A DNA stretch of 64,000 nucleotides from Globomyces pollinis-pini (taxonomy: Eukaryota; Chytridiomycota; Chytridiomycetes; Rhizophydiales; Globomycetaceae): the NCBI GenBank assembly GCA_025399215.1, contig MU621168.1, positions 1 through 64,000 on the forward strand. The letters are read 5' to 3'. This document shows positions 1 to 64,000 of the stretch, in pieces; the stretch's first letter is position 1; every line of letters begins with the position of its first letter. The notes beneath the pieces were generated by a model, which saw only the letters and a list, made by a program, of their open reading frames with translations, made no database searches and was not told the DNA's origin. Position numbers and translations under genes: made by a program.

Positions 1-8
1 TTTTTTGA

Positions 9-2445
9 ATGAATTGTAAGTGAATGAAATACTAACCAAAAAGATATCAAAAGTAAAAAATTATTCAATCAAAGTAAATTATTCACTAAAAATTATAACA
101 CTAAAAAATTATTATTAAGAACTATTGTAAAAAAAAATTATATTCAAAATGATAAAGTAAATCATAAACTACCTTCTTTTAAACTAAATCAAATTCTATC
201 AATCAATTATATTACCAATACAATTATACCACAAATAAATCAAAAAAATTTATTATCATTAGCTACTACTTATATAAAAAATAATCAATATGAAAATTTA
301 TTCTATTTATTAGATTATTGTCAATTAAATAATTTAAAATTAAAATTTTATACTATATTCAATTTATTCATTCATAAATTATCTAATTCAAATCAAAAAT
401 TAGCTATCAATTGTTTAAATATCGATTTTAATGAAAATTTGAATTCATCAGAATTAACTTCCTTACGAATAACTTGGTTGATTAAATTAAATCAAATTCA
501 AAAAGCTTTGGATTTATATAATCAGAATATCAATAATACAATAATATCAGATTCATATAATGTCCAAAAAATACAATCACCCAACTCTCAAATTACTCAT
601 AACCAAAGAATACAAGCACAATCACCCAACTCTCACATTTCTGATGACCAAAGAATACAAGCACAATCACCCAACTCTCAAATTACTCATAACCAAAGAA
701 TACAAGGACAATCATCCAACTCTCACATTTCTGATGACCAAAGAATAAAAGAATCACAAGAATTACAGTCACTCAACTCTCAAATTTCTGATGTCCAAAG
801 AATAGAAGAATCACAATCACTCAACTCTCAAAGTTCTGATCACCAAAGAATACAAGAACCTGCAGAACGTAAACGCTCACCCGGTTCAAAACAGTTGTCC
901 AAATCAGTATATTTGACATTCCTACATCATTACACTTCCAAAAACAATATATCCATATCAGATGTCAACATTTGGTACAAAAGATTAATCAATGCCAATT
1001 ACAAACCAAATTTGAAAATCATAAACCGTATCATGATAGCTTGTCGTAAACAACCCTTCAATACATATTCAAACATCACCTTGGCTGAAAAATATTTCCT
1101 CGAATTAGCTATCCACAATATCACACCGGATTCAATAGCCTTTGGAGCTCTTATATCATCATACACAAAATTAAATGATTTGAAGAAAATAGAAACAATT
1201 TTAAAGATGATGGAACATCATGATATTCCACTAAATCCTTATCTGATACATTCACTAGTTGATTTTTATATTCATCACAATCATTTCGATCGAGTATGGA
1301 AATTACTATTGATTATTGAAACTCAATTTGAACCTAATTTAAAAGGCATACTATTTTCTCCAGATATTTCCTGTCGAAAATTACAAAAAGTCAAAGATGT
1401 ACATATCAATAACCCACAACCTATTGTATGGATTCTAACCAGTTTGATTAAAGGTTATTTCACAATTGATCGAAATGATATGTCAATTTATTATTTGAAT
1501 GTTATTTCAAAATTCTCATTGGTACCATCTGTAGGATTCTATTCCGTCATTCTCCAACGTATTCGAGAAAGTAATAATGATCAAGTTGTCATGGAGATAT
1601 TAAAAGTATTACACCAATCGGGATTAGTACTCTGTCAAGATGTTCATAGTCAATCTTTATTATCCATGAAATCCAAATCAGTCTTACGACTAAGTTTAGT
1701 GATGGAATTACTTTGTTCAACCTCAAATGACTATGTTACCCAAACTGCCATCAGTTCCAGTTTATTTTCACATCTTTCTAACGGTGATATCTATTCAAGT
1801 TTAAAGTTATATGAAGCCATCAAAAAACAAAAACTTGATGATATTGAATTATTAAAACATCAACAAATTACCGTACCACATTATTTGAATTCCTGTAATT
1901 TCAATATCCCATTGTTGGGATTCACCAAACTTGTATCGATAGCTATCCGTAACGTTGATGTTGATACGAAACGATATTGGGCAAACTATTTCCAAGATGA
2001 AATCCAATTATGGGTCACCAAACAAATGGATTTTGATAATCAATTATTAACCCAAATATTGATGATTTGTAAAAAATTAAATATCAAGGATTATTATTTT
2101 GATTTGATTGGAACGATACTCACGAATATGAATGTATTGAATGAAACCAATCATGATATGGTACATACCAAAATCACACAATCCGAAGATTTAATCCGCC
2201 ATCTTCGTAAAGTCATTATCTTGTTTGAAAAAGAAGGGGATGATGATAGTTTGTGTAAATGTCGATTGTTGTTTGCGTATTTTATACAACATGGCATGTG
2301 TACGCAACCGGTGTTTGAATTGGTGCAGAGGTGTTTGGGGTTGGTGCAGGCTGCGTTGTGGAGATTGGAAGTGGGTATGCCAACGTCGGATCGGAAATCA
2401 CAACATCAGATTTTGAACAATCGGCGACGATTGAAAAGCAATTGA
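9..2445 (+). CDS. PPR-repeat protein, probably mitochondrial
   Basis: Model join(9..15,44..2445), 802 aa. The frame is open far upstream of any internal ATG. A 28-nt GT..AG intron (16..43, branch-like CTAAC) links it to ATG at 9. The N-terminus is rich in K, N and L with almost no acidic residues, as in a mitochondrial presequence. Residues about 175-210 are a Q/S/N-rich tandem repeat. The rest is helical with PPR-like units, for example the unit beginning DSIAFGALISSY and the next one beginning NPYLIHSLVDFY. PPR proteins bind organellar RNA, so a role in mitochondrial RNA expression is inferred. No catalytic domain is visible. The true start could lie before the window, but ATG 9 with the intron gives a clean model. 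The last ~190 bp of the gene are duplicated just downstream. Confidence 0.72.
561..866 (+). repeat. Coding minisatellite in the PPR gene
   Basis: About six to seven tandem units of roughly 45 nt encode alternating peptides ending THNQR and SDDQR, so the higher-order unit is about 90 nt. The first four units are nearly identical in DNA and the last ones have drifted. The frame is kept throughout, so copy number can change without breaking the protein. Confidence 0.85.
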
Positions 2446-2697
2446 TACTTTTTGGTTTTTGATAGTGGATGTAATAAAGACGTGATGGTTTATGTAAATT
2501 TTGATTGTTGTTTGTCTGTTTTATACTACATGGAACATGTACGCAGCCGTGTTTGAATTGAGTAGCGGTGTTTGGGGTTGGTGTAGGCTGCGTTGTGAAG
2601 ATTGGAGGTTGGTATGCCAACGTCGGATCGGAAATCACAGATTTTGAAAAATTACTTTTTGTTTTTTGATGTTGTATATAATAAGGTGATGGTATTT
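2253..2697 (+). repeat. Tandem duplication of the PPR gene 3' end
   Basis: The stretch at about 2255-2484, covering the last ~190 nt of the PPR CDS plus the start of its 3' flank, recurs in degenerate form at about 2492-2697. Shared blocks include GATTGTTGTTTG, TGTTTGGGGTTGGTG and GCCAACGTCGGATCGGAAAT. The second copy carries small deletions and no longer keeps the reading frame. It fills most of the gap before the kinase gene. Confidence 0.85.
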
Positions 2698-2858
2698 TAA
2701 AACATGTTTTGTACGTTTTTGTGACGTTGTTTTCAATTTCCATAATTTGGTATTTTGTAACGTGGATTTCGGAATATTTTCATGGCGAAGTAAACAAACC
2801 TTCCTTCTTTTTTTCACCATTCTAAACACAGTTTCTATTATAAAAACACATCTAGTGA

Positions 2859-4316
<1,458 letters not shown>

Positions 4317-4487
4317 GCTGTAATTATTTTGTATAATATATTCAATGTTTCATATGATCTCGTTCAACAATCGTTTAATGGTAACAATCATTAATCTTGG
4401 TGTTCAAAATGTGAAATGACGTGTTTATGATAAGAGTGGTTTATATTTCCAAATAAGAGATGTTTAAATGTAAATTCAAGTTTAAAA

Positions 4488-5341
4488 CTATAAAATGTCC
4501 CATAAATCTTCCAATGAACTTGTCTATAGAAATGAAAAGATAAAAAATAATTACCAATTTTGAACAAGTGACAGCAGCAGATAGAGGATAATCAGATATA
4601 GAAATTTTATCATCAACAATATCATCAACCCAATCTATTGTTTAAATTTGTAAAAGATACCATCATGTCCATGAGCCATAGCACCAATAAAGAATACTAA
4701 GGTTTCATCTGCTGGTAGTGTTGCCAAGTAGGTAGGTAATTTTACTGCAGGGACTTCAGAAGACATTGCTATGGTTTAATCTTTCGTTTTGGCGTTACTA
4801 ATTTTTCTACAATTTGGTGGTAAATGATCTGTAATTGGATTGGCAATGACTTTTAATAATTTATCTGGTCCATTGACAGCACGTATACTTAATTTATGTA
4901 ATAATTGAACTATTGAATGTTAATGGATTGGTAATTCATTACCCATCAAACCACAAAATCTTTTGAAAGTTCTAGGTATTCTAACTTGTGGGTTGACTTC
5001 AATTAAAACATTTTTGGTAGTATGTATATAAACTTGTAATTTTCCAGCTTTGTTTAAAGGAGAATCCAATAATGCCAATAAGCATTGATGTGTGATATCA
5101 GGACGAGAATCGGATAAATCACGATTATTTTTTTTGAGAATATGATGATGGTCATCACAATTTAGTAAGGCATAATGACCTTCTTTACCTTTACCTAATT
5201 TAACAGTTTCCAACGAAGCTACATAGTGTAAGGACTATTGAAATTACCTTGTTGCAAGACAACAATTAAACGTTTTGTATTTGCTTTTTCCGTCTTTGTC
5301 TTTGGTATTTTTGGAGCCTTTTGTTCCTTTAATAAATCCAT
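4488..5341 (-). CDS. EMG1: 18S rRNA pseudouridine N1-methyltransferase Emg1/Nep1
   Basis: Six exons on the minus strand: 5341-5248, 5218-4943, 4909-4799, 4768-4661, 4634-4555 and 4523-4488, giving 234 aa. Introns are 29, 33, 30, 26 and 31 nt. The protein matches the SPOUT methyltransferase Emg1 from end to end: [45 protein letters not shown] near the middle, [19 protein letters not shown] and a C-terminal [13 protein letters not shown]. Emg1 methylates a hypermodified pseudouridine of 18S rRNA and is needed for small-subunit assembly in the nucleolus. Length is near the family's usual 240-250 aa. The gene is convergent with the upstream kinase, 171 bp apart. Unspliced, only the second exon stands out as an open frame, so the gene is easily missed. 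Confidence 0.93.
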
Positions 5342-5531
5342 GCAACAAAAAAAAATAAAAAAAAAAAAAAAACTTGAATGATACCAAATTCCAATTCATT
5401 TCAAACAGGAATTCAATTGTCCAGAATCCAAAAAAAAAAAAGGATTGAAAGTCACGAAAAGAAAGTCAAAAGAAATAAAATTCGGATTCTGGAAGATGGA
5501 AAAGATTTCATCTGAATTCTTACCATTAAAA

Positions 5532-7209
5532 ATGAGATTCATTGTCTTACTTTCAACTTTATGTATGGTTAATGCTGATGTATTCAATATACAAACCAGC
5601 AAATCTATCATACATCAGAATGACCCTTCCATAACTCACTTATCTACAAAAGGTTTACATTCAAATACAAAATGGACAGTGATTCAAACACATCAATATC
5701 CAGATTATCAATTAAGAATTAAAAAAGATTCCAGTTTATGCGATCCTACTGTCAAACAGGTATCTTTGTTTTCTAAATCAAAGTATTCTGGTTATTTAGA
5801 TACTCCAAATGATGAACATTTCTTCTTTTGGTTCTTTGAAAGTCGTTCAAATCCTTCAATCGATCCCTTATTATTGTGGTTAAATGGAGGTCCAGGTTGT
5901 TCATCCATGATTGGACTCTTGATGGAACTTGGACCATGTCGAGTGAACTCTGGAGGAAATGATACAACATTTCATCCTCTAGCTTGGAATTCAAATTCTA
6001 GTTTACTATTTTTAGATCAAGTATCGTGTTTATTAGATTCATTTTTAGCCTGTCAATGTAGGATTTTCATATTCAAATACTGCTAAAGTTTCTACCACGT
6101 TACAATCTTCAGAAGCAGTCTATAAATTTTTACAATTATTTTACAAAGCATTTAATGAATATCAACATTTGGATTTCCATATCTCTGGTGAATCTTATGC
6201 TGGTAAATCATCTAGACGTTTATTTTTTTGGCAGGTCATTATATCCCATCTATTGGTAGATATATTTATGATGAAAATCAAAAAATCAAACAATTTCAAT
6301 CGAATTCTATTTATATTCCACTATCATCGTTAGCAATCGGTAACGGCTTTACAGATGCTGCCATTCAATACAATTATTATTCTGTTTTTGCTAATGATAC
6401 CAAATATGGACCTTTACTTTCCAAAAAAGCTATTCATAGATTAGAAAAGGGTATGCCAAAATGTCAGAAGTTGATTCAATTATGTGATCAATTAAAAATT
6501 AAGAAATTGTGTGCGTAATCATACTACCATTAACTTTAGTGCTGCAAATACTTACTGTGAAGATCTTATTGCACGGGATTATTCCAAGACGGGTTTAAAT
6601 AACTTTGATGTTCGTTTACCAGTATTTTCTATTTAAACTTATGGAAAGGTTGGAGATAAAACGTATGATAATATGGATAATGATATTATTACTTGGTTAA
6701 ATAAGCCATCAGTTCAAGCACAACTTGGAGTTGAACGTGAATATCAATTATGTAATGGAAAAGTTGGTAAAGCATTTGGAAAAACTGGTGATAGTGTTAT
6801 CTCAGTGATGAATGATTTACCAACATTACTTGAAAATGGAATAAGAGTTTTAATCTATGCTGGTGATGCTGATTGGATCTGTAACTGGATTGGTGATAAA
6901 GCTTGGACTTTACAAATGAAATGGAATGGACAGTTAGGATTTAACAATTCAACGGATATTTCTTGGATATCATCTATCACGAAAAAACCAGCTGGTGAAA
7001 TCCGAAAATATGATACTTTGACATTTTTAAAAGTTTATCAGTCTGGTCATTTTGTTCCACTTGATCAAGTAAGTTTTTTTCTTTGAATATTGAATTTTAA
7101 TTTTATTCATTTGTTTACCATCATTCAATTGACTATTCAACTGACTCTTTAGCCTGAACATTCATTAGAATTTATCAACAAATGGATTCGAAACCAAACT
7201 ATTGAATAA
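5532..7209 (+). CDS. Serine carboxypeptidase (S10, CPY-like)
   Basis: Model join(5532..6020,6049..6202,6235..6514,6540..6621,6649..7068,7153..7209), 493 aa. The start at 5532 gives a signal peptide ([15 protein letters not shown]), whereas the upstream in-frame codons give none. The S10 triad is visible: Ser in GESYAG (about residue 212), Asp in AGDADWICN (about 408) and His in [10 protein letters not shown] (about 469). The substrate-side motif [10 protein letters not shown] is also present. The enzyme removes C-terminal amino acids and is usually vacuolar or secreted. It lacks an obvious long propeptide like that of yeast CPY. The second intron cuts the glycine codon right after the catalytic serine motif. 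Introns are 28, 32, 25, 27 and 84 nt. No close gene partner is suggested by the neighbours. Confidence 0.92.
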
Positions 7210-7406
7210 ATTTCATTCTTATGACTATTTGTACTCTATTCAGTTTGATAAGCAATAATGGATAGATAATCTTTTCAATGACTCTGTATAGTATTAACTT
7301 TCACAGATCTTATCTAAAGAAGAAATGAAATATTTTATATAGTGCATAGTGTATAGTAATTATATTTAAAAAATGTATTATATTATAAAAAAGATATTGA
7401 AAAGGA

Positions 7407-9219
7407 TTAAATATTCGTGACTGACAAAGGATTCCAAACACCTTCCCCAAATTGATTTAAATAAGAAATCAAAAAAGTTTCAAAATAAGTTGTTCCATGT
7501 ACAAATGAACGTTCATTTCCTTTCAAATTCGTAAAAATCGAATTTAAAATTCCATCATTATATTCAAATTCGTTTAAATTCAATGTTTGTGTGGTGATGA
7601 ATGATGGGAAATGTTGTTGAATGTAAGTAATCAGTGATAATTCTTCATAAATTGGGATTGTTTGTCGGTAACATGAAATCAAATGAATTTTAACGTAATG
7701 TTTGGGTGTAATACATTTAATTGGGAATTTTCCTGTTTGATTTTTGGTAATGTTTCTACCTTGACACCAACCATCCATGGTATGTTGTTCAATAAATATT
7801 TGATCACCTTCAATGATATTAATTTCCTGGTCATTATTTGATTCATGACCAAATGTTGCCTATCTATTAAACATATTTTTCAAGTACCTCTACTAGAGTG
7901 TGATCGTTTAGATAAAGTGACTTGATTAAATTGGTTATCAAATTGTTGGATTGAATATCATAAAAGAAGTAAATGGGTCCCCCATTATCTAAAGCAACTG
8001 TAGTCGCATCCGAAACGTTTCTATAAATATCTGGATCTTGATCTACAACAATACCCTGTTGATTTTCAATCATAATTAATTCTGGTTCCAAAGAAGTGGT
8101 TGAAGGTGCAGTAGCAAATTCAGATATTCCACTGGTTTGTTGTTGTTGTTCAACTGATACCGATCTATCTTCTACTGACTTTTTTGATACTTTAAAATAA
8201 TACAGACCAATCACAATTGCAATGATTACCACTAAAGTCGATATGATAATGGAAATCACAGTCGTATCAGTAGAATTCAAATCAAAAGGTGGTAGACTGG
8301 TTGTGGTTGGTATTGAATTATACAAATAATCATCAAATCTATTAATCCATTAATTCTAAATACATTTTACTTGTAATTTTCTCGACCATACTTGATCATT
8401 AATTGATAAAATTTTGATGGGATAGATCCTACAAACTGATTCTGTTGCATATTGCTAAGTAAATTAATTCTTCTATCAATAAAAAACCTTTTTCGCAGTG
8501 AGATGAGATCACCAAGAGTGGTTGGAAGAATACCAGTAAATGTATTGTTTTCTAGATATCTAACTTGTTTAATATTTCACTATTTACAGTGTATTGAGAC
8601 GAATCAGGGACCCCAAACTGCTTGGTAGTGAACCACTTAATGAGTTATTTGACAGTGATCTATATTTAGTGTATAAAGGGAGATACAATAGAGTCAAGAA
8701 TGATAACGATCCAATTTCTGAAGGTATTTCACCAGTTAAATTATTATTACTCAACAACAATTCATTCAACTGCTTCAAGTTTGATAATCCAGTTGGTAGA
8801 CTACCTGGAAGTATTAGCCATTGTTAGGTTTAAACCTGTGAATGAATTATTTGACAATCCAAGTGTTCGTAATCTGGTCAACAATGTAATTGTGTTTGGT
8901 ATATTATTCTTCAATCCATTTCCATTTAAAGACCTACAATCTATCAAGATAACATGAATTACAATGTAGTTAAATTCGCCAGTTTTGAAATTTCAATTGG
9001 TAAATTACCATTTAAACCTTAAAAGATTAGGATAAATAGTCAACCTGTAGAATCCAATGTAATTCTGGTGATGGATTTATCTTGGCATTGAAATACGAGT
9101 TGGTTTTGACAGCATTCGAATGGACTCAATTGAATTGCAGCCGAACCTCTCAGATTCGGTAAGATTTCATTGAAAAAAATCAGACAGTCTGGAATCAGTG
9201 TATCTATAGTGGACTCCAT
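7407..9219 (-). CDS. LRR - transmembrane - SH3 receptor-like protein
   Basis: Nine minus-strand exons: 9219-9045, 9017-8963, 8933-8836, 8804-8687, 8659-8588, 8559-8488, 8454-8392, 8338-7888 and 7859-7407, giving 518 aa. Introns are 27, 29, 31, 27, 28, 33, 53 and 28 nt. The N-terminal half holds plant-type leucine-rich repeats, such as LLLSNNNLTGEIPSEIGSL and SLSNNSLSGSLPSSLGSL. A transmembrane helix follows (VISIIISTLVVIIAIVIGLYYF region, about residues 230-250), then a cytosolic tail ending in an SH3 domain with the markers ATFGHESNNDQEINIIEGD, GWCQG and GKFP. This layout suggests a cell-surface sensor that recruits proline-rich partners inside the cell, which is inference. No kinase domain is present. 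The start is the least certain point: ATG 9219 gives no clear signal peptide, so an upstream exon may exist. Confidence 0.8.
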
Positions 9220-9791
9220 TGACTGATGTTTTTAGGTTTAAGAATCTTTTGAGCAGCCTTCACCGTCCAATTTGTTTGAGGCTGTTTCAACTGATAAGGA
9301 ATGTATAGTACACTCTTCCAATCATAAATACTAATAAGCACTAATTTTCGCGTTGTCTTGGTGAAATAATATGAATATCTAGTAGATAATTTAATTTCGG
9401 GGTTATTGTATATAGGATTTTTGGTGTTTTGTTGATTTGTTTTGCAGATGTCCGAACTAAACGTGCGTTGCTCACAAGCTACAAAGGATTGACTTCTCGC
9501 GCTCATTGAGATGCAGTTTCTTTTATTTACATTCCGTTGATATTAAAACTTTATCTTAAACAGTTCCCAGTTTACATATAAATGATAGTGTCTGGTAAGT
9601 TAAAGTACAAATGTACGTTAATCCACACATATCTCATGGTTCAGATACGTTAATCCATATACACGACTTTTGAAGATTCTATGTGACAGTCACAAACTCG
9701 GTATTTTATTGGTCCAAAGAGTGTGGCCAAAGCCAAGTGGCGTAGATCAAATCGACTTAAATGTAGGTTGAAAATGTTTGAAAACCAAGAA
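9220..9791. promoter_or_regulatory. Divergent intergenic region, LRR gene / histone H2A
   Basis: The direct repeat ACGTTAATCCA lies at 9616-9626 and 9648-9658, and an inverted CCAAT box (ATTGG) sits at 9708-9712 with an A/T-rich TATTTTAT just before it. These are plausible H2A promoter elements. A minus-strand open frame of 100 codons (9506-9204) begins with ATG but matches no family I know and overlaps the LRR start, so I do not call it a gene. Confidence 0.4.
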
Positions 9792-10196
9792 ATGGCAGGA
9801 GGAAAAGGTAAATCAGGAGGTGACAAAGTCAAAGGAGCAGCAAGATCAAGATCATCCCGAGCAGGATTACAATTCCCAGTCGGTAGAGTTCATCGTCTCC
9901 TTCGTAAAGGAAATTACGCTCAGCGTGTGGGTGCTGGAGCTCCAGTGTATTTGGCAGCTGTGTTGGAATATCTAGCAGCTGAAATTCTAGAATTAGCAGG
10001 AAATGCTGCTAGAGACAACAAGAAATCACGAATTATTCCTAGACATTTACAATTAGCCATCCGAAATGACGAAGAATTGAATAAATTACTAGGAAGTGTT
10101 ACCATTGCTCAAGGAGGTGTATTACCAAACATTCATACAGTTTTATTACCAAAGAAGGGCCAGTCAGATAAGTTGGGAGAATCACAAGAGTATTAA
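9792..10196 (+). CDS. HTA1: Histone H2A (H2A.X-type C-terminus)
   Basis: Intronless, 134 aa. The start at 9792 gives the canonical [12 protein letters not shown] tail; earlier in-frame starts would add a non-histone leader. Core motifs are [16 protein letters not shown], the acidic-patch region with [10 protein letters not shown], and [10 protein letters not shown]. The C-terminus ends SQEY, the phosphorylatable SQE motif of H2A.X, here with an aromatic last residue as in animal H2A.X rather than the SQEL of yeasts. It packages DNA in nucleosomes, and the serine is the expected DNA-damage kinase target. Candidate promoter elements lie upstream. A poly(A) signal-like AATAAA occurs at about 10247. 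No paired H2B is adjacent. Confidence 0.97.
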
Positions 10197-10296
10197 GCGT
10201 TGTATACAAATATTTCGAATGCAGTTTCTTTTGAAACCGTTTATTCTAATAAAATCATATTGAAAAAGTCAAGTTTTTGAATTGTTTTTCTTTTTA

Positions 10297-11362
10297 ATGA
10301 TTTTCAAGACATTTTCACCTAGATTCAAAATCAATTGGAATTCAATCAAAACAAGATTGGATACAAACCATAGTGTTCAAAGATATTCAAGTTTTAATAC
10401 AAAAAACAAACCAAAAGTGTTGAATCATTTACTATTCTCAATTGCATTCATTACAATAGGATTCACTACCACAACTATCATTCGTTCTAATAAAGTATGG
10501 GATGATTACCAAGAAAAGAAACTTAAACTAAATACTCAAAGTTTATGGGATTTATTATCCAGTAAAAATACGACTCAACCTGGTCTGATTTATAAAAATC
10601 CAAATTCATCATTCATCACTAATATCAAAGATATGATCATCTTTAGATGGAAAAATACTACAAATGCTGAAAAGTTGACAATTTCTTTGATTTCAATCAA
10701 TACGTTGGTGTTCGTTGCTTGGCAATTCCCTAAATGTCATTCATTTCTTTCAAAGCATTTTACCCATTCCCCAATCAAGAATCGTCCTTATACAATGCTA
10801 ACTGCTACATTTTCACATGAAAACTTTCTTCATTTTACCTTCAATATGATTGCATTAAACTCATTCTTACCTCTCTTTCAATATTCTTCTGGTATCTCTA
10901 ATGAACAAACCCTATTTTTTTATTTATCCGCTGGTGTCCTCTCTTCATTAGGCTCACATCTTCTTTCGGTATTCATGCCAGCACGAGGTAACAAAAGCTG
11001 TGTTAATGTATTTAGCCATTGTGTCAAGTTTGGGTGCTTCTGGGGCTATCTGGGGCTTACTAGCTGCGTAATTTTTCTTATATAACAGTAGATGTACGTA
11101 TTTAAGGCCACAGAGTCAGCTTGGGATAGTGTTTTTACCAGGGGTACACTTTCGAGCAGATGAAGTGTTACCACTAATGATGCTGGTAGATGCTGTGGGA
11201 TTGGTGATGCGATGGCAAACATTTGATCATGCCGCACATCTAGCTGGAGCAATAATAGGTCTGATATACGTACCATATGGGATTCCATTTTGGAGTCAAG
11301 TGCAAACACGGTTGTTTAACGAACGACGACGTAGTGAAGAAGGAGGAGAGTATCGAAAGTAA
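10297..11362 (+). CDS. PCP1: Mitochondrial rhomboid protease (Pcp1/PARL-like)
   Basis: Model join(10297..10987,11016..11067,11092..11362), 337 aa. The basic, Ser/Thr-rich N-terminus (MIFKTFSPRFKINWNSIK) is a likely mitochondrial targeting sequence and is followed by several hydrophobic helices. Rhomboid marks are HENFLHFTFNM in the loop and second helix, the catalytic Ser in GASGAIWG (about residue 239) and the catalytic His in AHLAG (about 297). Two introns of 28 and 24 nt flank the short exon carrying the active-site serine, so an unspliced reading loses it. The family cleaves inner-membrane substrates such as Mgm1/OPA1. ATG 10297 is preferred over an upstream non-ATG opening. Confidence 0.92.
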
Positions 11363-11639
11363 TTTTAATGAACATAAGAAAGCGAGATGATGCCTAAATA
11401 AAATACTCTGCATTTAGAGATAGTACCACTAATAAGTTTTCCCACAAGTCATTTATGAGTTGTTCGCGTCAAAAAATACCAACCAACCAGAGGATGGAAT
11501 ACTGTCATCTATTAGCAATCCTATTTATTATACAATCAATCACTTGAAGAGCAGACTCTTTAGTTCGCGTCCTAGGGTTAGATCAGCATGTGGGTCTGAT
11601 GACTTTCCTTGACGCCTTTGATTTTCTTTTCTTTTTATC

Positions 11640-13040
11640 ATGAATCCCATTTCCAACGCCCCCATGCATTTGGCCGATATCAGAGTCGGTGGGAAATACA
11701 GATTTGGAAGAAAGATAGGTTCTGGTTCATTTGGTGAAATTTATCTGGGTTTGTCTTTTCTTTTAATATTAGGCATCAACGTCGTTAATGCTGAAGAAGT
11801 TGCTATTAAACTAGAACCCTTACGTGCTAAACATCCTCAATTGGAATATGAAGCTAGGGTTTACAAGTCGCTCGCTGGAGGAGGTTTTCGTTATTAATCT
11901 GATTTTAGTTGGTATTCCCTTTGTACGTTGGTTTGGTGTTGAAGGTGATTATAACTGTATGGTTATCGATCTCCTTGGGCCTAGTTTGGAAGATCTATTC
12001 AACTTTTGTGGAAGAAAATTTACTTTAAAGACTGTCTTGTTGCTCGCCGATCAACTTGTATGTTTTTAATTATTTCTTATTTATCTTTCTTTTTGTTTAT
12101 ATTATTTAAACCCTTGTTATTCACTATCTTCTCTGGTTTTATAAGTGCTTCAATTTTTTTTTTCATTTTGTCTTTTTATTGAAGCCATTTATTAACCTTG
12201 ATAGATTTCTAGAATTGAATTTGTTCATTCAAAAAACTTTTTACATCGTGATATCAAACCTGACAATTTCTTAATGGGTAATGGCAAACGTGGAAACCAA
12301 GTCAACATTATTGATTTTGGATTAGCAAAGAAATATCGAGACCCTCGCACTCATTTACATATCCCATACAAAGAAAATAAAAATCTGACTGGAACTGCCC
12401 GTTATGCTAGTATCAACACACACTTGGGAGTTGGTAATTATTCATTGCTCATTAAATTTTCTAGAACAATCTCGTCGTGATGATTTGGAATCTTTAGGTT
12501 ATGTTTTGATGTACTTTTGCAGAGGCTCTTTGCCTTGGCAAGGTCTCAAGGCAGCAACGAAGAAGCAAAAGTATGATAGAATTATGGAAAAGAAAATGAC
12601 CACTCCAACTGAAATCTTGTGTAAAGGATTCCCTCAAGAATTTGCAATTTACTTGAATTACACCAGAACTTTACGCTTTGATGATAAACCTGATTATACT
12701 TATCTTCGTAAACTATTCCGAGATTTGTTTGTCCGAGAAATGTTCCATTATGACTATGTGTTTGACTGGACGATCCTTAAATATCAAGTAAACATCTTTT
12801 AATTTACCTTTTTCAGCAAGACAGTAAAACTAGACCAAATGACGGTGGACAAGCACCAAATCAACCACAAGGGCAAGATGATGGTGGTGAACAACGGTAA
12901 CTTATTTAACAAAATTTATACATAGTGGAATGCAATCTCGTAAAACTTCTGCAGGAGCCCAAGGCTTAGGAACACGACCAACTACATCAGCAACACAGGG
13001 TCCTAACCAGGGACAATGGGCAGAGGCCCAAAATCCTTAA
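11640..13040 (+). CDS. Casein kinase 1 (CK1 delta/epsilon, Hrr25/Hhp-like)
   Basis: Model join(11640..11748,11773..11883,11909..12057,12205..12433,12465..12787,12817..12896,12926..13040), 371 aa. Introns are 24, 25, 147, 31, 29 and 29 nt. CK1 signatures are [20 protein letters not shown], the lysine in [43 protein letters not shown] in place of the usual APE region, and [16 protein letters not shown]. The kinase domain ends near residue 300. The tail is Q/G/N/P-rich, as in CK1 delta-type enzymes. These kinases act in vesicle traffic, DNA repair and cell-cycle control. The fourth intron interrupts the THLG-EQSRRDD substrate-recognition segment. Confidence 0.95.
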
Positions 13041-13322
13041 GGTACCTGTCGGGTGTAGATTATGAAACTTGATCAGTAGTAATCTAGTAAATCCCACCTC
13101 TTTTTTTCAAGATGGACTTTAATAACTAATTAAGCATTTGTGTTTGTAAACACACTACAAATTGTACATTTGTAGATGATTTTATAATTAATAAACAGTT
13201 TATTGCGAAACTTGTTCCCACTTAAACATTTCAGATTCTAGAATATGTTTAAAAATACAAGATTTATTGACATTTGCAATGAATATACTCAAATTATCCT
13301 TGGATTGTGTTTGTAAACTAGT

Positions 13323-13721
13323 TTATTCTTCGCCCTCTGAACCAGACCCCTCATCTTCACCTTTCTGTTTCTTTTCTTCCTTTTCCTTCTTCTTCTGCTC
13401 CTTGTCTTTTTGTTTTTGGTCTTCAGTTTGTTCACCTTCATTATCATCCAATTCTTCATCACGTTTTTTTAGTGGTACCGAATGCCTTTTTCTGCGTCTT
13501 CTAATGAACCGTTTGGTTTTCCCTTGCTTTTTGTCTTCCTTACCCACAGTCCGATCTTTACAAGGATTCTTCAAAGGACTTTGCGTAACACACAGTCCTG
13601 GACATGTACCAATTAAAAAATCAGTACCATAATACTGTTTAAATCTCCTTTCATCAATACATTCAAACATTGTTGATTGACAATTGATGAATTGAAAACT
13701 AAACAACCACAATAGCTTCAT
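13323..13721 (-). CDS. Small secreted cysteine-motif protein, charged tail
   Basis: Intronless, 132 aa. It has a hydrophobic N-terminal signal (MKLLWLFSFQFINCQS), then a short four-cysteine segment of pattern ECID..FKQYYG...GTCPGLCVT.....NPC, then a long tail of alternating K/R and E/D runs. The cysteine segment resembles small chitin-binding modules (CBM19-like) and is shared with the protein at 34336-34698. Binding to wall polysaccharide is a guess. The tail looks disordered and is rich in dibasic sites. It is probably exported. Confidence 0.75.
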   Translation of the reverse strand: MKLLWLFSFQFINCQSTMFECIDERRFKQYYGTDFLIGTCPGLCVTQSPLKNPCKDRTVGKEDKKQGKTKRFIRRRRKRHSVPLKKRDEELDDNEGEQTEDQKQKDKEQKKKEKEEKKQKGEDEGSGSEGEE

Positions 13722-14308
13722 TTTACATTTTTAGTGTATCAACATGTTGCGTTTTTTATACTCTAAGTATCGGAGTTTAGAGCCGATATTGGCAATAATG
13801 CCACGAAACGCCATGTTAACTCTCTTTATCTTTAAAGAGTTTCAATTCGAATTTTTGAACTAGTTCATTCAATTTCATTTAGTACTCTTCTATTAAACAA
13901 ATTCCCTGTTCTATCACCATACCAAAAACATCCTTTTTTTTGAAAGTGTTGAGTGTCATATGACTTGTGTAAGATGTGTACATAATTGAACCCAATCATG
14001 TTAAAGAAGTTTCAAAAGTAACGTCATGTCATTTGATACTCTGGGATCGAAAGATGGAAAATGAAATTTATCAAACAAGGAATACCCCAAAAGTTGGATA
14101 ATATTTCAACCGAAAGCCTACGTGATAAAAATTTATACCTCCACATAGAAGCGCGTTCAATGGTATAGTTCACTTGTCCATATTTAAAAAGCATCGTGAC
14201 CATTACCCGAGCGATGGATTTGGAGGTTAATTTTATTGTTTTCTTCAAAACAAACTACTGATACAAAATAAGCAAATTATCAACTTTATGTATCGATTTT
14301 CCTTTATT
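13722..14308. other. Intergenic region, no gene seen
   Basis: I found no supported gene, RNA or repeat between the secreted-protein start and the ankyrin-gene stop. It probably contains the secreted protein's promoter and the ankyrin gene's 3' region. Confidence 0.5.
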
Positions 14309-15827
14309 TTAAGCTAATGCAATTGCAGATTTTCGCCCTCCGTTACCTGCAGCAGGTTTAAATCGCCTATCATTCAATAGCATCCGACATATTTCAAAGT
14401 AATCCTTTTGGCAAGCGGAGTGAATTGCAGAATTATTACATGCCGATGGATTCACTCGTTTATCTTTTAGTAACATCTGCACTATTTCAGTGTGGCCGTT
14501 CGCGGAAGCTAATCGTATTGCAAAATCATCATCTGTAGAAGGATCCACGCGTTCATCTTTTAGTAACATCTGCACTGTTTCAATGTGACCATTTGAGGAA
14601 GCGAGCCGAATGCCAATATTATTGTCTGCAGAAGGATCCACACGTTCATCTTTTAGTAGCATCTGCGCTGTTTTCCTGCAGCCGTTTGTGAAAGCGAACC
14701 GGATGGCAAAGTTATTATCTACAGAAGGATCCACACGTTCATCTTTTAACAAAATCTGCACTATTGTAGCATTCCCATATTTGGATGCTAATCGGATGGC
14801 ATAATTATCATCTGCAGAAGGATCCACACGTTTATCTTTCAAGAGAATTTGAACTACTCCAACATGACCATTTTGGGATGCTAATCGGAAGGCATAACAT
14901 TTATCTGCAGAAGGATCCACTCTTTCATCTTCCAACAGCTTATTCACCACTTGCATGTGTCCAAAACAGGAAGCCAATCTGATGGCATAATTATCAATTG
15001 CAGAAGGATCAACCCGTTCATCTTTTAACAGCATCTGTACTATTTCAATATGCCCATTTTCGGAAGCCAATCTGATGGCATAATTATCATCTGCAGAAGG
15101 ATCAACTCGTTCATCTTTTAAGAGAAGCTGAACTATATCAATATGTCCATTTTTGGAAGCCAATCTGATAGTATGATTATCATCTGCAGAAGGATCAACT
15201 CGTGCATCTTTTAACAGCATCTGTACTATTTCAATATGCCCATATTCCGAAGCCAATCTAATGGCATNNNNNNNNNNNNNNNNNNNNNNNNNNNNNNNNN
15301 NNNNNNNNNNNNNNNNNNNNNNNNNNNNNNNNNNNNNNNNNNNNNNNNNNNNNNNNNNNNNNNNNNNNNNNNGAAGCCAATCTAATGGCATAATTATCAT
15401 CTTCAGAAGGATCAACCCGTTCATCTTTTAACAGCATCTGTACAATGGTATGTCGCTCGTAACTACATGCAATTGTGATGGCATTGTTATCATCTGCAGA
15501 TGGGTCTAATCTACCATCTTCTAGCAAAATCATCATAATTTCATCATTATATTTTTTGATAGCCTCTTCAAAATCGCTACTGACAGGTTCGTTGAAGTGT
15601 AGATAACGTTTAAATGCATCAGCATTATTGAAAAGTTTCTTGCTGAGATACAGTTCACGCAGTTGCTCTTTGCTGAAACGATAATTGTAGTTGAATGATT
15701 TTGAACACTTTTTGAAGTTGATCAACGAACTAATGGGAAGGTAACCAGAAATCATCTGCTTTATTTCAACAGGGACACTTGTCAAATAGTCTACAGTACT
15801 CTTGCTAGGTCCAAATGAGTTCTTCAT
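14309..15827 (-). CDS. F-box-like / ankyrin-repeat protein, interrupted by a gap
   Basis: Starts at ATG 15827. The N-terminus (about 60 aa; VPVEIKQMISGYLPISSLINF) looks like an F-box. It is followed by about a dozen degenerate ankyrin units of about 31 aa, each with DPSADDNYAIRLAS and GHIEIVQMLLKD-like cores. Together these suggest an SCF substrate adaptor or scaffold, a type expanded in chytrids. No introns are needed. A run of 105 N (15268-15372) interrupts repeats 2-3. The flanking frames differ by one base, so the gap length is not the true length. The C-terminus is intact and ends at 14309. Exact repeat number and protein length are unknown. Confidence 0.8.
15268..15372. other. Assembly gap (105 N) inside the ankyrin array
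   Basis: Both sides of the gap carry the same bases (GAAGCCAATCTAATGGCAT), the usual sign of a break or collapse in a tandem repeat. With a 93-nt unit the in-frame missing length would be 74 nt, or 74 plus multiples of 93. 105 fits none of these. Confidence 0.95.
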
Positions 15828-16306
15828 AGTGCAGCTACTTTTGAAATTTTAAGGTTAAAGTTAAAATTAGAGTTTTTGAATTTAAATGATTTGGTTTTCT
15901 TCCCACATCACTACAAATCAAAAAGTAACGAAGAAAAAACCTTAAACTAAAGTGAATGGACTCTATTTCTCATACACCATTCCATAACTATCCATTTGTA
16001 AAGGTATGAGTTTCTCCATCAGTTCAAGTTTTTGAACTGTCTCCATGATAGTTCTTACTAACAGAAATGTTGTTCTTTTTACGTTTTATTGTCATAAAAG
16101 TAAATACCGAAATTTTAAGAGAAATGAAAACGGTTCCTGAAAAATGAATTGGAATTTTCCAAAGTTCTAGAAAAATGTCTCCAAGTTTTTAAACTAAAAG
16201 ATTTAAATATAGTTGAAGCTAAGGTGGACATGGAGAATCCATATCAATTTCATTATCAAAATCATGAATTTAAATTGTTATTGAATTACATTTATTAATT
16301 TAATGA
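15828..16306. other. Intergenic region, no gene seen
   Basis: AT-rich stretch between the ankyrin gene start and the Elg1/ATAD5 stop. No supported ORF, RNA or repeat was found. Confidence 0.5.
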
Positions 16307-19300
16307 TCAGTCAAACCATCTTCTAGCTAATATCTCATGATATTCATCTTCAACCATTCGTAAATGTTTTTGTGGTCTATATATAAATGAAATATACATT
16401 ACTTGGTGGTACTATTACGAGTGAGTCGACGACTAGACAGTTGGATATCATGTGAAAGATATCTAGGTTGATCCAAATGTGCAATAGTACACAAGTAGGG
16501 TAAAAGCTCGGTATCTCGTGCCCGATATGCTAAAAGATGAAAATAATCAATACTGATGGCATCATAGATCTCATTTCTGGCTGTATACTGATTCACTATA
16601 TCGATGGGTTTATGAGTTGGTAGATAATGTGATAAATTGAAATTATAAAATGTTTGTAATTCTTGATTAGGTTTTTGAATTAAAGGTGCATGTAACATTA
16701 ACTCATCTGAATTGTGTTCGGGTTCCTAATAATTTTAAAAAATCATTTGATACTTGTGAATCCATAGTCAAGATTTCAAAATCAGAATATTGACATAGCT
16801 TACGGCTTATCTCCTCCAAAGTTTCTTCAATCACTTTTTCTTGTCTTTTGCATGTAATAGAAACAGAATGATCTTGGGTAGGGTTCAAAGGTGATGTAGA
16901 ACATAAAAACTGAACTCTGTTCAAGCTTTGTCGTATATTGGATGTTATCAGAGTGTCCAATATATCCTTCTCTAGTTGGTATCCATTCTTGCAACAGATT
17001 GTATTTATATACATTGCAAGTTCATCTTCACTTGGACAAACTGTTCTGATCACTCGAGATAAAACCATCAAGTCCTGTAATCCAGTTAAAATCGAGGGAT
17101 TGTTGTGTGATAGCGGATTGTCTATATATCAATAGTGAAGGTAATGTTACTGGTGCATGTTAACACAATGGGACTTTTAGTGGATGCTATCACAGAAAGT
17201 AACGCAGACCAAAACCCTTTGTCGTCTTCAAACAATACATCTACATCATCAATCAAAATCAAAGGTTTTCCCATTGGTTTAGCTGGATCTAGGATAGATC
17301 AATTGTATACATTTTACCAGTTTCAGAAAGTCCAGATAAGACTGTCTTTTTGCGCTTGACACTATGACTTGTTGCTGCATCATTTAAAATATCAATAATT
17401 GCTTTTCCATTTCGTTTTCTGGAAGTGTTTACTTCCAATACTTCATATCCTTTTTCCTCTGCAATTAAATGAACCAACATGGTTTTCCCCGTTCCCGGAG
17501 GTCCAATAACTATCAGTACTGGGTTTGCATTGGTATCTTGTTCTTCTTGATAAAAATCATATTCATCATCATCGATAAAATTGGCATTCATTTTTTTCTT
17601 TTGTTTACGAATTCTTGTTGCTTCTACAAAAGCATCAAAATTATATGACCATTCATCCAACCATGTCACAATTTCACTTGCAGCTTCTCGATTCATTTTT
17701 CCAACGACAGTATCAGCAGTTAATGGGCGACAACTATCAGTCCACAGCATATGATCCTTGTTGATTCGATGGCCATTTTCTTCATAATCAATGAAAAGAT
17801 CAGCTGTGCAATGGTTTTCACATAGTTCATCGTATCCATATATAGCCACCAAATTCTCAAAAACACTTGCTTTTTCTTCCATTTTAAATACGTAAGACGA
17901 GTTATTGGGTGGAGTTGACGTTAAGTTGAATTGCATAGGCTTGACCGTTTCAAAATACGGACATATGACTTTTGGTAACCAAATCTGTTCAGTTATTGAA
18001 GGAAGAATAACTTCGCATTTGCCCTTGAATCCTACATGAAGCCAGTCTTTCTTGGGCAACAAAGCATCATAAAACACAATGGGAGGGCCCTTTTCACTGA
18101 CAGTATTGACTTGTCTCATAGATTTGTTGAAAAACGGATTGGTAGATTTTCCTTTACTCAAAGCCGCCATCAATTTATTGCTCTCTTCAATTTCCTGCTG
18201 ATATTTGATAGATTGCTCGATTGCAAACTGTTGTTGTCGTTCTTTACTGTTGAGGAAGAAACCGTGCACCTTCTTACTCCTTTTGTTTGACTCTGTATTG
18301 GTGTCAAAAGTCGGGTTATAATCATCATCGATTTCACTTTGGGATTGATTGCGTTTGGATATTAGACGTTCTATTTCATACTGTTCTTTTAACTCAGATT
18401 CTGTCAAGTTTAGACCTGATATCATAACGTTTGATGGTCCAGGCTCGCACTGTAATTCATTCCTCGTCCTAGTTTTCGTTTTTGTCAAGTCTATAAAAAT
18501 ATTTTGATCTTTCAAGATATCAAGAGGTGGGAAAAGTTCTTTTTGAATTGGTTTCGATACCCTTCCGGATCTTCTTCTACCATTATTTACTGTAGGAGTT
18601 TCAACTGATACTTCCGTTAATATACATACTTCTTCGTCTTTAGTGTCGGTCCCATCGACTCTTGAGGTGTTCTCTTCTACTATAATGATATCACTAGATG
18701 AAACTTCAACTGAACTGTGATCTGCTTTATGTTAGGAACGGAAATTACCTTCACATATAACCGATGTGTCGATTGCTTTTGAGTTAATTGAATGAGCTGG
18801 TCCGCTCGTGGCTGTTAATGGTGAAGTAATCATTGTGACATCATTATTTTCTGTATCTGATTTGGCATTAATAGTTGATGTACTCGATACTTCATCGACT
18901 TTGATGGTGTCGGTTTGCAGTTTTTTTGATCTTTTAGCCTTTTTTGTACGTTTGGATTTAACGTTACAAAGCTCAGTAGATTTGTCATTCGTAATCGAGT
19001 CTTCAATGGATGATGCTGTCATAGCAGTTGAGTTGTTCGATTCTACAATATGCTCCGATTTCTTTCGCTTAGTAAGTTTTGTAAAAAAGGGATTTAATGG
19101 AATCTTGTTTTCTTGTACATTTGGTTCTACCGACTCAGTGAAAGTGATATTCTTATCATCGTTGTTTGCCTCTTCGATATCAATCACAATATTTTGACTT
19201 GCGGTACTGCCAATTGCGATATTCGTGGATTCCACAATGTGTTCAATTTTTTCATTAATTGCTGGAGTTGTTTCAGCAATGTCTTGAATCGATTCTGTTT

Positions 19301-20315
19301 GGTGCTCAAGCAATTGCGATTGCGGTTCGGTAGTATCATTGATTTGATCTATTTTATTCTCACCCTTAGAAGTTGAAACTTCAGTTGAATTGTGCTCTAA
19401 TCTATATTAAAAATAAAAGATACCTTTGAAAATATCAATAGATTCTGAAAATATTGGTTTGATTGGTTTCAACTTTCTCGATTTTTTTGATCCACTGGTT
19501 GTGATTAGCGGAGACACAACCGCAATAGCTTTGGTTTTTGTTTTAACGTTAACTATTGAATTGGATACTTCATCGGTGTGGATTGTGGTGGAATGGACTA
19601 AATTCACCAGCTTGTCATTAGGCGGTTTGCGTGATCTTTTGGTCTTTCTTATGTTATTTGACTGAGTACCAAGGTTGTTAACACTGACACATTCATCATT
19701 CTTGCTTGAGTCTTGAATAGATGGTGTAGAGACTTCCGATACTAGGGTTATTCTTGACATTAAACATACCATCGGATTTCTTTCGCTTAGTTAGCTTTTT
19801 AAAGAAAGGGTTTAATGGAATCTGGACCTTTTCTTGGAGGATTGGTTCTACCGAATTATTTACCGCGATGTTAATAGCACTCGGTATTTCGTTATCCGTT
19901 ATCACGTTGGGACTTTCATCATTAGTGTTTTTAGCACAATCTATAATATTTTCAATTGTTTCTGTTGGGATTGGTGTATTTCCAGGTTCCTGCTGGCTTT
20001 CTATTAGTTTTATTGGCACTGAAGGCAGTTCTATGGTATCCTCCATTGGATCAATTGTAATTTCACACTGGGATATCTTTGGTTTTTTATATACAAAAGC
20101 ATCCAGTTGGGTATATGACTTTGATTTGTTTATGGTATTCTTTGATTTCTTCCTTTGGCTTCTTGCACTTGACTTTGCCTCCGCAAGTGTTGCATTGGAT
20201 GATTTTAGCATCTACCTATAAACTCTTCTATCAAATACCTCTAATGATTGCTGCTCTTTATCTAATTCACTGGTATTCAAATCCTATGATTAGATCGTTC
20301 TTTTACCTCTGTCAT
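16307..20315 (-). CDS. ELG1: Elg1/ATAD5-like PCNA unloader (RFC-like large subunit)
   Basis: Ten minus-strand exons: 20315-20307, 20283-20239, 20211-19770, 19741-19424, 19396-18749, 18724-17318, 17288-17151, 17121-16754, 16725-16403 and 16376-16307, giving 1255 aa. Introns are 22-29 nt. The first exon is only 9 nt. The AAA+ core is clear: Walker A GPPGTGKT (about residue 895), Walker B LILIDDVD (about 965), then an RFC-type lid. WLDEWSYNFDAF just before the ATPase is typical of ATAD5/Elg1. The 600-residue N-terminus is disordered, with lysine clusters. It contains a textbook PIP box, QIPLNPFF (about 148-155), followed by KLTKRKKS, a near copy (KIPLNPFF, about 368) and a third partial copy (STNPFF, about 682). 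Elg1-RFC removes PCNA, preferentially SUMO-modified, from chromatin after replication. Confidence 0.9.
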
Positions 20316-20713
20316 GCTATTTGAAGTGACAAAATGTTCCACTTCGTCCGAAAGTCTTTCTAAAAAGAGAAACAAGTGAACCTCTCAACTTCCATCTCAT
20401 TATTTTAAATCCATAGTTAATGATTCCTAACACATCAACGTTTTTGTGTCAATTAAAAACCACGTAAGTCTATGAATTGTAGTTGATCTTGGAATTTTTA
20501 AAGATTGATTTAAATCCCTCGGGTATAACTGTAAATTGTATGGGTATTCGTAATAGAATAATGATTCTGCACTACTAAGGATTTGAGCATACGCAATCGT
20601 AAAGATTAAGCCAATAGATTTACAATTATAAAGTAATTAAATTATGTACACTTTAAAAAATGATTGATTGAACAGATTTTGATATATTTTAACTACATAA
20701 TGGCCAGCCATTC
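20316..20713. other. Intergenic region, no gene seen
   Basis: Holds the Elg1 promoter side and the 3' flank of the secreted protein. No other feature is supported. Confidence 0.5.
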
Positions 20714-21271
20714 TTAATTGTTTGCATTAGCGTCACCATTAGCATTAGCATCACCGTTCGCGTTGGCATCACCATTTGCTGCAGCCTCTTGGGCAATGAC
20801 TTGCTGTTGAAGTTGCTGCTGAGCTTGAGCAATTTTTCGGGCAGTTTCCTGTAGCTCTTTGGCTCGTTGTGCGTCTTTTGCAGCTTGATCTGCATCACCG
20901 GCAGCAGCAGCATCTGCCGCAGCTACATTAGCTGCTGCCGCATCTGCATCGGCGGCTTTCTTTGCTGCAGCCGCTTTTGCAGCAGCAGCCTTCTTTGCCG
21001 CTGCAGCTCTACCACCCCTCTTCCCACGCTTCTTGCCTTTCTTAGCCTTTTTGGCTTTCTTTCCTTTCTTTCCCTTCTTTCCCCTCTTCGCCTTCTTTCT
21101 TTGTGGTGCACGCGCTTCCAAATGATTCAAAATGTTCCTCTTTTCAATATCATTTGAATGTGTAACTTCAAATACTTCAGGAGATGGTTGACGCTTATCA
21201 AGACTGTGAGATTCGTGTTTAACAGTCGCGAATGCGGATAACAAAAAACTAAATACAATTATGAACTTCAT
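20714..21271 (-). CDS. Secreted lysine/alanine-rich low-complexity protein
   Basis: Intronless, 185 aa, starting at ATG 21271 (MKFIIVFSFLLSAFATVK), which gives a good signal peptide; an upstream in-frame ATG would bury it. Kex2-like dibasic sites (LDKR, IEKR) follow. Next comes a very basic tract of about 30 residues made of KGKK/KKAK repeats, then an alanine-rich segment alternating with D and K, a Q/A-rich helical segment and three GDANAN repeats at the end. This resembles processed secreted peptides of parasitic or saprobic chytrids. No known domain is visible. The basic tract could bind polyanions or membranes, which is inference. Confidence 0.7.
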   Translation of the reverse strand: MKFIIVFSFLLSAFATVKHESHSLDKRQPSPEVFEVTHSNDIEKRNILNHLEARAPQRKKAKRGKKGKKGKKAKKAKKGKKRGKRGGRAAAAKKAAAAKAAAAKKAADADAAAANVAAADAAAAGDADQAAKDAQRAKELQETARKIAQAQQQLQQQVIAQEAAANGDANANGDANANGDANANN

Positions 21272-21450
21272 GCTGAGACTATCGAGGAAACTTTGGGTAT
21301 AAATACACATTTGAGCCTGATAAATTATGTTTAGCCCAAATTACAATTTCACTAGGGGCGCTCCCTTCTGACTAAAAAAACACAACATGAAACAATGACT
21401 TCATTAGTGTATATTGATGAGGGGGTAAATATCGCCTCAAATTTGGAGGA

Positions 21451-24400
21451 TTAACTTTTGCGAGATTGGAGCCCTTGAAGAAAGTCATCTACAGCCAAGT
21501 CATCATATTGATCTTCATCCCACAATTGATCCAGGGATTCAAGGGCTTCCTTGCTACTCAATTTGGCATTGCTCTTCACCTTCTTGTCCTTGTCTTTAGA
21601 CTCTAACGAGAATAAGTCAATGATTTGTGAGGTATCCATTGAACTGATACCGGAATTATCAGAATTGATGATCGAACTTGATAGATTCATTTTGAACTTT
21701 TGTAGTCTAAAGTTATGTCATGATGCTCTCATTACCCCATAATCTTTTCTTCCAAGGTCCCTTTAGTAATCAACCGATACACATTCACCACACGTTTCTG
21801 TCCAATACGATGCGCTCGGTCCATCGCTTGCAAGTCTTTCATAGGATTCCAGTCTTTGAAAATCAGTAAAGATCAAGTTTACCATGTTCCATAAATATAA
21901 CAGTGTCAGCACCAGTCAAGTTCAATCCCAATCCACCAACATGAGTAGTCAACAGTAGTACGTCTATGCTCGGATCTTGATTGAATGTCTGGATCAATTC
22001 ATGTCGTTTAATAGGATCCGTCATTTGTCCATCCAATCGCATATAAGTTACTGATGGCATCAGTTTCTTGAACAAATCATCTTGGATCATATCCAACATC
22101 TGTTTAACTTGTGCAAATATAAGTACACGATGCGGTGATGTGGCATCCATTGCATCCTGTCTTTCAATACCAATTCCACAATCTAAAAGCAATTGTCTAT
22201 CATCAACAATAAAGCCCACTTACTGTAATGCTAAAATTTTTGGTGCATGAACGATTTCATTTATATCGCTCTTATCAGCTTTCAACTTGGCTTGTACCTT
22301 GTTATATTGTGGATGGGATGGTGTCAACACAAATTTGGGATGGTTGCATAATTTTTTCAAATATTGTAGAGCTTGGAACACATGCTGACCTTTCTGTTTC
22401 TCTGAATCACCACCCTCCGTCAAATCTCCGGCCATCTGGGAAAAGTCATCATAGAGCATCTTTTGAACTTCAGATAGCTCACAATAATAATCCTGAATGA
22501 TTTTAGGTGGTAAATCTTCCAACACATCTTCTTTCATTCGTCGCATAAGAAATGGCAACACTTGTTTATGAAGTGCTTCAAGTGCCAGTGCACCCTTTTC
22601 TTGCTCTTTACTAGACGCTTTAGCATCTCTGGAAGCAGATATTGGTTTCCCAAATCGTTCATTAAACTGACTCTCAGTACCTAAAAATCCTGGCATCAAA
22701 AAATCAAACAAAGACCACAAATCAATCACGTTATTTTGAACAGGTGTACCAGACAAAATCCTAAATTTCAATAGATAAATTACTTACAATCGATGAAATG
22801 CTTTAACCATTTTGACTGACTTTGTTAACTTTGTGGATGGATTTTTGATTACATGACCTTCATCCAAGCAGCAATAGTTGAACCGTAACGTTTGGAAAAA
22901 ATCAATGTCATTTCGTAAAACTTCATAAGAAACAATAACAATATCATAATCGAACAGTTTTCTTCGCAGCCTAGAAAGAAATATTAGGTATTAGTACTAC
23001 TTACGATAGACGTTCATTTTTGTCCCCAATGTAGATTATTGATTTAAGGAAATCAGCATATTTCTTGATCTCAAAGAACCAATGACCAGTCAATGGAGAC
23101 GGACATACTATTAGGGATGGGCAGTGTGCATGATCAACAGATTTTGTCTGCTTAAAAAGTTGCTCACGGTTATAATGGTCGGATGCTATCATGCAAATGG
23201 ATTGTAATGTTTTCCCTAGTCCCATATCTAATAGTTAACGGACAATAATAATACCATCACATAAAATCCCGTGCATTCCATATCGATTCAAGAATGCCAA
23301 CCAACTAACACCTTCCTTCTGGTATGATCGTAACTCGGCGGCGACAGTTACGGGCAAATTAAATTCGACCACTTTTTCTGTTCCTATCAACTGCCCGATA
23401 AACTTTCGTTCCTTCTTTTTCTGTTCAATCAATTCGGTTGTGAAGCCTTCTGGATCTGGAATTCCAGCTTCAAGTGGTGCAAGTTTCACTAATTGTGCAA
23501 ACACATTGGTGGAGATAAATCGAACTTGTTCATTAGAATCCGACATTCTTCCCAATAGCGGTGCCATTAAAAATATGATATATGGCAGTACATCATCATC
23601 TAAATAGTCTACAATATGGTATAATGCTTCCACTCCACCTTCTCGGTCAACATCGATTGTGGAGTGATGAGTCAATGGTATGACAGATGATATTACAACC
23701 ATCATTGCTGGGACTTTGATAAACCTTGCCATTGCTGCGATTGCAAATGACGCCAGATTTCTGACGATTGGCAATGGACATGTTAGACAATTTGCAATTG
23801 GTTCCAATAAGGTGAGTAATTGTGGATATAAAATCGAATCAATATACTTTGTGACAATATGAATAACATGTAGACTATCCAGTAATGGTTGAACAGAATG
23901 GTCATTCGGCTGAATGGCAGTAGGATTTTTTCCAATACTAAGCAAAGATTCTGACAAGATACCCCATAAGACAGGAATTTTTTCAAACAATTGTCCACCA
24001 AACTGTTTACATAGATATTCAATGGTGGATTCCGCTCCGCGATGTAAAATTCTTCGAGAAAGTATCTCCTGTTCATTAACTTTACCTACTGCAGCATCTT
24101 GTACAGCTTCAGTAGCTGCTGCATCAATCTCCATAGCAGCAGCTTTCTTTTTTGAAACACCGCGCTTCGAAGGAGGCGGTTTTATCTGTTGTAGCTTTTT
24201 CAAGGTAATAATACCACTTTGGTCAACAGCATCTTTGGCTAACCCGACGATATCTGGGTCGGAGCATAAGAAAACTGATGTGTTTTTGATCATTTTGTCA
24301 TTAACTGCTGTCTTTGATCCAAGTTGAACATTCAAAGCTATCATTCGCGCGACACCATTACCAGATCGTCTTTGCAATTCTTCAATTTCTTCAGTCTGTA

Positions 24401-27400
24401 TACTGTTCATCAAGTTTCGGATAATAGGATTCAACTTTGGTGGCAAGACACCCATCGCCACAATCGCAGCTGCTGATGCAGAGTATATTCTAGTATCTAA
24501 AGTTTTCTTCAAGTCTTTCGTTGTTTGAAGCGATATCAAGGCTCTTCGATATAGGTCTATCAAATGTTCATTGACGTTAGCCATAATAGGTGAACAGAAG
24601 GAATTTAAAAATAAGTCTGCAGATTCAATTGTAAATTGAGGACCAAGCTGAGATTCAATAGGTGGACCGTCTGAAATCATAGGTGGAATTGGTGGTAAGT
24701 TATATTGAAGATTTTTCAAAGCATTGGAAATCGAAGTGCATTCATTCCAGACAATGCGTAACTGGTTTTGCAATTCCATAAAGTATAAGGTTCCTCCTGC
24801 ATTAGCGTCAGTTAGCATTTGCACAAGTAAATCCCATATTGTTTGTGAACCTTCATTGAATTTAAGGAAATCCGGATTCAGTTTTTTTGAGGAATCAACC
24901 CATTCTTGTATCACAATTGCTATCAGCAAGCGATGAAACGCCCAACTACTGTTTATGTAAGCTGTGATCCATTCTAGGATTTTAGGTCTTAATCCAATAA
25001 TTGTGGTATTAGCCATTAAATCTGATATCATTCTTCCCAATGCAATTGACCCTGATATACGTCCATGCATAACATTTTCAAAGGAAAGAACAGTCAAATC
25101 TTGATTCATCATTGCTCGATCTTGTGAAGGAATGTTCAATCCGGCAACATTGTGTGATCGTTTAGCCTCTCCTTGTGAAGTTGAATAAGAAATTAATAGT
25201 CTATTATCTAGTCCAGTTCCAATAGGTGACATGATCATAGCAAAGAGAATGGATAATGTAGAGTTTACAATGGTTTCTAAATAACCAGGGTTTGTTGATT
25301 TTATGTACAAAAGATGACTCAAATCGGTCCATAACCTCAAAGAGTCATTAGTTACATCATGACGCTCCTCCAATACAAAATTTTGAAATAGCAGTCTGAA
25401 CAAATCGACAGCGATCCAAGTGATTTTAGCCGCACTTCCATTCTGTGACAGTTCAGCCAGTGAAGATATGGTACGAAGTACTGCTAATCGCACAGAAGTA
25501 ATTGCATGTCGAAAAAAAGGAAATAATTGAGGAACCAATTTCTCTAAAAATTGACTAATAGTTAATAAAGAATTGATTATAAACCTGGCTTCGGATTTTA
25601 GGATGGCGCCAATACTTGGTTTTCTAAGCAAGTCTGAGAGTAAGTCCATAACGAATGAAGTTGCAGCAGTCAAATCGTCCAAGTCTTGAAGTGAATCCCA
25701 CAGGCATATGACAATTGAGTCGAATATTTTACGCTCTGGCAATATTTTTACTAATAGATCGGAAATTGGTAATAATGCCGATGAAGCAACAGCACGAACG
25801 TCGTCATTACTATCCTTGAGTCTATACCATAATTAGAAACTTATTGGTGATACCCATCAACAATGGCTAGAAATGCAGGCGAGTCAACCCCATCTTCTAA
25901 TGGTACTAGTACCTTATCAACGAGATCTTGGCGGACAGCCATCCAATATTTAAGTCCAATTAATGCGGCATGACGGACTGCCCATTTTTGTGTCATGTCT
26001 GTGGATTGATTGTTTATTAATACAAGTAATCCTTTGTTCATAGCAGTAAGACACAAATCGGGAGTGCAATGTTCCAAAACTACAGCCAGTGCCTGTGAGC
26101 AAGTTTCTCGAACTGGCACAACAGCCTGATCACCGACAAAATCTGCAAACCGATCCAGGCAAAGTACACATAATAGTCGTATAACCAAATCTTCCAAGCA
26201 TTTATTGTGTCGTTGCTCATTTGTTTTTTTATCCAGTCCTAAGTGAGTGTCAATGGTTAATTATATTAACCTATGGAACAGTTAAACGATAAATTTGATC
26301 TACCTAAAACTTTTCCATATCCACATCCATGAGTTTTGATAAGCTCACGTATTCCAATTGCTGCACCATGTCTCGTTTCCCATTTCGGAGAAAACAAATC
26401 AAAAGATAATTGCTCACATAATCCTTCAAATGGCCACTCATCACCTGAGCTGAATACACCAAGTGTTGACACATCAACCTTTTCTTTGTATGCCACAACA
26501 GTTCTGTTAGGATCAATCTCTTCCTCAACTTTAACTGCTGATCCTTCGTTGCCTTTTCGTTTTTTGGAAGAGCTTTGAATGTTTGAATATTTAGCGCTAA
26601 AAGTCAGTCGTATTCATGAAAAAGATCAATAGGTATCAAATGTGCTTCAAGAAGGCAAATAATAGTCTTTATACAAATTGTATAGTGATCCTTTACCTGC
26701 TTGAACCTTGGTTTTTAGCTGCCTGTTTCATTCGTCTTTTTAATTGATTCTTTTCTCTAGCACTCATGCCTGCAAATATATCTTCCTCAGGTTTATCACT
26801 AATATCACAACGCAATTCTACTTACGATTTAGCTTTTGAACTTTCTACAATTGATAATACAGACTCTTTTTCTTTTTTCACTTCCTTTGTTGTATCAATA
26901 GTTGCATCGGTTTCCAATAAGAAGTCAACTGTGAAATAATTGAATTAGAAACTTTATATATACCATCCATAAATTGAGATGCCAATCCTAATCGTTCCAT
27001 CAATCTTTTTTTCTGTAAAGCCAATCGCTGTTTTGGATCCAAATCTTTCCAATCGTCCATATCAAATTCATCACCGGAACTTGCCAATAATGGTCGACCA
27101 TTCTCCAGTACCATATTCATGTCCAGCGCGTCGAATGAAAGTACATCTAAAGGCTCTTGAACTCCAGATCCTGTTGGTGGATTCCACAATGGAACGTTAT
27201 CGCAAATAGCTTGTATTGCTAGTCCAGCAGCAACTCGAGATTCCCAAGAGCTTGAATTCAAATGTTTAACAACTCGTAATAATAATGGGTATAATTCATC
27301 AGGATGCTGTTTCTGTACCAAGCCAAGTTGCTTCGCAGCTGCCTGACGAACAGTCGCAGTGGATCCGGTATCTAGAAGTAGAACAAGACGATCCAGTCTG

Positions 27401-27440
27401 TTGTTAGTTGTTCATGTTGAATCTTATACCTGGTTGACAT
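21451..27440 (-). CDS. MOT1: Mot1/BTAF1, Swi2/Snf2 ATPase that removes TBP from DNA
   Basis: Thirteen minus-strand exons: 27440-27430, 27397-26964, 26928-26826, 26798-26697, 26596-26304, 26238-25854, 25821-23255, 23227-23005, 22970-22788, 22760-22224, 22196-21883, 21853-21736 and 21706-21451, giving 1841 aa, close to yeast Mot1 (about 1870). The N-terminus begins [20 protein letters not shown] and carries HEAT-like repeats that bind TBP. The C-terminal Snf2 motor shows DMGLGKTLQ, the distinctive DEGH box (about residue 1409), [18 protein letters not shown] and [10 protein letters not shown]. Mot1 uses ATP to strip TBP from promoters and redistribute it. The first exon is 11 nt. Twelve introns are 27-35 nt except for two longer ones (65 and 100 nt). 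Confidence 0.96.
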
Positions 27441-27675
27441 TAAATTCTATTCAAGAAAAAAAACCAAAGTCCAATTAACCCAATGTACAACGCAAGGTAC
27501 TGATAACTTTGCAAGGTAATAAAATGGAAACAAAGTGAAAGTAAAGATACTGATTCTCTATATGAATCAATCTTTGTCACTCTCTTTACACGTACTTCAA
27601 ATATGCAAAATGAATGTTTGGAATCTATACTTTAGAATCACGGATGGATCATCTACAAATGACCAAAGAATCAAT

Positions 27676-29458
27676 TTATTTGCGTTTGGTAAAACTAAAC
27701 TTGACGGATGGATCTAACCCTTGTGAAGATACGTGGAGGTTTTGTTTCGGTGGAAGAGAAATAGAATACTTCTTCAGCATGATAAACAAAATGATCTAAA
27801 TATGTGAGTATAATGTTCATGATACTTTCATTTCGATCACAGCCAATTTTTGTGCAATACAATTATGAACACCATCGCCAAATGGAATGAACGAACCAGG
27901 GATAATTTCGTCATGAATCCATCTTTCCGGGTTATATTCCATTGGATTCTTATAGTATTTCGGGTTATGATGAATGGATCTCATCAATACTGTTACTTTG
28001 CTGTCTTTTGGAATAAGATAACCTTGGAGCTCAGTATCCTCATTGTTGATTCTTCGAATGGCAGGTACAATTGAATGCAATCGTTCTGTTTCCCTAAATA
28101 CAGCATCCAAATACGTTAAACTTGACAGAATTTCATAATCAGAACCATCGGTTATCTGAACATTTTCGATTTCAGCAAGAAGTGTTTCTAATACTTTGGG
28201 ATGTCGACATAAATCGTAAAACAAAAACATCAATGTCATGGTGACCGTTCTACAAAAAATCAATATAAAATTAAATCAACTCTTGACCAGCCAAAAACAA
28301 TCCAACTAATTCACTACATATTTCATCATCACTCAAAACCTAGCTGTTAGATTTATGGAAATTTACCCCATCCGCTTGTGATCGTAAAAGTCGCTCTTTT
28401 ATGTTTAACTTCCATTCAGAACCGCCAGTAATAGATAAATCGGCATCTTTTTCACGCTCAACCATTACATTATCAATAATTTCCTTCTTGATTGGTCTAA
28501 CGAAATATCCATTTTCAGAAACTCCAAAGATCCACCAAATAAATTTGGGTACAAAAAATCTCTAACACCTATTATTTTACTAACCCATACCACTAAAACA
28601 ATCGGTGTCATTTTTTGAAGAATCGTTTTTGTGGGTTTCTACAGATTTAAGCGATTGGGAAATAACTTTTGAAGGGTCAAATACGGCGTCTATGGCATTG
28701 AATGAAGATCCATACGCGACAATCCCCCTACTATTATCCTATGTATTATTTTACAATGTATCTAAGGCGATGGCAGTGAAAAATTGTTGTGCGTTGGTAA
28801 TATATTCGTCGCTCTTCTTCAATTCCTGCTCCAAATGTTTGTCAACTTCACTCAATAGTTTTATACAAACATGCGCAGTGTGTCTTAAATGTGATGGCCC
28901 AAATCCTGGCTGCATCAATTTCCCTAGAGCGTAAGAATTTAAACTAAATATACGATGACGCTTCCAGACTTCATCAGTTGGGAAAGTGAATAAGGCTTTA
29001 TCAAACAATAACCCCCTACTAAATCAGATTTGATTGTCTGTTTACTCTGATAGTTCTGAAGTGGATTCTCGCAAAAACAAGTCTGGTTGATTGAGAACCT
29101 GTTTCGCCAAATCAGCGCTATTCACCATAACGGAAGCTTCCCTAAGTACTTAACTTATAAAATAGAATACCCAAAAAATGAAGCGTAGTAAATATCACCA
29201 TGATGGTATTCATCAAATGCTTCTTCATTATCAGTCCTCAAAACCATTCCCCTGAGAAATGAGTAGTTGATCAAATTACAACGTCACTTTAATAGTTTTC
29301 CAAAATTCCCATTTAGAATAACCTGGCAATTTTGATAACGGATTATTTTTCTTTGATAAGTAATAGATTGATGCTATTGTAATGCTTCCCCCTATTAAAG
29401 CTAGTTTTAAATTCACTTTTTTTAGATTCGAAATAATCAAATCATGATTTAAAACCAT
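27676..29458 (-). CDS. Cytochrome P450 monooxygenase
   Basis: Minus-strand exons 29458-29283, 29251-29171, 29141-29046, 29018-28755, 28730-28643, 28561-28367, 28339-28281, 28249-27826 and 27795-27676, giving 500 aa, the usual P450 length. It has an N-terminal membrane anchor, a WKRHRR-like C helix (VWKRHRIF), an I-helix AGQET, the K-helix ExxR in FRETERLHS, PERW, and the heme loop FIPFGDGVHNC. Substrate is unknown. The anchor implies the ER. One junction needs care: a short 23-nt intron at 28562-28584 would leave a one-base frame error, whereas an 81-nt intron (28562-28642, donor GTAGAA) restores the frame. I chose the latter. If it is wrong, the gene is frameshifted. Confidence 0.85.
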
Positions 29459-29556
29459 TCAGATTCTTGGTTGATAAAACTGAACACCTTATTCAGGTTT
29501 TATACCAGCCACAATTAGTCATGGTCGCGATTTCAAGAGATTAGGAATTTTATTTG

Positions 29557-31342
29557 TCAATTAGTACGTTTATTCATGCTTATTAGATCATCATTTGAGC
29601 CAACGACAAATAGTCTGGATAGTCTGGGGGTAGGTGGTGTCGCATTTATTCGCGGTAGTGTCGCACCACTACCTGCCAAAGAGTCCAAATGACTCAAAAC
29701 ATTTTGTCGATGGCCTTTTCCTTGAAATTGGGATGATCCGGTGGCTTCCTGGCTCGCTGCATCTAAAGGTAGTGAAGTTCTCCGTCTTCTCAACTTTCGC
29801 TTCTCTTTGACTTTCCTTCGGCGTTCTTGTAACTGTTTTTGCTTTACAGTAACTCGTTCTGTGATTCGGTTTCCAGCCAATGTAAAAAAATACGCAATAA
29901 TGGAAATCTAAAGTCAATGCAATATCTTTACAGCATTAAATACAAAAATCCACCAAAACTCTATAGACCAATGATTTTCTAGAAGTAAGTCGCCTGAAAA
30001 GATGAATAAAATGTAATGTTACCATCTATACGTTATCAACAGTATACAAACATCCCACACCAGTGATTGATACAAATGCAAAATATAGACCATCAGCAAA
30101 TGTCCACCGTTCTAACCAAGAAAAAAGAAATCCGGAAAACAAAAGCCAACATATAGACGGTATAAACACCAAAACATACTCAATTATTGCATCTTTTTTT
30201 GATTTCTTTTTTGGCTGCTGTTCTCCGACATCCATCTCGCTGATATTAGAATCATCATTTGTATCTGAGCCATGCAGTTCCTCCAAGTCAAACATTGCAA
30301 CAGTTGAAAAGCTAGTATTGGCGACACTATGATCATCCTCTTCAAAAGTTTTCTTTGGCATTAACAACTAAAATACTAATTACTGTTTGGGTTAATAAAA
30401 TTTCTCTTTCAATATCATTGTATCGTTCTGTCCGTAAATTTATCAAAAGAATACCATAAGAAACAATGAAAAAACCAGCTATACATAATCCGATGGTGGT
30501 ATATAAAATCATTGTCATTCTACCCCAAAATGTTTTGGGAACAATATTTCCATAACCTATCATTTAGTATTAATAGTCTACCAATCGTCAATAGCGTCAT
30601 CATACAAAACTGTGTCGACCTTTCATAATCCCAATGTTCAATAAATTGAAATAAAAAACCTCCAAAGATAACGTAACTGATCAATAAAAAATTAGCAAAT
30701 TCGTGTTGTTTCTGTTCAAGTGATAATTGAGTACGTACACTTTTGAAAATAAAGATATCTGATAGATACAATAGAAATGCGATAAAATTAATTATTCCAG
30801 AAGTGACACATGCGAAAAATCCTCCCATTGAATACGTGTATGTTTCATACGAATACCAGTATGAAAATGAAGCTAAAGTAGTCGCAATTATGACACCTAT
30901 GATAATCAATTGGAATTGTATAATACCTATAACATTAAAAGAGTTATTCAATAACGGTACTCTGAATTATTGAACACATACAAGCAGCTTTGGTACATGC
31001 ACTAATTTTCCAACCTTCAGATACGAAGTTAAATAGTGGATTGATACCTCTAGATCGTAATCTGATACATAATTGAGTCAACAGTCCAAAAATCAATGCA
31101 ATTCCAATCAAAATCGATGGAACAAGTCCAGTATTGATTCCATTATGGTCATTTTCTGATATTTTATTGATCTCCTTTTTGATCCACATATTATGTGCCA
31201 ATCCTCGAAATAAAGCCAATAACGCAAAATCCGATGAAATACATGCTGTAATACAAATTAACATGGATTAGAATGTATTACCCCAAAAATATGCTTTTGG
31301 TTCAAAATAGGGTGAAAACAAGATTTTGGTGATTTCAGTCAT
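29557..31342 (-). CDS. TOK-type two-pore outward-rectifier K+ channel, copy A
   Basis: Minus-strand exons 31342-31282, 31245-30961, 30926-30582, 30556-30384, 30352-30052, 30025-30023, 29993-29932 and 29907-29557, giving 526 aa. Eight transmembrane helices surround two pores: four helices, then TM5-P1-TM6 with filter TIGYGN, then TM7-P2-TM8 with filter TGVGYGD. This is the fungal TOK1 layout. It moves K+ out of the cell and helps set plasma-membrane potential. The cytosolic tail is strongly basic (QERRRKVKEKRKLRRRR). The intron after TIG splits the first filter glycine codon. The second filter is completed by a 3-nt exon (ATG, 30023-30025). Inverted relative to copies B and C, it lacks five introns they share. 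Confidence 0.92.
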
Positions 31343-32366
31343 ATCTAAATTCTAAATAAGAATGGATTGGTATTGGGATGGTGAAATAAACAAATGTAAA
31401 CAAATCAGAAAAACAAGGGACTATAGTTTTGCTATTGAATAAGGATATCCGATGACAGACAATTACTAACTATTCATTTTTGGAAGGACTATTACGTGTC
31501 TGTAATTTTCATTCCCAAATAGGAAAATATACACTTGCTGCCCATGTGTTCTCTTCACAATTCTCACAATCAATATTCGAGAAGTATAAATTAGGTTGTA
31601 GTAATTTTTCAATAATGGGTTTGAAAATTTATATCTTTATAAATAGCTGATCCAGGATATCTTCAGTTCATGAAAATAGGTTGAAATATTGAACGCTTTT
31701 AAAAATCCAATCTCTTAGATCTACAATGATAATAATGAACAATGCACAGTGGGTAAAAGACGTTAGATGTTGTACTACGCGAACTCCACCTGTTTGGCTA
31801 GAAAGAAATTGAACACACACCCCAAAATAATGAACACACAGCCAATTTAATGAAGACACCCCCAATTTAATGAACACACAACCAAAAATACTGAAAAATG
31901 GTAGCACCAACTTGGTTCATCACACACCCCATCTTTTTTTATTAAATTCATGTTAAATTCAATATAAAAAAACGTCCAAGAATCGGATAAGTTACTTATC
32001 CAACCTTTTCTTCTCTTTTCTTCTCTTTGTTAACTATGACTGTTGGCTATGCAATACATTCGACACATGAGGTAATACACGATTAAATTTGCTTTGGATA
32101 CCCAATTGATTTACGATTAAGAACCGCTGTAGTAACTAGCATTACTTCAATAGTATTAAAATCCAAAAAGCAATATAAAGTAATACCAATCTGTGATGAC
32201 CAGTTTCGAAGATTGATAACTTCTCAATTTACAGAGCTCTTTATGACTTGAATCCAACTAATTTAGTAATGAATTACTGCTTATTATCAATGGATTCATA
32301 ATTTGGTTTGTTTGTGATCTTCAAAGTGGCATCAAAGAGCACTTCAACAATTTGATAGAAACTGGA
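31343..32366. other. Intergenic region between TOK copies A and B
   Basis: This is a head-to-head spacer of about 1 kb. It contains a short tandem repeat (31809-31890) and a C/T-rich run near 32008-32026. I see no convincing gene. An 80-codon minus-strand frame over the repeat is not supported. Confidence 0.5.
31809..31890. repeat. Short tandem repeat, ~20-bp unit
   Basis: Four imperfect copies of a unit like AATGAACACACAGCCAATTT, alternating ACACAC and CAATTT blocks. It is non-coding and lies in the spacer between the divergent TOK genes. Confidence 0.8.
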
Positions 32367-34130
32367 ATGAAAATTCATATCAAACCTCATATAGCGTCAA
32401 AGTTTTATATGTATGGTAAGTATCCTTATAAAAATACTGTAATCTAATCAATCATTTTTATCCTATTTCTTTGTTGATGAAGTATAGCTTGCATCGTATC
32501 AAATTTTGGAATGCTAGCAACAATAAGAGGATTTGCTCAGACTCAGTGGATTGATACAGTCACTCAAACTCAAGGTTTTGGAAGTTCATCTCGTTGATCA
32601 ATAGTTTCACCTTTCAATAGCGAGAACGGAATTCTAATATTCCCAACTATTTACTTGATGTTATCATTATCGTCTTTCTTTACTATATGGACTTCATTTG
32701 CCGTTCGACTACGAAGTAGAGGATGGAAGATAAAACCTTGTACAATACTTGCATGCGTATGCTCTTTCCTTCAAGGTATGGATTGGATTAATATTAAGGA
32801 TCTAGTGGTTTTTTTATTGGCATCTCTTATCACTTTTCAAAAAGCTTTTCCAATCAACAAACATCACTACTCTGTTGGTGGATTCCACGCGATTGTCACT
32901 GCATGTATTTCTAATTTTGTTGCCTTTACATTGTTTCTATCTGATGTCATCATATTTAACAAGATTGCCAAACACGTTTATTATATTATGATTAATTCTT
33001 AGCAAACCATGGAACAAAAAAAACATGAAGTTGCTCACTATATATTTAATTTGTATCCTTAGTTTGCTGATATATTAGGTACATTATAATTGGCGCATTT
33101 GCATTCATGTTCTTGGAACATTGGAGTTTTGAACGAGCTGGGGAATTTTGCTTGATGACCCTTTTGACCATCGGTATCATCATAACATATTTAATTTTAG
33201 GCTATGGAAATATTGTTCCCAAAACGTTTTACGGACGATTGGTCATGATTGTCTATACAAGTGTTGGATTAATAGGTACTTATGGTTTACTAAATGGCAT
33301 AGTTGCTGGTTTTTTCGTCCTAACATTTGGTACATTTTCATTATCAACTAATGTAAAGAGGATGTTGTTGAAGAAGAGGTGGAAACCAAGCGAAGGGTAA
33401 TGACTCTTTTCTTTATTTAAACGTAGGAATCAAACGGTGAAGACTGTTCGGATGCGAACGCATCAGATTATGAAGATGAAAATTCATCTAATTTGGCACC
33501 ATTGCCATTAACAATGTCTTACACGGGCGATTCAATATTGTCAACCAACACTGAACGGACCAGAAAGACATATGAGAATAGTACATTGCGGGGAGTTGTA
33601 GTAGTGATTTCAATCCTTATGTGGTGGGTGTTTTCCTCCTGTGTCTTTAGTTATTTTGAAAACTGGACTTTTTTCGAAGGTTTTTATTTCGCCTTTGTAT
33701 CGATGACAGGAGTGGGATGTAATACTAATCAATATCTAATTATTAGATGGTATACTCGCTCATTATTAAATCTAGGTGATTTCACATTGAACAATCCAGT
33801 AGCAATTGAATTCTGGTGGTTCTTTTTATTCAATGCGGTAATCAACAATAACACTAAACATTCTAGATGTCTATTATTGTCTACGTATTGCAATTGGCCG
33901 GATCGCATGTAGCCAGAAGAATTGCCAAACGACAAGAAGACCATTTGAAACAACGAAAAGCTAGACAATTGAAACGTAAATTAAGAGCACAGCAACAATT
34001 GACTGCCATGTTAGATTTAGAGCACATGGAGAATTCGATGTCGAACGGTGATCTTGCTCATGGTAATACTTTTCCCAGTCTTCGGTCACCTACACGAAGG
34101 GTACCTGCAAATAGGATCTTTGTGACATAG
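32367..34130 (+). CDS. TOK-type two-pore K+ channel, copy B
   Basis: Model join(32367..32415,32488..32574,32605..32775,32806..32975,33003..33052,33079..33173,33201..33275,33303..33329,33359..33396,33427..33718,33747..33749,33776..33837,33867..34130), 460 aa. Twelve introns, mostly 26-30 nt. The first-pore filter is TIGYGN, split by the intron at 33174-33200. The second is TGVGYGD, where Tyr-Gly comes from a 3-nt exon at 33747-33749. An apparent TGA near 32598 lies inside a 30-nt intron. Exon lengths 87, 170, 50, 95, 75, 27, 3 and 62 nt recur exactly in copy C. The tail is basic (RQEDHLKQRKARQLKRKL). The start codon is chosen by length similarity to the other copies and is less certain. Confidence 0.9.
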
Positions 34131-34335
34131 TATATCTATGATTTAATAGAATATCTTTTAGAGCTTATCTTTTTGGTATAATGATATCATTTTAGTATCC
34201 TAGTTGTGCAAGATCGTGAATCGTTCTGCTTCATCGACAAGTTCATCTGATCGTTTAGCATTATGTCGAAATTAATATGTAGTGAAATAATAAAGATATA
34301 CTTCAGATACATTTAATACGTTATTTATTTAAAGA

Positions 34336-34698
34336 TTATTCCTCAGCTCCACCTTCTGCAACTTCACCTTCTCCTTCTGCTGCTTCTACTTGGGCAGTAC
34401 CTTCTTCGGCCTGTGTAGCACCCTCCTCTGCCTGTGCAGCACCGTCGTCGACTTGCGCAGCAGCAGCACCGCCAGCATTTTCCACCCCATCAATAGCCAG
34501 AGCCCTTTCGCGTCCAATACAAGGATTTTTGTTTGGAGGATTTCGAGTAAAACAGAATCCAGGAGGACAAGAATTGATAACAAATGAATTTCCCACAAAC
34601 TGTTTGAATTTTGTATCATCGATACATTCAAAAGAATTTTGGACTTGACCAGACACTAAGATGGAAGTAGATAGAATTGATAAAAGGGTGAATTTCAT
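34336..34698 (-). CDS. Small secreted cysteine-motif protein, acidic tail
   Basis: Intronless, 120 aa. Signal peptide MKFTLLSILSTSILVSGQ, then the same four-cysteine segment as the protein at 13323-13721: FECIDDTKFKQFVG, INSCPPGFCFTR and NPC. The CPPGxC pattern resembles CBM19-like chitin-binding modules. The C-terminal half is an A/E-rich repeat (QAEEGA units) with strongly negative charge, the opposite of the mixed K/E tail of its paralog. Its position between TOK copies B and C looks coincidental. Likely exported. Confidence 0.78.
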   Translation of the reverse strand: MKFTLLSILSTSILVSGQVQNSFECIDDTKFKQFVGNSFVINSCPPGFCFTRNPPNKNPCIGRERALAIDGVENAGGAAAAQVDDGAAQAEEGATQAEEGTAQVEAAEGEGEVAEGGAEE

Positions 34699-34752
34699 TT
34701 TGAATTTGTATAATTCTCAAGATGGATACTGTGGTTCTTATAGTCGTGAATC

Positions 34753-35559
34753 CTAAGCCTGAGAGTGGCAACATAAAGAAGCCAAAATGACTTCAGAAAA
34801 GTCACGGATGAAGCCTGGGTCCGACACAAGGGACTTACAGACGAGATAATCGAGTCCATTGCGCATATTGAAAATATACGAATCAATTGGATCAATAGCA
34901 ACCAGTTCGATATTGACATATAAACAGGTAAATACCCAGATACTGGTAATAAACATAAAAATGAAAACCACCGTTCTAAAATTTTCATCTTTGGTTCAAT
35001 TTCTAATATATGTTGAGCATTTGATTAGCAACTTTTCACGTTTAGCCTTTCTTAGTTGAATCTATGGTCAATTCCACGCCCACACGTCCATGGCTCATCA
35101 ACTGGCTTCCGACAGTGCAAATGACGATTGAAATCTTTGAGTTTTTGAAACAGAGCATACGTGTGTTTTGCATCAAAATAGATACCAAAATACTGTAAAA
35201 CATCAATGAATTCATAAACTTTAAGATTTCATATTCATTCCATTAAATATTCGGATCATTACTAGCAATCATCTCAATTATAAAGTAGTGTGAAGAAAGA
35301 ATGTTTGAATGATTCGTCAGAGTTTGATGAACAGTTGAATGCGTTCATATTTAAGCTGCTGTAAGAGCAGCATCAATTTTCAGTAATATATCTGCACAAT
35401 GAATTCATTCTTTGCAGTCTTCATTACGGGACATTGTATATCGTCCAATTCGCATGTTGATAAGAACACGCAATTTGGACACCAAAGAACAATACCTTGT
35501 TTCATTCGTATCTACTCCAAGAATTGAACAAAATCATAGTTTCCTGTTTGTATTCCCAT
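34753..35559 (-). pseudogene. Probable decayed membrane-protein gene, family unknown
   Basis: Protein-like segments run in order on the minus strand but are broken by stops and a frame change. From 35559: MGIQTGNYDFVQFL, a one-base frame change, then VDTNETRYCSLVSKLRVL continuing to DCKE and a TGA where Trp would fit. Next come a run ending DAALTAA with two stops, FIDVLQYFGIYFDAKHTYAL through PWTCGRGIDHR, and a final segment with one membrane helix and RNGLDYLVCKSLVSDPGF. One splice (intron near 35230-35275) joins two segments cleanly, but I cannot rescue the other breaks with GT..AG introns. I do not recognise the family. A functional gene with unusual splicing remains possible. Confidence 0.4.
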
Positions 35560-35657
35560 TTTTTAACAACAACAGCTTCACCTAATCACAAGGCTGGGTT
35601 CCATTGATCGACACCTCAAGGGACCCCTCAAAAAAGTTGGAAATAATATTAATTCGA

Positions 35658-37368
35658 ATGCAGATAGACTTTATAACGAATATGAAGAGCAGTAGAGCAT
35701 CAATGTTCTACATGTATGGTACCGAATCAGTAATTCGGACTTATATTAGGTTGTGTGTTGGCCAACTTTGCTTTTCTAAGCATTGTTCGAGGAATTGCTC
35801 AAAGGGAATGGATATTATTGGATGAAATACCCAGCAGTATGGAATAATTTCAATTGATGATAGATCATACCATTGCTATACATCCAAAGAATTACATTCA
35901 TCCAAATTGGTACCAGTATCTGTTGGGTGGAATTTCATTGGGATTGTCAGTAATCACTCAAATATGTATACGCATTCGAAGTAAAGGTTGGAAAATGAAA
36001 CCATGTACCATTATAGCATTTGTGTGCATCTTACTACAAAGTAATCATTATAGTCACCGCTCATTCTAGTTACACTGTTGTCCATTACAATATATACCTT
36101 CAATCTCAAATATCCATTGACTGAATATGCTTATTCACCTGGTGGACTTTGTGGTTGTTTTACTGGCATTCTTTCAAATACCCTTGCCGGTATTCTATTC
36201 GCTTTGGACATTCTGATACTACATTCTAAGTATAAACAGGTATATGAATGATCAATTTACCTTTTTAGCAAACTGTAGAGCAGAAAAAACATTATATTGC
36301 ACATTCTTTGTTCACCTTGTAAAGATACATTCAATTAATGGATAGGTATATAATTGCAGGTGCTTTAATTTTCATGTGGATTGAAAATTGGCAATTTGAG
36401 AGATCTGCAGAATATTGTCTAATGACTTTATTAACTATTGGTAATTATTTCGACTAACATTAGGATATGGAAATATTGTGCCTCAATCGGTATTTGGAAG
36501 AACGTTTATGATGTTTTATACTTTATTTGGATTGGCTGGTAATGATATTTATGTATTGATAATAGTTGCTGGATTGTTTATACTTTCATTTGGTAGGTTT
36601 TTTTATTGAGGAATTGATCAATAGAGGAAATAGTAGAGACATCAGAATTAGAAAGAAAGTTACTAGTATTACTTCTATTTTAATTAATTTTAGAATACCC
36701 AATCAGAGATGGACACATCTGATACACAAACTGTTGATCAACAAAATGTTCAAGTTAACACTGATGAATGTTTTCTTGAAAACAATTCAAATAAAGCCTT
36801 GTCAACGATAGAGGAACCCACGGTCTTCAAATATATCTCTGTTGGCTTATTGGCCATGATTTGGTTAGGAGTCGGATCTTGGGTATTTGCCATCTTTGAG
36901 GATTGGACTTATTTTGAAGGTCTCTACTTTGGATTTGTTTCAATCACTGGTATAGGATGTAATGATTTTTCGTAGTAATTATAGATGGTAATTTTCAACC
37001 GAAATTAAATCCAAAGGTGATTTTCAAATTAAAAACCCATGGTCTATAGAGTTTTGGTGGGTGTTCTTATACAATGCTGTAATCTATATCTCACATTTAA
37101 TATTCAATAGATATCTATTCTAGTATATTCAATTACAATGATCGGCAAAAGAATTGGAACTCGATTAGCACAACGTGAACGACTATTAGCAGAACAACGT
37201 AGATTAAGACGATTAAAACAGATTCAAATGAAGAATCAGGTGAATTCACCAACATCCGATGTGACCGAAGTCGAAAGAAGAAATCAGGAATTGAATGCTC
37301 AGACATTCCCACTTATACTGCAAGATGTTAGACAACGAGCTGCAGATACAATTTGGTTGATATCATAA
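35658..37368 (+). CDS. TOK-type two-pore K+ channel, copy C
   Basis: Model join(35658..35718,35750..35836,35864..36040,36070..36239,36269..36318,36346..36440,36464..36538,36566..36592,36625..36665,36694..36958,36985..36987,37017..37078,37111..37368), 456 aa. Twelve introns of 23-32 nt at the same positions as copy B. Filters are TIGYGN and TGIGYGD, the latter again completed by a 3-nt exon (36985-36987). Eight hydrophobic helices and a basic cytosolic tail (QRRLRRLKQIQMK) are present. Same strand as copy B and about 1.5 kb downstream, so the pair looks like a tandem duplication. The 61-nt first exon equals that of copy A and supports the start at 35658; ATG 35682 is an alternative. Confidence 0.9.
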
Positions 37369-37452
37369 TTATAATTAAAGTAAAAATGTGTCATTATAAC
37401 TCTTATTGCCAATTACTATATAATACCATAAATGCAGTTCAATATCCATAAA

Positions 37453-37917
37453 TTAATCCGAATTTGAATTCTCCAAATTCATTCGTCCCATGCAAACGAT
37501 AACATCCAATCCCATCAACTTGGGAAACCATTGTTTCAAAATATCATCAGCATCTGAATCGACTTTAAGTAAATCACAACTGAAATCCAATATTGTTGTA
37601 TTAGAATTGAATCCTTGAATATCATCCGTACAAGTACTTGATAAATTCAATAAATCATGACCATAAAGTTGTTGTACATTGACTATGGTATCAATCAGTT
37701 GAGTTTGGAGTTTAATTTGAATATCCCAAAACTAAATAAATGATTAGCATTGTTTTTAAAATACCAAGATAGGTTCGGATAGGTAACAATCATGTACTTT
37801 GGGTGGATTCGTAGATGGAGTTGATATTAAATTGTATACTTTTTTACTATTGGTTTCTATAAAATAACCGACCATGAATTCGTTTGTCTGAATGCATATC
37901 GTTGCTATTCCTCGCAT
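37453..37917 (-). CDS. Unrecognised protein, possibly 5'-incomplete
   Basis: Exons 37917-37765 and 37731-37453 (33-nt intron) give 143 aa from ATG 37917. The frame stays open upstream (LVFYQSKINTFQV before the ATG) back to an acceptor-like TTTTTAG, so another exon may precede it, but I could not place one. The sequence looks like a folded alpha/beta domain with an acidic C-terminus (SDADDILKQWFPKLMG). I do not recognise the family. It lies tail-to-tail with TOK copy C. Confidence 0.55.
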
Positions 37918-38171
37918 TACTTGGAAAGTATTGATTTTTGATTGATAAAAAACGAGCTAAAAACCAACACAAAATACTTGGAATCAATTTGTAACGAATG
38001 ATAATAATCGATCTTAATTGATATGAATTGAATATTCAGATCAAATATTTAGTCCTTATTACACGGTGTACTCTTTTGTAGGAAAACTATAGTCACGTAA
38101 TTAATTATACAGAATAATTTCCTACGTGGTTTTATTGGTAAAGAATTGGTAACAAAATGAACTACTTGAAT

Positions 38172-39818
38172 TTAGAAAACACTACCCAAAGCCTCTAGCC
38201 TACAAACATTTAGAATATATAAAAATTACCATGAAAGTAAATTAACATCATGGTCAACTGCTAATCGAAAATCATCTATATCTAATCCTTCTTTGTCAGT
38301 TGCATTGGCAACAACAAACACTTGTTGGATCATCTCTTCAATTGCATCTTGGGAAATAGATTCCATAATTGGTATATGTTCATCATCCACCATAAATGGC
38401 AACGCCGGCCTCATATCCAGTGTTTTGGGGGATTGATTCATGTCAAATGATACTGTTCGGGTGGGTAAACGACGTGATGCTTGCATGGGGGAATGTAAAC
38501 TGGGGGATGGTAAACTCTGGTTACCAGGATCATATTCATGATCCGTATTGATGGCTGTTGCTATCTGTCTGCGAAGTGGTTGATTGGATCCGTAGCTAAG
38601 ATTGCGTTCCATTAGGGGAGAATCGCTCATATCATCTTGGATTGGTTTGGGTTGCGGTAAATCTGATGATTCATCTGTGGAATTGGGGGCACCAAATACA
38701 GCACTGACTGGTTTTGTCGCTTCATCATCAAATGAGTCCAACATTCCCTCCTCCATTACTTTAACCACTCCTCGAACTAACTCCATCGACAGTAAAAAAT
38801 ACGATTTAAACATCAATCTTAATTCATTTCTTGTTATCAAACCATCGTTATCTAAGTCATAACCTTCAAATGTCACTTTGAATCAAAAAAACCGTTTCAA
38901 ATACCTTTGATTCTTTCAGCCATTGTGCCTTTACACAAAACAGATAGTCCTTTAACCATTTCCTCAAACGAAATTATACCATCGCTATTGATCAATAAGG
39001 ATAAATTTTACGAATCAGTATCAAAAAAATGGAAAATTCGATCAATAATCAATTGCGATTCTTTTCTCAAACTTCCCAGACATTTTTCAAATGTTTCTTT
39101 GGTTATTCCACCATCGTGACTGTCTATGGTTGATAATGATTTAAATTGTTCGTATAATCCGATGATTTCCATTGAATCAACTAAATTTGGTTACAATTTC
39201 TTGTGAATTACAATGAGTCTCTGCTACTAGCTCTGCTGTACTAAAACTGGCTGTATTTGTCCATGGAATTCCTATCATTATTAGTACAGTTAAATACCTG
39301 GATAAAAGGAAGGGAAAATCATTGAACGTGGATTGGCCAAAGGAGGAATGGGTATTCTAATCTTAATAAATGTATGGGTTTTGTGATGAACTTGTAATGC
39401 TTCACAATTTGTACACAAGTCGAAATCAACACAATTCGCACATTTGAATCGCCAACCTCTTACAGGAGAGACTCCACAATGATTACATGAGACTGATCTA
39501 TGAATAATGGTATCTAAAATAAGGATAATCTGTAGATATACCAGCTTGAGTTTGCTCTTCAGAGATTGCATATAACAAATTGAGTAAGTTTTCAGACTCA
39601 TCCACTGCCCATCCTGAAATCAGTCTATCATCGATATTCGACTCCATTTCAGTTGCACTGACAGCCTGTGGAGTAGCAATAGGTTCTATGATTGGTTTTG
39701 GTCGTAATCGTAATCGTTTTGGTTTTTTAGAAATAGAATAGATCAAATAAGCTGATGCGATACCACTGATTACAAGACATGATCGAACAATCAATCCGGT
39801 ATTAATTGTGGGTGCCAT
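38172..39818 (-). CDS. Membrane-anchored ZZ zinc-finger / EF-hand protein
   Basis: Exons 39818-39542, 39513-39298, 39271-39212, 39180-39012, 38984-38905, 38875-38230 and 38199-38172, giving 491 aa. Introns are 28, 26, 31, 27, 29 and 30 nt. An N-terminal hydrophobic anchor (VRSCLVISGIASAYLIYSI) precedes a basic stretch, then a ZZ-type finger (CNHCGVSPVRGWRFKCANC, CTNCEALQVHH). Then come calcium-binding EF-hands: loops DTDSDGIISFEE and DLDNDGLITRNE are canonical, and a last one (ATDKEGLDIDDF) is degenerate. A disordered S/P-rich linker of about 150 residues lies between the second and last EF-hand. A Ca2+-responsive scaffold on a membrane, possibly the mitochondrial outer membrane, is inference. 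The start at 39818 is preferred because it places the anchor first. Confidence 0.85.
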
Positions 39819-41098
39819 ATCCAAAGTATGAGTTGGAATTTGTACTTCGATAAACTTGGAAAAAGCAAATGGAAATGAAATTCGTTGGTGATGAAAACTC
39901 ACAATTTGAATGAATGATTAAACAGGATTAAAGTAAATCAAAGAGAGTATCAGTAGATTGATTCTTTTGGAAATTGTAGAAAGTTGGTCAAAGGAGGGTC
40001 CTTCAAACCACTAATTTAACCTGGACTAATAGTTTTATTATTGGACCTACATTGAAGGTTTTGTTTAGACAGTGATCTTGGTTAAGTTCGCCCCTCTGGT
40101 TATCCATATGAGTGCTATCTGTCAAGTTTATCTGTGTGAAATCAACTATTAACCTTTGTTCAATTCCCACAGCTTTGATTCAATCTATCACGTCATCGTC
40201 ATGCTCAAGTTCAAAACAAGGCATAAAAACCATGCATAAATTGATTAGTCTTTGTTCAACTACCACAGTTTAACTTTAAATGCAACTTAAAGATCCAGTC
40301 ATAGACTCTCATTGGTTCCATGCTTCGGTGTTGATCATTATTGACAAGTTGACTAATCACCTATCACCGTTCAAAGTCATTGGACCACTATTTTACGCGA
40401 TTCAATCACTGTCTTGATTGGAATATCTTGTGGATCGGATTCAAATTTTGCTGACTCCATATTCGAGTTGTGGTAGATTTGTGGTCATATATTTTATAAA
40501 AGATAAAAGAGTGTAAATTGATTTTTTTAAAACAAGCTCACCTAAAGTAGTTAGTCACAAAAGTGCATGTATTGACACATATGGATTTGAATTTGGATTT
40601 AAAAAAGGTAATGAATTGGCCTGAAGTAACCATAAAAATCGGTAACACACACACAATATAATTGATTATATTCGTATGCTTGGAATACCTTATGTGCGTG
40701 TGTTGCCGACTTTTACGGTTACTTTGGCTGACAGGTGTTTCGAGTTATTGATTGGTTATAGTTGTCATTTTGTTCTACTTGCGATGATTCGCGTCCTTCA
40801 GAATTAATAATTTGCAGTGGGTAGAGTTTAATTGTTTCCTCGAACAAAAAGTCGAAACCCAGCTTCTCGTAACAAATAATAATTGATATGAGAATATTAT
40901 AGAATAATTGACGCGATGGTGTTCAACTACTGAACCCACTTTCATATCTGATATTCTGGTGTACAATACACTCCTGCTCGTAGAAGCTGCTTATTATCAC
41001 ATTAAAGTCAAATAAAAACAGTCCATTCAACCTTCCCAATTTCGTCATTTTCATTTCTTAATTTCCTAAAATTTGTAGAAAAACTAATCACAATCAAA
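39819..41098. other. Long intergenic region with an inverted repeat
   Basis: Divergent spacer of about 1.3 kb between the ZZ/EF-hand gene and the DHX29-like gene. The one structured element is the inverted repeat at 40618-40729. I see no gene, tRNA or other RNA that I can support. Confidence 0.5.
40618..40729. repeat. Imperfect inverted repeat, ~40-bp arms
   Basis: The left arm (40618-40660) reads through GTAACCATAAAAATCGGTAA and ACACACACACA. The right arm (40690-40729) is its reverse complement with a few mismatches (GTTGCCGACTTTTACGGTTAC). The spacer is about 29 bp. It could form a hairpin or be a small mobile-element relic. No coding capacity. Confidence 0.82.
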
Positions 41099-44000
41099 AT
41101 GGTAAAAAAGAAAAAGCAACAGAAATCTAGTCGACCTTATGCTACTACAAGCATCATCAAAAAACCAGTTATTACTACCGATGATATTGTAGATGTTGCT
41201 GCAAATCAAATCCAACAGGAATCTTCAAAAAACACTGAAGATATACCTAGTGACTTGATTAATATCAATAATACATTGGATATATCAAATGCTGAATCCA
41301 ATAGAAAAATATCATCTTTAGCTAAAATTCGTGCTTTAAATGAGTTCAGAGCTGATGAACAAGTACGATCCAATCATATTACACAAAATACTCCTTCAAT
41401 CAGTCTATCAGAGAAGCAAGAAGCAAAAATTATCGAGTATTTCAACATACATTCAAATACACAATCACGAAAATCCACTGGTAAAGAATTGGATCGATTA
41501 TCGCTTGAGATAGTCTATCTTAGATTAATTGATTTGGGTTTTAAGCCTGAGACGGTTGAATTGGCCATGGAGTCGCGATTAGGAGATGATCTTAATTCCA
41601 TTTTGTATTGGATAAGTCTTCATACACCAATATCTGAATTACCAGAAGGATGGTCAGATAAAACTGAAGCTTCCAAAAGTTTGTTAAATATTACTTAATA
41701 TTAGACACTCATTTCACTTTGGGAACGATGAAAAACAAAGTCATAAAACGAGAAGATTCTGATGGAGATTATGTTATTGTAGAAAGTGATGTAGAAGGTG
41801 AATATATCGGGGTTGGAAGTAACGATGAAGTGGATGACAATCATTTTAGCCATAAGCAATGGATTTTACAAAATGCACAACAAGAGGTTAACGGAATTTC
41901 GTTAACGTTAGGCATCTGATGATGATGAGTTCATCTCAGATAAATCTGATCTAGCTTCAGAATCTTTAATTGATCTTCAAGAAGAATTAATGGGTTGGAT
42001 TGCTCTATCAAAAAAAGCCAAGCATTCCAATGATGGTACCAAGAAAAAAGAATGTGGAGTCAATATTTCAAATTTGAAGAAGAAAATTATGGATCTGGAT
42101 CCGGAATTTTGTATGGAGCAAGTTTTGGAAACACAAGAGTTGAATGCTGTCGATTACGGATCTGAAGAAAGTGATATCAATGGAATGGTTGATCTTTTCG
42201 ATGAATCGGATGTGCTTCAGACAATAGATGTCGAAAACAGAACGATCATTGAAAGTCCTCTGGACCTTACTGCTCCTAACTGGTCTGGAATGGATGCATG
42301 TGGTTTACTACAAGAATACATTTCAAAACACTATAAAGGTTGCCAAATTAAATACTGTATATCGAAAGAAGTTGGGCATAAAGCTACGGTCAAGTTTATT
42401 GGCCATAAAGGTTTATCGGACACTCCTGTATTTGATATGGGAAGTAAATCAACAACTACAAAGATGGATGCTAAGAATTATGTTTCGGTATCTATTTATA
42501 CTAATGATAGTTGAAAGCATTATTCCATTTTGATAACAATTTGCAAATTAACAGAAGGCTGCCCAGTTGCTATTCTGATATTTGGATTGCCTGGAAGAAT
42601 GAAGCGGTATTCACTACTATATTGATCATCTAGCTTGATGAAAGTACTTTGCTTGAAAAGAAATTGACAGAGACTCGTCAGAAGTTTATTGATAGGCTTT
42701 TGGAAAATTTATCCCCAAAAGTAAGTGTTTCTTTTTTGATACGTAGAATTCCTCAACGCAAGAAGCTTCACCAGAGACAAATGTTTTGAAACCCAAAAAC
42801 AATATATCGGCAATGCCAAAGCCAATTACGAATGATGAATGGTCAAAGAGATGTGAGTTGAAAGAGTATAAACAATTATTGGTAAAAAAAATGATACGTT
42901 TTCATAGTATTAGGAAACTAGAAAAACTTTACCGGTATATGCAGAATATCAACATATTGTAGATTCGATTACAGAAAATCAAATTATTGTTCTGTCTGGT
43001 GAAACAGGTATCGAAGTGTTACTAATTTGGCCAAGGAAGTGGAAAGAGCACTCAAATTCCACAATTTATTCTACAAAACTCAATAGGAGGTGACAAAGCA
43101 GTTAACATCGTATGCACACAGGTATTAATTAGTGACAATTCATAACATATAGCCTAGACGTATTTCAGCCATCTCGCTAGCTGATCGGGTTTCAAAAGAA
43201 ATAGGTGATGCTGCAACAATAGGACGAAATGGATCTTGGGTTGGATATCAAGTGCGTAATGATTCTAAAATCTGTTCTACAACCCATCTAACCTTTTGCA
43301 CCACCGTAACCTTCAATTTAATTAACTTTAAAGGGTGTTTTGTTGATGAGAATGATTAATGATTCAAGTTTAACCAACATCACTCATATCATCATTGATG
43401 AAGTTCATGAAAGAACGCTTGATTCTGATTTTTTGCTATTTTTACTACGTCGTTTATGTACTATCCGATCAGATTTGAAGTAATCCTATTACCATTAATT
43501 TTTTCAGAGTGATTTTGATGAGTGCCACTGCAAATGCACAACATTTTGCCAAATATTTTGATTCTATTGGAAAAGTACCATGTCTATTTGTTCCAGGAAA
43601 AACATTCCAAGTTAAAACATTGTTTTTGGAAGATATCTTTAAAGTGACTGGTAAATTATATTGTTTTATTTTTAGGATTCACCATGACGGAAGGATCAGA
43701 ATACGCAGTTAGAAAGAGGGACGTCAACCAAGGTATAATTTATGGTTTTATTTTTATTTTAGCGTTTGGATCCATGATGGTAACCGGTAAAGGTGGAAAG
43801 AAGTATCGAACGACGTACAGCTGGGATAGGACGGCTGTGAAAGATGCTGATGATTCTTCAGATGAAGATTTGGAAGATTCGGAACTAGAATCCGAGTTCA
43901 TTGATGGTAACCGCAAGTTAGATCAAAAAATTGCAAAGCAAATTGAATTAATGGATCCATTAAAAATCAATTTTGATTTAATACTCTCTATTATTCGCTA

Positions 44001-45714
44001 CATTTGCACCGAAAAACCAGCTGGTGATAGCAATCCAGATTCATTTGGGAGTATTCTAATTTTTTTACCTGGTGTATTTGAAATCTCAAAACTCCTTGGT
44101 TTGATTGAAGACGAGTTGCAAAACAATAGTTCAAAGAAATCCCAAAATGGATTAGATTTATGGGTATTGCCTCTCCATGGACAACTCAGTAGAGAAGAGC
44201 AATCTAGAGTGTTTGACCGTGCATCAAAAGGATATCGAAAAGTTGTGTTGAGTACCAACGTTGCTGAAACTGGTATTACTATTCCAGATGCAGTTTATGT
44301 GATTGACTCTATGCGAGCTCGAGAATTAACGTAATTTAAAACCAAATCTTATCATTTATTAGATTTGATGAAAAAAGAAATATGACTAAGCTCGTCAATG
44401 TAGTTGTTTCGCAAGCAAATGCTAAACAGAGGCGAGGGAGGGCAGGTCGTATACAAAATGGGATGGCATTCCACCTTGTACCAACGCAACTTTTTGAACG
44501 TCTTGTAATATTTTAACCTTAACGGTAGCCAAACCACAGACCACCAGAAATGGTCAGACTTCCAGTTGAAGAAATCTCTCTTCGTGCTAAATCAATTTTG
44601 AAAAACCAAGTATCACTAAATTCGATGTTTAAAGAAATGCCCGATGTACCACCAGAAAAGCACATCAATAGAGCAATATCGTTGCTAAAAATGTTAGATG
44701 CTATTGATGAGCAAGAGAGTATCACTGAAACTGGTATGTTTTTAGCGTCATTGCCTACAAATGTACAAGTTGGCAAGCTGTTAATTAATGGATTATTGTT
44801 TAAATGCATTGACCCAATATTGACTGTTGCTGCCATTTTAAATTTGGGTAAAACTCCATTTTATTGGCCAGATGGAAAGAAGTCTGATGCCAAATTAGCA
44901 CACCAGTACTTTGTGAACGGTTTTTAAAGTTTTTGTGTTAACATATAGGTCAATCTGATTTAATAACTTATGTAAATGCATATAATGCGTGGGTTGCTAT
45001 ATATGCCGAAAAATCTACATCAACAGCAATTAGAAACTTTTGTACCACTCGATTTTTGAACCAAGCCAATTTACAAATGATCCATGAAAGTCGTATACAG
45101 TTGGCACAATCCTTAATGAATTTAAAATGCATCCCAAAGTTTGATATTGTCAATTCAAAGCGTCCATCATTTCTGAAATTTGATTCACAAATTGATTTGC
45201 ATTCGAAACAATTACATGTCGTTCGAAATGCTATTGCATGTGGATTGTACCCAAATATTTTGATTAACGATGGCCCTTCTGTGGGAAAACCTAGTATACT
45301 TCATTTCCCACAGCAACAGACTAAAGTATTAGTGCATAGCACAAGTGTATTATCTGAAAAAGGAGAGAAGCTAGATGCAGGATTCTATACATACAATTCA
45401 ATTCAGATTAAATCATCACCTAATTCAACACAAAAAGCAGTGGTATGGGATTTGACAAATTTCTCTGGACATGTATTGACCCTTATTGCTGGTTCCAAAG
45501 TAGAAGCAACTGTAACTATATCTGATTGATTAATATCTAGTATTGTCAGAGCCGAATATCAATCGATGAGCATTTAATTATACGATGCCCCCCTCGAACA
45601 GCCAGTTTTTTGATGTGGTTTCGCGAAACATTACAAAATTGTCAAATAGAAATTATTAGAGGTGACTATCAAACGTCAGATACACAAATATCTTTATTGT
45701 TATCATTAATGTAA
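41099..45714 (+). CDS. DEAH-box RNA helicase, DHX29/YLR419W-like
   Basis: Seventeen exons: 41099..41678, 41705..41886, 41912..42487, 42511..42606, 42634..42720, 42747..42881, 42914..43007, 43036..43121, 43153..43305, 43334..43479, 43508..43650, 43676..43732, 43763..44330, 44363..44504, 44529..44919, 44949..45511 and 45541..45714, giving 1390 aa. The lysine-rich N-terminus precedes a UBA-like helix bundle and long acidic linkers. The helicase core shows GETGSGKSTQIPQ (about residue 580), PRRISA, DEVHERTLDSDF (about 685), MSATANA, STNVAETGITIPD and QRRGRAGR, then the HA2 and OB-fold domains. DHX29 aids 40S scanning on structured mRNAs. The N-terminal features favour this branch over splicing DEAH helicases. 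The last intron (45512-45540) removes an apparent stop and adds a C-terminal exon with RCPPRTA. Confidence 0.9.
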
Positions 45715-45768
45715 TGATTATTAATGTTAAATACGTCTGTTTCAAATATTCCAAATGATTTAATATAA

Positions 45769-46410
45769 TCAACTATAAAGTATGTCTTCTAAGTCTCGAG
45801 CTTCCAATAATTCTTTATACTTTTCTCCTTTGTCCATCAACTGTTCAGTTGTCATCTTTTTGAGTTCATTCGTAATTGCATTCACTTTAACATTGCGTGG
45901 TGTTAAATCTGATTGTTTATTGAATTGAATATTTTGAACTGGTTTAGAAGCCAATCTTTTTATTTCCTCTGGATCTTTTTCTATTTCAATGGTATATTTT
46001 GTTTGATCAATAAGATTGATAAATGTTGTTCCTACTTTCTCCATCAATTTATTATCGCTATCACGTAGGTACAGTTTATACTGTCCTTTATTTACAAATG
46101 AGAATGCGTATTTGTCATCAACGATATTTCCATCTAAAACTCCATCGCGAATTGGAAAGGAATCATGATAATGATTGAATATAACAGTAACCTGTCCCAA
46201 AACAGGCTCTTTTTTAATCACAGGTTCAATTTCTTGTATTGTCGTCTTGTTGTCAATTGGATCTTGTGTTAATTTCAACGGATCTTCAACTTTCTGTTCA
46301 TTTGTTTTCGTATCTGTTGAATTTTTTGGTTTAATTTTTGATTTCTTTTTTGTTTCTATAAGTTTTTGTTTTGATTTTGGAGGATTCTTTGATTTATTCG
46401 ATTTTGACAT
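45769..46410 (-). CDS. Unrecognised lysine-rich protein with a beta-rich domain
   Basis: Intronless, 213 aa, ATG 46410. The first 45 residues are K/S/P-rich and disordered. Residues about 70-150 look like a compact beta-strand domain (TVIFNHYHDSFPIRDG through TKYTIEIE), reminiscent of ubiquitin- or actin-binding-type folds, but I cannot assign it. The C-terminus is a charged helix (KKMTTEQLMDKGEKYKELL). No signal peptide or membrane helix. The stop lies 54 bp from the DHX29-like gene's stop, so the two are convergent. A cytoskeletal or ciliary part is possible in a zoosporic fungus, but nothing here proves it. Confidence 0.7.
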   Translation of the reverse strand: MSKSNKSKNPPKSKQKLIETKKKSKIKPKNSTDTKTNEQKVEDPLKLTQDPIDNKTTIQEIEPVIKKEPVLGQVTVIFNHYHDSFPIRDGVLDGNIVDDKYAFSFVNKGQYKLYLRDSDNKLMEKVGTTFINLIDQTKYTIEIEKDPEEIKRLASKPVQNIQFNKQSDLTPRNVKVNAITNELKKMTTEQLMDKGEKYKELLEARDLEDILYS

Positions 46411-46707
46411 GGTGAAGTTTTAACCCATCGCGTTGAAAATCCCATGATTTACCTCCCATTCGCACATTGCTCTAATTACTCAGTAAATTTCCCATCATTG
46501 TTACAATTGTCAAGAACTCTAAACACTGACTAATTATTTATGATCTACACGCGATACTTTTGCCTCAGTATTTCATCATATTGATCATATTGCAGTATGG
46601 ATCATGTTATGTTTTGATTCAAAGCAATTGTATTTCAAAGCACGCGTCAATGCCTTCAAAATTCAAATAAGCTGGTATTGCAATAGAAATTTATTCAAAC
46701 AAGAATA

Positions 46708-46998
46708 TCAACAAGCATTGATCTGATTTTGTAATTGAATTGCAGCATTGCTAAGAGTAATTTGGGCATTTGATTGTTGAATTTGATATTGATTGATGAT
46801 TTGTTGATATGCATTTGGATCCCAAGCACCAGTACCAGCATTTTGATATTGCTGTTGAAAGTTTTGTACGTTTGTTTGGAAGGTCGTTAATGCATTTGCA
46901 TAAGCATTAAGTGCATTTTGTTGACATGTAGTAGTTGATGTTTGAGGATTTGGCAGAGTGTAGACAAAAGCACAGAGAGATAAAGTTTTGAAGAGCAT
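46708..46998 (-). CDS. Small secreted Q/N-rich helical protein
   Basis: Intronless, 96 aa. Signal peptide (MLFKTLSLCAFVYTL), then a Q/N/A-rich, probably all-helical mature part with only two cysteines, one near the N-terminus (TTTCQQNALNAYANAL) and one as the last residue. That pairing would staple the helix bundle or allow dimers. No known domain. Confidence 0.68.
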   Translation of the reverse strand: MLFKTLSLCAFVYTLPNPQTSTTTCQQNALNAYANALTTFQTNVQNFQQQYQNAGTGAWDPNAYQQIINQYQIQQSNAQITLSNAAIQLQNQINAC

Positions 46999-47200
46999 AA
47001 TGATTTATATGAATGCTATTGTCTCGGTATTTATGGATTTTATGAATGACATTACCATAGTTTAACTGTGTGAACATTTATTGTGTTACTCTTATATGAG
47101 AAACACAGAAAGCTTATTTGAAATGATTCATGAAATCATATATTTTATAAACTATTCAAAATTAACCAAGATCAAACAGATGTAATTTGATGCAATTCGG

Positions 47201-49670
47201 TTAATTCAACATTACTAACAACTCTTTGATGGAATACTTCCAAGTTTGAACTACTTGTATATCAGTCTCTTCAATTTCTGTTTCAGATAGAGTAATCAAC
47301 AACGGTTTAAGCTGCACACTGACATTGGAACGGTACGTTGCTAACATTAAATTAGAATAAACTTACCATCAGAGAGTAAAAATTTAAGTAACAAACAAAC
47401 ATTAGTTTTCATTTGAATAGAGTATGCGCGCTCATCAGCGGTTGACTCACTAGTGGAAGGAGACAAGATTCGAATCAAAACAGAAATGACTGCACGATGA
47501 CGAATGATACGAGCGACTCCTTGAGGATCCACTAATAGGGATCAATTATTTAAGAAACTTACTGGAACATAACAATGTTAGTGCAACAATGCTTTCATTC
47601 TGAATGGTTGGAAATACTCTTGCTGCTTCTGGTTCAGCATCAAAATGGACTTGGTTATCAGAATCAAAATCAGTCACTGGTGATGTGGTGGATCTTGTTA
47701 AGACAGCACCAGTTAAGGTTTGTAAGACTAATGTGATGGAATTCAAAGAAAACAAAAGTGGTAGAAATTGTAAAGCTAGAGTTGTTAGATGATACAATAA
47801 ATACCTTTTCGTTTATGAATTGCCTTTATAATATTGACAATCACTCTGCCACCTTCTGTTCGAATACCTCCATCATGGTCATCGTTAACATTCCAAACAA
47901 GTCGAATGATTTTTCCAACTGGGGATGTTGTGTTGGGATCGAATTGCGTCATTTGGGCCAAATCAGATTGATCCGGGTTCGTGCCAGATAAAATTCTATA
48001 CAGATTGATATCTTTAAGTTTAATTTATTGATACAGTTACCATTATCACCTGCACATAAGTTTCGAATTATTCCGATGCATGCAACATAGATTAATTTCA
48101 AATGATCCAGCTCAAATAGTGACACAATTGTATTGATGGTTTCCAATTCTCCCACTTCAGATCGAACTTTCTCTACAAAATTAAGATTAACTGTTCTACC
48201 TGCCAAAGACAAATTTTTAAAAGCACCAATGACAGCATGCAAAACTCTAATTAAATGCTTAGATTCTGTTCTTTCAATGGAATCGCTTTTCAATCTTTCG
48301 CTCTCAACCTTTAAAAGTTTGACCAAGGGAGATACGATATGATGATCATAAACTAATTTGTAACAACTTTCGTCTATGATGGGTTAAGTTGATCAATTGA
48401 TTTTTACCACTTCGAGCTAAATTTCCAATACATAAAGCCCCAGTCATTCGAACATCGTCGTCTAAATCTGCATCAGATGGAACATCTTTAGCTTCCATCC
48501 AGTTGATAAAATGGGAAACAGTTGAAGGATGTTTCAATACTTCAATCATAATATAATCTATTTAAAAATCAATATTCCAATTATATGAATACCACTATGT
48601 GTTACGGTTGTGATTATTTTGGAGATGGCGATTTTAACAGTTTTCAAATTGATTTCTGATTGTTCCATAGGTACATAATCTGGCCAAATGTTGATAAAAT
48701 CTATCATGTGATCCATCAGTTTAACAGAGTAAATTAAATCTTGTGCCGGATCTAATTTCAATGTTAAGGTTTGATAGCGATTACTATTTTCAGAAATCGT
48801 CTCCAATACAACCGATACTGCGTCCATGTACTCTATAATAAAATCGTATTCTGCATCTTCGATTTCTGTGCTTTTAAAATGCTCATTCATCAATTTCATT
48901 GAGGCGGATGTTGATTGGAGAACTTTGCATGTCAGTATCATGTATATACTTACTTGTACTTTTAAACAGTTCATCTAGGCCTTTATCTATTTCTGGTAAG
49001 ATATATACGTCACAAACCTGATTCCAATACACTACTAAGTACTTTTAAACCAATAATAGAATCATTCGTTTCACTGGTCATTATCTGTGTTTCTAACGGT
49101 TGAATTGCTATTTGTATTTGATTTAAAACTCCACCGGTTATTAATGCAGCTTGAACGAGTTCTTTGATTAAGAATTCTACATAATTTTACCATTATCCAT
49201 ACTGATGTTTAAGATGGCATGAAAGGCAATCGTTTTAATTTTTGAATTGATCGAAAATGACTTCAAGATGATATCAATAGATCCAGGGATGTTGTATATT
49301 TTATCTCTATTATCATCTAAGTTGTTCAATACATTCAATTCAAACCATAATCATAGCACAAATTGGCTAAGCTTCGAAGCAAGTTGATTATTAAATCTTC
49401 ACTTGCGATATCAATTCCTTTTTCCAAAAGTTGAATTAAACAAGGGATATCATTGAACGTAGACCTGGTTGTATCTAGATAGAAACTGAGTCTCTTGTCT
49501 CAAATACCAACTTTAGCTAGTTCTGCAATCAATTTAGCTAAAGAAATCTGTTGATCCAAAGAGTTGGATGGATCATTTAAAGCAGTTGATAAAAATTCAA
49601 ATATCAATGGATCACTAGCTAAAGCAGTAGCTTCAGACTCTTTTTGAAAATCAGTTTGATAGATTACCAT
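47201..49670 (-). CDS. SmgGDS/RAP1GDS1-like armadillo-repeat protein
   Basis: Twelve minus-strand exons: 49670-49508, 49474-49346, 49316-49191, 49161-49018, 48992-48954, 48922-48593, 48557-48408, 48373-48041, 48011-47805, 47775-47563, 47531-47367 and 47340-47201, giving 712 aa of armadillo-like repeats. The hallmark is ALCIGNLARSDESC (cf. SmgGDS repeats); others are LANLCYD and IGIIRNLCAGDN. SmgGDS proteins bind small GTPases with polybasic tails (Rho, Rap) and act as chaperones or exchange factors. It is longer than the human protein (about 600). All eleven introns are phase 1 and 25-35 nt. The start at ATG 49670 is plausible but an upstream exon cannot be excluded. Confidence 0.82.
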
Positions 49671-50092
49671 TTGAAGGAATGAATTGGAGTAACGATTGGA
49701 TGGAATAAATCATGACGAAAGAAACGTGAAGAAATTCCAATCACATCATCCAAGGTCTACATTTGAACAGATGAGCAATCATCCGATTTAAATACTTTGT
49801 TTGGTCATAGATAGATTAGATACTAGTAACGGTTCGTTTTTTAAGGAGAGTTTTATTAACATTAAATTTAAAGCAAGTATTATAAAGAATGAAATTAAAG
49901 CAAGTTTTGGTAGTAGATGGTGATGCAATCGCGTTGAATGAGATTTCTTTCATGAAAATACTAACGAACGGTAAAGCTTTTTGACCATTTATAACCCAAA
50001 GGTTCGTTCTGATACTCGACTCTAATTAAATAGGTAACTAATGTATGAGTTCATTGTAGGTTTGTACTGTGCTTTTCATTGACTCTAAAGGG
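49671..50092. other. Divergent intergenic region, no gene seen
   Basis: Promoter region between the SmgGDS-like and sulfhydryl-oxidase genes. I found no supported element. Confidence 0.5.
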
Positions 50093-50729
50093 ATGATTTC
50101 TATTAAACGACTACGAACTCTACTGCTCACTGTGGTGTTGCTTGGTGCATTTTTTTTTGTAGTTGCCGGGCTAACTGATAATCGAAGTGTCACTAATTTA
50201 GAATTACAGTCTTCAACTGCTGGATTATCGGACCTCTTACCTTCATGGTCCAATCAACCTACCTTCAAACGACCTTCTAAAGCTATAATGTCTAAAATGG
50301 GTAATGCTACGTTGAGGTAAAACCACAGGTTGTTTATATCAATTAGGTTTTTGTTCCAAAATACGTGTTAATGTTTCTAGAGCGCAACTAGGTAGATCAG
50401 CTTGGCATTTACTTCACACAATGTCTGTAAAATTTCCTTTGGAGCCATCAAACCAAGAACAGCAAGCATATCTAGATTTTGTGAGATTGTTTTCCCAACT
50501 GTATCCGTGTGGAGAATGTGCGTCCCATTTTCAATCGTTGCTAGCCAGGCACCCACCAAGAACGTCATCTCGGCATGAAGTGGTTCAATGGACTTGTGAA
50601 GTTCATAACATGGTCAATGAGAGATTAGAAAAACCAATAGTTAACTGTACAGGAATTGAAGAACTTTGGAAATGTGGATGTGCTGAAGAAGGGGAAGAGT
50701 TAGAGACCTCAGTTCCAATAGATCCTTGA
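50093..50729 (+). CDS. FAD-linked sulfhydryl oxidase (Erv1/Erv2 family)
   Basis: Model join(50093..50316,50381..50729), 190 aa, one 64-nt intron. The N-terminal anchor (TLLLTVVLLGAFFFVVAGL) suggests the ER-type Erv2 rather than mitochondrial Erv1. The core has LGRSAWHLLHTM (FAD-binding Trp/His), the active-site CGEC at about residues 118-121 in LYPCGECASHF, HNMVNERLEKP, and a C-terminal shuttle-type CGC. The enzyme makes disulfides and passes electrons to oxygen. An upstream non-ATG extension is ignored. Confidence 0.93.
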
Positions 50730-51030
50730 ATCATTTCAACTTTACTTGTGATTTGACTGATTACCAGTTTTTTCTCATCTTGTTATAAATTGATCTAAAG
50801 ATTCGTTCCTTTTTAACTATTTGGTGTTTTTTTAACTCACCATTAACACTTTACAATTATAATTTTAATCGTATTTCCATTATTGTTTCCATATTTTTAT
50901 GCACTGTCAATCACTCATTGACACAAAGTGCTGTCTTTGATCGTGAGTCATTTACAACGAGCCAAACAGCCACGTCGTTAGAGTTTAATTGAATTAAACC
51001 TTTCAATATTCACCAATAACGGATAGGATA
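50730..51030. other. Intergenic region, no gene seen
   Basis: T-rich 3' flank followed by the promoter side of the B-box gene. Nothing else is supported. Confidence 0.45.
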
Positions 51031-52347
51031 ATGATGATCGAGAAAGATGATGATGATTGGAGTTCTATTGATTCTCCTGTCTATGAACCATTTGAAATGA
51101 TTAATACCACAAAACCAACTAATGAAGAACCAAAGGATGATTTATTGAAAGATATCAATTATAATACTGATAATCATTCAACTCATAATGATACAACTAA
51201 TTTAATCAAACCAACTCTATCAACAAACGAAATAAGCGACATTGATATAACAAAATCGAACCATTACAAATGTGATAAATGTATACGACCGAAAATATCA
51301 ATAGCAACAATGGTTTGTAAAGACTGTTTAATAATACTATGTGATGATCATAAATGTGCTCACATAAATGATCTATTTACCTGTCACCATGACCTTATAG
51401 ATCTGAATGAACGAAATCAATGGGAAGATTTTGAACCAGCATTGAATCAAAATAGGCAAATAATTCAATTCATAGACATATGTGTAAATCATTCCAACCA
51501 GTTTACAAACCTATACTGTAAACAATGTCAAACATTGATATGTATACAATGTAAATATAGCCAAGATCATGAGAATCATCAAGTTCTCGATATCAAAGAT
51601 AATCTTGATGAAATGAATCAGAAAACAACGGAATTGATCATGATAAAGAACAATATACAAACACAAATTGAATTTAAACAAAGTGAATTGAAGAGATCAA
51701 ATGATCTAATACAACAGCAATTATTAATCAAACAATCCAAGGTTATGATGGAATTCCAAACCATCCAATATGAATTTCAATCAAAGTTAGATCAGATCAA
51801 GGAATTATCAAATATTCAAGAATTGAAATTTACAACTATAAATCAATATTTGAATGATTTTTCAAATCAATCTCAATATATTCAAGCGGATATTACAAAT
51901 TTAAATAGTGTCCAAAATCCATTACAGAAATTTAAAGAGTTCGACTCTATTCAACATCATGTAATGGAACTTCAACAATCAATGGATGATTTCAAAGTAT
52001 TTGGTTCCTCTTCATTCTATTTTGCAATCAATTTGGAAAAATCATCTAGTAATCATATCGTTGGATTATTGAATAATTCAAATTATACAAATTATCATTC
52101 AAAGTATAATTTGAAATTAAAATGGGTTTGTACTTGTCAATGTCAAGCTTTTCGGTTAGGTTATGAAAATTTGTATTGTATTCAAACATGTTTGATACCA
52201 AATCAATCTAAATTGGATCTGAGCTGGATATTTGATTGTCCGTTTGATAACCATCAATCCGATCATGAGAACTCTTTCCAGCCCACCATTCAACAGTTGA
52301 AGATTGTAGATCACAAGAATCAATTACTTTACCAAACTTCTTTTTGA
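51031..52347 (+). CDS. TRIM-like B-box / coiled-coil protein
   Basis: Intronless, 438 aa. An acidic, disordered N-terminus (about 85 aa) is followed by two B-box-type zinc fingers: CDKC..CKDC..CDDHKCAH and a second with CVNHSNQFTNLYCKQC and HENHQVLDI. A long coiled coil (about residues 190-290) follows, then a C-terminal beta-rich region with a CTCQCQAF motif. No RING is visible, so this is not a standard TRIM ligase. Scaffolding through the coiled coil is the likely role. Confidence 0.85.
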   Translation: MMIEKDDDDWSSIDSPVYEPFEMINTTKPTNEEPKDDLLKDINYNTDNHSTHNDTTNLIKPTLSTNEISDIDITKSNHYKCDKCIRPKISIATMVCKDCLIILCDDHKCAHINDLFTCHHDLIDLNERNQWEDFEPALNQNRQIIQFIDICVNHSNQFTNLYCKQCQTLICIQCKYSQDHENHQVLDIKDNLDEMNQKTTELIMIKNNIQTQIEFKQSELKRSNDLIQQQLLIKQSKVMMEFQTIQYEFQSKLDQIKELSNIQELKFTTINQYLNDFSNQSQYIQADITNLNSVQNPLQKFKEFDSIQHHVMELQQSMDDFKVFGSSSFYFAINLEKSSSNHIVGLLNNSNYTNYHSKYNLKLKWVCTCQCQAFRLGYENLYCIQTCLIPNQSKLDLSWIFDCPFDNHQSDHENSFQPTIQQLKIVDHKNQLLYQTSF

Positions 52348-52466
52348 ACGTGAATTGTTGTATTTCCACTTGTACTATAGTTGTTTTGATATGTATGTGA
52401 AATTAAAAGGTTTAATATAGTCTATATATAATGATATTGAAATTGTTTATTGTTTTATTGAAAACA

Positions 52467-53483
52467 CTATTGATTACGTGAATCATTAAACAATAATTCA
52501 GTATCGGGCGATGTTGTTCTGGTCTCTTGCACATCTTCTTCATCAAAATTATCAACCAATACCAATGAATCTGCAGAATTTCCAGTTTGGAGTTGACTTT
52601 TCGATGATAGCGCATCTTCGGAAACTACGCGATTCAAAACAATACCGTATGGGTTCAAACGTGTAACTGGGGATTCTATTTTTTCAGGACTAGATTTCTG
52701 AAAAAGGGGGTCATCGATTACAGGTGTATTTGAGACTGAAACATGCTCCAAATCGATTGGTTTTGGTGGTTGCCTTTTCGTTTTAAGCTAATAGAATTAG
52801 CATAATAGTATGGTTACCCTGCCTAATGTAGTTCGTTTGAATTTCTTTCTCTTTGAAAAAATCACATATCCTACAATTCCAATTACAAGTGTAATCATAG
52901 CAGAGCCAAATATCACCAACCAATACATATTCTGAGAGGGAGATTGTGTATTTGGAGTACTCGGAACAGGTTCTTGTGCAGATTCTTTTTGCTGTAGTCT
53001 GTGAGTTTGTTCTTTATGAACAATTGCTTCGCCTACATTTCCATTTGTCTCTGGTACCTGATTTTGAGGCGGTTGATCTTCATGATCTGTTTTAAAAATA
53101 GGCTTTGTATTTCCATGGTGAATAACTTTATCATGACTGGACAATTTGTGATGAACTGTTGGTCGAGCACCAGTTACTCTCGCGCATTCGTTTAATAATT
53201 GATTATGGTCATGAACCAATTTCCTATTTCTGCTCTGAATGCAGGACATCCAAGCTTCTTGATGTTTGACAGGTGGGCAATCATTTCCAATCCAAGGAAA
53301 GTTTGGATTCCTTTGTAATGATTTACATTCCACAATCTTTAAAGCTTCTGAACCACAAAAACATAGTCTTGATTTATCTAATAATTCAATTTCAATGAAT
53401 TGTAAATTGTTTGATTTGACAGTAGGACATTGATGACAATGGGTACTGGATACGACGGTTAGTAGGAAAGGAAGAAAGATCAT
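52467..53483 (-). CDS. Type I membrane protein with cysteine-rich ectodomain
   Basis: Exons 53483-52818 and 52787-52467 (30-nt intron), 328 aa. Signal peptide (MIFLPFLLTVVSSTHC), a cysteine-rich ectodomain of about 90 residues (CHQCPTV, CFCGSEALKIVECKSL, DCPPV), an H/Q/P-rich stalk, one transmembrane helix (MYWLVIFGSAMITLVIGIVGYVIF), then a basic stop-transfer and a Ser-rich acidic cytosolic tail of about 100 residues. I do not recognise the family. The topology suggests a surface receptor or adhesin. Confidence 0.78.
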
Positions 53484-53725
53484 CTAATATCAAACCAATG
53501 ATTTAAACAATCAGTTGGTGAAAATGGATTTAAGTATCAACAAGTTATAATAGGCTGGCTGATGAACTTCGCCGACTGACACAACATCGCGTTCTTCTGA
53601 ACAAGTTCAGCCTAATATGCAATAGTAATAGCATGTAATTAAATTAAATATATTGTACTTTTAAAGAGTTCAATTCCATCATTAGACTCTCTCATGGTCA
53701 ACTTTCTTTCGTTTTTTCAAACAAA

Positions 53726-54116
53726 ATGGAAGTGTTTTACATCAGAGTAAAGCATCAAAAAACCAGTAAATCAACAAAATGATACTCAAATTGTAGCTTT
53801 GTTTGTCACTGCAAAACCAAACGAATCCATATATAAAGTCAAAGTTCATCTGTAATTCATTCAATCTTATTGTAGATCTCAATTGTTGGCAAAACAAAAA
53901 GAACCTAAACAGATTCGTTTGTTATTGCCTTCTAAAACTTCTGGTTATACAACTTTGGAAAATAATTCTACTTTGGAACAGTTGGGTTTAGTTAATGATT
54001 CTGTAGTTTATATGGTTTATCAGGATGAAACTGCTGATGGTGGGTTCGAAGCAGTTGCTGTTCCAGAGTTTGATCCACTTTACTCAGATATTCCTGATAG
54101 TCCTGAAAAGAAATAA
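53726..54116 (+). CDS. ELOB: Elongin B, ubiquitin-like subunit of Elongin BC
   Basis: Model join(53726..53765,53797..53851,53876..54116), 111 aa, introns of 31 and 24 nt. It has a ubiquitin-like fold (MEVFYIRVKHQKTTLFV, LEQLGLVNDSVVYMVY) and the Elongin B-specific acidic C-terminal tail after the fold (FEAVAVPEFDPLYSDIPD). It pairs with Elongin C as adaptor in Cullin-2/5-type ligases and in Elongin. S. cerevisiae lacks it, so its presence fits an early fungal lineage. Its stop is 35 bp from that of the convergent CoA synthetase. Confidence 0.9.
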
Positions 54117-54151
54117 ATTATGTGTTAATCGGTTTGATACATGATTGGTTT

Positions 54152-55666
54152 TTATTCAGATTTAAATTGCTTTAGTAGATCTTTCTTGTTGACCTTCCCC
54201 ATAGCATTTCGTGGGATTCCATCAGCTAGGCTTTGGATCAAAGTGGGTAACTTATATGTGGCCAACTCATCCTTCAAACCATTTCGAATATCATCTAGAC
54301 TAATTGCATGGTTGGGATATGTACTAACAATAACGGCCACACGTTGACCCCACTCTTCGTCTGGTACTCCAATAACTGCACATTCTTTGATACCAGGAAC
54401 AGTTAATATATGACGTTCAATCTCGAGCGCGCTGAGCTTGTATCCACCTGATTTAATGATGTCTACCGAATTGCGTCCCTTGATGAAATATGCGTTTTCT
54501 TGATTGGGGTTTTGATAAGCAACATCTCCAGTTTTAAACCATCGAATATTATTTTCATCAACTACAATATCTGCATTCGTTGCTTTAGCATTTTCAAAAT
54601 ATTCTTTAAACAGATTGTCCGATGCGACCCAAATTTCACCGTCTTCACCCATTTGAACCTCCTTACCAGTTTCGTCACATAATTTGACAGTTACCCCAGG
54701 TAATGGCCAACCAACAGAATTGTCAATACGGTGTAGAGTGTCCATACCACAACTTAATCCCATCCCAATCTCCGTCATTCCATACCGTTCCAGTAAGACC
54801 TGTCCAGTAATATCGGCCCATTCCTTCTTGATTGAGATGGGAAGGGAAGCAGATCCTGAAATACAAAGTCTCAAGTTACGTAAATGATTGTCACCATCTG
54901 GTAATTGATGTAGTAACTTGGAGTAAATGGTTGGTACAGCCATGAATACATTCACTGGATCATCCATAGACTTGAGTCGATTCCATACAACCACAGGATC
55001 AAATTTTTCAACCAACTCTACACATCCATGTGAATAAAGGGTGGTTACTAACACATTGATGATCCCATGGATGTGATGTAAAGGCAATACGTGTAAGATT
55101 TGATCATTTGAATTGTAATGCCAAGCCGTTTTTAATGAATTAATTTGTGAAAAGATAGACTTATGTGTATGAACAACTCCTTTTGGATGACCAGTTGTTC
55201 CGGAAGTGTACATGATCAATGCACCCAAATTTTGATCTACATCGTTCAATTCATTGTCCAATTCGATTGAATTTGTTGATGGTTCCGATTGATTCAAAAT
55301 TGAGTCTACATTTTTGAGTTCAATTTTCAATTGCTTGCATAATTCTTTTGCTCTATCTTGATGATTGTTGGAGAACAATAAAGTGCTTGTTTTTGAATTC
55401 TGCAAGTAATAAAGTTGTTCAGAGATTGGATGGGTAGTGGCCAATGGAACAGCAATTCCACCAGAAGCCCAAATACCTAGAAGTGAAGATACATAACTAA
55501 GATCTCTTGAGCATAAAATCCCCACTCGATCTTCTCGTTGAATATTTTTCAAACTGACTTTGACAGATTTAGCATGCTTAATAAGTTGCTTGTAATTGAT
55601 TGTTATTTGTTTGAATTTAAGAGCTGGAGCAGTACCAGAACATGCTGTTAGAGCTTTAAAGAACAT
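54152..55666 (-). CDS. Acyl/malonyl-CoA synthetase (ACSF3/MatB-like)
   Basis: Intronless, 504 aa. ATG 55666 is the only ATG start in frame; a TGA lies five codons upstream. ANL-superfamily motifs are the P-loop YTSGTTGHPKG, LPLHHIHG, RYGMTEIG (A5), WFKTGDVA and IKSGGYK. LPLHHIHGIINVL and ERYGMTEIGM match malonyl-CoA synthetases best. It would activate malonate or methylmalonate with CoA for mitochondrial or plastid-like fatty-acid chemistry. An N-terminal FFKALTACSG could be a weak targeting signal. Confidence 0.9.
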   Translation of the reverse strand: MFFKALTACSGTAPALKFKQITINYKQLIKHAKSVKVSLKNIQREDRVGILCSRDLSYVSSLLGIWASGGIAVPLATTHPISEQLYYLQNSKTSTLLFSNNHQDRAKELCKQLKIELKNVDSILNQSEPSTNSIELDNELNDVDQNLGALIMYTSGTTGHPKGVVHTHKSIFSQINSLKTAWHYNSNDQILHVLPLHHIHGIINVLVTTLYSHGCVELVEKFDPVVVWNRLKSMDDPVNVFMAVPTIYSKLLHQLPDGDNHLRNLRLCISGSASLPISIKKEWADITGQVLLERYGMTEIGMGLSCGMDTLHRIDNSVGWPLPGVTVKLCDETGKEVQMGEDGEIWVASDNLFKEYFENAKATNADIVVDENNIRWFKTGDVAYQNPNQENAYFIKGRNSVDIIKSGGYKLSALEIERHILTVPGIKECAVIGVPDEEWGQRVAVIVSTYPNHAISLDDIRNGLKDELATYKLPTLIQSLADGIPRNAMGKVNKKDLLKQFKSE

Positions 55667-56178
55667 GAAAAATGACAAGTCTCATGATTGAATTTCATGT
55701 TGATTATGATGACTGATTATCATTCAAGTGTACATCCAAATCCTGACGATGATTCTAATGCTTGACAAACGATGGATTGAAATGAAATTGATGGTGAAAT
55801 GAAGGATGAACTGGTTAGTTGGGAAATGGATTTAAATTGAATTCTTTCATTATTATTGGAATGAAATTAGAAGTTTGAAACTTCATACTTGACTGAGAGT
55901 AATTTGAATATGATACTGATTGACTTGACGCGTTGCAAGAGTTTCTTGACCAGCATAAGTACATTAGTGATTGATCAAATACGCATTAATTTGTAAATGT
56001 CTAGATGATCATATAGTTCAACAATAGATATTCAATGCAATCCTCACCATCAATCAAACTGCTTACCAGAAGTTACATGCACTAAATCAATCCTAGATGA
56101 TCTTAGATTCCTTTACCTTAAGCATCAATCTTATTTTTATTAATCTTGAGTTGAATTGTCAAGTTTCTTGACTTTTTC
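55667..56178. other. Divergent intergenic region, no gene seen
   Basis: Promoter region between the CoA synthetase and VPS23. Rich in TGAT/ATCA tetranucleotides; no other feature is supported. Confidence 0.5.
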
Positions 56179-58102
56179 ATGTCAATTCACCCTCAAACAA
56201 AACAATGGCTGATTTCAATCATCAAACCATATACAAATCAACAACGGACTCTGACGGATGCGGAACAAATTCTGATCAACAGCAGAGGTGGTCTAACACC
56301 AAAGACTGATTATTACATGACGGATAATGGACTTCGAGTCTTACTTCTCACTATCTCTGGAGTATTGCCAATATTGTTCAATCAACAACAATATAATATC
56401 CCAATACAGATTTGGTTTCCATTAACATATCCGGTTGAACCTCCTTTTATCTTTGTCACTCCAACTGCTCAAATGATCATCAAACCAAACAGAAGTGTTG
56501 ATTTAAGTGGCCGTGTTATGTTACCATACATTACTTATTGGAATCAGAATAATGTTTGCTGTTATGTTTAATTAGTAGAATATGTTGGAATGTTTGGCAA
56601 AGATGCGTGAAGTATTCTCAGTTGAACCACCAGTGATGGCAAAACCAACTAACAACCATGCTGTTAATCAGACGTATTTCTCTGAGTGGGTTATTTACTT
56701 GTAGATCACCTGTTAGTTCACGTCCCAATTCCATGCACCTCCAAAATCACCCTGTTGCTCGGTATATTTACGATCTTACCACGATAGACCTCAAAACCAA
56801 TCAGTAGCTCCTCCTATACCAAAGTTTGCAATTCTATTTTGCTTATTTTAGACCCCCAAGTTATCAAAATACACATCATGATGCATACCACAGGTATTAG
56901 TTTATCTAATAATTTATTTTCTTTTTGTAGACCAACAGAAAACTCAACATCACCAACGCATTCTCATACCGTTTATTCACCATCATCTACTCCTCCACCA
57001 ATCCCACAGAAGGTAATTGAACCTTTCTGGACGTCGATAGATATCCTCTACTACCAATGCTTATCAAAATCCCTTGGTATGTTAGTAATATTAACCTATC
57101 AGCCTATTCCGTTAAACCACAATTCTCATACTAATGTGCATAACCAATCTGTAAATACGTTCAGTAGAAGTTCTTCTCCAAATTCTTTTGGAAATTCACC
57201 ATCAAATTCATACACCGCATCGCCTCCAAAGTTCCATAATGTAATGAAAACTATTCTAATGTTAAGACTCATAACTTTCAGTCGATTGTAACTTAAATTA
57301 CAGCTCCTAATTGTAGAATAATCAAGGATCTCAACAATATTTGAACCAGCAATATATGCCACAACAAGGACAAGTAATTGACCATTGGTATGTGATAATA
57401 CGTAGGGTGTTTTCAACAATCAACCAAATAATCGCCAGAGTTCTACAGTATCATTACCAGCACCAATACAACCACCCAAGTTAGACCCTGAAGCAGAAAA
57501 ATTAATGAAAAACAAGTTAGAATTACGAAAAAAGTTAAAACAACAAGTGGAAACATTTAAAAGTCAATCACCAATAGAGATCAATAGATTGTATTCTGTA
57601 CAGCAACAATTAGTTGGTCATTCAAGTCATATTGAACAAACAATCAAGCAATTGAAATATGTTCATGTAATCTCATTGTTTTTTTACATCCTAGAATGTT
57701 TTAGAACAAAATGCTACAATATTACAAGAAAAAAATATGGAAAGTAATTTATTCAATATTGATTGTATAGTACAAAAAAATATCGATTTATTGAAATCAA
57801 AACCTAATCCAGATATAGATGAGTTATTGACTCCTAAACACTTATTACACCAACAGTAATGATTATACAACGTTAACAACAGGTTATTGGAATGTAGCTG
57901 TGATGTGCATACAATCGATGATGTAATCTATTACCTTACCAAAGGATTTGGAAGTAGTAGTAAAGATACAACAGCGTTCATCAAGGTAAATACCTGTATT
58001 TTTTTTTAAATTTTATAGAATATCCGAACGCTATCTAAAGAAGCGTTCATGAAGAAAGCGTTGATGGAGAAGATTGAAGGGATTTTGATCAACATTCCAT
58101 AA
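56179..58102 (+). CDS. VPS23: ESCRT-I subunit Vps23/TSG101
   Basis: Thirteen exons: 56179..56553, 56579..56673, 56705..56761, 56788..56823, 56852..56893, 56931..57012, 57041..57076, 57103..57240, 57317..57373, 57406..57660, 57695..57855, 57883..57985 and 58019..58102, giving 506 aa. The N-terminal UEV domain (about 1-145; YNIPIQIWFPLTYPVEPPF, no catalytic Cys) binds ubiquitin and PTAP-like motifs. A Pro/Ser/Asn-rich linker is assembled from many tiny exons. A coiled coil and the C-terminal steadiness box (DDVIYYLTKG, LSKEAFMKKALMEKI) complete the family layout. It sorts ubiquitinated membrane cargo into multivesicular bodies. The 57241-57316 intron is the least certain. Confidence 0.92.
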
Positions 58103-58223
58103 AACCGAATAAAATAATTTTTTTAATGAAAGTGTTTATTGTTATGTTTGGAATTATAGTAGAAACCCGGAAAACTAAAACTAGATGGGCTGCTATCTCT
58201 TAGTTTGGATACTGTATCTACGA

Positions 58224-59557
58224 ATGGCACAAATTCACCTCCCACCTAGGAATATTTTTGGAGTTAAAGTACCATTGGTACCTATTCACCCAAAGCGAAT
58301 CCTTAAAGTACAACCTTTATTCAGTTAATGCTAGGTGACTGGTGTATTTATATCAGCATTATATTCCAATATATTTGGTCCCCCTTTAGAAATTGCATGG
58401 ATTCACATCAAAAACTATTTCAAAAACCATGAATTGATATTCAAGTATTTAAACTGACTAATATGAAATAGGTAATTTGGATCATGTAATGATATAGAGA
58501 TATTGATTATGGAAGTCTGTTCCCAAAAACAAAATTAGATGTCTATGCTCAGCAAGGTAAACACTATTGAATTCACATTCAGGATCAAACCATCCAGTAA
58601 TTATATTCATATATGGAGGTGCTTGGAGTAGTGGTAATTCAACTAGAAATTGATCATCAGGAAGTAAATTTCTTTATGCACCAGTCGCATTGAATTTACG
58701 TAAAATGGGTAACGTAGTAGTATTGCCAGATTATACTCTATTTCCAATCTCAAATCCTAATCAAATGATTCATGAAATCCAATCAATTGTATCTTGGACT
58801 GTTGACAATATAAGGTATGATAACATGTATTGAACAAGTTAGTCAGTATGGAGGTGATATGAACAATATTGTGCTTATGGGACATTCGGCTGGAGCTCAT
58901 TTAATTACATTGTCATACATGAATTATTCAATTGATAAAATTTCATTATCAAATCCTATACCATCTCTATATAAATCAATCACTCGTCCCATTGAAATTC
59001 ATTCGGAATTACATCATGTGAAGGCGGTAGTGTTAATTGCAGGACCATATGATATATCCGATCATCATGGGTTTGAAAGTCAAAGAGGGGTGGAAGAGTT
59101 ATCAGCTATGGGTCGATTATTTGGTAATTATTATAGTAATTGACTATATAGGACATGATCATGATTCTTTCCATAAATGGTCACCCCCTAGGATGCTACA
59201 ATCGTTTAGCACCAATCCTATTCATATTGATTCAATCAAATTAAGAAGTTATCTACCCCGCAAATGGTTATTGATACATAGTCATAAAGTAGGCATATTT
59301 ACCATATCGATTATTACTTATTACATCAAACTATACTTCCATTATTTGATTATTTATATTTTTAGGATTCAGTCGTTCCATTTTCCTCTTCATCAAAGTT
59401 ATATGATTCTTTGGAACGAATTGGGATTCCGCATTTGTCATTGAAAACTCACAAAGGCGATCATGCAGAATTGATTTATGAATTGTTTTTGGGTAGAGGT
59501 AACCAGTATGATACATTGGTGACTCCATTCTTGTCCAGTCATGTCCATATGGAATAA
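58224..59557 (+). CDS. Alpha/beta hydrolase, isoprenylcysteine methylesterase-like
   Basis: Eight exons: 58224..58307, 58335..58444, 58498..58556, 58583..58633, 58661..58814, 58843..59123, 59152..59288 and 59366..59557, giving 355 aa. A membrane-associated N-terminus precedes a hydrolase fold: oxyanion loop FIYGGAW, nucleophile elbow GHSAGAH, acid in KDSVVPF and catalytic His in KGDHAEL. The spacing and LDVYA...HPVIIFIYGG motif fit isoprenylcysteine methylesterase-type enzymes of the carboxylesterase family. An apparent TGA near 58652 lies in a 27-nt intron (58634-58660). Prenylated-protein turnover would be a link to the SmgGDS-like protein, but that is speculative. Confidence 0.85.
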
Positions 59558-59763
59558 AGTTAATATCATTTATCTTGTACTCGTCTTGTAGTTGAATTAA
59601 TAACATGATGGAATATACATTGAGGTGATGTTCATTAGCTCATTCACAAATCTCGATACCTCCCAAATCCTTATTTTTTAAACAAAAATGCGCTGTTCCA
59701 AAGTGATGTTCAAACTTCCATCACCATAGAATTGAATCCCAACATTTTTTCCTTCTAATTCGA

Positions 59764-61146
59764 ATGGATTTATCAAATATTTTAGAATTGGTCTTTGCTG
59801 ATATTCGGAACATACAAAAAGAAATCAATAGCCTTCCAGTAACTCGTACCATTGGTCTCCTCAATGACAATATTCGAACTTTAAAGGACCAGAAAACACC
59901 ATTGGATGAATTATACACAGCATTCAAATCTGATATACAACCTTATCTATCTATATCAAGATCTCCCAGAAATTTTTCTTTTATCACTGGTGGAATTACT
60001 GATGGAGGTATGATTGGTGAATTATTAGTTCCATTATTTGATCAAAATGTAATGGCTAATAGTGATACCAGTCGATCTATTGCACCAATCATTGAAGATA
60101 TTGTCATTAAACAACTGACCGAATTGTTTTCATTACACTCATTTACTGGTACATTGACTACTGGAGCAACAATGTCCAATTTAGTCGGTATTCGTTGTGG
60201 ATTGCAATGGATTGGAAATCAAAATGGTATTGATATCAGTCAAGATGGAATGTTTGGTTTGGGAAAGGTTGAAGTATTTGCGAATTGCCCACATTCATGT
60301 GTACTAAAAGTCTTGAGTGTTTTGGGATTAGGACATAATTCCATTGTTAAAATCAAAGGGTTGGAAAAGGATTCTACAGTAATGGATACATCTGATCTTG
60401 AATTGAAATTAAAGGAATCCTTTCGAAATTCTACCACTAATGCCAGGATTATTATAGCTGCTGCTGGTGATGTTAATACTGGTTCATTTGATGATTTGGA
60501 AACTATATGTGAACTAGGAAGAAAATATGAATCATGGGTGCATGTAGATGGTGCATTTGGCCTATTTGCACAATGCTCCCCAAAATATTCACATTTAACA
60601 AAAGGAATTCAGTTAGCTGATAGTATTACATCAGATGGACACAAATGGTTGAACGTTGGTTATGATTGTGGATTATTTTTTGTCAATACTAAACATGATG
60701 GGATATTAAATTCAGTATTTTCAACATCTGCGGCTTACATTCCTGGAAGTGATTCACCCATGAATCGTTCCTTGGAAAATTCTAAAAGATTTAGAGCTTT
60801 ACCAATTTGGTTTTCATTAAAATCCCTTGGAAAAAATGGTTATACAACTATTATCGAAAATAATTGTCAATTCGCATTTGAATTTGGAAATTGGATTAAT
60901 AGATCTAAACATTATAGTTTATTAGCCCCTGTACAATTAAATATCGTACTGTTCAAGGCTGAAAACGGAAACACTCGTGATATTCTAAAAGCTATTAATG
61001 AAACGGGGTTGGTATTTATGACAGGGACTGTGCATAATAATGAATACGGAATTAGATGTGCCGTATCTAACTGGTCAACCACCATTGAACGTGATTTCAA
61101 AATTCTTGTTGATGTTATGAATCAAGTTTTAATTGATATGAAATAA
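59764..61146 (+). CDS. PLP-dependent group II amino-acid decarboxylase-like protein
   Basis: Intronless, 460 aa. Start at ATG 59764. Group II decarboxylase motifs are TGTLTTGATMSNL, the Asp-x-Ala-Phe of VHVDGAFG, and the PLP lysine in SITSDGHKWLNVGYDCG. The C-terminal small domain is present. Substrate is unclear: similarity to glutamate/tyrosine/sphingosine-type decarboxylases is general. It is intron-free in a region where most genes of this size carry introns, which may hint at transfer or retrocopy, but base composition looks like the surroundings. Confidence 0.88.
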   Translation: MDLSNILELVFADIRNIQKEINSLPVTRTIGLLNDNIRTLKDQKTPLDELYTAFKSDIQPYLSISRSPRNFSFITGGITDGGMIGELLVPLFDQNVMANSDTSRSIAPIIEDIVIKQLTELFSLHSFTGTLTTGATMSNLVGIRCGLQWIGNQNGIDISQDGMFGLGKVEVFANCPHSCVLKVLSVLGLGHNSIVKIKGLEKDSTVMDTSDLELKLKESFRNSTTNARIIIAAAGDVNTGSFDDLETICELGRKYESWVHVDGAFGLFAQCSPKYSHLTKGIQLADSITSDGHKWLNVGYDCGLFFVNTKHDGILNSVFSTSAAYIPGSDSPMNRSLENSKRFRALPIWFSLKSLGKNGYTTIIENNCQFAFEFGNWINRSKHYSLLAPVQLNIVLFKAENGNTRDILKAINETGLVFMTGTVHNNEYGIRCAVSNWSTTIERDFKILVDVMNQVLIDMK

Positions 61147-61309
61147 AATCAAGATAGATTTCCATTGAATTCTAGTAAAGGGGGATTTTTATCGCTTTCT
61201 CTGTGTATTGTATCTTGTTTGTATCAAACATGATAGTAAGATGCAAGACTTTTATTTATGTATCTCAGATTATATGGTGTCATTGCTAAATCAGTTGAGC
61301 TTTTTAATT

Positions 61310-61337
61310 AGCAATATCACAATATTGTGATATTGCT
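61310..61337. repeat. Perfect 28-bp palindrome
   Basis: The sequence AGCAATATCACAAT followed by its exact reverse complement, with no spacer. It lies between the decarboxylase stop and the coiled-coil fragment. It could be a terminator-like hairpin, a protein-binding site or a mobile-element footprint. Confidence 0.9.
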
Positions 61338-61363
61338 GATTTGAATGGTGGACAGTTGATAAA

Positions 61364-61524
61364 CTAAATCTTCATGTCCAAGTTCAATCGTTTTTTCAAC
61401 TTCAAAATTTCATCTGAATGATCAGCTTCGGCTTTAGAAGCCAATCGCAACTGTTCTGATAAATTATCGTTGACTTGTGATAATTGTGACTTTAGATTCT
61501 GTTCCGTGATTTCTAAATCAATTT
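61364..61524 (-). pseudogene. Coiled-coil C-terminal exon or relic
   Basis: The minus-strand frame encodes about 53 residues of ideal coiled coil (EITEQNLKSQLSQVNDNLSE continuing to KLKKRLNLDMKI and a stop). It is preceded by a good acceptor (CTAAG) and a donor GTAAAAAG at about 61556, but the upstream frame hits a stop without an ATG. It may be the last exon of a lost gene. Low certainty. Confidence 0.35.
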
Positions 61525-61643
61525 CTTAGAAAACATTTAAAATAACAACTTTTTACCAGTTGGGTTAGGGTTATATCCTCGTCAGAATTCAAATTGGGAT
61601 TCTAATATTCAATAAATGTACTTGTAATGTTACCTGAAGGTTT

Positions 61644-61757
61644 GGTAATGTGTTTGGTAGAATCTCGTCCTGGTCATATTGAAGCGCAACATGACCAAAT
61701 ACAAGAGAATGTACTGCTTCAATATGACCAGAACGAGATTCAACCAAACACATTACC
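61644..61757. repeat. Inverted repeat, 42-bp arms, 30-bp loop
   Basis: The left arm 61644-61685 and right arm 61716-61757 are reverse complements with about two mismatches (core GGTCATATTGAAGC / GCTTCAATATGACC; outer GGTAATGTGTTTGGT / ACCAAACACATTACC). The loop is 61686-61715. An open plus-strand frame crosses it, but that follows from the palindrome rather than from coding. Confidence 0.9.
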
Positions 61758-61914
61758 GATGAGAAGAAAAGTTTTCTTGGCTTCCTCTTACCAATTTTTC
61801 ACTCTCTTTTCCGATCCAGGATGTGTCATGTCAAAAGTGCCACCGTTGACTTTTGACTTCCTTTTGAGTCCCTTTTTGACTTTGGACTCCCTTTTTGAAC
61901 GAACTTTATCTACC

Positions 61915-62083
61915 ATGCACTATGGACATGCAAATGCTCTTCGTCGAGCAAAAGAAATGTGTGACTATTTGGTAGTTTGTTCATTGTGATCAAGAAATTA
62001 AACTCAACAAAGGTCCTATTGTCTTAAAAAATAATGAAAATGGATCTATTGAGAGCTATGGTGGTGTTAAATCTGTAGAGTAA
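61915..62083 (+). pseudogene. Relic of ethanolamine-phosphate cytidylyltransferase (PCYT2/ECT1)
   Basis: One frame encodes MHYGHANALRRAKEMCDYLV (61915-61974), the HxGH nucleotide-binding signature and following helix of this family. Two bases appear to be missing near 61976, after which another frame continues with VHCDQEIKLNKGPIVLKNNE and a stop at 62081-62083, the matching next segment of the same family. Only about 55 residues remain of a protein of several hundred. It is therefore a truncated, frameshifted copy; a working gene should be elsewhere. Confidence 0.75.
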
Positions 62084-62180
62084 TGACTTTCTACAATCCA
62101 AACCACTAGGTGTTCACACGCTGCAAACCTGCTTTCAAAGTCATTACTAAAGCCAATTCATTTGCAACTAAAATTATATA

Positions 62181-63722
62181 TCACCACATAGTATTGTTGT
62201 CAAGAGTGTCCAATTCATCTCTACTAGTAACATGTGGCAAGAAACGACAGTTATGTGGACCAGAATATGATTCGTAAGTTTGACCACAGTTATAGCAAAA
62301 ATGACAACCACAATGACAATACATCGAAGGACATCCTACGGTTCTTCTGATATACAATGAACATCCCTGACGATTAGTAGCAGAACAACTTACAGGGCAT
62401 TGAACAGATTTCTCTTTTATCCAACGAAGACTTTCTTCAATATTTTTCTTATCTAGCTGCTTTCGTTTGTGGTACCGATTATGCGTTTCTTGACTGTATC
62501 CCTTGCTTGCCTTAGAACAATTACAATCTCGTAGTTTTTCTGCGTTACAGATATCATCCAATGGTTCTTCTTCATTCTCCAACTGACAAGAGTTGGTTCC
62601 ATGCCAAAGTGATAAGCAATTTCTAACTGTAAACCTATTTTTGCACAACCACTTACGAACAGAATGGAAAATTGCACGTAACACATACAATCAGAGTGTC
62701 TGAATCATTATCCGACTTGATGCTAGGATATTGACACATTGGTCGTGGACAATGAACAACACCTGAACGTGATTGTAATGCCTTTTGATGGTACAGTTCA
62801 TAATAACGGGTAAGAATCTCTTCTGTCAGTACAATTTGAAGGTCGTGGAAAGTTAAATGATGCAATCCAGTTGAAATATGATTTTCTTTAGCGTTTTGTT
62901 TACAAACTTCATGTGGACAACAAACCAATTCTACATTTCCTAAAATATTACAATGGTTTTAGAATACCTTGTACAATCAAATATTCAAAGTATTCTTTCA
63001 CACAAGATATACAATATGTATGTTTGCAATTTTGAAATTGAATTGATTCAGATCCCAATTTTGTGTTTTTACAAACATCACAATGAAAATGTGATTGATT
63101 AAAAATCAATTTCAATTTGGATTGATTAAATTCCAGTATTTCGTTGTATACTGCTTGATTTTGTCCAGCCAATTGAAACTCAAAAGATTTTACATCAACT
63201 TTAGAAACTATACAATCAATTTTTTTTGTAAAGCATACCATTTTGATGGGATTGTTTTAGAAAAGGAATGATATCATTTGTTACAAAATCTGCAATTTGA
63301 AAAATCATCTTTGTACTTTAACAAACATCAATTGTTACCACAGATTTGTGTTGAATCCATAAAGATTTCCAATACTTCAACAAATCCTGTTTTTGTTCAT
63401 TCGTGATCCAGCTGGATTCTATTTCTATTTCAAGATACTCTGATTCTGGATAGACTATATACGTGTCAATTTATATTAGTTCATAGATACATTTGAAATA
63501 ATTCCAATATAGTTTTACATTTGGTAAATATTGAATGTCTGTGGTTACACCTGAGCGTGTAATGGAGTATGGTTCTGGTAATGTGATTGGCAAGCTTAAA
63601 CTATAACGTGTTGGTTCACCCTCGAATTCTTGCAATAATTCATCGTAGATGCCCTATACTATGTAAGGATGCTATAAAAGTACCTTTAAAGCGTATATTT
63701 CGTCTTCCTGTTCTGGATTCAT
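62181..63722 (-). CDS. RBR E3 ubiquitin ligase, RNF14/ARA54-like
   Basis: Eight minus-strand exons: 63722-63684, 63653-63491, 63454-63339, 63308-63239, 63207-62968, 62939-62657, 62622-62394 and 62366-62181, giving 441 aa. An N-terminal RWD domain (QEDEIYALKGIYDEL, then a YPESEYLEIEI strand) is followed by RING1 (CDVCKNTKLG, CKHTYCISC), IBR (CPRPMCQYP, CVTCNFPFCSNC) and RING2 (CPGCSLYIRRTVGCPSM, HCGCHFCYNCG). The RWD-RBR order is that of RNF14, which acts on ribosome-stalled and crosslinked proteins. The catalytic RING2 cysteine lies in the HCGC segment. The intron at 62367-62393 is in frame without a stop, so an unspliced translation wrongly inserts nine residues between the RING2 cysteines. 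Confidence 0.92.
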
Positions 63723-64000
63723 TTGTCCAACTCCCTAATTTAATGTTGCATTTTGTACAAGCGACGCCACATCGATTCATCAGATTATTTCCAATTGTCG
63801 ATTCATCGGATGGGATAGCAAGTGAAATGGTTCAATTTTTGCAGTAAGATTCCGTGTATAGCGTAGTAGAAATGATTGAGTATCTTAAAGAAACCAGCTG
63901 CATGTTACTTGGCACGTTAATCGTTAATGTTGCTACCATGGACTCTATCAATCAACAACTAACGACTGGACGTTCCTTTGTTGCTGATTAAATTCAAAAA
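63723..64000. other. Window end, no gene supported
   Basis: Upstream flank of the RBR ligase gene. A plus-strand frame at 63587-63847 overlaps the ligase exons and is a shadow. Nothing else is supported. Confidence 0.5.

Follow-up and report, generated by a model that had tools for sequence, protein, structure and literature searches.

Three TOK-type genes and their pores

The window, the whole stretch of 64,000 nucleotides analysed from Globomyces pollinis-pini, contains three neighbouring genes for two-pore potassium channels. Copy A (positions 29557–31342, minus strand) has 9 coding exons encoding 515 residues, copy B (32367–34130, plus strand) has 12 encoding 470 residues and copy C (35682–37368, plus strand) has 13 encoding 448 residues, the public model of the last (BC833DRAFT_620132) being different at the selectivity filter. 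A and C are 39% and 42% identical to B, respectively, and the pore residues are intact in all three gene models. Ion_trans_2 occurs in two stretches in each of the three proteins, as in a two-pore channel. A profile of A, B and C was compared with solved chains; among the best 60 of 92 matches the closest are TOK structures (9pik, 5e-26; 45il and 45io, 1.3e-21), and the next chain is TASK2 (4e-15). These two results bear out the initial annotation of the genes as TOK-type channels. Its claim of a chytrid origin also held, the nearest proteins coming from Globomyces sp. JEL0801 (P0001, 87% identical to B), Boothiomyces and Terramyces, the last two genera belonging to the same order, Rhizophydiales. 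Copy C is nearest to the G. pollinis-pini protein BC833DRAFT_620132 (P0094), with 97% identity; copies A and B of this genome have no deposited model among the matches listed, which come from a length-limited set in which 8000 candidates were scored.

TOK channels are defined by eight transmembrane segments, four of which precede the first pore unit. Hydropathy places eight segments in the expected layout in copy C and nine in copy A, one of them on the pore-2 region; copy B has eight, with no N-terminal segment and two adjoining ones instead. The TOK channels 9pik and 45il resemble A, B and C in having two pore domains and may also share with them a total of about eight hydrophobic segments. 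They differ at the filters: pore 1 reads TIGYGN in A, B and C but TIGLGD in 9pik and TVGLGD in 45il, and pore 2 reads TG[VI]GYGD as against TIGYGD in both structures. The pore-1 motif TIGYG is kept in 12 of 12 aligned rows. The pore-2 filter takes the form T-G-[VI]-G-[YF]-G-[DN] in A, B (near 33700–33790), C, P0002–P0005, P0095 and P0096. Gly thus stands in the A–B–C branch where the usual signature has Thr (TTIGYGD in P0018; TIGYGD in 9pik and 45il), so the innermost pore-2 ion site should differ in this branch.

The pore-1 filter is split by a phase 1 intron (TIG^YGN) falling between bases 1 and 2 of the first Gly codon in 3/3 copies; it measures 27 nt in B (33174–33200, plus strand), 25 nt in A (30557–30581, minus strand) and 23 nt in C (36441–36463, plus strand). 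In the K2P genes of animals, a shared intron falls at the corresponding position of pore 1; a literature search on K2P intron places did not bring up this shared position. A further intron of copy B (33053–33078) starts GTATCCTT, which we take to resemble a U12-type donor; the corresponding intron of C starts GTAAAG, and the U12-like start in B is probably a matter of chance.

A tree of 14 proteins does not resolve the branching among A, B with P0001, C, the Boothiomyces proteins P0002 and P0003, P0004 and P0005, P0095 and P0097; the terminal branches leading to A and C have lengths near 0.95. Judged from these sequences, the duplications that produced A, B and C are old, perhaps as old as the split between Globomyces and Boothiomyces.

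The pore-2 cassette

At pore 2, each of the three genes (3/3) appears to have an ATG microexon of 3 nt between two minimal introns. In copy B (plus strand) the preceding exon ends GGA T and is followed by intron 1 (33719–33746, 28 nt), the ATG (33747–33749), intron 2 (33750–33775, 26 nt) and GT GAT. On the minus strand, copy A has intron 1 at 30026–30051 (26 nt), the ATG at 30023–30025 and intron 2 at 29994–30022 (29 nt); in copy C, on the plus strand, the corresponding features are 36959–36984 (26 nt), 36985–36987 and 36988–37016 (29 nt). The rebuilt gene models return exactly the coordinates first claimed for the ATG and flanking introns of B, with the same arrangement in A and C. With 3 nt and GT–AG introns on both sides in 3/3 copies, the exon belongs to the microexon size class (at most 27–30 nt, canonical flanking introns).

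The two introns, separated by one codon, are of phase 1 in all three copies. Intron 1 splits the filter Tyr codon after its first base and intron 2 splits the next Gly codon after its first base, the microexon consisting of the AT of the Tyr and the G of the Gly (in B, T|AT and G|GT). With the microexon, pore 2 reads GVGYGDF in B, GVGYGDL in A and GIGYGDF in C. Without it the reading becomes GVGCDF, GVGCDL and GIGCDF, respectively, in frame and one residue shorter, in agreement with the filter loss originally proposed for skipping. Because the ATG supplies bases 2–3 of the filter Tyr and base 1 of the Gly, inclusion is needed for pore 2. From filter restoration and conservation among the paralogues, the microexon is very probably present in mature mRNA; the loss of the filter on skipping argues that its inclusion is, again very probably, constitutive. 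The gene models predict the mRNA strings GGTGTGGGATATGGCGACTTACT (A), GGAGTGGGATATGGTGATTTCAC (B) and GGTATAGGATATGGTGATTTTCA (C) with the microexon and GGTGTGGGATGCGACTTACT (A), GGAGTGGGATGTGATTTCAC (B) and GGTATAGGATGTGATTTTCA (C) on skipping; an unbroken filter lacking the cassette introns would read GGATATGG(T/C)GA.

We enumerated splice paths through 186–187 nt around the filter, using all GT–AG, GC–AG and AT–AC introns of at least 15 nt. Removal of one intron gave a stop-free G[YFL]GD in none of 89 paths in B, 95 in C and 139 in A. Two-intron paths numbered 878 in B, 1097 in C and 1033 in A, and in B and C the path through the ATG is the sole maker of G[YFL]GD. Copy A has one more filter-making path, which joins an AT–AC intron to a TG exon and removes the stretch before the filter, and which we regard as implausible. 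Among these paths, a different boundary giving GYG without the microexon, which would have overturned the original proposal, does not occur in B or C, and in A takes only this implausible form.

The pattern GGATGT N20–45 AGATGGT N17–45 AGGNGA has three matches in the 18.5-Mb genome, exactly the cassettes of A, B and C, and none in a reversed-genome control. The contiguous string GGATATGGYGAYTT occurs at two places, both in one kind of short, unrelated stretch with stops and not in a channel, so no intronless copy of the filter is seen. The word GGATATGGTGATTT recurs at L047 and L048, both times inside the same short segment (CYFFHLIDGYGDFQI followed by a stop), apparently a repeat that has nothing to do with channels. 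For TAYGGNGAYTTYNNNCC, which has five genome matches, two of the five were read and are not channels; the other three were scanned and hold no convincing channel-like filter. Other Ion_trans_2 matches were set aside with unbroken filters: TVGYGD in one open frame at L020 and L021, and TIGFGDLSP at L023.

A fourth TOK-like two-pore gene lies elsewhere in the genome (L027/L028; G000:C233, about 5585–7355, minus strand), its two Ion_trans_2 matches being its two pores. A partial model has an uninterrupted TLGFGD in pore 1; its pore 2, MTIGYGDYT, is split at TIG^YGD by one ordinary intron of 137 nt (5695–5831, minus strand), within which no AG-ATG-GT or AG-ACG-GT core was found. Its best solved matches are weak, 9pik for pore 1 (2.2e-5) and 45il for pore 2 (1.9e-7), with K2P chains close behind the latter. 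Unlike the A–B–C branch, the fourth gene has the usual MTIGYGD in pore 2, and its pore-2 intron place matches that of the pore-1 filter intron of A, B and C. Split filters thus recur in the TOK family here, the microexon being seen only in the A–B–C branch; the fourth gene therefore provides a built-in control.

The short cassette introns were set against the intron background of 123 kb away from the TOK cluster (two loci overlapping by ~1.5 kb), where candidates between coding-like flanks were counted only if straight read-through was closed. Among GTA..TAG candidates, 16/23 fall at 24–29 nt, compared with 1/3, 1/6 and 0/7 for three trinucleotide controls; for the looser GT..AG the figure is 21/81, compared with 6/85, 5/118 and 4/45 for dinucleotide controls. 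(The 20 GTA..AG rows at 20–40 nt stem from 18 donors.) This excess over controls indicates that introns of about 27 nt are ordinary in this genome. Together, the models of A, B and C contain 31 introns, of which 30 measure 23–36 nt and the remaining one, in B, 72 nt. Ultra-short introns of ~25 nt are described for some ciliates in the accessible part of PMC5014332. One U2 snRNA gene was found in the genome (L046; G000:C213), with the stretch GTAGTATCTG, the locus being partly masked.

Splicing of the cassette and rival readings

We consider it highly probable, on the genomic sequence, that the ATG is a constitutive 3-nt exon whose two minimal flanking introns are removed one after the other in all three genes. 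Splice-site scores were trained on 25 other TOK introns, modelled by hand from homology, and the cassette donors and acceptors lie within the range of these. Donor and acceptor scores for intron 1 are 0.7/3.6 bits in A, 4.1/6.0 in B and 6.1/8.0 in C, and for intron 2 they are 6.8/4.1, 6.9/4.6 and 7.7/5.7, respectively; the intron 2 donor thus exceeds the intron 1 donor in all three copies. Intron 1 of copy A (donor GTTTGT) is weak at both ends, near the bottom of the training ranges (−0.2 to 9.3 for donors and 3.5 to 8.6 for acceptors).

A mechanism can be proposed in which the splice sites are paired across each short intron (intron definition). Since the sites are presumably paired in this way, the exon would have no minimum size for recognition, and pairing of near ends, 26–29 nt apart, would outcompete the 57–58-nt skip. 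Removal would be stepwise because an exon of 3 nt cannot carry both sets of splicing factors together. Intron 2 is probably removed first, as its donor scores higher in every copy, although the set of scores behind this suggestion is small. The sequence could persist with no special signal, because the protein allows only ATG or ACG and the final G suits the donor; the ATG may be kept mainly since few alternatives serve both protein and splice sites. The initial annotation had asked how the spliceosome recognises such an exon. A published candidate answer, in the part of PMC4674806 available to us, is that the introns are removed in turn, each recognised by intron definition; this fits a genome in which introns of 24–29 nt abound.

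Regulated skipping, raised as a question at the outset, fares less well. Here the ATG would be omitted conditionally, and the resulting G[VI]GCD pore, still in frame, would be non-conducting and might poison dimers. The skip products are indeed in frame in A, B and C, as for any exon of 3n nucleotides, and the intron 1 donors are the weaker ones. The 57–58-nt intron that skipping would need is longer than 30/31 of the introns in these three gene models, which tells against the suggestion; longer introns are nonetheless spliced in this genome (one of 72 nt in B and one of 137 nt in the C233 gene), and this weakens the argument from length. Nor is there a shared intronic element. In 5/6 comparisons the cassette introns of different copies are no more alike than shuffled sequence, the sixth, intron 1 of B and C, lying ~2 sd above that level. 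The flanking introns have diverged, as had been claimed, and this likeness near the shuffled level implies that exon and splice sites were kept while the intron bodies were rewritten. We consider regulated skipping improbable. A fuller version makes the 57–58-nt cassette a switch in three genes, in which stepwise splicing, intron 2 first, would trade GYGD channels for dimer-silencing GCD subunits, the cassette being older than the paralogue split and perhaps than the separation from the Boothiomyces line; the chance of this version is likewise small.

Constitutive inclusion must also be weighed against the deposited model of copy C. P0094 differs from the rebuilt copy C only in 8 extra start residues, one retained stretch and the filter, where it uses the donor CTG|GTATAG and a 12-nt exon, TAATTATAGATG, before the same second intron, so that pore 2 reads SITVIIDGDF. 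Were this model right, its VIIDGDF pore would make C a non-conducting or degenerate subunit. It was deposited for that very gene, its frame is open, its sites are GT–AG and the pore region of the protein keeps its length; the upstream donor of this path, moreover, scores 8.1 bits as against 6.1 for the microexon path. Its acceptor, however, scores 3.9 against 8.0 bits, and the two-site sum is 12.0 against 14.1. The 12-nt exon is also impossible in A and B, because the two bases preceding it are AT and CT, respectively, and not AG. A further difficulty lies upstream of the filter. In-frame, stop-free introns of 27 nt occur in B (33276–33302) and C (36539–36565), and these are kept as coding in P0001 (GTYGLLNGI) and P0094 (GNDIYVLII). 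Copy A and the Boothiomyces proteins have no residues at this stretch, and the retention of GNDIYVLII with no counterpart in them points to P0094 being an in-silico model. The deposited reading of copy C is therefore very improbable. P0001, the JEL0801 orthologue of B, runs FFEG-DFTL, with neither the filter nor the preceding stretch, and the microexon is absent from both public models. Two public Globomyces models with a false or missing filter would mislead surveys of potassium channels in early fungi.

That a single intron of 57–58 nt is removed, the channels truly having a G[VI]GCD filter and the ATG arising by chance, is scarcely credible. In every copy, GGAT can be joined to GTGAT or GCGAC with the frame kept and no stop, but AG-A[TC]G-GT with both parts at least 20 nt long arises at only ~6.6e-4 per composition-matched random intron of 57–58 nt, yet is present in all three. 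Relatives outside Globomyces also speak against it: all six aligned ones with residues at the filter read GYG or GFG (GIGYGD in four, GIGYGN in one and GIGFGN in one). Among them, Boothiomyces P0002 and P0003 read GIGYGDF, known here from protein alone; a seventh aligned relative, P0097, ends just before the filter. A stwintron (nested twin intron), which would likewise present two adjoining introns needing removal in turn in a fungus, has a negligible chance of being the explanation, since in the [D1,2] type the internal intron interrupts the donor of the external intron (as given in the available portions of PMC12403724 and PMC9024468), whereas both donors and both acceptors here are intact in genomic order in 3/3 copies.

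The preferred reading, a constitutive microexon, would place an ultra-small exon at the potassium-selecting residues three times in one genome, where an error should abolish function. The cassettes of A, B and C offer a natural test of spliceosome accuracy on introns under 30 nt and on an exon too small to contain exonic signals, and would also allow the order of intron removal to be tested.

Comparison with known ultra-small exons

The initial annotation called 3-nt exons exceptionally rare. Rare they are, but the wording is too strong, since published accounts, as far as their available parts go, describe exons of 3 nt in animals and of 1 nt in both Arabidopsis and a Fusarium P450 (PMC8042270, PMC7392893, PMC4674806, PMC12940212). 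The animal cases include a 3-bp micro-exon in Drosophila homothorax (PMC7392893) and 3-nt exons in mouse Ncam and Drosophila TnT (PMC8042270), and exons of 2–5 bp are cited for Arabidopsis, Drosophila and humans (PMC12940212). The homothorax, TnT and Ncam exons match those of A, B and C in size. By these same partial sources, the homothorax exon and that of TnT undergo alternative splicing, whereas the exon of A, B and C codes for part of the functional core and would be constitutive. In the open literature, searches on 3-nt microexons in fungi and on microexons at the potassium channel selectivity filter each found no paper; papers on 3-nt exons, searched in six spellings, included none on a fungal channel as judged by titles and the starts of abstracts.

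Plants supply a mechanistic parallel. 1-nt exons are reported in plant APC11 and VPS55 in the accessible text of PMC8831610. For the constitutive 1-nt exon of Arabidopsis APC11, the authors favour intron definition with the introns removed in turn (Guo & Liu 2015, PMC4674806, available in part). APC11 would thus share with A, B and C an ultra-small, constitutive exon and stepwise intron definition; it differs, on the part of the paper at hand, in being from a plant, in having been tested in protoplasts and in lying away from any ion-selective site.

The nearest fungal parallel is Fusarium CYP621A, in which RNA reads confirm a 1-nt exon and public models are nearly all wrong at the motif (Nelson & Syed 2026, PMC12940212, in the portion available); the same source names, for another fungus, an exon of 8 nt within a conserved P450 motif. 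From these and the other cases, exons this small are already known, in fungi too. As in A, B and C, the CYP621A exon is fungal, ultra-small, sits in a highly conserved motif where public models are wrong and was found by motif logic across orthologues. The two systems differ in that the CYP621A exon is 1 nt, so that skipping shifts the frame, whereas skipping in A, B and C stays in frame. The former is confirmed by RNA reads, the latter predicted from DNA. The interrupted region spans 139 nt in F. graminearum CYP621A compared with 57–58 nt in A, B and C, and CYP621A is one set of orthologues where A, B and C are three diverged paralogues. What is special to A, B and C is the site, a potassium filter; the occurrence in three old paralogues; and the compactness, with two introns and an exon held within 57–58 nt.
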